DNA of 32,066 nucleotides, taken from the NCBI GenBank assembly GCA_945872435.1, contig CAMBYP010000009.1, positions 1 through 32,066 of the forward strand, given 5' to 3'. Numbering within the stretch: position 1 is the stretch's first letter; each line of letters opens with the position of its first letter. The notes below the pieces were generated by a model. That model was not told where the DNA came from, did no database searches, and saw nothing but the letters and a program-made list of their open reading frames with translations. The stretch comes from an uncultured Mycoplasmatota bacterium (GTDB lineage Bacteria; Bacillota_I; Bacilli_A; RF39; UBA660). Positions 1 through 32,066 of this stretch are shown here, piece after piece. The position numbers and the translations under genes are program-made.

Positions 1-125
1 GATTTATAATTTTGTATTAAATTGCAATAATGATTTATTATTGATTTGTAATTTAGAAATCTTTAGCAAGGTATGTATATATTATTTTTGAAACATAACC
101 ATAGCCAATTTTTTTTAGATATCAA

Positions 126-154
126 TTGCTTAAAAATAAAAAACATGTTAAAAT
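126..154 (+). promoter_or_regulatory. sigma-A-like promoter for ireB-ruvX operon
   Basis: TTGCTT, a 17-nt spacer and TAAAAT lie just upstream of the ireB ribosome binding site. Positions 1-125 upstream are very AT-rich and show no gene or convincing hairpin. Confidence 0.5.
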
Positions 155-182
155 AAGATTGTATTCATAGGTAGGTGAGATG

Positions 183-431
183 ATGACGGAAGAAACAAAA
201 GTATATAATATTGAAGATATTCAAGAAGGTATGATTGGTGAATGCATTACAAATGTGATTGATATTTTAGAAGAACGTGGGTATGATGCAATGACACAAT
301 TAGTTGGGTATCTTATGAGTGGGGATCCTGGTTATATTACAAGCCATAAGGAAGCACGTAATATGATTATGCGATATGATCGTTCTAAGATATTAGAATT
401 TTTAATTCATCATTATATGAAGCATCAATGA
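183..431 (+). CDS. ireB: IreB family regulatory phosphoprotein (UPF0297, YrzL)
   Basis: Small cytosolic protein of about 82 residues with the family core EETKVYNIEDIQ near the start and the GYxxxxQLVGYLMSGDPGYI region in the middle. In Enterococcus, IreB is phosphorylated by the Ser/Thr kinase IreK and modulates cell-wall stress and cephalosporin tolerance; that role here is inferred. Two ATGs are adjacent (180 and 183). The second is better spaced from GTAGGTGAG, though either is possible. The stop overlaps the ruvX start as ATGA, so translation is coupled. The ireB-ruvX-DUF1292 order is the same as yrzL-yrrK-yrzB in Bacillus. Confidence 0.93.
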   Translation: MTEETKVYNIEDIQEGMIGECITNVIDILEERGYDAMTQLVGYLMSGDPGYITSHKEARNMIMRYDRSKILEFLIHHYMKHQ

Positions 432-850
432 GAATATTAGGCTTAGATTTAGGTACTAGAACTTTGGGATTATCTATTTCAGATGAAACCAAAACAATTG
501 CGACACCTCTTTATACAATTCGTTATGAAGAAGGAAACTATCAATATTTAATTGATGAATTAAAAAAAGTATTAGATGAATTTCCCATTGAAAGTTTTGT
601 TTTAGGATTACCTAAAAATATGGATAATAGTATGGGAGAACATGCAATGATGTCAGTAGAATTTAAAAAACTTTTAGAAGATAAATTGAAGTTGCCTGTT
701 TTCTTACAAGATGAAAGACTTACAACAGTAGAAGCAACCAACTATATGGTAAAATTTGATATATCTAGAAAAAAAAGAAAGAAGAAAATAGATAGTTTAG
801 CAGCCAATATTATTTTGCAAACTTATCTAGATAAAGGGAGGAAATCATGA
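428..850 (+). CDS. ruvX: Holliday junction resolvase-like RuvX/YqgF
   Basis: RNase H-fold protein of 140 aa, the normal length for the family. Visible motifs are the N-terminal LGLDLGTRTLGLSISD, containing the first catalytic Asp; LPKNMDNSMGEHA; LQDERLTTVEA, with the conserved Glu; and a C-terminal DSLAANIILQTYL, with the last catalytic Asp. The family is implicated in processing of pre-16S rRNA 5' ends and in DNA resolution. It starts with an ATGA overlap on ireB and ends with an ATGA overlap on the DUF1292 gene, so the three genes form a tight operon. Confidence 0.95.
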   Translation: MRILGLDLGTRTLGLSISDETKTIATPLYTIRYEEGNYQYLIDELKKVLDEFPIESFVLGLPKNMDNSMGEHAMMSVEFKKLLEDKLKLPVFLQDERLTTVEATNYMVKFDISRKKRKKKIDSLAANIILQTYLDKGRKS

Positions 851-1155
851 TGCAAGAAGAAACAATGACATTTAAAGTGAAAGATCAAAATGGTAAAGAA
901 GTAGAATGTGAAGTATTATTTACATTCGAAAGTGAAGAAACAAAAAAGAATTATATGGTATATACAGATAATACTGTAGATGAAGAAGGCAATACCCAAG
1001 TATATGCTTCTATTTATACTCCAAATTCAAAAACAACAATGTTAGAACCAATCGAAACAGAAAAGGAATGGAAAATTATTCAAACAATTTTAGATGAATT
1101 ACAAGCATCGGCAAAAGAACAAGCTGAAGATAATGAAGGAAACGAGCCTAAATAA
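847..1155 (+). CDS. DUF1292 family protein (YrzB-like)
   Basis: Acidic 102-aa protein with the DUF1292 pattern: a beta-rich start (TFKVKDQNGKEVECEVLFTFES), KNYMVYTDN in the middle, and an ending in which KEWKIIQTILDEL precedes an acidic tail. Its molecular function is unknown. Synteny with Bacillus yrzB, immediately after ruvX, supports the call. GGGAGG lies 5 nt before the first of two adjacent ATGs (847, 850). The stop codon sits inside the loop of a hairpin terminator. Confidence 0.88.
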   Translation: MMQEETMTFKVKDQNGKEVECEVLFTFESEETKKNYMVYTDNTVDEEGNTQVYASIYTPNSKTTMLEPIETEKEWKIIQTILDELQASAKEQAEDNEGNEPK

Positions 1156-1165
1156 GCTCGTTTTT
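1141..1165 (+). terminator. hairpin terminator overlapping the DUF1292 stop codon
   Basis: AACGAGC pairs with GCTCGTT around an 8-nt loop and is followed by T residues. The loop holds the TAA stop. The hairpin ends only 8 nt before the mltG ATG, so mltG must depend on readthrough. Confidence 0.75.
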
Positions 1166-1172
1166 GGTGTGT

Positions 1173-2255
1173 ATGAAAAAAAGACGTAGATTAAAAAAGA
1201 AACCAGTAATTATATTAATTGTTTGTATTTTACTTATTATTTTGTCTATTTGGTTTATGACATTATTTGGTGCTGTTTCGAATCATTCAAATCCTGTTAC
1301 TTTAAATGTTACGAAGGGACAGAATTATTATTCTATTGCTCCTATTTTGAAAGAAAAAGGATTAATTCGTTCTGAGTTTGCATATAAATTATACTTACGT
1401 ATTAAAAATCTTTCTCCTTTAAAAGAAGGAAATTATAATTTAAATCAGAATATGTCTTTAAAAGAATTACTTCAAAGTTTATCAGGAAATGAAAAATTTA
1501 ATACTGGTGAAATTATTATTACATTTCCTGAAGGTAAAAATATGAAACAAATTGCAACTATTATTGCAAAAAATACTGTTCATACAGAAGAAGATGTTTA
1601 TAATTTATTACAGGATGAAGCATATTTAAATTCATTAATAGAAAAATATTGGTTTATTACTGAAGAAGTTAAAAATCCTAATATTTATTATTCATTAGAA
1701 GGATATTTATTACCTGATACATATCGTTTTACAAATGAAAATGTAGAATTAAAAACATTGTTTGAAAAGATGTTAAATGCAATGGAACAAAAATTAAAAC
1801 CATATCAATCTCAGATTGAATCAAGTACTTATTCTTTTCATCAAATTTTAACGATTGCTTCTATGGCAGAATTAGAAGCTAGTACAACAAGTGATCGTAG
1901 TATGGTAGCAAGAGTATTTTACAATCGTCTTACGAGTAATATGCCACTAGGTAGTGATGTTACTACTTATTATGGGGCAAAAATTGATATCGGAGAAAGA
2001 GATTTATATATGTCTGAAATTATGGCTGATAATGCATATAATACACGCAGTGCATCTTCAAGTGGTAAATTACCAATAGGACCAATTTGTAATCCGGGAA
2101 TTGCCACAATTGTTGCGTCTATTAATCCTGAAGATAATAATTATTATTATTTTGTTGCTGATAAGAATAAAAAAGTTTATTTTAATCAAACGAGTGCTGG
2201 TCACGATGCAACGATTGCAAAATTGAAAAAACAAGGGTTGTGGTTTACATGGTGA
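1173..2255 (+). CDS. mltG: endolytic murein transglycosylase MltG (YceG-like)
   Basis: Membrane-anchored enzyme that cleaves nascent glycan strands and sets peptidoglycan strand length. A basic N-terminus (MKKRRRLKKK) precedes one transmembrane helix (residues about 10-33), followed by a LysM-like region and the YceG catalytic domain. ASMAELEAS aligns with the catalytic-Glu motif (ASIVEKE in relatives), followed by RVFYNRL, the GSDVTTYYG block and a C-terminal GPICNPGIATIVASINP. The length of 360 aa is normal. The ORF track starts at TTG 1164, but ATG 1173 begins the typical basic tail, so I prefer it; no strong Shine-Dalgarno is visible, only GGTG. It ends overlapping trmR. The gene order matches Bacillus yrrL-yrrM. 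Confidence 0.93.
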   Translation: MKKRRRLKKKPVIILIVCILLIILSIWFMTLFGAVSNHSNPVTLNVTKGQNYYSIAPILKEKGLIRSEFAYKLYLRIKNLSPLKEGNYNLNQNMSLKELLQSLSGNEKFNTGEIIITFPEGKNMKQIATIIAKNTVHTEEDVYNLLQDEAYLNSLIEKYWFITEEVKNPNIYYSLEGYLLPDTYRFTNENVELKTLFEKMLNAMEQKLKPYQSQIESSTYSFHQILTIASMAELEASTTSDRSMVARVFYNRLTSNMPLGSDVTTYYGAKIDIGERDLYMSEIMADNAYNTRSASSSGKLPIGPICNPGIATIVASINPEDNNYYYFVADKNKKVYFNQTSAGHDATIAKLKKQGLWFTW

Positions 2256-2827
2256 TAGAAGATTTAGAAAAATATGCAAAAGAATTTCATATACCTATTA
2301 TGGAAAAAGATGGAATTGAATTTTTAACAAGTTATATAAAAGAACATAATCATATTCAAAATATTTTAGAAATTGGATGTGCTATAGGATATTCAGCAAT
2401 TAAAATGGCGCTTGTGCGTGATAATATTCATATTACAACAATAGAACGTGACCAAGAACGTTATTTAAAGGCTGTTGAAAATGTAAAAGCTTTTCATTTA
2501 GAAGATAGAATTACAATTTTGTTTAAAGACGCCTTTGATGTCATTGTAAATGAAAATTATGATTTAATTTTTATTGATGCTGCTAAAAGTCAATATATTA
2601 AATTTTTTGAAAAATTTACTCCATATTTAAATAAAGACGGAGTTGTCTTTTCTGATAATTTATATTTTCATGGATATACGAAACAAAAAACAAGAATCGA
2701 AAGTAAAAATTTAAGACAGTTAGTTCAAAAACTTAGAAAATATATTGTATATTTAGAGGAAAATAAAAATTATGTCACAGAATTTTATAATATAGGTGAT
2801 GGAATCGCAATTACAAAGAGACGATGA
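2249..2827 (+). CDS. trmR: tRNA 5-hydroxyuridine methyltransferase TrmR (YrrM, class I SAM)
   Basis: Class I SAM-dependent O-methyltransferase of about 192 aa. Motif I is ILEIGCAIGYSAIKMA (about residues 38-53), the acidic end of the second strand is ITTIERD, and LIFIDAAKSQYIKFFE is the metal/substrate loop typical of the COMT-like family. In B. subtilis, YrrM/TrmR methylates ho5U34 to mo5U34 in tRNA. The same pathway's hydroxylase genes (trhP1, trhP2) follow here, which strongly supports this call. ATG 2249 is preferred over GTG 2240 because AAGGG lies 11 nt upstream of the former and is jammed against the latter. It overlaps mltG by 7 nt. Confidence 0.9.
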   Translation: MVIEDLEKYAKEFHIPIMEKDGIEFLTSYIKEHNHIQNILEIGCAIGYSAIKMALVRDNIHITTIERDQERYLKAVENVKAFHLEDRITILFKDAFDVIVNENYDLIFIDAAKSQYIKFFEKFTPYLNKDGVVFSDNLYFHGYTKQKTRIESKNLRQLVQKLRKYIVYLEENKNYVTEFYNIGDGIAITKRR

Positions 2828-2840
2828 TGTCTCTTTTTTT
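2815..2840 (+). terminator. intrinsic terminator after trmR
   Basis: AAAGAGAC pairs with GTCTCTTT around a 6-nt loop and runs into seven T residues. The hairpin contains the trmR stop codon. Confidence 0.88.
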
Positions 2841-2867
2841 GACAAATAATGAAAAAAATGGTATTCT
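2839..2867 (+). promoter_or_regulatory. promoter of the transglycosylase-like gene, fused to the terminator tail
   Basis: TTGACA, exactly 17 nt, then TATTCT. The first two T's of the -35 box are the last T's of the preceding terminator. Confidence 0.75.
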
Positions 2868-2926
2868 AATACCCAATCAAAAGGGGAAATACAAATGAGT
2901 AAAAATATGTTAAAAGCAAAGATGTT

Positions 2927-3961
2927 ATGCACTATTTTATGAGTATGTCATTAATGGGAGCCAATGTTTTTCAATCATTTGAAACAAGTGGAAACGGAGA
3001 TATTAGCCCTGAAAAAATAAAAGAAATGGAATTAAATCATCAATTAGATTGTTTAAATACTAGTATTTTGAATCAATATATTCAGTCATTAGCATTGGAA
3101 TTAGAAATTGATGAACAAGAAGCAATTTCTTATATCTATCAAAACGTTGAAAAATTATCTATTTCAGAAACGATAGGCCAAGATATATATTCTTTATTAT
3201 GTCAGTATAAATTTCAAAATACACCATTACCAGAAAATTGTGGAACAAACTGGTCTGTTTCTGAATATCAAGAATATTTAAATTCAGAGCAAGGACAAAA
3301 ACAACAACAGATTTGTCGTGAATATGGCATGGATCCGCATCTTTTATTTGCACTAGAAAAAGTAGAATCTGGTTTAAATCATGAAAGTCATATTGGTACT
3401 TATGATGTAAATGGAAAGTATTTATATGTTGTAGGTATTACACAACAGGAACGTACAAATTTTTATTCTAGTAATGCTTCACAAGAAGAAATTGAAAGCA
3501 AACAAAATCGTACATGCTATAATTATGCTACACATCAAGTGGATAGTATTCCAATGCAAGAATGGTTATTGGATGATTTTGAAATGAATGTTCGTTTGGG
3601 AACTATGGGATTAACTAATGCGTTAATTACATCTAATTATGACGTTTCATATGCTTTGGATATTTATAATAAAGGAAAAGCAGGAGCAGATAATTTTCGC
3701 ACTGCTGAAATTGTTTCAGGAAACCCTAATTATGTAGAAGCAGTTATGAAAAATATTGTAGTACCATATCTTTCGTTTCAAATCAGTGAAGAAGAAATGA
3801 TAGTAATTGATATTACAACTGGAAGAAAATACTCTTGCCATATATCAAAACAGCAAAAAGAAATGCAAGATATATTAAATACTTTTGTTTCAATCAAGCA
3901 GCAAATTGAAAACTTAGAAATAAATCAGAAACAAGAGAAAAGTCTAAAATTAACAAGATAG
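2927..3961 (+). CDS. lytic transglycosylase-like protein, signal peptide apparently out of frame
   Basis: The C-terminal half looks like a lysozyme-fold transglycosylase. YGMDPHLLFALEKVESGLNH carries the Glu-Ser pair at residues 147-148 expected at the active site. VVGITQQ fits the GLMQ-like strand, and ALDIYNKGKAG resembles the AYNAG block. The N-terminal 100 residues are helical and unrecognised. The strong Shine-Dalgarno (AAAAGGGG) and ATG at 2895 open a different frame that stops after 15 codons (MSKNMLKAKMLC...). One more T in the TTTT run at 2935-2938 would join it to this ORF as a textbook signal peptide. ATG 2927 itself has no ribosome binding site. It is therefore either a secreted enzyme with a frameshift (mutation, phase switch or sequence error) or a gene with an unusual start. 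It is an insertion relative to the Bacillus yrrM-yrrN order. Confidence 0.72.
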   Translation: MHYFMSMSLMGANVFQSFETSGNGDISPEKIKEMELNHQLDCLNTSILNQYIQSLALELEIDEQEAISYIYQNVEKLSISETIGQDIYSLLCQYKFQNTPLPENCGTNWSVSEYQEYLNSEQGQKQQQICREYGMDPHLLFALEKVESGLNHESHIGTYDVNGKYLYVVGITQQERTNFYSSNASQEEIESKQNRTCYNYATHQVDSIPMQEWLLDDFEMNVRLGTMGLTNALITSNYDVSYALDIYNKGKAGADNFRTAEIVSGNPNYVEAVMKNIVVPYLSFQISEEEMIVIDITTGRKYSCHISKQQKEMQDILNTFVSIKQQIENLEINQKQEKSLKLTR

Positions 3962-3979
3962 AATTTCTCTTTTTTTTTA
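3933..3979 (+). terminator. possible weak terminator after the transglycosylase-like gene
   Basis: AAGAGAAA pairs with TTTCTCTT across a long loop of about 23 nt, then a run of T's follows. The long loop makes it weaker than its neighbours. Confidence 0.5.
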
Positions 3980-3983
3980 TTTT

Positions 3984-3992
3984 TGATATAAT
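3984..3992 (+). promoter_or_regulatory. extended -10 promoter for trhP1-trhP2
   Basis: TGATATAAT (TGn plus a consensus -10) lies 19 nt before the trhP1 ATG. The -35 position (TTTCTC) is poor. Confidence 0.55.
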
Positions 3993-4010
3993 AAGAAAGT
4001 TGGTGATAGA

Positions 4011-4886
4011 ATGAAAAAATTAGTAGTTCCTCGTTGTTTAGAGGGTGTTGAGGATGAATTATTTTTTGCTGATGCATTTTTATTTGGAGTAAAAGATTTA
4101 TCAGTACAATTTGAAAATACATATCCTATAGAAAAGTTAAAAGAAGTTAGTTCTTTTTTGCATCAACATGGTAAAAAAATATTTGTATCTTGTAATAAAA
4201 ATTATGATAAAAATGATTTAAAAAAACTAGATGATTGTTTAAAAGAAATAGAAGCTTGTTTTATTGATGGTGTGTTATTTTATGATTTAGCTGTATTAGA
4301 ATTAGTAAAGACAAAATATCCTAATATTTTATTAGTATGGAATCAAGAACATATGACTACAAATTATTTTAGTGCACAGTTTTATAAGGAACAAGGTGTG
4401 AAAGGAATTTCTATTTCTACTAATTTAACTTTAGAAGAAATAGAAACATTAAAAAAACAGACTACAATGTTTTGTATCACACCAATTTTTGGATATTATC
4501 CTATGTTTGAAAGTAAGAGACATTTAGTAACGAATTATTTAGATACGTTTTCATTAAAAACAGATTGCGGTCATTATAAAATTGAAAAAGAAGGAAAGAA
4601 ATATCCAATTGTCGAACATAAAAATGGAACAACAGTATATACAAGTGTTCCATTAAATGGAATTTCTGAAATAAAAAGGTTGGTAAACATGAATATGGAT
4701 TATTGTATGTTGAATGAAAGATTCTTTCATCATAATTTATTTGTACAGGTATTGAAAGCATATGATAGTTATTTAAAATATGAAGATGATGCAGAAATTA
4801 CTAAATTAAATCAATTATTAGAAGGAAAATATGATTTAGGATTTTTATATAAAAAGACAGTTTATAGGGTGAAGAAGAATGGATAG
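4011..4886 (+). CDS. trhP1: U32-family tRNA uridine hydroxylase subunit TrhP1 (YrrN-like)
   Basis: Divergent 291-aa member of the peptidase U32 family, which despite its name includes prephenate-dependent tRNA U34 hydroxylases. A TIM-barrel-like N-terminal part is suggested by repeated beta-alpha units (KKIFVSCNKNYD, GVLFYDLAVLEL, LLVWNQEHM, KGISISTNLTLEEI). The classical U32 cysteine signature is absent, as expected for the smaller partner. It lies directly upstream of, and overlaps by 8 nt, the full U32 protein trhP2, and follows trmR as in B. subtilis yrrM-yrrN-yrrO. Together they should make 5-hydroxyuridine, then mo5U, at tRNA position 34. The family call is from motifs; the subunit assignment rests on context. 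Confidence 0.83.
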   Translation: MKKLVVPRCLEGVEDELFFADAFLFGVKDLSVQFENTYPIEKLKEVSSFLHQHGKKIFVSCNKNYDKNDLKKLDDCLKEIEACFIDGVLFYDLAVLELVKTKYPNILLVWNQEHMTTNYFSAQFYKEQGVKGISISTNLTLEEIETLKKQTTMFCITPIFGYYPMFESKRHLVTNYLDTFSLKTDCGHYKIEKEGKKYPIVEHKNGTTVYTSVPLNGISEIKRLVNMNMDYCMLNERFFHHNLFVQVLKAYDSYLKYEDDAEITKLNQLLEGKYDLGFLYKKTVYRVKKNG

Positions 4887-6081
4887 AAAAGTAGAATTAT
4901 TAGCGCCTGCAGGTTCTTTAGAAAGTTTGAAATGGGCAATTATGTATGGTGCAGATGCTGTATATGTTGGGGGGCCTGGATTTGGTCTTCGTGCCAATGC
5001 AACCAACTTTACAATAGAAGAGTTAAAAGAAGGTGTAGAATTTGTACATCAATATCATAAAAAGATTTATGTTACCGTTAATATTGTTATGCATAATGAA
5101 GAAATAGATGCTTTAGACGAGTATTTAAAACAATTGGAAGCTTGTCAAGTAGATGCAATTATTGTAAGTGACCCGGCAATTATTCATTATGCAAAAGAAC
5201 ATACTTCATTAGAACTTCATGTTTCTACACAACAATCTACTCTAAATTATTTAGGTGCTAAGTACTTAAAACAAATTGGGGCAAGCCGTGTCGTGTTGGC
5301 AAGGGAAGCATCGAAGGAAGATATAAAAGATATTATGAATCATGTTGATATTGAAATTGAAACATTTATTCATGGTGCAATGTGTGCTTCTTTTAGTGGT
5401 CGTTGTGTACTTTCTAATTATTTAACTGCTCGTGATTCAAATCGTGGAGGTTGTAGTCAAATTTGTCGCTGGGATTTTGATTTATTGGAAAATGATGATT
5501 TAAAACGAGGTGAAAAACCTTTTACATTTTGTACAAAAGATTTATCAATGATAACAAAAATTCCAGAAATGATAGAGATGGGAATTGATTCTTTTAAAAT
5601 AGAGGGAAGAATGCGTTCTATTTATTATATTGCCACTGTTGTTAGTACTTATCGTAATATCATTGATGCTTACTATGAACAAACATTAACAGAAAAGATG
5701 ATAAATGATGCCAAAAAAGTATTAGATGCAGTTGCAAATAGAGAAAGTACTGTACAATTTTTTGATGGATATTATGGTAAAGATTGTCAATATTATAATG
5801 GTAGGATGGAACTTTCTAATCAAGATTTTTTAGGAATTGTACTTGAGTATGATTCTAAGTTAAAAAAAGCAAAAATAGAACAACGCAATTATTTTAAAGT
5901 GAACGATACTGTAGAATTTTTTGGGCCAAATCATTTTGTCAACATTTTGAAAATAAAACATATATATGATGAAGAGGGAAATCCATTAGAAATCGTAAAT
6001 CATCCACGTCAAATTGTATGGATTGATGTTGAAACAACACTACATGTAAATGATTTGATGAGAATGAAAAAAAGAGATTGA
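4879..6081 (+). CDS. trhP2: U32-family tRNA uridine hydroxylase TrhP2 (YrrO-like)
   Basis: Canonical U32 protein of 400 aa. It begins with VELLAPAGSLESLKWAIMYGADAVYVGG and carries the family signature ETFIHGAMCASFSGRCVLSNY, with Cys at about 169, 176, 192 and 196. These match the four cysteines proposed to hold an iron-sulfur cluster in hydroxylases of this family. FCTKDLSMITKIPEMIEMGIDSFKIEGRMRS is also typical. It acts with TrhP1 in prephenate-dependent hydroxylation of tRNA U34. Protease activity is unlikely. Its stop codon overlaps the -35 box of the greA promoter. Confidence 0.92.
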   Translation: MDRKVELLAPAGSLESLKWAIMYGADAVYVGGPGFGLRANATNFTIEELKEGVEFVHQYHKKIYVTVNIVMHNEEIDALDEYLKQLEACQVDAIIVSDPAIIHYAKEHTSLELHVSTQQSTLNYLGAKYLKQIGASRVVLAREASKEDIKDIMNHVDIEIETFIHGAMCASFSGRCVLSNYLTARDSNRGGCSQICRWDFDLLENDDLKRGEKPFTFCTKDLSMITKIPEMIEMGIDSFKIEGRMRSIYYIATVVSTYRNIIDAYYEQTLTEKMINDAKKVLDAVANRESTVQFFDGYYGKDCQYYNGRMELSNQDFLGIVLEYDSKLKKAKIEQRNYFKVNDTVEFFGPNHFVNILKIKHIYDEEGNPLEIVNHPRQIVWIDVETTLHVNDLMRMKKRD

Positions 6082-6106
6082 CAAATTACTTTTATTGTAG
6101 TATTAT
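6078..6106 (+). promoter_or_regulatory. greA promoter overlapping the trhP2 stop codon
   Basis: Perfect TTGACA, 17 nt, TATTAT. The TGA of trhP2 is part of the -35 box. Confidence 0.8.
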
Positions 6107-6144
6107 TTTGTAGATTTCATAGAAAGATGAACAGAGGTGAAAGT

Positions 6145-6618
6145 ATGCAATCAAATACAAAAGAAATTTATTTAACCGAAAATGGTTATGAAGAAATAAA
6201 AAAAGAATTAGATGATTTAAAACTTGTAAAACGTCCAGAAGTGATTCAAGCTTTAAAAGAAGCACGTGCTTTAGGTGATTTAAGTGAAAATGCAGAATAC
6301 GATGCAGCTCGTCAAGAACAAGCACAAGTAGAATCTAAAATTGCAGAATTAGAGATGATGTTAGAAAAAGCAACGATTGTAAAAAATACAAATAAAGATA
6401 CAATTGGAATTGGATCTACAGTAAAAATTTGTTATGTAGATGATGATGAAGAAGAGGAATATACAATCGTAGGAAGCAAAGAAGTTGATCCATTTGCTGG
6501 TAAAATTTCTAATGAAAGTCCAATTGCACAAGCAATTTTAAATCATAAAGTAAATGATATTGTTGATGTTGCAAGTCCAGCTGGAAGTTATCCAGTAAAG
6601 ATTTTAGAAATATGCTAA
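6145..6618 (+). CDS. greA: transcription elongation factor GreA
   Basis: 157-aa Gre factor that rescues backtracked RNA polymerase by stimulating transcript cleavage. The N-terminal antiparallel coiled coil (about residues 5-75) carries the tip motif LGDLSENAEYDAARQEQ, with the acidic residues (D, E) that coordinate Mg2+ in the polymerase secondary channel. The C-terminal FKBP-like globular domain has GSTVKI, EEEYTIVGSKEVDP and the typical ISNESPIAQAILNHKVND. ATG 6145 follows AGAGGTG at good spacing, so the ORF-track start at 6127 is too early; it lies upstream of the ribosome binding site. In Bacillus, greA also sits downstream of the yrrN-yrrO genes. Confidence 0.97.
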   Translation: MQSNTKEIYLTENGYEEIKKELDDLKLVKRPEVIQALKEARALGDLSENAEYDAARQEQAQVESKIAELEMMLEKATIVKNTNKDTIGIGSTVKICYVDDDEEEEYTIVGSKEVDPFAGKISNESPIAQAILNHKVNDIVDVASPAGSYPVKILEIC

Positions 6619-6646
6619 AATAAAAGTCAGAAAAGACTTTTATTTT
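6617..6646 (+). terminator. terminator after greA
   Basis: AAAATAAAAGTC pairs with GACTTTTATTTT around a 6-nt loop: a 12-bp stem whose 3' arm is T-rich. Confidence 0.78.
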
Positions 6647-6652
6647 CGTGTA

Positions 6653-6673
6653 TTTACTTGAAATACAAGTAAA
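6653..6673. promoter_or_regulatory. inverted repeat (candidate operator) at the tig promoter
   Basis: TTTACTTG and CAAGTAAA form a perfect 8-bp inverted repeat separated by AAATA, centred on the -35 element. It has no T-run after it, so it is more likely a protein site than a terminator. Confidence 0.4.
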
Positions 6674-6686
6674 ATTTCGTTATACT
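6658..6686 (+). promoter_or_regulatory. tig promoter
   Basis: TTGAAA, 17 nt, TATACT, followed by the strong ribosome binding site AAGGAAAGGTG. Confidence 0.72.
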
Positions 6687-6713
6687 ATTGGTTGTAAGGA
6701 AAGGTGTTAGAAA

Positions 6714-7964
6714 ATGAAAAAAGAATTTACAATTGAAATTAATGGAAAAGAATGGGAAGAAGCATTAGATAAAGCATTTCAAAAAGCTGTAAAAAATGTC
6801 AAAATAGATGGATTCCGTAAAGGAAAAGCACCAAAAGATATTTTCTTAAAAAAATATGGAAAGGAATCTTTATATTTAGAGGCTGCTGATATTGTTCTTC
6901 CAGATGCTTATTCTAAAATGTTAGAAGATCATAAAGATGAAGAATTAGTTGCTCAACCTGATATTACTTTAAAAACAATTGATGATAAGAAAGTTGTATT
7001 TAATTTTGTTTTAACAACAAGACCAGAAGTAAAATTAGGAAAATATAAAGGTTTAAAAGTAAAAAAAGAAAAAGTAGAAGCAACTGAAGATGAAATCAAT
7101 GCTACAATTGAACAAATGAGAAGTCGTTATGCTGAAGTTATGCCAAAAGAAAATGGAAAAGTAGAAGATGGCGATACTGCTATTATTGATTTTGAAGGTT
7201 TTAAAGATGGTAAAGCATTTGATGGTGGTAAAGGTGAAAATTATTCTTTAAAAATTGGTAGCCACACATTTATTCCAGGTTTTGAAGAACAATTAATTGG
7301 AATGAAAAATGGTGAAGAAAAAGAAATCGAAGTCACTTTCCCAGAAGACTATCATAGTGAAGAGTTAAAAGGTCAAAAAGCAACTTTTAAAGTAAAAATT
7401 AATGATGTAAAAACAACTGTAATTCCTGAAATTGGAGAAGAATTCTTTGAAGATTTAGGTATGGAAGGTGTTAATTCTTTAGAAACTTTAAAAGAAGAAA
7501 TTAAAACACATATTTTAGCACGTAAAGAAATGGATAGCGAAAATAAATTTATTGATGATTTATTAGATAAAGTATGTGAAGGTTTAAAAGTTGAAATTCC
7601 AGAAGTTATGACAGAAGAAGAAGTAACTCGTATTTTGAAACAATATGAAGAAAATTTAAAAATGCAAGGACTTACTTTACAACAATTTTATCAATTCACA
7701 AATTCTGATGAAGCTGCTTTAAGAGAACAAATGAAAGAAGAAGCAAATAAACGCATTTTATCTCGTTTTGCTTTAGAAGAAATTGCAAAAGCAGAACATA
7801 TTGAAGTAACAGATGAAGAAGCAGAAAAAGAAGCAAAAGAATTAGCTAAAAAATATCAAATGAAAGAAGAAGATTTCAAAAAAGAATTTGGTGGAATTGA
7901 AATGGTAAAATATGATATGAAAATGCGTAAAGCAATTGACGCTTTAAAAGCAAATAATGAATAA
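6714..7964 (+). CDS. tig: trigger factor, ribosome-bound chaperone and prolyl isomerase
   Basis: 416-aa three-domain protein. The N-terminal ribosome-binding domain contains DGFRKGKAPKDIF, the signature loop that docks on ribosomal protein L23. The middle FKBP-type peptidyl-prolyl isomerase domain (about residues 150-235) includes GDTAIIDFEGFKDGKAFDGGKGENYSLKIGS and FIPGFEEQLIGM. The remainder is the helical substrate-cradling C-terminal domain. It folds nascent chains at the exit tunnel. It is a single-gene transcription unit with its own promoter and a strong terminator. It is slightly shorter than the 430 aa common in the family but otherwise unremarkable. Confidence 0.97.
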   Translation: MKKEFTIEINGKEWEEALDKAFQKAVKNVKIDGFRKGKAPKDIFLKKYGKESLYLEAADIVLPDAYSKMLEDHKDEELVAQPDITLKTIDDKKVVFNFVLTTRPEVKLGKYKGLKVKKEKVEATEDEINATIEQMRSRYAEVMPKENGKVEDGDTAIIDFEGFKDGKAFDGGKGENYSLKIGSHTFIPGFEEQLIGMKNGEEKEIEVTFPEDYHSEELKGQKATFKVKINDVKTTVIPEIGEEFFEDLGMEGVNSLETLKEEIKTHILARKEMDSENKFIDDLLDKVCEGLKVEIPEVMTEEEVTRILKQYEENLKMQGLTLQQFYQFTNSDEAALREQMKEEANKRILSRFALEEIAKAEHIEVTDEEAEKEAKELAKKYQMKEEDFKKEFGGIEMVKYDMKMRKAIDALKANNE

Positions 7965-7966
7965 TT

Positions 7967-7997
7967 AAAGTATCAACGAATTCGTTGATACTTTTTT
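7967..7997 (+). terminator. strong terminator after tig
   Basis: AAAGTATCAACG pairs perfectly with CGTTGATACTTT around AATT, then more T's: a 12-bp stem. Confidence 0.92.
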
Positions 7998-8021
7998 ACT
8001 GTGTAAACTTTTCTTAAGTAA

Positions 8022-8050
8022 TTGTAATTAGATGAAAAATAGATTATAAT
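8022..8050 (+). promoter_or_regulatory. promoter of the uppS-cdsA-rseP operon
   Basis: TTGTAA, 17 nt, consensus TATAAT, 24 nt before the uppS start. Confidence 0.7.
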
Positions 8051-8073
8051 ATTAATATTGGAGTAGTGAAAAT

Positions 8074-8775
8074 ATGGAAAAAGAAAAAAGATATCCAAAA
8101 CATGTTGCCATTATTCTTGATGGTAATCGTAGATGGGCAAAAAAACATCATTTGACAGGGTTACAAGGTCATCGTGCAGGATTTGAAAATATTAAAAATT
8201 TAAGCACTTATATTTTGGAACATGGTACAGAAGTTTTAAGTGTTTATGCTTTTTCAACAGAAAATTTTAATCGTAGTTCAGAAGAAATAAATTATTTGAT
8301 GAATTTATTTGTAAATAAATTTCAAAAAGAAAAAGAATTTTATCGCGAAAAGAATATTAAAGTATTGTTTTCAGGAAGAAAATATCCACTTCGTGAAGAT
8401 GTAATAAAAACGATTCATGAATTGGAAGAGAAAACGAAAAATAATACTGGTGGAATATTTCATGTATGCTTAAACTATGGTAGCCAATATGAAATTGTTG
8501 ATGCTGTGAAAAAAATAGTAAAGTCTGAAATTGATGTAGAAACATTGACTCCAGAAATTTTTAATCACTATTTATATCAAGATTTACCACCAATTGATTT
8601 ATTAATAAGAACAAGTGGTGAGATGCGTTTGTCAAATTTTTTACTTTATCAAGCGAGTTATGCCGAATTATATTTTACGGATACTTTTTTTCCAGATTTT
8701 AATGAAGAACAATATGAAAAGGCAATTGATGAATATTTAAAAAGAAATCGTAGATTTGGAGGAGATTATAAATGA
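8074..8775 (+). CDS. uppS: isoprenyl transferase, undecaprenyl diphosphate synthase
   Basis: Cis-prenyltransferase that builds undecaprenyl diphosphate, the lipid carrier for peptidoglycan and wall polymers, at the membrane surface. HVAIILDGNRRWAKK carries the catalytic Asp (residue 16) and the phosphate-binding loop. VLSVYAFSTENFNRS and DLLIRTSGEMRLSNFLLYQASYAELYF are the remaining family signatures. The length of 233 aa is normal. The stop overlaps cdsA as ATGA. uppS-cdsA-rseP is a classical conserved cluster; alr and mltG elsewhere in the window likewise indicate a walled cell rather than a mollicute. Confidence 0.96.
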   Translation: MEKEKRYPKHVAIILDGNRRWAKKHHLTGLQGHRAGFENIKNLSTYILEHGTEVLSVYAFSTENFNRSSEEINYLMNLFVNKFQKEKEFYREKNIKVLFSGRKYPLREDVIKTIHELEEKTKNNTGGIFHVCLNYGSQYEIVDAVKKIVKSEIDVETLTPEIFNHYLYQDLPPIDLLIRTSGEMRLSNFLLYQASYAELYFTDTFFPDFNEEQYEKAIDEYLKRNRRFGGDYK

Positions 8776-9572
8776 AAACAAGAGTTATTAGTGCAGTGAT
8801 TGCACTTATGATATTTGTTCCAATATTATTGGTGGGTGGTATTGTTTTTGATATTGCTGTATGCATTTTATCTGTTTTAGCATTAAAGGAATTTATGGAC
8901 ATTAAAGAAACAAAGAAAAAGATTCCAGAGTTTATGAAGTTTATTTCTTATATATTAATGGTTTTAATTGTATTATTTAATCTTAGTACAAGTGAAGATG
9001 TATTTGCAATTGATTATAGAGTAGTAAGTACCTTATTATTAGGTTGTCTACTACCTGTTATCGTATATCATGATCGTAAATTTTATAGTATTAATGATGC
9101 ATTTTATTTAATTGGTGGAATATTCTTTTTAGGAACATCATTTAGTTTATTTACTTTACTTCGCAACGCAGGTTTAGTATATGTGATTTATTTACTATTA
9201 ATTACTATCATAACAGATACATATGCTTATATTACAGGAATGTTAATTGGAAGACATAAATTATTACCAGAAGTAAGTCCAAAAAAAACATGGGAAGGAA
9301 GTATTGGTGGTACTGTGATGGGGACACTAGTAGGAGTATGTTATTATGTAACAGTAATTAATCCAAGTGTTTCTATGGTAGGAATCATCTTAACAACTGT
9401 TTTTCTTTCAGTATTAGGGCAATATGGAGATTTAGTTTTTTCTAGTATTAAACGATATTTTGGAAAAAAAGATTTTTCACAACTTATGCCAGGGCATGGT
9501 GGTGTGTTAGATCGTTTAGATAGTATTATCTTTGTAGTATTAGGTTTTATGTTTTTCATGAATTTATTATAA
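8772..9572 (+). CDS. cdsA: phosphatidate cytidylyltransferase CdsA
   Basis: Integral membrane enzyme (266 aa, about 7-8 hydrophobic helices) that makes CDP-diacylglycerol from phosphatidic acid and CTP, the branch point of phospholipid synthesis. The C-terminal signature is intact: SSIKRYFGKKDFSQLMPGHGG followed by VLDRLDS, including the conserved KR, KD, HGG and DRxD residues. TDTYAYITGMLIGRHKL and SPKKTWEGSIGG in the middle are also diagnostic. It overlaps uppS by 4 nt and precedes rseP by 10 nt with GGAGG between, so it is the middle gene of one operon. Confidence 0.96.
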   Translation: MKTRVISAVIALMIFVPILLVGGIVFDIAVCILSVLALKEFMDIKETKKKIPEFMKFISYILMVLIVLFNLSTSEDVFAIDYRVVSTLLLGCLLPVIVYHDRKFYSINDAFYLIGGIFFLGTSFSLFTLLRNAGLVYVIYLLLITIITDTYAYITGMLIGRHKLLPEVSPKKTWEGSIGGTVMGTLVGVCYYVTVINPSVSMVGIILTTVFLSVLGQYGDLVFSSIKRYFGKKDFSQLMPGHGGVLDRLDSIIFVVLGFMFFMNLL

Positions 9573-9582
9573 GGAGGAGAAT

Positions 9583-10620
9583 ATGACATTAATTTATTTC
9601 ATCTTGATTCTTGGAATTACAGTTTTTATTCATGAATTAGGACATTTTATTTTTGCAAAACATGCAGGAATTTATGTATATGAATTTTCAATTGGGATGG
9701 GACCGCAAATTTTTAAATTTCATCGAAAAAATGATGAAACAGAATATTCCATTCGTTTATTACCAATTGGTGGTTATGTACAAATGGCTGGTGAAGAAAT
9801 AGAAGCGGATGAAGATATTCCAAAAGAAAAGCAAATGACACATAAAAAATGGCATCAACGTTTTATGACAGTGATTGCCGGAATTTTATTTAATTTTTTA
9901 CTTGCTATCTTTATATTTTTTATTGTTGGTTTAATAAATGGTGTACCGACAGAGACAACAACAGTTGCAGATGTCTCTAAAAATAGTGCTGCTTTCAAAG
10001 CAGGTTTAAAATCTGGAGATAAAATACTAAAGATTAACGGTACTAAAATTGTTTCAAGTGATCATTTAATGTTGCTTGTTCAAATAAATGGTAAAGATAA
10101 AATGAATATGACAATTCTTCGTGATGGAAAAGAAAAAGCACTACAAATTACTCCTAAAGAAATAAAAGAAAATGATCAAGTATCTTATCAATATGGATTT
10201 AGTTTAAAAAATCATTTGGTCCATGATTTCTTTTCAGCAGTCAAATATGGATTTACTAAGATGTTTAGTTTAATTCATCAGATGATTTTGATTATTGCCT
10301 ACTTGTTACTCGGGAAATTAAGTATTTCCTCTTTAGCTGGCCCTGTTGGTATTTATACGGTTGTTGATCAAAGTGCAAAAGCAGGAATATTAAGCCTTAT
10401 TTATTTATTGGGATTTTTGAGTTTGAATGTTGGATTTATTAATTTACTTCCTATTCCAGCTTTTGATGGTGGAAGACTATTATTTTTAATTATTGAAAAA
10501 ATAAAGGGTAGTCCAGTAAACCCAAAAATAGAAAATACAATTCATGAGATTGGTTTTGTTTTCTTGATGGTTTTGATGGTCGTAATTACTTATCACGATA
10601 TTTTAAGACTATTTCATTAA
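9583..10620 (+). CDS. rseP: site-2 metalloprotease RseP/RasP
   Basis: Intramembrane zinc protease of 345 aa. HELGH at residues 17-21 in the first helix supplies the zinc-binding histidines and catalytic Glu. A single PDZ domain spans about residues 115-190 (VADVSKNSAAFKAGLKSGDKILKINGTKI). The second motif, NLLPIPAFDGGRLLF, supplies the metal-binding Asp in the last part. GPVGIYTVV is also typical. The family cleaves anti-sigma factors and signal-peptide remnants inside the membrane; its target here is unknown. It is last in the uppS-cdsA operon and followed by a terminator. Confidence 0.95.
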   Translation: MTLIYFILILGITVFIHELGHFIFAKHAGIYVYEFSIGMGPQIFKFHRKNDETEYSIRLLPIGGYVQMAGEEIEADEDIPKEKQMTHKKWHQRFMTVIAGILFNFLLAIFIFFIVGLINGVPTETTTVADVSKNSAAFKAGLKSGDKILKINGTKIVSSDHLMLLVQINGKDKMNMTILRDGKEKALQITPKEIKENDQVSYQYGFSLKNHLVHDFFSAVKYGFTKMFSLIHQMILIIAYLLLGKLSISSLAGPVGIYTVVDQSAKAGILSLIYLLGFLSLNVGFINLLPIPAFDGGRLLFLIIEKIKGSPVNPKIENTIHEIGFVFLMVLMVVITYHDILRLFH

Positions 10621-10632
10621 AGTAGTCTTTTT
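10605..10632 (+). terminator. terminator after rseP
   Basis: AAGACTA pairs with TAGTCTT around the stop codon, followed by T's. Confidence 0.7.
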
Positions 10633-10656
10633 CTTTTCAAATAGATGTTATTGTAT

Positions 10657-10662
10657 TATAAT
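10657..10662 (+). promoter_or_regulatory. -10 box for the ABC exporter operon
   Basis: Consensus TATAAT 24 nt before the ATPase start. The -35 position (TTTTCA) is only a partial match. Confidence 0.45.
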
Positions 10663-10686
10663 GAAGTTATAGATAGGAGTGAGGAT

Positions 10687-11589
10687 ATGCTGAAAGTAGA
10701 TGGCATTACAAAATATTATGGTGATTTTCTGGCAGTAGACCATTTATCTTTTGAGGTAAAGCCTGGAGAAATATTTGGATTATTAGGAGTCAATGGAGCT
10801 GGTAAAACTACAACGTTTCGTATGATTATGGGATTATTAGAGCCTAGTTCTGGTAATATTACTTTAAATGGTAAAAAAATTGATTATTCAGTGACAGATG
10901 AAATTGGTTTTTTAACAGAGGAGAGAAGTTTACTTACTAAATTGACTGTTCTTGAACAGTGTATATATTATGGCACTTTAAAAGGTATGACCAAAGAAAA
11001 AATTATTTCTCGTTTAAAAGAGTTGTTGGCACGTTTTGAAATTTCAGAATATATTGATAAACCAATTAAACAATTATCAAAAGGTAATCAACAAAAAGTA
11101 CAATTCATTACGTCAATTATTAATGAACCTAAATTACTTATTTTAGATGAACCATTTAGTGGTTTAGACCCATTTAATGTAGAATTATTTAAAGCTGAGA
11201 TTAAACGTATGAGCGAAGCTGGTAGTATGATTATATTTTCTTCACATCGTATGGAACATGTTGAATTATTTTGTAAAAAGTTAGTCATTATGCTACATGG
11301 AAGACCAGTAATTGAAGGATACTTACACGATATTAAAGAACAATATCGTAAAAAGAATATTTTCATCCGTGCTGATATTAACCCTGAAGATTTAAAACAA
11401 ATTGAAGGTGTTGTTTCAGTTGATGTAAGACCTGATGAGATGGAAGTTAAAATCCGTGATAATGAGGTCATTCAAAAAGTATTTGAGGTAGTTTCAAAAA
11501 AAGCAAAGAATGTTTTAAAATTTGTAGTTGAGGAACCTTCGTTAAATGAAATATTTGTAGAGAAGGTAGGTGAAGAATATGACAAATAA
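10687..11589 (+). CDS. ABC-2 type exporter ATP-binding protein (NatA-like)
   Basis: 300-aa ATPase. Walker A is GVNGAGKT (residues 34-41), the ABC signature is LSKGNQQ (about 130-136), and Walker B is LLILDEPFSGLDP (about 150-162), followed by the switch His in FSSHRME. The C-terminal 80 residues are the extra domain typical of sodium- or drug-efflux ABC-2 ATPases. ATG 10687 follows AGGAGTGAGG, so the ORF-track start 42 nt upstream is rejected. It overlaps the permease gene by 11 nt. The substrate cannot be told from sequence; NatAB-like efflux is a guess from family resemblance. Confidence 0.92.
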   Translation: MLKVDGITKYYGDFLAVDHLSFEVKPGEIFGLLGVNGAGKTTTFRMIMGLLEPSSGNITLNGKKIDYSVTDEIGFLTEERSLLTKLTVLEQCIYYGTLKGMTKEKIISRLKELLARFEISEYIDKPIKQLSKGNQQKVQFITSIINEPKLLILDEPFSGLDPFNVELFKAEIKRMSEAGSMIIFSSHRMEHVELFCKKLVIMLHGRPVIEGYLHDIKEQYRKKNIFIRADINPEDLKQIEGVVSVDVRPDEMEVKIRDNEVIQKVFEVVSKKAKNVLKFVVEEPSLNEIFVEKVGEEYDK

Positions 11590-12964
11590 TCAACATAAAC
11601 CTAACAAGTTTTGGTTTTTAGTAGGGATGAGCTTAAAAAGAAAAATCAAAACAAAATGGTTTTTATGGGCTAATATTTTGATTTTTATTGCAATTGCATG
11701 TGCTTTTAATATTGATCATATTATTGAAGCATTTGGTGGTGACTTTAATCAAAAAGAAACCATTTATGTGATTGATAAGACAAATATGGGTGTTTCTGAT
11801 GTATTCAAACAACAATTGGAATTAACAAATATAACTTTACAAGCGAAAGATCAAAAAATTGTTACAAATGAATTACAAGACAATGAGAAAAAAGAAGATT
11901 CTGACTATATTGTAAAAACATATACAAAAAGTGAACAAGAAGCTAAAAAACTTATGAAAAAAGATAAACACAATTATGTTATGATTTTTGAAGAAGATGC
12001 TGAACAAATTATAAAAACAACATTAATTACAAAAGATTATTTACAAACTACAGATTTACAGGTTTTAACACAAGCAATTAATAGCACAAAAATGGCAGTT
12101 GCTATAGCAAACTCTAATATTCCGGTTTCAGAATTAGAGAAAATTTATTCGCAAGCAAAAATAGAACGTGAAATATTAACAAAAGATAAAACAGCTCAAG
12201 CAGAAGGTACTGAAATGATTATGTCGACTGTTTTTCCAGTTGTAATTTTACCATTTTTTATGTTAACAATCTTTTTAGTACAAATGATTGGTGCAGAAGT
12301 AAATGATGAAAAAACAACAAGAGGAATGGAAATCATTATTTCAAATGTTTCTCCAAAACAACATTTCTTTTCTAAAATGGTTGCTGGTAATGCATTTATT
12401 TTAATTCAAGGAGCATTATTAATTATATATGCAATTGTTGGTTTTGTTGTAAGACTTATTCTAGGTGGTGGAAACCCACTTGGTGGAATGGGAAGTAGTT
12501 TTACTAGTGTGATTGATGCTTTAAGAGTATCTGGAGTATTGGATAAACTTATTTATATTATCCCATTAACACTTATACTTATGATTGTAACATTTATTGC
12601 ATATTCTTTACTTGCAGGGATTTTAGCAAGTATGACAACTAATATTGAAGATTTTCAACAATTACAAACTCCAATTATGATTATTTCATTAGTGGGATAT
12701 TATTTGGCTATTTTAGCAAATGTATTTGGTGGTTCAATTTTTATTAAAATATTAGGATTTGTGCCATTCATTTCAGCTATTTTATCTCCTTCTTTATTAG
12801 TAATTGGACAGTTTGGTATATTAGAAGTAATTATTTCTATTATTCTAGTTATCATCACAAATTATTTATTAATTCGTTATGGACTTAGAATTTATAAAGT
12901 TGGAATATTAAACTATTCTTCAGAAGGATTATGGAACAAGATGTTAAAAGCATTAAAAGGATAA
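11579..12964 (+). CDS. ABC-2 type exporter permease (NatB/YhaP-like)
   Basis: 461-aa membrane protein. One N-terminal helix (about residues 19-40) is followed by a soluble extracellular domain of about 170 residues. A cluster of about five helices then starts at about residue 215 (FPVVILPFFMLTIFLVQMIGAEV). The sequence NDEKTTRGMEIIISNVSPKQHFFSKM is the hallmark of ABC-2 permeases of the NatB class. It pairs with the ATPase immediately upstream, which it overlaps by 11 nt; ATG 11579 has AGGTGAAG upstream. The likely role is export of an ion, lipid or peptide; the substrate is unknown. Confidence 0.9.
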   Translation: MTNNQHKPNKFWFLVGMSLKRKIKTKWFLWANILIFIAIACAFNIDHIIEAFGGDFNQKETIYVIDKTNMGVSDVFKQQLELTNITLQAKDQKIVTNELQDNEKKEDSDYIVKTYTKSEQEAKKLMKKDKHNYVMIFEEDAEQIIKTTLITKDYLQTTDLQVLTQAINSTKMAVAIANSNIPVSELEKIYSQAKIEREILTKDKTAQAEGTEMIMSTVFPVVILPFFMLTIFLVQMIGAEVNDEKTTRGMEIIISNVSPKQHFFSKMVAGNAFILIQGALLIIYAIVGFVVRLILGGGNPLGGMGSSFTSVIDALRVSGVLDKLIYIIPLTLILMIVTFIAYSLLAGILASMTTNIEDFQQLQTPIMIISLVGYYLAILANVFGGSIFIKILGFVPFISAILSPSLLVIGQFGILEVIISIILVIITNYLLIRYGLRIYKVGILNYSSEGLWNKMLKALKG

Positions 12965-12985
12965 AGTTGCATTTTTCCTTTTTTT
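12955..12985 (+). terminator. terminator after the ABC permease
   Basis: AAAAGGA pairs with TCCTTTT and continues into T's. The loop contains the TTGCAT -35 box of the next gene. Confidence 0.6.
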
Positions 12986-12995
12986 GTGCTAATAT
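12967..12995 (+). promoter_or_regulatory. promoter nested in the preceding terminator
   Basis: TTGCAT, 17 nt, TAATAT. The -35 box lies in the hairpin loop. Confidence 0.6.
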
Positions 12996-13027
12996 ATGTC
13001 TCACCAATGAAAAAGGGGGAAAATGAC

Positions 13028-13681
13028 ATGATTGAAAAAATTAATATTCAAGGAAATAAAATGTATACAATTTCTGATAATTCTAAAATACATTCTATGT
13101 TATTAACAGAGAACAATATTCATTATATAAAATCTAAAAATAAAGCAGAATTTTATGAAAAAAGTATTCAAAAAGAAAATAAGTTACAAGAATTGTATCA
13201 AAATCAATTAAAAATTGAATCTAAGAAACGTTGGATAGGAATTCTTATTGCATTGATTCCAACATTAGCTATTGTATCAGCAGAACTTATTACTTTGTCA
13301 CAAGGAATTGCATGGACACCATTAGTTACACAATTATCATTAGTCGGATGGATAACTTCTTTTGGATTAGGAGCAACAATTTCTCATAAAGCAACAAAAA
13401 AGAAAACAAATTATGAAGATAGCATTGAAATAATTGATGATGTGAAACTTGAACTACAAAAACGTATCCAAAGAGAAAAACATAGTATGAAATTGTATTC
13501 TTTTGATGTCATTAATAAAGAAAAGACATTTGAAAATGAAAAAGACAAAAAAGTTTTTGAAAATAGTGTGAATCTTCAATTACAAGAACAACTAAGAAAA
13601 TTACGTGAAGAACTATTAGAAATTTGTCAATCAAAAGAAGAAGAATATCATCAAGAACAGGCTAAAACTTATACAAGATAA
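13028..13681 (+). CDS. hypothetical two-TM coiled-coil membrane protein
   Basis: Unrecognised 217-aa protein. It has a short beta-like start (INIQGNKMYTISDN), a charged helical segment, and two hydrophobic helices (about residues 71-92 and 99-118: WIGILIALIPTLAIVSAEL and LVTQLSLVGWITSFGLGA). A long Lys/Glu-rich coiled coil then runs to the C-terminus. ATG 13028 lies 7 nt after AAAGGGGGA, so the ORF-track start at 12986, within the promoter, is wrong. The same architecture recurs in the protein at 15124, about 2 kb downstream. It forms a single-gene unit between two terminators. Function unknown. Confidence 0.8.
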   Translation: MIEKINIQGNKMYTISDNSKIHSMLLTENNIHYIKSKNKAEFYEKSIQKENKLQELYQNQLKIESKKRWIGILIALIPTLAIVSAELITLSQGIAWTPLVTQLSLVGWITSFGLGATISHKATKKKTNYEDSIEIIDDVKLELQKRIQREKHSMKLYSFDVINKEKTFENEKDKKVFENSVNLQLQEQLRKLREELLEICQSKEEEYHQEQAKTYTR

Positions 13682-13713
13682 AAAAACATATTCATTAACG
13701 AATATGTTTTTTT
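13681..13713. terminator. bidirectional terminator between convergent genes
   Basis: ACATATTC pairs with GAATATGT around ATTAAC, with A's before and T's after, so it works on both strands. It contains the stop of the reverse-strand gene. Confidence 0.88.
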
Positions 13714-14441
13714 GTTTTTACTTTTTTATTGATTGCTTGTTGTAATGAAATATTTAATTCAGCGCGAATATAATCTATTATATTTTGAATATCATTACTT
13801 TTTTCTAAATTTAATGAAATATTTTTTATATCATAATTAGAATCGTTGGATTGTGCATAAACAGGTATTTTATTTCTAAAAATAATTTCTATTCCTTGTT
13901 TGCTTTGATTAAATACATGAACAAAATGATTTAAATATTCATTGTCAAACCAAACAGGTATACCTTGTTGATATTGAATTGATAATAATTCATCTGTTAC
14001 TAAATTTTTGTAAGTTGTGATTTGATGTTGATTAGGTAGTAACAATAATTTTTCTACTTCAATCGTTTTATCATAAGAAAATAAAAAATCAGGAACTGTG
14101 TGATTAGAAATGATCTGTTGAATTGATTTTAATTCTTTTTCCTTTTGTATTTGTAATATGATTTTATGAGAATCATTTGATATCACAAATATTATTTCTA
14201 AATCGCAAGTTGTTTCTTTATTTTTATATTTCATGGCTGTTTGTATTACTGATATATTAGAGTCATATTGTAACTCATATCCTGTTGCTTCTATGATATC
14301 ATTCGTATTAAAAAAGTGATTGGTATATTCATTTAATTTTGTTATTAATTCATTATGATTGTGATATGCAATTTCTTGTGTGATGTTTTTTTCTATTAAT
14401 ATGCTTTGTAAATAATTCCAAGTTGTTTGATAATAATTCAT
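13695..14441 (-). CDS. hypothetical protein, reverse strand
   Basis: Unrecognised 248-aa soluble protein with no signal peptide or membrane helix. Alternating beta-like stretches (CDLEIIFVISNDSHKIILQIQ, GIEIIFRNKIPVY) and many Asn, Gln and Ile residues are visible. No catalytic motif is recognisable. A strong ribosome binding site (AGGAGGATACAAT before ATG) and an extended -10 box upstream show it is expressed. It is divergent from the GNAT gene and convergent with the 2-TM gene; it is the only reverse-strand protein gene in the first 30 kb. Function unknown. Confidence 0.75.
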   Translation of the reverse strand: MNYYQTTWNYLQSILIEKNITQEIAYHNHNELITKLNEYTNHFFNTNDIIEATGYELQYDSNISVIQTAMKYKNKETTCDLEIIFVISNDSHKIILQIQKEKELKSIQQIISNHTVPDFLFSYDKTIEVEKLLLLPNQHQITTYKNLVTDELLSIQYQQGIPVWFDNEYLNHFVHVFNQSKQGIEIIFRNKIPVYAQSNDSNYDIKNISLNLEKSNDIQNIIDYIRAELNISLQQAINKKVKTKKHIR

Positions 14442-14466
14442 ATTGTATCCTCCTAGTAGTAAGTTT

Positions 14467-14475
14467 ATTATAACA
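14467..14475 (-). promoter_or_regulatory. extended -10 for the reverse-strand orphan
   Basis: On the reverse strand TGTTATAAT lies 26 nt before the start codon. There is no good -35. Confidence 0.5.
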
Positions 14476-14509
14476 CAGTTCCATATTTATGATTTAAAAA
14501 TGTTTGAAA

Positions 14510-14538
14510 TTGACAAATATTTGTATAAATAATACAAT
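14510..14538 (+). promoter_or_regulatory. promoter of the GNAT gene
   Basis: TTGACA, 17 nt, TACAAT. Transcription would start near 14545, which rules out the ORF-track start at 14504. Confidence 0.75.
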
Positions 14539-14560
14539 GAAACTATTAAAGGAGTGTATT

Positions 14561-15022
14561 ATGAAATATCAATTGATAGAGGCTACAATAAACGATATAG
14601 ATTTGTTAGTAAATTACCAATCAAAAAATGTTTTAGATTGGTTTTCTCTTGATACAACAGACAAAAAGCAATTGTTACATGATTTATTAGAAAAAACAAA
14701 ACAATATCAATCACAATTTCGAATTATTATGGCAAATGGAGAAAAAGTAGGGTGTTTATTATATTATCCATATCAAGATGGAATTTTTATCGATGAGATT
14801 TATTTACTTCCTAATTATAGAAACTGTGGTATAGGTAGTCATATTTTAAATACAATATTAATTCAACATCCTATCGCATATTTGTATGTCTATCAAGTAA
14901 ATAAAAAAGCAATTCAGTTATATCAATCTTTGGGATTTATGACTTTAGAAACAACAAATACAAGATTATTTATGCGATATGAAAAACATCAATCAAATTC
15001 TATAGGTAGTAATAACTACTAA
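14561..15022 (+). CDS. GNAT family N-acetyltransferase
   Basis: 153-aa acetyl-CoA-dependent acetyltransferase. Motif A is IDEIYLLPNYRNCGIGSHIL (about residues 82-101), which fits the pyrophosphate-binding R/Q-x-x-G-x-G/A loop with the variant RNCGIG. Motif B follows as LYVYQVNKKAIQLYQSLGF, typical of RimI-like members. The substrate is unknown. ATG 14561 follows AAAGGAG and a good promoter. Two small palindromic AT-rich hairpins follow the stop but neither is a convincing terminator. Confidence 0.88.
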   Translation: MKYQLIEATINDIDLLVNYQSKNVLDWFSLDTTDKKQLLHDLLEKTKQYQSQFRIIMANGEKVGCLLYYPYQDGIFIDEIYLLPNYRNCGIGSHILNTILIQHPIAYLYVYQVNKKAIQLYQSLGFMTLETTNTRLFMRYEKHQSNSIGSNNY

Positions 15023-15086
15023 CTAATATAATTATATTAAATTTTTAAGAAATTGTATCAAAAAATGCTAAAGTCAATAAAAATCA

Positions 15087-15095
15087 TGGTATAAT
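15087..15095 (+). promoter_or_regulatory. extended -10 promoter of the 249-aa gene
   Basis: TGGTATAAT, 29 nt before the ATG. The -35 is poor. Confidence 0.55.
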
Positions 15096-15123
15096 AATTA
15101 ACTAATAACGAGGTTTTCATTTA

Positions 15124-15873
15124 ATGAATAAAGAATATACTTACATAGATGGAAAAGTAATAATTAGTGATGAAAATGGCAAAAAAACTCCCGTTGATTA
15201 TTATGATAATTTAGATGAAATTTTAATTCAGGAAAATTTAATTGAAACTATTGAAAATAAGATTTCACTTTTAGAAAAAGAAAGTAATGCTTATAAAAAA
15301 TATAACGCAAAACATTATATTCCTTTTTTTCTATTAATGGGTTTAATGACAATAGTTGGAGTACCAGTACTATTTTCTCATTGTGTAGAAAATCCAACAG
15401 GATATATTAGTACATCAATTGGTGAAGTGAATCAAAATTTATTCATTTTCACTGCATTTTCGGCCATAACTTTGCCGTTTACAGGGTTTATGGAACTTGA
15501 TAGGTATACAAAATATAAAGATTGTTTAAAAAGAGAAAAAGGAATAAATAGTGAACTTGAATTTTTAAAACAACAAATTATTGTAGAAAAAGAAAGATTA
15601 GTTGAGTTGAAAAGTAAAAAGACGAGAACGAATGAAAATCAAGACTTCAGAGTTGTGAAAGTAAATGATTTAGAAATATTGAAAATATTTAAAAGTTGGT
15701 TAAATTTATATTACGATTTAGGATATAATGGAGAAAAATATTATAAATATTATCAACAAGGGAAATTAGATGCTAAATTAGGAAAACATTATACTGATTT
15801 CGGAATTGAGATTGCAAAGGAATATTTAGAAGAAAAAGGTCCTACATTAGTTAAAAGAAGAAAGAACAAATAA
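15124..15873 (+). CDS. hypothetical two-TM coiled-coil membrane protein
   Basis: Unrecognised 249-aa protein. A short beta-like N-terminus (YTYIDGKVIISDENGKK) leads to a coiled coil (about residues 38-58). Two membrane helices follow (about 64-84, IPFFLLMGLMTIVGVPVLFS, and about 106-125), then a second coiled coil rich in Lys and Glu (about 132-170). The C-terminal part ends in basic residues (VKRRKNK). The layout resembles the protein at 13028, though I cannot align them confidently by eye. The ribosome binding site is weak (GAGG). Function unknown. Confidence 0.75.
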   Translation: MNKEYTYIDGKVIISDENGKKTPVDYYDNLDEILIQENLIETIENKISLLEKESNAYKKYNAKHYIPFFLLMGLMTIVGVPVLFSHCVENPTGYISTSIGEVNQNLFIFTAFSAITLPFTGFMELDRYTKYKDCLKREKGINSELEFLKQQIIVEKERLVELKSKKTRTNENQDFRVVKVNDLEILKIFKSWLNLYYDLGYNGEKYYKYYQQGKLDAKLGKHYTDFGIEIAKEYLEEKGPTLVKRRKNK

Positions 15874-15879
15874 AATTGT

Positions 15880-16050
15880 GGAACGGTCACTCATTTATGA
15901 GTGGAAGTGATGATAGACTTTTTCTTTCATTTTCATTATGCAGCTTTGAAAATAAATATAATTTTGCTTGGCTTTATGCCTCGTTAAAATTATGTTTATA
16001 ATGGAAATATAGTCTTTAAAGTCGAGCATTTGAAACTTGCTCGATTTTTC
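15880..16050 (+). ncRNA. candidate structured non-coding RNA (unassigned)
   Basis: The gap between 15874 and 16216 has no gene but contains ordered hairpins. CACTCA/TGAGTG lies at 15888-15903. A long arm follows in which ATAAA and ATAATTTT (15952-15965) pair with AAAATTAT and TTTAT (15986-15999) around an inner GGC/GCC helix. The five-base pair AGACT/AGTCT (15915/16011) encloses that arm. A clean terminator ends the series. No dedicated promoter is convincing, so it could be the 3' UTR of the preceding gene. I do not recognise the family. Confidence 0.45.
16022..16049 (+). terminator. terminator ending the candidate RNA
   Basis: TCGAGCA pairs with TGCTCGA around a 9-nt loop, followed by TTTTT. 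Confidence 0.82.
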
Positions 16051-16148
16051 TATATGTCAATATCTCTATCAGCATAATCTTTGGAATATAAATAATTCTT
16101 TACTTTCTATTGCTAACATATATAATTACCCGCACTTTCTTAAATAAC

Positions 16149-16172
16149 AAAAAAACTAACATTTCTGTTAGT
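16149..16172 (-). terminator. terminator of reverse-strand tRNA-Leu
   Basis: On the reverse strand ACTAACA-GAAA-TGTTAGT is followed by T's. Confidence 0.75.
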
Positions 16173-16216
16173 AATTTATTACTCTCAAACTATAAAAGTT
16201 CGAGTAACAATCAATT

Positions 16217-16302
16217 TGGTGCAGAAGATGGGACTTGAACCCACACGGATAATATCCACAAGCCCCTCAAGCCTGCGTGTCTACCAATTCCACCACTCCT
16301 GC
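16217..16302 (-). tRNA. tRNA-Leu (anticodon GAG)
   Basis: On the reverse strand the acceptor GCAGGAG pairs with CTTCTGC, followed by A and an encoded CCA. The anticodon stem CAGGC/GCTTG holds loop TTGAGGG, giving anticodon GAG for CUC/CUU. A long variable arm and the T-loop GGTTCAAGTCC confirm a class II Leu tRNA of 86 nt. Confidence 0.95.
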
Positions 16303-16310
16303 ATAATGGT

Positions 16311-16319
16311 ATTATATCA
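16311..16319 (-). promoter_or_regulatory. extended -10 for tRNA-Leu(GAG)
   Basis: TGATATAAT on the reverse strand, 8 nt upstream of the tRNA. Confidence 0.6.
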
Positions 16320-16366
16320 TATTCTGTAGTTTTTTAAATTCTTTTCTTTTCACAATAGACAATTCG

Positions 16367-16375
16367 TGATATAAT
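16367..16375 (+). promoter_or_regulatory. extended -10 for tRNA-Gln and probably gltX
   Basis: TGATATAAT 11 nt upstream of tRNA-Gln, with TTTTCA in the -35 region. Confidence 0.6.
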
Positions 16376-16386
16376 GTACTTGTAAT

Positions 16387-16462
16387 TGCCCCATAGCCAA
16401 GCGGTAAGGCATCGGACTCTGACTCCGACATTTCGTTAGTTCGAATCTAACTGGGGCAGCCA
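16387..16462 (+). tRNA. tRNA-Gln (anticodon CUG)
   Basis: The acceptor TGCCCCA pairs with TGGGGCA, then G and an encoded CCA. Anticodon stem TCGGA/TCCGA holds loop CTCTGAC, giving CUG for codon CAG. The T-loop GTTCGAATC is normal. Confidence 0.93.
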
Positions 16463-16472
16463 AAAGATAATC

Positions 16473-16494
16473 GCAACGTTATGTTGCTTTTTTT
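16473..16494 (+). terminator. terminator between tRNA-Gln and gltX
   Basis: GCAAC-GTTAT-GTTGC followed by seven T's. It ends 15 nt before the gltX ATG, leaving no room for another promoter. Confidence 0.82.
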
Positions 16495-16509
16495 ATAAAG
16501 GAGAATATT

Positions 16510-18156
16510 ATGGATTATAATAAATTGGCTAAAATTTTGTTTCCAAATTTAAAACACACTAGAAAGTATTATGAACAAAAATATCCCAAGAGAGTTTTAA
16601 ATGAAAAACAAATTGTTACTCGTTTTGCACCAAGTCCTACTGGATTTATTCATATGGGAAGTTTGTATGCCAGTTTTGTTTCTTATATTTTTGCAAAACA
16701 AACAGATGGTATTTTTTATCTTAGAATAGAAGATACTGATCAAAAAAGAAAAGTAGAACATGGTATTGAAAAAATGATTGATGATTTAAAAAAAGAAGAT
16801 ATCATTTTTGATGAAGGACCTACAGTAGGTGGTATTTATGGCCCTTATATTCAATCTGAACGAAAAGAAATATATGATGCTTTTGTATATGATTTGATTC
16901 AAAAAGGATATGCATATCCAGCTTTCGAATCAAAGGAAGAATTAGATGAAATACGAAAGTTACAAGAAAAAGAAAAACAACGAATTGGGTATTATGGTAA
17001 ATATGCAAAAAGTAGAAATCGTTCATTAGAAGAAATAGAAAAATTGATAGAACATGGAATTCCTTATGTTATTCGTCTTTGTGCACCAGATCATTTTGAA
17101 GATAAATTTGAATTTAAAGATTGTGTGAAAGGGAAAATTTTATTACCAGCTAATGATATGGACATTGTAATTCAAAAACAAGATGGACTTCCTACTTATC
17201 ATTTTGCACATGTAGTGGATGATTATTTAATGAATACAACACACGTGGTTAGAGGTGATGAATGGTTATCTAGTGTTCCAGTTCATTTACAGTTATTTCG
17301 TTTATTGGGAGTAAAAGCTCCTAAATATTCTCATATTGCACCACTTACTAAAAAAGACGGAGAAAGTATTAGAAAATTATCAAAACGATATGATAAAGAA
17401 TGTTCTATGCAGTTTTATCAAGAAGAAGGAGTTCCAACCAATGCTATAAAACTTTATTTAGCAACTTTATTAAACGCATCTTTTGAAGAATATTATTTAT
17501 CAAATAAAGAAGCTACTATTTCTAATTTTCATTTTGAATGGAAAAAGATGAGTGTTGGAGGAAGTTTATTTGATTATACGAAATTATTATTTCTTTCCAA
17601 AATTTATTTGAGTCGTTTAACTGCATTAGAATTATATGAAGAAATGTTACCATATTATCATACTTATGATAAAGCATTTTATGAGTTAATTGTAAGAGAA
17701 AAAGAATATACAATTAAAATATTAAATGTTGAACGAACAGGAAAAAAACCGAGAAAAGATTTTGCTACTTATCAGGATATTAAAAAACATATTTGGTATA
17801 TGTATGATTTTTATTATGATACATATGAAAATAGTTATATGAAAAAAGATTATAATTTGACATTAGTTACAAAATATTTTGAAACAGTTTATAAAGAAAA
17901 TGATGATAAAGATACATGGTATATGAATTTAAAAGAGTTTATTGGACAATATGGATATGCAAAAACAGTAAAAGAATATTCACAAAATCCAGAACAATAT
18001 ATTGGTCATGTTGGAACCTTTTGTGAAATGATTCGTGTTTTTCTTTTCTGCAGTCTAGAAACTCCGGATATTTATGAGTTATTACAAATTTTAACAAAGG
18101 AAAAAATCATAAAGCGTTTATCCTTGATTAGACAAAAACATTCATTTATGATATGA
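16510..18156 (+). CDS. gltX: glutamyl-tRNA synthetase, long form
   Basis: Class I synthetase of 548 aa, longer than the usual 480-490. An extra N-terminal segment of about 37 residues (MDYNKLAKILFPNLKHTRKYY) precedes RFAPSPTGFIHMG, the HIGH-type motif. The catalytic core continues with LRIEDTDQKRKVEHG, DGLPTYHFAHVVDDYLM and THVVRGDEWL, and the KMSKS-type loop is RKLSKR. The C-terminal anticodon-binding region is helical. This long type is found in clostridial and some bacilli genomes. Without GlnRS it would charge both tRNA-Glu and tRNA-Gln, the latter corrected by GatCAB; that is inference. It sits directly behind tRNA-Gln(CUG) with AAAGGAG as ribosome binding site. Confidence 0.94.
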   Translation: MDYNKLAKILFPNLKHTRKYYEQKYPKRVLNEKQIVTRFAPSPTGFIHMGSLYASFVSYIFAKQTDGIFYLRIEDTDQKRKVEHGIEKMIDDLKKEDIIFDEGPTVGGIYGPYIQSERKEIYDAFVYDLIQKGYAYPAFESKEELDEIRKLQEKEKQRIGYYGKYAKSRNRSLEEIEKLIEHGIPYVIRLCAPDHFEDKFEFKDCVKGKILLPANDMDIVIQKQDGLPTYHFAHVVDDYLMNTTHVVRGDEWLSSVPVHLQLFRLLGVKAPKYSHIAPLTKKDGESIRKLSKRYDKECSMQFYQEEGVPTNAIKLYLATLLNASFEEYYLSNKEATISNFHFEWKKMSVGGSLFDYTKLLFLSKIYLSRLTALELYEEMLPYYHTYDKAFYELIVREKEYTIKILNVERTGKKPRKDFATYQDIKKHIWYMYDFYYDTYENSYMKKDYNLTLVTKYFETVYKENDDKDTWYMNLKEFIGQYGYAKTVKEYSQNPEQYIGHVGTFCEMIRVFLFCSLETPDIYELLQILTKEKIIKRLSLIRQKHSFMI

Positions 18157-18183
18157 TAATACGCACAAAGAGGAAGTGAAACT

Positions 18184-18600
18184 ATGAAAAATGTAAAAAA
18201 AGCTACTGATGAAGTGAAAACTCAATCAAATAATCATTTAAAATATGTAGAACAAGCTAAGAAAAATGGAATGGATCGTGATACGATTATTACTTTAGCA
18301 GCTCGACAAGTATTTTATGTAGGATATTTAGATGGTGTTCATCAAATACAAAGTCCATATATGGAAATTCTTGATGAAGTGGGGGATTTTTACCATTTAG
18401 ATTTAACTTATCAAGATGATGAAGTGATTCGTTTTCATTATCGTTTAGGATATAATTATGCTTTAAATCATAAACAAAACGGAACTATTGAATATAATTA
18501 TCAAGATATATTAAAAAATTTAGAAGAGACTGAGATTCCTCATCAAACTATGATGAAAATATTATATACATATCCTGATTTTGATATGAAACATTATTGA
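18184..18600 (+). CDS. hypothetical protein downstream of gltX
   Basis: Unrecognised 138-aa soluble protein, helical, with no signal peptide or metal motif. Distinctive stretches are RDTIITLAARQVFYVGYLDGVHQIQ and RFHYRLGYNYALNHKQNG. AGAGGAAGTG precedes its ATG. It is 27 nt after gltX with no terminator between, so it should be co-transcribed with gltX. A strong terminator follows. Function unknown. Confidence 0.78.
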   Translation: MKNVKKATDEVKTQSNNHLKYVEQAKKNGMDRDTIITLAARQVFYVGYLDGVHQIQSPYMEILDEVGDFYHLDLTYQDDEVIRFHYRLGYNYALNHKQNGTIEYNYQDILKNLEETEIPHQTMMKILYTYPDFDMKHY

Positions 18601-18601
18601 T

Positions 18602-18630
18602 AAAAGAATCATTATCTTGATTCTTTTTTT
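18602..18630 (+). terminator. terminator of the gltX operon
   Basis: AAAGAATCA pairs with TGATTCTTT around TTATCT, then T's. Confidence 0.88.
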
Positions 18631-18631
18631 G

Positions 18632-18660
18632 TTGCATAAATAAAAGAACTGTGTTAAACT
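18632..18660 (+). promoter_or_regulatory. tRNA-Glu promoter
   Basis: TTGCAT, 17 nt, TAAACT, beginning right after the terminator T-run. Confidence 0.62.
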
Positions 18661-18678
18661 AATATTGTTATTCCAAAT

Positions 18679-18755
18679 GACCCGTTGGTGAAGTGGTTGA
18701 ACACGCCACCCTCTCAAGGTGGTATTCATGGGTTCGAAACCCATACGGGTTACCA
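18679..18755 (+). tRNA. tRNA-Glu (anticodon CUC)
   Basis: The acceptor GACCCGT pairs with ACGGGTT, then A and an encoded CCA. Anticodon stem CCACC/GGTGG holds loop CTCTCAA, giving CUC for codon GAG. The D-arm GTTGGTGAAGTGGTT is the typical Glu form. Confidence 0.92.
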
Positions 18756-18765
18756 TGTATTGACA

Positions 18766-18788
18766 GGATAGCGTTTGCTATTCTTTTT
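18766..18788 (+). terminator. terminator after tRNA-Glu
   Basis: GGATAGC pairs with GCTATTC (one G-U) around GTTT, followed by TTTTT. Confidence 0.8.
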
Positions 18789-18826
18789 ATATATTAAAAT
18801 ATAATTTTCATATTTTATTTTTGACT

Positions 18827-18835
18827 TGGTATAAT
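18827..18835 (+). promoter_or_regulatory. extended -10 promoter of alr
   Basis: TGGTATAAT, 17 nt before the alr ATG. Confidence 0.6.
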
Positions 18836-18852
18836 GTTTATGAGGCGATGAT

Positions 18853-19923
18853 ATGAACTATCGAAAGACATATGTAAAAATTAATTTGCAACATATTGAG
18901 AATAATGTGAAGTTGTTGATTCAAAAAAATGCAGGTTATCAATATTATTTTGGTGTTGTGAAAGCAGATTGTTATGGCCACTATGGTCCTAAGCCAATCC
19001 AGGCAATGATTGATGGGGGATGTAATTATTTAGCGGTTTCATCACTTGATGAAGCAATTGCGGTACGAAAATTCTTTGAAGAGATACCTATTTTGTGTTT
19101 GGAACCAATTGCAGTAGAAAATTTAAAAGTTGCCAGTCAATATCATATTACAATTACTGTTGGTAGTATGAATTATTTAAAGGAATTAGAAAATGTAGAT
19201 GATTATTTAACAGTTCATATCAAAGTAAATACAGGTATGAATCGTTTAGGATTTTCGCATAGAGAAGAAATTACAAAAGCTTATTATCGATTAATACAGA
19301 AGAAAAATATAAAATTAGAAGGAATATATACTCATATTTATGATGCAAGTGATGAAGAAAGAACAAACAGACAATTTGAATTGTTTCAAAAATTTACTGC
19401 TTCTATTCCTTTAAAAAATATTCCAATTGTGCATTTAACTGCCAGTGATGCTACTACATTATATCCTAAGTTATCTTTTGCAAATGGATGTCGTTTCGGT
19501 ATTAGTATGTATGGTTTTACTCTAGATCAACATTTAAAGTTACAATCAACATTTCAAGTAGTCAGTGAAGTGATTCAAATTCAAACTTTACAAAAGGGTG
19601 ATTGTGTAGGTTATGATGGAATATATCAGGCGACTACAAATGGTGAAAGAATTGCTGTTGTATCAATCGGATATGCAGATGGTATTGTAAGATCTAATAC
19701 CGGAAGATATGTTTATATTCATAATAAAAAATACCCAATTGTAGGAAATATTTGTATGGATATGTTATTTGTTAAAGTTGATGAATCTGTTGTTGAACAT
19801 GATGAAGTGATTGTTATAAAAGATGTAGAACATATTTATGAAATTGCTAAATTTTTAAATACAATTTGTCACGAAGTTATGTGTAATATAAGTAAAAGAG
19901 TTCCACGTTTGTATAAGGAGTAG
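18853..19923 (+). CDS. alr: alanine racemase
   Basis: PLP enzyme interconverting L- and D-alanine, supplying D-Ala for peptidoglycan. GVVKADCYGHY carries the PLP lysine (residue 37). VHIKVNTGMNRLGF, RFGISMYGF and VGYDGIYQA (with the catalytic Tyr of the second half), then AVVSIGYADGI and GNICMDMLFVKV, complete the signature. The length of 356 aa is slightly short but complete. GGCGATG gives a modest ribosome binding site. The next gene starts 5 nt downstream, so the two are coupled. It supports a walled bacterium. Confidence 0.96.
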   Translation: MNYRKTYVKINLQHIENNVKLLIQKNAGYQYYFGVVKADCYGHYGPKPIQAMIDGGCNYLAVSSLDEAIAVRKFFEEIPILCLEPIAVENLKVASQYHITITVGSMNYLKELENVDDYLTVHIKVNTGMNRLGFSHREEITKAYYRLIQKKNIKLEGIYTHIYDASDEERTNRQFELFQKFTASIPLKNIPIVHLTASDATTLYPKLSFANGCRFGISMYGFTLDQHLKLQSTFQVVSEVIQIQTLQKGDCVGYDGIYQATTNGERIAVVSIGYADGIVRSNTGRYVYIHNKKYPIVGNICMDMLFVKVDESVVEHDEVIVIKDVEHIYEIAKFLNTICHEVMCNISKRVPRLYKE

Positions 19924-19928
19924 TAAGT

Positions 19929-20504
19929 ATGAAGATAAAAGAACAATGGAAAATATTTAGTGAGTTTATGGAACAATCTGAAGGATATTATAATAAAAGC
20001 TATATTGCACCAGTATTGATTCCAGAACGAGGTTTTATCATATTTGATGGTCAAGAAAAGCCTAACTTTTTTACAGAAGAGTATCATTGTGATAATGTTA
20101 GAAAAGAAATAAAAAAAGTATATCCAGAAGAATTTAGTGATATAGAGAAAAAATGTGGGAATGATATAAATCAATATGGGTATTATTTAATGAGTAAGAA
20201 TGCAGTCATGTTTTTAAACCATTCTTTTGTTTCATTAAATGAATATCAACAATCACCATCATTGATTTTTCAATCTAAAGGTATTTTGTATATTCCTGGT
20301 TCCATTTCTAATTTAACAGCTTCTCAAGCAAATTGGTTAGTGAAATTTTTATATGATTTTGAGCGTATGGATCAATTATATATTGAATTAGCATATATTG
20401 ATCAAAAAAAGGGAAAATGGATTTATGAAGATATTTCTTTAAATTACTTACGTGAACAATTAAATGATCATTTGTATCATCATATGAGTCAAGTAAAAAA
20501 ATAA
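19929..20504 (+). CDS. hypothetical protein downstream of alr
   Basis: Unrecognised 191-aa soluble protein with no signal peptide and no recognised motif. Beta-like stretches such as RGFIIFDG, LIFQSKGILYIPG and LYIELAYIDQKKGKWIYEDIS are visible, as is ASQANWLVKFLYDFERM. AAGGAG lies well placed before its ATG. It is 5 nt after alr, so it is translated from the same transcript. Function unknown. Confidence 0.76.
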   Translation: MKIKEQWKIFSEFMEQSEGYYNKSYIAPVLIPERGFIIFDGQEKPNFFTEEYHCDNVRKEIKKVYPEEFSDIEKKCGNDINQYGYYLMSKNAVMFLNHSFVSLNEYQQSPSLIFQSKGILYIPGSISNLTASQANWLVKFLYDFERMDQLYIELAYIDQKKGKWIYEDISLNYLREQLNDHLYHHMSQVKK

Positions 20505-20530
20505 AAATGTACTGAAATAGTACGTTTTTT
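20501..20530. terminator. bidirectional terminator between the alr operon and reverse tRNAs
   Basis: GTACT-GAAAT-AGTAC with A's upstream and T's downstream. It serves the alr operon on the plus strand and the tRNA pair on the minus strand. Confidence 0.83.
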
Positions 20531-20548
20531 ATTTGAAAAACATAATTA

Positions 20549-20634
20549 TGGTGCAAAAGATGGGACTTGAACCCACACAGATGAAATCTACAAGCGCCTG
20601 AAGCTTGCGCGTCTACCAATTCCGCCACTTTTGC
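20549..20634 (-). tRNA. tRNA-Leu (anticodon CAG)
   Basis: On the reverse strand the acceptor GCAAAAG pairs with CTTTTGC, then A and CCA. Anticodon stem CAAGC/GCTTG holds loop TTCAGGC, giving CAG for codon CUG. The long variable arm and T-loop are shared with the Leu(GAG) gene at 16217. Confidence 0.95.
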
Positions 20635-20642
20635 AAATATAT

Positions 20643-20665
20643 AAAAAACCACACATGAAAGTGTG
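20643..20665 (-). terminator. hairpin between tRNA-Thr and tRNA-Leu
   Basis: CACAC and GTGTG flank a 6-nt loop. T-rich tracts on both sides allow termination in either direction; on the tRNA strand it separates the two genes. Confidence 0.6.
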
Positions 20666-20678
20666 ATATTTTTTTTAA

Positions 20679-20754
20679 TGGTGCCGACTGAAGGACTTGA
20701 ACCTACGACCTACGCGTTACGAGTGCGTTGCTCTACCAACTGAGCTAAGTCGGC
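20679..20754 (-). tRNA. tRNA-Thr (anticodon CGU), two stem mismatches
   Basis: On the reverse strand the acceptor GCCGACT pairs with AGTCGGC, then A and CCA. Loop CTCGTAA gives anticodon CGU for codon ACG. The body matches typical Thr tRNAs. Two stem positions do not pair: A31-C39 at the bottom of the anticodon stem and U50-U64 in the T-stem. Confidence 0.9.
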
Positions 20755-20770
20755 AACTCTTACATGTTTC

Positions 20771-20799
20771 ATTATATCAAACAAAGAATGAAAAAACAA
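20771..20799 (-). promoter_or_regulatory. promoter of the reverse-strand tRNA pair
   Basis: On the reverse strand TTGTTT, 17 nt, TATAAT, 16 nt upstream of tRNA-Thr. Confidence 0.68.
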
Positions 20800-20830
20800 G
20801 AGTTTTAAATTAGAAATGAAATAAAAATTA

Positions 20831-20859
20831 TTTAGTTCTTTTTTAATTTATGATAAACT
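20831..20859 (+). promoter_or_regulatory. dnaB-dnaI promoter
   Basis: TTTAGT, 17 nt, TAAACT. A perfect palindrome ACTAGTACTAGT (20857-20868) follows at the expected start of transcription. Confidence 0.5.
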
Positions 20860-20877
20860 AGTACTAGTGGTGATATT

Positions 20878-22161
20878 ATGCAGAAAAAATCTTTGATGCC
20901 AGCTGATACTTATATTGTGACTTCTAAAACAATTTTAGCGAATGAAGATCATAAAATTTTGACTAGTTTATATCAACCAATCGTTGGTGCTATGTCTATT
21001 AGTCTATATTTTAGTTTATGGTCTTATTTAGATGGTAGTGAATGTCTTTCATTAGAATGGACCCATCATCAATTGATGGCTAATATGGGAACGAAATTAA
21101 CTGATATAGAAATGGCACGTAATAAATTGGAAGCAATTGGACTTTTAAAAACATATTTTAAAGAAGGGCCGATGAATCATTATATTTATCAATTGTATGC
21201 ACCACTTTCTAGTGCTGAATTTTTTCATAATCCTATTTTAAACACTACTTTACAGAATAATGTTGGGAAAAAAGAATATGAAAAACTATTAGAACGTTAT
21301 CAGTGTCCAAAATTGCCACTGCATGAATTTCAAGATATTACATGTAAATTTAGTGATGTTTTTGAAAGTATTTCTGCTTATCAAGTAAACGAAGATAATA
21401 ATTTAAAACAAAGAGTAAAAAGAGGAATTGAATTAACTTCAAAAATTGATTTAGAACATGTATTGTCTATGGTTCCAGAGGATTACTTACAACAATCTAG
21501 TATCACGCGTGATATGAAAGATTATATTTATAAATTATCTTTTATTTATGATTTTGATGATGAATCGTTACTTCGTATTTTAATGAATTCTATCAATGAA
21601 AAGAAAATGATTGATAAAGAGTTATTAAAAAATCAGGCGAGAAATTTTTATCGTTTTGAAAATCAAGGAAAAATGCCTACATTAGTTTATAAAAGTGAGC
21701 CAGAATTAAAAAGAATTAGTAATCATGCACCGATGACGAAAAAAGCAAAATTAATTTACCAATTTGAAACAACAACACCACATGATTTTTTGGCATTAAA
21801 ATATGGTGGAGTAGAACCAACGAAACAAGATTTGATGATTTTAGAGTATTTATTAGTAGAGTTGAAATTGAATCCTGGGGTTGTGAACGTTTTAATTGAC
21901 TATGTTTTAAAGATTAATCATAATAAATTAACAAGAGCATTTATTGAAACAATTGCTGGACAGTGGTGTCGTGAAAAAATTGAAACGGTAGAAGATGCAA
22001 TGAATCAATGTATTAATGAAAAAAAGAGAAAAGAAGCAACTCCAAAGATTATAAAGCAGTCTGTAAAAAAACCAAAATGGTTTGATGAAAACCCTAAAAT
22101 AGAACTTGCTACTCCAGAAGAAATGAAGGAAATGGATGAATTTTTAAAGCAATTTGAATAG
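20878..22161 (+). CDS. dnaB: replication initiation/membrane attachment protein DnaB (DnaD-like)
   Basis: 427-aa homologue of Firmicutes DnaB, which with DnaD and DnaI loads the replicative helicase at oriC and at stalled forks. An N-terminal winged-helix-like region (about residues 15-110: LTSLYQPIVGAMSISLYFSLWSYL) is followed by a helical DnaD/DnaB C-terminal domain. GGVEPTKQDLMILEYLLVELKLNPGVVNVLIDYVL is characteristic. A basic tail ends in KKPKWFDENP. The dnaI gene follows within 10 nt, as in Bacillus dnaB-dnaI. The start is preceded by GGTG and immediately follows the promoter. Confidence 0.88.
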   Translation: MQKKSLMPADTYIVTSKTILANEDHKILTSLYQPIVGAMSISLYFSLWSYLDGSECLSLEWTHHQLMANMGTKLTDIEMARNKLEAIGLLKTYFKEGPMNHYIYQLYAPLSSAEFFHNPILNTTLQNNVGKKEYEKLLERYQCPKLPLHEFQDITCKFSDVFESISAYQVNEDNNLKQRVKRGIELTSKIDLEHVLSMVPEDYLQQSSITRDMKDYIYKLSFIYDFDDESLLRILMNSINEKKMIDKELLKNQARNFYRFENQGKMPTLVYKSEPELKRISNHAPMTKKAKLIYQFETTTPHDFLALKYGGVEPTKQDLMILEYLLVELKLNPGVVNVLIDYVLKINHNKLTRAFIETIAGQWCREKIETVEDAMNQCINEKKRKEATPKIIKQSVKKPKWFDENPKIELATPEEMKEMDEFLKQFE

Positions 22162-22171
22162 AGGTGAAGAC

Positions 22172-23089
22172 ATGAAAACAATGAAAGAATCAATAAAAAT
22201 AAGCCCATTAAAAAATTTAAATGAAGTTCTTGACAAAGAATATAATGAGGCTTTAAAAAATCCTGTTTTTGAAGAAATTGTTACAAAGTTAAAAATAGAT
22301 CATGATATTTTAAAGAGTTATACTTCTTCTTTATTAGATAGTGCTGAAGAGTATGAACATTGTAAAAATTGTAAGAATTTATTAGGATGTAAAAATAAGA
22401 TTACGGGTCATTGTTATTTGCCAATGAAAAATGGAAATGGTTTAGAGTTTGGTTATAAGGCTTGTAAAAAATATCAAAAAAAACAAGAAGAACAAAAATA
22501 TTTAGAAAATATGCATTTATTTCATGTCAGTGATGAATTATTACATGCTTCTATGAAAGATATTTATAAAGAAGATCGTAAACGTTTTCCTATTTTTAAA
22601 TGGGAACAACAATTTTTAAAAAAATTCGAGAAGGATATTCATCAAAAAGGGCTTTTTTTACATGGATCCTTTGGAAGTGGAAAGAGTTATATATTAGCTG
22701 CTTTATTTCATGAATTAGCGAAAAAAGGAAATCAATGTGCAATTTTGTTTTGGCCTGAATTTTTAAATCATAATAAAGGGTTGTACCCATCTGAGTTTCA
22801 ACTTGTATTAGAAAAAATGAAAAAAGTTCCGCTTTTATTGATTGATGATATTGGTGCTGAAAATACAACGGCATGGAGTAGGGATGATGTGTTGATGCCT
22901 CTTTTACAATATCGTATGGATCATAAATTAGCGACATTTTTTACATCAAACTTAAATTACGAAGAATTGGAAGAACATTTTAGTATTTCCAAAAATAAAG
23001 TGGATATTGTAAAAGCACGACGTATTATGGAACGTATTCGATATTTAACTGATGAAATTGAATTAGTTAGTGATAATTTAAGAAATTAA
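22172..23089 (+). CDS. dnaI: primosomal helicase loader DnaI
   Basis: 305-aa AAA+ ATPase that loads the replicative helicase on single-stranded DNA. The N-terminal domain has a zinc-binding cluster with Cys at about 64, 67, 73 and 81 (CKNCKNLLGC then HCYLP). The C-terminal ATPase has Walker A GSFGSGKS (165-172), Walker B LLLIDDIGAE and sensor-1-like FTSNLNYEEL. RRIMERIRYL provides the arginine-rich end. ATG 22172 follows GAGGTGAAG; the TTG at 22154 in the ORF track lies inside dnaB and before the ribosome binding site. It is coupled to dnaB. Confidence 0.93.
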   Translation: MKTMKESIKISPLKNLNEVLDKEYNEALKNPVFEEIVTKLKIDHDILKSYTSSLLDSAEEYEHCKNCKNLLGCKNKITGHCYLPMKNGNGLEFGYKACKKYQKKQEEQKYLENMHLFHVSDELLHASMKDIYKEDRKRFPIFKWEQQFLKKFEKDIHQKGLFLHGSFGSGKSYILAALFHELAKKGNQCAILFWPEFLNHNKGLYPSEFQLVLEKMKKVPLLLIDDIGAENTTAWSRDDVLMPLLQYRMDHKLATFFTSNLNYEELEEHFSISKNKVDIVKARRIMERIRYLTDEIELVSDNLRN

Positions 23090-23106
23090 ATCATATATTA
23101 TACAAA

Positions 23107-23135
23107 TTGACAAATGAATGTGCTTATGTTAGAAT
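23107..23135 (+). promoter_or_regulatory. strong promoter of the OLE RNA candidate
   Basis: TTGACA, 17 nt, TAGAAT, placing transcription start near 23142, a few nt before the closing helix. Confidence 0.8.
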
Positions 23136-23141
23136 GCTATC

Positions 23142-23762
23142 TAGAAATGGCGCATTATTCTAGTCAATTTCTTTTATTAGGAAGACGGGGCTAAAAATCC
23201 GTTAAAGAGCACATCTGTGAAACATTTGGTGCTTGCTTCATACGCCCAGTTTGGGGTGAGTGCTGGATGGATGAAATATTGGGCGATCGTAATGGCATAC
23301 GACCTCGACCCAATATTTCGTGGAGACCTATACTTGTTATTAGCCTATACATGTTTTCATTGACGGACTAGTAACGACTTAGGATAAAACCTACTTTGCG
23401 GGGCAACTTGTGAGTAGTGTAGCTTGTCTTGCGTGATATTTGGGGATAAAAGATCTACATAAAGTGACAATGGCCAACGTTATTTTATGATTGCTTTTTG
23501 AAACAAGTGTTGCAAAAAAGAATTAGTAATAAAAGAATTGTTGAGGAAATCTCCTAGAGTGTTTTGTTAACATAGGATTGCAGTGTACACTCAGTGGTAA
23601 TCAAGTCATATACTAGGTGACAGTATATCAAAAACTTTAAAGGGGAACCGCTATTTGGTAACGAATAGTAGTTTTTGGGGAAATCCTACTTGACCTAAGG
23701 TGCAAAGTTTACTATGTTAATAGCCATTTAAAAGTAAAAATGAGGGGCGGTTGCTCCTTTTA
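23142..23762 (+). ncRNA. ole: large structured RNA, probable OLE RNA
   Basis: A stretch of about 620 nt with no reading frame, visibly richer in G and C than its surroundings. The ends pair: AAATGGC (23145), ATTA (23154) and TAGT (23161) match ACTA (23711), TAAT (23718) and GCCATTT (23723) in register. Inside, GAAATATTGGG (23273) pairs with CCCAATATTTC (23309), and ATATACT/AGTATAT forms a hairpin at 23608-23628. A strong promoter precedes it. An OapA-family membrane protein starts 18 nt after its 3' end. OLE RNAs are about 600 nt and are normally linked to oapA; they form a membrane-associated RNP tied to Mg2+ and stress responses. The structure is seen; the family name rests on size, architecture and neighbour, not on an alignment. 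Confidence 0.8.
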
Positions 23763-23766
23763 TTTA
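23741..23766 (+). terminator. weak hairpin at the 3' end of the OLE RNA
   Basis: GAGGGGC pairs with GCTCCTT (with G-U pairs) around GGTT, then TTATTT. It may allow readthrough into oapA, for which no separate promoter is visible. Confidence 0.5.
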
Positions 23767-23779
23767 TAGAAAGGAAATT

Positions 23780-24391
23780 ATGAAACGATATAGTAAGGTG
23801 AAAGATGAAATTGCTTCATTAAAGCGTGAAGATCAAAAAAGAGCAAATAAATTAAAAGAAAAACAAAGAAAAAATAAAAAATGGATTATACAAATTTTTA
23901 TTATGGCTTTTTTTATTTCTGTAATGTTTTCATTTGTTTCTGAAACATTTATTCCAAAACTTTCACTTGTATTTGGAATTTTGTTAATTGTTGTTTTTAT
24001 TGCATTAGGAATTGTTTTTGATATGATTGGTGTAGCTGTGACAGCAAGTGATGAAAAACCTTTTCATTCTATGAGTGCTAGAAAAGTAAGAGGTGCAAAA
24101 GTAGCTGTTCTTTTGAAAAAAAATGCAGATAAAGTTGGTAGTTTTTGTAATGATGTGATTGGAGATATTTGTGGTGTAGTATCTGGTAGTGCAGGAGCTA
24201 TTATTGCGAGCTCGATTGCAAATCAAACTTCTTTATCACCATTTCTTCTTTCTTTAATTGTGACTGGTTTGATTGCTGCTTTTACAATAGGAGGAAAAGC
24301 GATTGGAAAATCAGTAGCAATTAATCAATGTAATATGATTTTATATGAAGTCGCTAAAGTAATATCTTATTTTTATCATCCTAAAAAATAA
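23780..24391 (+). CDS. oapA: OLE-associated membrane protein OapA family (CorB-like)
   Basis: 203-aa protein with a very basic cytoplasmic N-terminus (about residues 1-36, Lys/Arg-rich and suited to RNA contact) and four hydrophobic segments (about 37-57, 62-88, 133-150, 155-178). The conserved core is FDMIGVAVTASDEKPFHSMSARKVRGAK, then ADKVGSFCNDVIGDICGVVSGSAGA, which carries the acidic DVIGD motif. From memory, proteins with this core are often annotated as Mg2+/Co2+ transporter CorB-like and include OapA, the partner of OLE RNA. AAAGGAAA precedes the ATG. Its position directly behind the RNA is the decisive context. Transport activity is unproven. Confidence 0.85.
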   Translation: MKRYSKVKDEIASLKREDQKRANKLKEKQRKNKKWIIQIFIMAFFISVMFSFVSETFIPKLSLVFGILLIVVFIALGIVFDMIGVAVTASDEKPFHSMSARKVRGAKVAVLLKKNADKVGSFCNDVIGDICGVVSGSAGAIIASSIANQTSLSPFLLSLIVTGLIAAFTIGGKAIGKSVAINQCNMILYEVAKVISYFYHPKK

Positions 24392-24405
24392 GAATTACTT
24401 TTTTT
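24356..24405 (+). terminator. long terminator inside the oapA 3' end
   Basis: AAAGTAAT plus TCTTATTTTT pair with AAAAATAAGA plus ATTACTTT (18 bp, one bulged A) around a 9-nt loop, then T's. The 5' arm lies in the oapA coding sequence. Confidence 0.85.
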
Positions 24406-24406
24406 C

Positions 24407-24435
24407 TTGTATTTCTAACTATAGTTCGATATAAT
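24407..24435 (+). promoter_or_regulatory. rsmE operon promoter
   Basis: TTGTAT, 17 nt, TATAAT. The ORF-track ATG at 24434 falls inside the -10 box, so it cannot be the start. Confidence 0.7.
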
Positions 24436-24451
24436 GATTGCGGTGAAGTTT

Positions 24452-25162
24452 ATGCAGAGATATTTTGCTTTAAAAAAAGAAAAAAATTATTTTATTCTTC
24501 CAAATGATGATTATCATCATATTTTAAGAGTCATGAGAGGAAAAGAAAATGAGCATATTGAAGTAGTGTATGAAAATTGTGTATATTTATGTGCTTTAAA
24601 AAATGTAGAACAGTCTTTAACAATTGAAATTGATTCTTTATTAGAAAAAGGTGTAAAAGAACGTGAAATGATATTTTGTATTCCATATTTAAAAGAAACC
24701 AAAATGGATTTTATTCTTCAAAAGGGTACTGAAATGGGAGCAAGCATGTTTATTTTATATCCTGCAACATTTAGTATGGTAAAAATAGATGATAAAAAAT
24801 TACCTAAGAAATTAGAACGATGGAATCGAATTTTAAAAGAGGCAAGTGAACAGTCAAAACGAACTAATATTCCTCAAATTCAAACAATTTCTCATTTACG
24901 TGATTTAAAAAATATGACAGGTGTTAAGTTTTTGTGTAGTACACGTGAAAAAGAAAAAACTATTAAAAAATTTTTGCAATCACAATCTAATTGTGATAAA
25001 CTGATAGTAGTAATTGGTCCTGAAGGAGGACTATCTGAAGCAGAGGAAAAACAATTAAATGAAATTGGTTTTGAAAGTATTACTTTAGGAAATCGCATTT
25101 TACGAGTAGAAAGTGTACCACTTTTCGTTTTAAGTTGTTTAAATTATGAATTTATGGAGTGA
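24452..25162 (+). CDS. rsmE: 16S rRNA m3U1498 methyltransferase RsmE
   Basis: 236-aa SPOUT-class methyltransferase modifying U1498 in the ribosomal decoding region. An N-terminal PUA-like part (HHILRVMRGKENEHIEVV) is followed by the knotted domain. There QKGTEMGASMFILYPA, RWNRILKEASEQSKRTNIPQI, LIVVIGPEGGLSEAEEKQL and LGNRILRVESVPLFVLSCLNYE are all diagnostic, the last two forming the SAM-binding knot. The start is ATG 24452, behind CGGTGAAG and downstream of the promoter. In Bacillus, rsmE (yqeU) sits next to mtaB (yqeV); here one extra gene separates them. Confidence 0.95.
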   Translation: MQRYFALKKEKNYFILPNDDYHHILRVMRGKENEHIEVVYENCVYLCALKNVEQSLTIEIDSLLEKGVKEREMIFCIPYLKETKMDFILQKGTEMGASMFILYPATFSMVKIDDKKLPKKLERWNRILKEASEQSKRTNIPQIQTISHLRDLKNMTGVKFLCSTREKEKTIKKFLQSQSNCDKLIVVIGPEGGLSEAEEKQLNEIGFESITLGNRILRVESVPLFVLSCLNYEFME

Positions 25163-25167
25163 TTAGT

Positions 25168-25983
25168 ATGAATATAATAAATTCTTTTGTTCATAGTGAA
25201 TTATTTTTTTATGTTCTGATTATTTTATTTGTTGTTGTTTTAGCAATCTTTGGAGTCGTTGTATATATTGAATGCCGAAAGTTAAAAATTAGCGAAGCAC
25301 AACAGGATATTGAAAGATTAAAGAAAAAAGAAAATGCACCAATAGAAATGGAAAGCCCAAAAAAAGAAGAACCAATAGAACCAAATGTGCAACAACAAAT
25401 CGATTCTCAAATAGAAGATGATGAAATTGAAATATTAGAAGAAAAATCAAAAGAACAAGAAGAAAATTTAGAAAATACATCTTCCTTAGAAATTGAAAGA
25501 TTACTTGCTCGTATGCAAGAAGATTTGGAGGAAGAAAAAGAAAAGACACCAGAATGTTTTGAAAAGGAACAAGAAGAACAAGCAATTATTAGTTATGAAG
25601 AATTGGTTCGTGCAGCTCGAAATCAAGAAAATATGGATGTTGATAGTCAAACTCCGATTAGTAATAAAGAATTAGAAAAACAAATGGAAAAAATGAAGAA
25701 AAAAGAACAAGAAGAATTTACTAAAAAGGAAGGATTTCATACAAGTCAATTTATATCTCCAGTATATGGAATTCAAAAAGAAAAGAAAGCAATGCCTAAT
25801 TTAAAGCAGGAATTAACTCAGTTTCAAAAAGAATTTCAGTTAGATATAAATTCTGCAAATCATGAAAATATGCAAGATTTTTCTATGTTAGAAGAAATTA
25901 CACAAGAAAATGAAGATAATGATGTAAATAAAAATGTTGAATTTTTAGATTCTTTGAAAGAATTTAGAAAAAATTTAGAGTAG
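25168..25983 (+). CDS. hypothetical membrane-anchored Glu/Lys-rich coiled-coil protein
   Basis: Unrecognised 271-aa protein. One N-terminal membrane helix (about residues 9-31, LFFYVLIILFVVVLAIFGVVVY) is followed by a long, highly charged cytoplasmic region dominated by Glu, Lys and Gln with coiled-coil character. A C-terminal part has FHTSQFISPVYGIQKEKKAMPNLKQEL and ends in EFLDSLKEFRKNLE. The anchor-plus-coiled-coil layout resembles division or scaffold proteins only in general form. ATG 25168 follows GGAG at good spacing. It lies between rsmE and mtaB, which are neighbours in Bacillus. Function unknown. Confidence 0.78.
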   Translation: MNIINSFVHSELFFYVLIILFVVVLAIFGVVVYIECRKLKISEAQQDIERLKKKENAPIEMESPKKEEPIEPNVQQQIDSQIEDDEIEILEEKSKEQEENLENTSSLEIERLLARMQEDLEEEKEKTPECFEKEQEEQAIISYEELVRAARNQENMDVDSQTPISNKELEKQMEKMKKKEQEEFTKKEGFHTSQFISPVYGIQKEKKAMPNLKQELTQFQKEFQLDINSANHENMQDFSMLEEITQENEDNDVNKNVEFLDSLKEFRKNLE

Positions 25984-26001
25984 GTCATTAGACCTATTTT
26001 T
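25981..26001 (+). terminator. short hairpin between the orphan gene and mtaB
   Basis: TAGGTC-ATTA-GACCTA followed by TTTTT, beginning at the stop codon. mtaB lies 15 nt further on, so readthrough is needed. Confidence 0.6.
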
Positions 26002-26015
26002 AGTAGGGAGGTATT

Positions 26016-27296
26016 ATGTTAGTTTCAATATATACATTAGGATGTAAGGTAAATACATATGAGTCGAATGTTATTTTAGAACAATTTAAAAAAGCCGGAT
26101 ATGAGCAAACAACTTTAAATGCTGATGTAGCAGTTATTAATACTTGTACAGTTACAAATACGGCAAGTAAAAAATCAATCAAAATGATTCATCAAGCTAT
26201 TCGTAAAAATCCAAATGCAGTGATTGTTGTATGTGGGTGTATGAGTCAAGTTGCCAAAGAGGAAGTGCAAAATATAGACGGAGTTCATATTGTGATTGGA
26301 AATTATGGAAAAAGCATGATCCCTAAATTAGTTGCAGAATATTTAAAAGAGCATAAACCAATTATTGATATAAGATCATTAGAACAAAAAGAGTTTGAAT
26401 GTATGAGACTTGAAAATTTTAATAGAACAAGAGCATTTATTAAAATACAAGATGGTTGTGAAAATTTTTGCAGCTATTGTATTATTCCATATGCAAGGGG
26501 ACATGTAAGAAGTAAGAAGAAATCTGAAATTTTAGAAGAGGCAAAAAATTTGATTGCAAATGGTCATCATGAAATTGTTTTAACAGGAATTCATACAGGA
26601 CATTATGGTAGTGATTTAAAGAATGAAAACTTTGCTTCTTTACTACGTGATTTACTTACTTTGAAAGGATTAGAACGTCTTCGTATTTCTTCTATTGAAA
26701 TGAATGAAATTACAGATGAAGTCATTGAACTTATGAAAAATCATTCTATTTTAGTAGATCATATGCATATTCCTTTACAAAGTGGTTGTGATAAAATATT
26801 AAAATTGATGAATCGAAAATATGACTTAAAAGAATTTGAACAAAAACTAAATGATATCCGTGCTGTTAGACCAAAAATTTCTATTACTACAGATGTTATT
26901 GTAGGTTTTCCAAATGAGACAGAAAGCGATTTTCAAGAAACAATTCGTACTGTTAAAAAATTTAAATTTTCTAAGATTCATGTTTTTCCATATTCAAGAC
27001 GTAAGGGAACTGTAGCTGATTCTATGGATGATCAAGTTGATGAAAGAATTAAAAAAGAAAGAACAAAAAAATTAATTGCTATTTCAGAACAATTAGAACA
27101 CGATTATTGGAAATTATTTTTAAATCGTACCGTGGAAGTAATTCCAGAAGTATATAAAAATGAAAATTTAATTGGTCATACAGGAAATTATTTATTAGTT
27201 AAAATTCCAACTCAGGATGATAAATTATTACATCAAACCGTTATGGTAAAATTAATTGATATGGAAGGCATTTACATGATTGGAAAATTAGTTTAA
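26016..27296 (+). CDS. mtaB: tRNA t6A37 methylthiotransferase MtaB
   Basis: 426-aa radical-SAM methylthiotransferase that converts t6A37 to ms2t6A37 in tRNAs reading ANN codons. The UPF0004 domain supplies cysteines at 10, 44 and about 75 (TLGCKVNTYES, INTCTVTN, VVCGCMSQ) for one cluster. The radical-SAM motif CENFCSYC (148-155) supplies the other. IVLTGIHTGHYG, IPLQSGCDKILKLMNRKY and DVIVGFPNET follow, and a C-terminal TRAM domain occupies about residues 365-426. The form GCKVNTYES without an extra insert fits MtaB rather than MiaB. AGGGAGG precedes the ATG. Confidence 0.95.
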   Translation: MLVSIYTLGCKVNTYESNVILEQFKKAGYEQTTLNADVAVINTCTVTNTASKKSIKMIHQAIRKNPNAVIVVCGCMSQVAKEEVQNIDGVHIVIGNYGKSMIPKLVAEYLKEHKPIIDIRSLEQKEFECMRLENFNRTRAFIKIQDGCENFCSYCIIPYARGHVRSKKKSEILEEAKNLIANGHHEIVLTGIHTGHYGSDLKNENFASLLRDLLTLKGLERLRISSIEMNEITDEVIELMKNHSILVDHMHIPLQSGCDKILKLMNRKYDLKEFEQKLNDIRAVRPKISITTDVIVGFPNETESDFQETIRTVKKFKFSKIHVFPYSRRKGTVADSMDDQVDERIKKERTKKLIAISEQLEHDYWKLFLNRTVEVIPEVYKNENLIGHTGNYLLVKIPTQDDKLLHQTVMVKLIDMEGIYMIGKLV

Positions 27297-27321
27297 AATG
27301 AAAGAGAAAAGGGGCTTATAT

Positions 27322-28278
27322 ATGAAATTTAGTATTATTGTAGCAGTAAATCCAAAAAGACAAAGTATTGGGAAATTGTTAGATTCACTGAAAAAACAGT
27401 CATATTCTAATTACGAGGTGATTGTTATTACTGATGATCAAACGCCTTCATTAGTACAAATGATAACACCGTATTTAACGGATATCCGTTTTCGAATGTT
27501 TCAAAAAGCATATCGTGGTGTAGCATCTGCTCGTAATTTTGGTATGCAATATATCAGTGGTGATTATACATTATTTATTGATGATGACGATTATGTAGAT
27601 GAAGATTTTTTAGAAAGTATTGAAGATGCAATTCAAGATAATTTAGGAATCGATGTAATAAAGTTTCAGCCTAAATTAGTGGATGAAAATGGAACTTTGA
27701 TACGTCGTGTATTTGATACTGCTTTTTCTAGATTATCACCAGAAGAAGCATTTCCTATTTTAATTCAAGGTGAGTATATTGAACCAGCAGTGCTATATGC
27801 TTTCAAAACAGAATTTTTAAAACAGAAACAATTACTTTTTCAAGATGGAAAAAGTGAATGCGATTTTTCTTTTGTACCTCTTGCTTTGGTATATGCGAAT
27901 AAAATTGTGAGTTTAACTTATGCAGGAATGAATTTTACAAAAAGAAATCGTAGAAAGTTCGTAACTGGTTCTAAAGAGGCAACACGTATTGTATATGACA
28001 CACTATTTCAATATGATTATATGATGAAAAAAGTAATGGAAGACTCTAATCTTTCTCTATTTTTAAAAAAGAAATTTTTTGACTATCTTTCTTATTCGGT
28101 TATTTTGAAAGGTACATTATTACCAGATGATGATATTGCTGGGTATACAATTGAATTAAACAAAAGAGAGGTTGCTAATTATTTAATTGCTAATACCATT
28201 TCTAAAATGATTACAAAATTTTCAATAAAAAAAGATATGGATTCTTATATTAAAAAATGTAAGTCAAAGATGAAGTAG
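27322..28278 (+). CDS. family 2 glycosyltransferase
   Basis: 318-aa GT-A fold glycosyltransferase. The N-terminus SIIVAVNPKRQSIGKLLDSLKKQSYSNYEVIVI is the nucleotide-sugar domain. RGVASARNFGMQYISGDYTLFIDDDDYVDEDFLE contains the metal-binding Asp cluster (DDDD, about residues 86-89). The acceptor and sugar donor are unknown; wall polymer or surface glycan synthesis is likely. ATG 27322 follows AAAAGGGG at 7 nt, so the ORF-track start at 27298 is rejected. The following gene is a shorter relative 8 nt downstream, so they form one unit after mtaB. Confidence 0.88.
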   Translation: MKFSIIVAVNPKRQSIGKLLDSLKKQSYSNYEVIVITDDQTPSLVQMITPYLTDIRFRMFQKAYRGVASARNFGMQYISGDYTLFIDDDDYVDEDFLESIEDAIQDNLGIDVIKFQPKLVDENGTLIRRVFDTAFSRLSPEEAFPILIQGEYIEPAVLYAFKTEFLKQKQLLFQDGKSECDFSFVPLALVYANKIVSLTYAGMNFTKRNRRKFVTGSKEATRIVYDTLFQYDYMMKKVMEDSNLSLFLKKKFFDYLSYSVILKGTLLPDDDIAGYTIELNKREVANYLIANTISKMITKFSIKKDMDSYIKKCKSKMK

Positions 28279-28286
28279 GTGAAGAT

Positions 28287-28787
28287 ATGTTAGTCTCTAT
28301 TGTTGTATTATGTACAAATAAAAAGGTAAATGAATTAGATAAAAGATTACAAAATATATTAAAAAGAGTATCATTTTCTTATGAACTTATCTATGTTTTC
28401 CGTTCACGCTCTATATATTTAGAGCATAGACCTACTATGCAAGCAAAATTTGTGTGTGTGAAACATTTTTTTAGAACAAGAAAACAAGTTGAAAAAGTAT
28501 TTCGTATGACAGAGGGAGACTATGTGATTATATTATCACCAGATATTATGAATAGTCCATTTCATATGATAGATAGTATTGAATTAATAAAAAACAATGG
28601 ATGGGATATGATTACTATGTTGGATCAAGTGGTATCATATTCATTTTTTAAAAAATGTAAGAGTATGATACAAAATATAGTTCATCCAACTAGAATATTT
28701 TTTACAATGAAAAGAAAAGTAATGGAAGATTGGTTATTAAAAAAAGATATTTCCCATCTTTCTGCATATTATTTACCATATGATTAA
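28287..28787 (+). CDS. short glycosyltransferase-like protein
   Basis: 166-aa protein that starts like a GT2 enzyme (VSIVVLCTNKKVNELDKRLQNILKRVSFSYELIYVF). It continues with FRMTEGDYVIILSPDIMNSPFHMIDSIELIKNNGWDMITM, where the usual DDD metal motif is replaced by SPD. It is about half the length of a normal GT2 enzyme. It may be a degenerate copy, an inactive partner of the upstream GT, or a minimal GT-A domain. TAGGTGAAG gives a good ribosome binding site. A terminator follows. Confidence 0.72.
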   Translation: MLVSIVVLCTNKKVNELDKRLQNILKRVSFSYELIYVFRSRSIYLEHRPTMQAKFVCVKHFFRTRKQVEKVFRMTEGDYVIILSPDIMNSPFHMIDSIELIKNNGWDMITMLDQVVSYSFFKKCKSMIQNIVHPTRIFFTMKRKVMEDWLLKKDISHLSAYYLPYD

Positions 28788-28815
28788 AATACCAATGAAA
28801 AAATTGGTATTTTTT
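28786..28815 (+). terminator. terminator after the glycosyltransferase genes
   Basis: ATACCAAT-GAAAAA-ATTGGTAT with A's before and T's after. Confidence 0.9.
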
Positions 28816-28825
28816 ATTTCTATGA

Positions 28826-28854
28826 TTGACATTTTTATCTGGATAGATTATACT
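28826..28854 (+). promoter_or_regulatory. perR-rbr-sor promoter
   Basis: TTGACA, 17 nt, TATACT; the start of transcription would fall at about 28861. Confidence 0.82.
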
Positions 28855-28860
28855 GTTGAT

Positions 28861-28879
28861 AGTAGTAATCATTACTACT
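28861..28879. promoter_or_regulatory. PerR/Fur-type operator
   Basis: AGTAGTAATCATTACTACT is a perfect 9-1-9 palindrome starting at the predicted +1. Its central 7-1-7 part, TAGTAAT-C-ATTACTA, differs from the Per box TTATAATnATTATAA at two positions per half. Autorepression of the operon is the natural reading. Confidence 0.75.
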
Positions 28880-28893
28880 TATGAGGTGAGGGC

Positions 28894-29301
28894 ATGCGCT
28901 ATTCCAAGCAAAGAGAAGTGATATTAGAAGTAGTGAATCATAGTTTTAATCATCCGACTGCAGAAATGGTATATGATAAAGTGAAAGAAAAAATTCCTAA
29001 TATTAGTTTGGGAACGATTTATCGAAATTTAAATGCATTAGCAGATGCATCGTTGATTAAAAGAATCAGTATCCCTAAAGATGTTGATCATTTTGATCAT
29101 CGTAATTGTGATCATTATCATTTTTGTTGTATGAAATGCCATCAGTTATATGATTTGCCTGCTTCTAAAATAGAAATGCTTATTCATAATTGTGAAAAAG
29201 AGGAACAAGTTCAAATTACTGATTGTGAAGTACTCTTATATGGAATTTGTAAAAAATGTCTGAAAGGAAAGGATGAAGAAAATGGAATTAAAAGGAAGTA
29301 A
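28894..29301 (+). CDS. perR: PerR-type peroxide-sensing repressor (Fur family)
   Basis: 135-aa Fur-family regulator. The N-terminal winged helix ([43 protein letters not shown]) is followed by the dimerisation/metal domain. All five regulatory metal ligands of B. subtilis PerR (H37, D85, H91, H93, D104) have counterparts at H20, D68, H74, H76 and D87 with identical spacing. The structural zinc site is C79-x-x-C82 and C119-x-x-C122. The Asp at position 87, where iron-sensing Fur usually has Glu, favours peroxide sensing. GAGGTGAGG gives a strong ribosome binding site. It overlaps the rubrerythrin gene by 20 nt. PerR repressors respond to H2O2 by histidine oxidation. Confidence 0.9.
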
Positions 29302-29821
29302 AACAGAACAAAATTTAATGACTGCTTTTGCAGGAGAAAGTCAAGCAAGAAATAAGTATACATATTTTGCATCTAAAGCAAAAAAAGAAGGATTTGAACA
29401 AATTGCAGCTATTTTTGAAGAAACTGCAAATAACGAAAAAGAACATGCTAAAATTTGGTTTAAATTATTAGAAGGTGGTCAAATTAAATCAACAGCTGAA
29501 AATTTATTAGCAGCAGCTGAAGGGGAAAACTATGAATGGACAGACATGTATAAAAATATGGCTGTAGAAGCACGTGAAGAAGGATTTGACCATATTGCAT
29601 TCTTATTTGAAGAAGTTGCAAAAATTGAAGAAAGTCATGAAAATAGATATCGTGCTTTATTAGAAAATGTAAAAGAAGAAAGAGTTTTCAATAAAGATGG
29701 GGAACAAATGTGGATTTGTAGAAATTGTGGACATGTTCATTTCGGAAGTGAAGCACCAGAAGTATGTCCAGTATGTGCACATCCAAAAGCTTATTTTGAA
29801 TTAAAATGTGAAAACTATTAA
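29282..29821 (+). CDS. rbr: rubrerythrin
   Basis: 179-aa non-haem iron peroxidase of anaerobes, reducing H2O2 to water. The ferritin-like diiron domain begins [22 protein letters not shown] and includes the ligands E19, E52-x-x-H55, about E96 and about E116-x-x-H119. The C-terminal rubredoxin domain has C146-x-x-C149 ([12 protein letters not shown]) and C162-x-x-C165 ([12 protein letters not shown]). The start [10 protein letters not shown] at 29282 matches the family; an alternative ATG lies 9 nt upstream. It is the second gene of the perR operon and the likely main target of the repressor. The electron donor (rubredoxin/NADH system) is not in this window. Confidence 0.96.
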
Positions 29822-29831
29822 TCAGAAGATT

Positions 29832-30194
29832 ATGAAGAAATTTTATTATGATAAAGATACAAATTCAATATTAGTTTCTGAAAAAGAGATAAACAATAAT
29901 CAATTAGAAGAACTTGTCGCTAACACAAAAGAAGCGGCACTTGAAAAACATATTCCAGTGGTAAAAGAATTAGATAACGAAACAGAAATTCAAGTAGGAA
30001 ATGTGTTACATCCTTCAACAGAAGAACATTATATTGAATGGATTTATGTGGAATTAAAAAATGGTAATTTACAAATCACTTTCCACTGTGATGAACAGCC
30101 AATTGCTATAATTCCATATAAAAAAGAAGATATTCTAGCTGTTTATAGTTATTGTAATTTACATGGTTTATGGAAATTAGAAGATTTGTCTTAG
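29832..30194 (+). CDS. sor: superoxide reductase (class III-like, cysteine-free N-terminal domain)
   Basis: 120-aa desulfoferrodoxin-family protein reducing superoxide to H2O2. The catalytic domain is complete: E38-K39-H40 (EKHIPVV), H60 and H66 (VLHPSTEEHYIEW), and C108-x-x-H111 (YCNLHGLW) form the Fe(His)4Cys centre with the conserved EK pair. The first 37 residues follow the desulforedoxin domain pattern (KFY..., ELVANTKEAA) but have none of its four cysteines, so the Fe(Cys)4 centre is missing. That matches class III enzymes such as Treponema neelaredoxin. ATG 29832, not the GTG 29808 inside rbr, is the likely start although its ribosome binding site is weak. Product H2O2 would go to rubrerythrin from the same operon. 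Confidence 0.9.
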   Translation: MKKFYYDKDTNSILVSEKEINNNQLEELVANTKEAALEKHIPVVKELDNETEIQVGNVLHPSTEEHYIEWIYVELKNGNLQITFHCDEQPIAIIPYKKEDILAVYSYCNLHGLWKLEDLS

Positions 30195-30209
30195 ACAAAT
30201 CTTTTTTTT
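30181..30209 (+). terminator. terminator of the perR-rbr-sor operon
   Basis: AAGATTTGTC-TTA-GACAAATCTT followed by T's. Confidence 0.92.
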
Positions 30210-30216
30210 AAAACAA

Positions 30217-30245
30217 AAAATGTTCTATTTATTAGAACATTTTTA
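30217..30245 (-). terminator. terminator of the reverse-strand gene at 30243
   Basis: On the reverse strand TGTTCTA-ATAAA-TAGAACA with T's after; A/T tracts on both sides may allow use in both directions. Confidence 0.82.
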
Positions 30246-30785
30246 TAAGAATGTATGTAATTTATAACATAATGTTTTTACAAAATTTGTTTTTGGCGTT
30301 TCTACTTTTTCTGGCTCATCAAAAATAGAAATTGCATTTTCTTTCAAATATTGTTTTTCTTGCAAGTTGAAATCATTTCCAAAAACATATGCTCCACGTT
30401 TTAACTGGCATGTTCTTTTTTCTTTAATATATTCATTACATGCTTCATTATCAGTTTTCTCATATACTGGAGCAATTAAATGTGTATCAGGGACAATTAC
30501 AATATCTAATAATTGTAATCCTTGTTTCATTTTATAAATAATATGTGCCATATTTTTTTCAATATAAGTTGCTAAATTTTCATTTAGTTTAGCCATAGTT
30601 TTAAAAAAACTTTTTGTTAGTTTATTTAAATCTAACGTTTGCCCTAGATCTTCTAAATGAATATATAAATCAAAAAATTGATTTACTTCTTCCATGTGAA
30701 CCTCTTTTTGTTTCCTTAAAGTAGAAAGGTAATTCTTAACATCGCTTTCTAATACATTTGATTTTAAAGTCTGTTCAGTTTCCAT
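30243..30785 (-). CDS. hypothetical protein, reverse strand
   Basis: Unrecognised 180-aa soluble, mainly helical protein beginning METEQTLKSNVLESDVKNYLSTLRKQKEVHMEEV. The second half has more strand-like segments (GLQLLDIVIVPDTHLIAPVYEK, KRGAYVFGNDFNLQEKQYL). No signal peptide or known motif is seen. The start at 30785 is set by AAGGAGAG upstream; the ORF-track start lies 60 nt earlier, inside the promoter. It is a single-gene unit convergent with the oxidative-stress operon. Function unknown. Confidence 0.76.
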   Translation of the reverse strand: METEQTLKSNVLESDVKNYLSTLRKQKEVHMEEVNQFFDLYIHLEDLGQTLDLNKLTKSFFKTMAKLNENLATYIEKNMAHIIYKMKQGLQLLDIVIVPDTHLIAPVYEKTDNEACNEYIKEKRTCQLKRGAYVFGNDFNLQEKQYLKENAISIFDEPEKVETPKTNFVKTLCYKLHTFL

Positions 30786-30816
30786 ATTTCTCTCCTTTTT
30801 GTGTGAAACGAGTCTT

Positions 30817-30845
30817 ATTATATCACATATTTCCATGATGTTCAA
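30817..30845 (-). promoter_or_regulatory. promoter of the reverse-strand gene
   Basis: On the reverse strand TTGAAC, 17 nt, TATAAT with a TG extension. Confidence 0.78.
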
Positions 30846-30882
30846 ATTTTTATTCCTTATTCATGTAAAGTCATTGTTTTTA

Positions 30883-30911
30883 TTGATTTTTTTTATTAGC
30901 TTCGTTATACT
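30883..30911 (+). promoter_or_regulatory. promoter of the lipoprotein gene
   Basis: TTGATT, 17 nt, TATACT. Confidence 0.7.
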
Positions 30912-30932
30912 AAAAGAAAGGTAGATGAGTAT

Positions 30933-31406
30933 ATGAAAAAGATAGAAATTGTGATATTTAGTATTTTTATGGTTTTATTTACAGGATGTCAAAACCATGA
31001 AGAACAAATTATGTATGAATGTAGTTTATGGGGAAATTTGGAGTTTTATGATACAACTTATGTGACAGAAATATATAGTAGGGATGCAAAAAATATTTCT
31101 AAACTACACATTACTACTTCTTATAGTGCAAAATGGGACGATGTAGATGTGAAGCAATTAATGACACAGCTAAATCAAGAAAAGGAAGAAATTTATAAAA
31201 GCTATGAAGAGGTTAGTTATGAAATACATCAAATTGGAAATAATATTACTGCTGAACAGATTATTTCGATGACGACAAATAATTTAAATATGTTAAAACA
31301 AGATCAAAATTATCAAAATTTAATAAATCATAATCAATTGAATATGGAACAATATGTAAATTGGTTGACAAGTCAAGGATATCAGTGTCAAAACAAAAAT
31401 AGTTGA
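30933..31406 (+). CDS. putative lipoprotein (DUF1307-like)
   Basis: 157-aa protein with a lipoprotein signal: a basic start, a hydrophobic core (IVIFSIFMVLF) and lipobox FTGC with the lipidated Cys at residue 19. The mature part (YECSLWGNLEFYDTTYVTEIYSRDAKNISKLHITTSYS) resembles DUF1307 (YehR-like) lipoproteins, a tentative match. The C-terminal region is Asn- and Gln-rich. It is anchored outside the cytoplasmic membrane; function unknown. AAAGGTAG lies before the ATG. Its stop directly abuts the -35 box of the next promoter. Confidence 0.75.
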   Translation: MKKIEIVIFSIFMVLFTGCQNHEEQIMYECSLWGNLEFYDTTYVTEIYSRDAKNISKLHITTSYSAKWDDVDVKQLMTQLNQEKEEIYKSYEEVSYEIHQIGNNITAEQIISMTTNNLNMLKQDQNYQNLINHNQLNMEQYVNWLTSQGYQCQNKNS

Positions 31407-31434
31407 TTGACATTATGTTGAGATATGATATAAT
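31407..31434 (+). promoter_or_regulatory. promoter of the tandem secreted-protein genes
   Basis: TTGACA, 16 nt, TATAAT with TGA extension. The -35 box begins at the nucleotide after the lipoprotein stop. Confidence 0.78.
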
Positions 31435-31467
31435 TGTTATAGTGAAAATAGGAGGGAGTAGAAAATT

Positions 31468-31968
31468 ATGGAACAAAAGAATTTTGCAATTGTTGCACTT
31501 GTATGTGCACTAGCAATCATGGCAGTAGGTTATTCATTACTTGCTCAAAATTTGACAATTAATGGTACTGCTAATATTACAAGTACATGGGATGTACAAA
31601 TTACAGGAATTACTGAAGGAGAGGCAACTGGTGGTGCAACTAATAAAACACCAGCATCATTTACTGGAACATCAGCAACATTTAATGTAAATTTAGTAAA
31701 CCCAGGAGATAAAATGATTTATAATATTACAGTTGAAAATAAAGGTAGCTTAAATGCTAAATTAACTGGTTTAACTGTAAGCCCTGAAGAAACTGCTGAA
31801 ACAGGAATTTATTATAAAGTAACTGGAGTTACAAAAAACGTTACAACTCTAGATGCTGCAGAAACAAATACAATTACTGTTGAAGTAGGTTGGGTAGCAA
31901 CTGATCAAACAGCTCCAGAACAAAAAACAGTTCCACTAACTGTAAATTTAGTTTATACACAATATTAA
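31468..31968 (+). CDS. secreted beta-rich surface protein (TasA/camelysin-like, tentative)
   Basis: 166-aa protein with an N-terminal hydrophobic segment (about residues 6-26, FAIVALVCALAIMAVGYSLLA) used as signal or anchor. The rest is a Thr-, Asn- and Gly-rich, cysteine-free domain with beta-strand character (TWDVQITGITEGEA, GDKMIYNITVENKGSLNAKLTGLTVSPEE, TITVEVGWV). The NPGDKMIYNITVENKGSLNAKL pattern is what TasA/camelysin-type matrix or fibre proteins show, but I cannot prove homology by eye. AGGAGGG and a strong promoter suggest high expression. A second gene with the same N-terminus follows. Confidence 0.72.
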   Translation: MEQKNFAIVALVCALAIMAVGYSLLAQNLTINGTANITSTWDVQITGITEGEATGGATNKTPASFTGTSATFNVNLVNPGDKMIYNITVENKGSLNAKLTGLTVSPEETAETGIYYKVTGVTKNVTTLDAAETNTITVEVGWVATDQTAPEQKTVPLTVNLVYTQY

Positions 31969-31984
31969 TGAAAGGATGAAATAA

Positions 31985-32066
31985 ATGGATACAAAAGCTA
32001 AAAATATTATTATTGGAGCATTACTTGCTGCTGTAGCAATTATGGCAGTAGGATATGCTGCATTAG
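31985..32066 (+). CDS. partial secreted protein, paralogue of the gene before it
   Basis: Begins 16 nt after the previous stop behind AAAGGATG and runs off the window. The 27 visible codons (MDTKAKNIIIGALLAAVAIMAVGYAAL) repeat the AIMAVGY core of the upstream signal/anchor segment. It is in the same operon and probably a tandem duplicate family. Too short for the ORF track; nothing can be said of its mature domain. Confidence 0.75.
   Translation, partial: MDTKAKNIIIGALLAAVAIMAVGYAAL

Follow-up and report, generated by a model that had tools for sequence, protein, structure and literature searches.

OLE is among the largest conserved bacterial RNAs and is intricately folded; to our knowledge its biochemical activity is known in no species. 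Nearly all work on it has been done in a single alkaliphile. A full-length form, a variant 1 from TANB77 and a variant 2 from RF39 that lacks P7 and P8 were described by Fernando and Breaker in 2024 (PMC11332333), who also reported that the reduced-genome, uncultured gut Bacilli of RF39 and TANB77 carry OLE, largely without OapB and OapC. In Halalkalibacterium halodurans, in-line probing assigned the J4a/5 strand to a kink turn (k-turn) with J5/6 that forms upon OapC binding (PMC9723947) and is named 1a in PMC12054373, while in the cryo-EM structure of protein-free Clostridium acetobutylicum OLE, J4a/5 pairs with J6/7 instead (1b; PMC12286853). The ribosomal protein bS21 shifts this k-turn region in H. 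halodurans (PMC12054373), and L9.3 is seen as a kissing loop in cryo-EM of OLE. Here, we compare with these systems a locus from an uncultured bacterium of the order RF39; the window is the whole stretch of DNA analyzed, 32,066 nt of contig CAMBYP010000009.1 (GCA_945872435.1).

The ole-oapA locus and its RNA

The window forms contig 9 of a 1.07-Mb genome in 60 contigs, approximately 94% complete, in which a scan with the Rfam model finds one OLE RNA copy. Its gene order is dnaB, dnaI, ole, oapA, rsmE, and the locus is a bona fide full-length OLE RNA beside its membrane-protein partner OapA in a reduced, uncultured Bacilli genome. The first-pass annotation, made from the letters alone, had proposed such a pair, transcribed from a promoter of its own in a small genome of the Bacilli type, and the Rfam match, the OapA alignment and the promoter scan agree with it. 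The unit comprises:

23107-23135, + strand: sigma-A-type ole promoter, TTGACA (23107-23112), 17-nt spacer and TAGAAT (23130-23135) with extended TG; top promoter-like site of the region, 11 of 12
23131-23743, + strand: OLE RNA gene (ole), full-length type, matched end to end by RF01071 (model positions 1-616; 412 bits against a covariance-model cut-off of 50 bits; E 6.6e-118)
23742-23759, + strand: terminator-like hairpin and T tract between ole and oapA, 18 nt long; the sole terminator-like site in the scan of the region
23770-23775, + strand: oapA ribosome-binding site, AAAGGA, from sequence
23780-24391, + strand: oapA, 203-aa OLE ribonucleoprotein (RNP) membrane protein with a CNNM-like transmembrane fold (alignment, Pfam, fold match)

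Several properties attributed to the region on first reading hold up. It contains no convincing open reading frame (the longest in 23120-23770 is 53 aa), it is richer in G/C than its surroundings (37.3% versus 27.7% for the window, with 0.6% of 600-nt windows as high), and its fold, proposed to contain hairpins, is far more stable than those of shuffles (z -5.1). Like the RF01071 members of H. halodurans and C. acetobutylicum, the RNA covers all 616 model positions, has P6, P7, P8, P9, L5, L6, J4a/5, J6/7 and the 3'-domain hairpins, and adjoins oapA. It is unlike them in its AU-rich stems, in having lost the J5/6 strand of k-turn 1a, in the lack of an anti-Shine-Dalgarno (anti-SD) mimic in P6, and in lying between dnaI and rsmE, and its host is unlike theirs in lacking OapC, MpfA and apparently OapB. 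OLE variant 2 (PMC11332333) shares the host type, reduced gut Bacilli without OapB or OapC, and such short forms occur in the window's family, but the window RNA is not variant 2: it belongs to the long forms and retains 96 nt of P7-P8.

The promoter had been called strong, and the site at 23107-23135 is indeed the best of the region; the pattern TTGACA...TGnTAnAAT is the same in three genus relatives, and 51 of 59 OLE RNAs of the family are preceded by a pattern of the extended -10 type. We infer the transcription start, with the RNA itself probably beginning near 23142. An 18-bp terminator proposed to lie before rsmE is not recovered: the scan has no site 3' of oapA, where the fold is ordinary (z 0.13), and the only hairpin is the one at 23742-23759. 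This hairpin (fold of 23728-23775, -11.8 kcal/mol, z -2.25) recurs in three genus relatives with different letters in its stem, and most OLE transcripts probably end there, with read-through giving oapA mRNA. Overall, the promoter and terminator scans return no more sites than shuffled sequence, so the case for both elements rests on conservation. A single strong promoter would thus drive ole and then oapA, and termination after ole would leave an abundant OLE RNA of approximately 600 nt.

The helices and the dimer loop of the RNA are placed as follows:

23147-23151, + strand: terminal helix, 5' strand (AUGGC), partner 23723-23727; covariation of the outer helix
23723-23727, + strand: terminal helix, 3' strand (GCCAU); covariation of the outer helix
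23565-23575, + strand: long-range 3'-domain helix, 5' strand (UGUUAACAUAG), partner 23712-23722; covariation
23712-23722, + strand: long-range 3'-domain helix, 3' strand (CUAUGUUAAUA); covariation
23273-23283, + strand: P6, 5' strand (GAAAUAUUGGG), partner 23309-23319; sequence and Rfam alignment
23309-23319, + strand: P6, 3' strand (CCCAAUAUUUC), without a CCUCC anti-SD mimic; sequence, Rfam alignment and family comparison
23471-23476, + strand: L9.3 loop UGGCCA, self-complementary, corresponding to the kissing loop in the OLE dimer; palindromic 6-mer

The 11-bp internal helix of the first-pass annotation exists and is P6. A long interrupted helix joining the two ends of the RNA, with compensatory changes expected at 23145/23723, stands only in part. 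In 62 full-length family OLEs and 21 Clostridial OLEs, compared with shuffled columns that ignore shared ancestry, the outer helix 23145-23151/23723-23729 (7 pairs) is 75% canonical versus 65% in shuffles, with 85 double changes versus 34.5, which gives modest support to the outermost 5 pairs, 23147-23151/23723-23727. The inner parts of the end-to-end helix (ATTA/TAAT and UAGU/ACUA) do not exceed shuffled columns in pairing, show 0 to 1 double changes, and were rejected. Their 3' strand pairs instead with 23565-23575 in the competing Rfam helix 23565-23575/23712-23722, where compensatory changes among relatives are present (91% canonical versus 61% shuffled; 289 double changes versus 87).

For the dimer loop, 41 of 67 family L9.3 loops hold a palindromic 6-mer, versus 9.6 expected, and five different palindromes occur. 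Palindromic loops with differing letters speak for dimerization in the lineage. By analogy with the cryo-EM structures, the window RNA should dimerize through its 5' domain, including L9.3, and these OLE dimers may dock on dimers of the four-helix OapA.

OapA and its predicted fold

The annotation had also described a four-TM OapA with CNDVIGD and one further motif; both motifs and all four helices are borne out, and the protein groups with OapA at 37 to 60% identity to OLE-adjoining OapAs outside the genus. Compared with eleven other OLE-linked proteins of the family, it shows 37 to 84% identity, with 26 columns invariant over the 12. At least 572 OapA relatives are present in the genome collection, and the best 80 of these derive from gut, rumen and other metagenome-assembled genomes plus a few isolates, for example Alkaliphilus transvaalensis, whose OapA lies beside its OLE and is 44% identical to that of the window. 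OLE RNA, whole or partial, is found at 77 of these 80 loci. No OapA was found on viral contigs.

The Pfam CNNM family matches OapA weakly (2.9e-5, below the gathering cut-off), as already published (PMC11332333), and a sequence search against the PDB returned no match. In a Foldseek search of the PDB with the AlphaFold model (pLDDT 83), the only confident matches are six CNNM/CorC Mg2+ transporter chains, with modest TM-scores of 0.43 to 0.53. OapA is thus predicted to have the CNNM/CorC type of transmembrane fold, resembling in this model the MpfA/CorC/CNNM transporters (MtCorB, bacterial CorC), from which it differs in lacking CBS and CorC_HlyC domains and in its subthreshold Pfam CNNM score. 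It resembles other OapAs in adjoining ole, in its 203-aa length, long membrane helices and shared invariant motifs, and in its CNNM-like fold; it is unlike them in its 37 to 60% identity outside the genus. By analogy with H. halodurans, OLE and OapA would form a membrane-located RNP that tunes divalent-cation handling and stress responses.

At three loci with short OLE RNAs (L019, L020, L024), OapA lacks the charged N-terminus of approximately 30 residues seen in OapAs of long OLEs, suggesting from the sequences that this N-terminus co-evolved with the missing RNA parts.

Distribution and partner proteins

The placement of the locus had been thought to extend the known distribution of OLE, yet its occurrence in RF39 and TANB77 gut Bacilli was already published in 2024 (PMC11332333). 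The value of the locus is therefore comparative, as a fresh OLE/OapA example within an established family and not a new class. Beyond the 2024 paper, we add the order-wide absence of OapC and MpfA, a closed oapB slot in 12 genomes, and k-turn strands that are kept or lost jointly.

The sample of the order comprises 288 genomes from 102 genera of one family. Of these, 166 carry OLE and 171 carry OapA: both are present in 165, OLE alone in 1, OapA alone in 6, and neither in 116. OLE matches are strong in approximately 107 cases and weak in 55, mostly short forms. Of 60 relatives, 24 carry OLE, all of them in the window's own family, and 0 of 23 other Bacilli do. The size of the window's genome, its relatives among gut metagenome-assembled genomes and the mixture of long and short OLE forms agree with a placement in RF39.

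The dnaI-ole-oapA-rsmE arrangement (window positions 20878-25162) was seen in the genus alone, and in other members of the family ole and oapA are found together in many differing contexts, as if moving as a cassette. The two genes are unlinked in genome G006, where ole (L124, 6734-7342) stands by itself, flanked by a glycosyltransferase gene and recG, and oapA (L125, 4924-5523) lies upstream of rpsL-rpsG-fusA. In Bacillus, this is the place of ybxF/oapC. Two genome bins hold two OLE RNAs on separate contigs: G028 (C14 and C3; L006 and L025/L126) and G240 (C37 and C101), the latter with OapA adjoining both. These are either second copies or binning errors; the second OLE of G028 was considered as a degenerate copy and rejected, because a contig end cuts it. 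At loci L028 and L095, OapA is intact and no OLE RNA lies nearer than approximately 6 kb; ole may sit elsewhere in those genomes.

No L7Ae protein scores over the cut-off, and hence no OapC is found, in any of the 288 genomes, the window's own included, whereas an L7Ae paralogue is present in 21 of 23 other Bacilli (over the cut-off in 19) and OapC in 16 of 21 Clostridial genomes with OLE. MpfA-type CorC/HlyC proteins are likewise found in 0 of the 288 genomes versus 20 of the 23 other Bacilli. The 116 genomes with neither OLE nor OapA are also without MpfA-type CorC_HlyC; as no genome of the order has MpfA, the inverse relation between OLE and MpfA is no sign of replacement here.

For OapB, a Pfam KOW search returned L24 and NusG only, with a model that misses OapB even in a known carrier, so we judged OapB by its usual slot between map and infA instead. 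In A. transvaalensis, this slot holds a protein matching OapB (PDB 7k9b, E 4e-14); in the window's genome and 11 family relatives the map-infA gap is 4 to 66 bp, i.e., closed, and in four further genomes no map gene lies beside infA. OapB is thus very probably missing, as judged at that slot, and a copy elsewhere is possible. OapB and OapC are usual but not defining features of OLE-bearing genomes, since RF39 and TANB77 can, according to published work (PMC11332333), dispense with both. The window's genome does encode bS21. In H. halodurans, an anti-SD mimic serves bS21 binding, and P6 of the window lacks it (CCUCC occurs in P6 of 0 of the compared family and Clostridial RNAs), which makes bS21 binding, suggested by analogy with H. 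halodurans, doubtful.

Kink-turn strands and competing readings

Both strands of the cryo-EM-type J4a/5-J6/7 k-turn are there by sequence in the window RNA:

23209-23222, + strand: J4a/5 k-turn strand (GCACAUCUGUGAAA), with C23215, a 3-nt bulge and G23219-A23220; core invariant in the 73 family RNAs keeping the strand
23264-23276, + strand: J5/6 and 5' edge of P6, the k-turn 1a partner in H. halodurans, consensus lost here; family comparison
23320-23328, + strand: J6/7 k-turn 1b strand (GUGGAGACC), present exactly when J4a/5 is present; GAGAC 97 to 100% conserved

With motifs that we defined ourselves on MAFFT alignments of related sequences, J4a/5 and the GAGAC of J6/7 occur together in 73 of 109 family RNAs and are both missing from 36, with 0 discordant cases; on a 3'-domain tree, parsimony puts the joint losses at approximately 6. 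Core letters of both strands are 97 to 100% conserved in the 73 RNAs keeping them, whereas the J5/6 consensus UAAGG/UUAAG is present in 3 of these 73 versus 14 of 21 Clostridial OLEs. In L010 and L168 both strands are gone although the P8 hairpin is still there, so the coupling of the strands is not merely a consequence of P7-P8 deletion. The short forms in the window's family lack both k-turn strands, which we did not find in the text of PMC11332333, nor did we find co-retention of the strands without OapC described in the main texts of the OLE papers cited here. Position 84 shows no covariation with either candidate partner strand. The pattern suggests that k-turn 1b is retained without OapC while the 1a partner strand has drifted, and that the k-turn is part of the RNA architecture and not a dock for OapC alone; J4a/5 could also be retained owing to another tertiary contact.

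We are confident that ole and oapA form a two-gene unit under one strong promoter, and that its products, as a pared-down membrane RNP, would work without OapC, very probably without OapB, and in a cell without MpfA-type exporters. The k-turn would be kept as RNA architecture, perhaps aided by bS21. For the order at large, the evidence seems to us evenly poised for a pared-down RNP of RNA and OapA, perhaps with bS21, in which J4a/5-J6/7 is a constitutive architectural joint that persists or disappears as a whole whether or not OapC is there, with k-turn 1a belonging to OapC-bearing lineages. Were this so, the order would serve as a natural experiment in which OLE structure intrinsic to the RNA can be told apart from that induced by proteins. 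The observations also bear on the live disagreement over whether J4a/5 partners J5/6 (PMC9723947) or J6/7 (PMC12286853), as here it is J6/7 that tracks J4a/5.

The near-invariance of the k-turn core is of a degree expected of a protein site, and an unrecognized protein might have replaced OapC on the same k-turn, so that the complex still needs a k-turn binder; bS21, which the order has and which shifts this region in H. halodurans (PMC12054373), would be in keeping with that idea. We consider such a substitute unlikely, given that L7Ae over the cut-off is absent from all 288 genomes and that C. acetobutylicum OLE makes the J4a/5-J6/7 k-turn as RNA alone in cryo-EM (PMC12286853). The absence of the partner proteins, together with weakly matching short forms in 55 of the 166 OLE-positive genomes and the 116 of 288 genomes with neither gene, could alternatively be taken for the stages of a cassette decaying under genome reduction, in which partners went first, short variants followed and both genes were lost last. 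Decay of this kind appears improbable: the window RNA is complete from end to end, its core elements do not vary and its helices show compensatory changes, nearly every carrier has an intact oapA, and the genus conserves both promoter and terminator.

That the 600-nt region is a highly structured leader of the oapA mRNA and not a separate RNA would fit the one promoter for both genes and the short ole-oapA gap in most loci. We hold this to be very improbable, because a terminator-like hairpin separates the two, G006 carries a full-length OLE and an oapA on different contigs in unrelated contexts, and OLE is a known trans-acting RNP RNA. With the two-gene, pared-down RNP as the preferred reading, a lineage that has the whole RNA without OapC, MpfA and apparently OapB bears on the minimal needs of OLE and OapA.

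Finally, three genera contain both a long OLE with the k-turn and a shortened, k-turn-less OLE: g31 (G067/G034), g68 (G137, G230/G076, G187) and g85 (G104/G156). The occurrence of both forms within single genera indicates that the switch, by cassette transfer or by reduction, has been recent and repeated.
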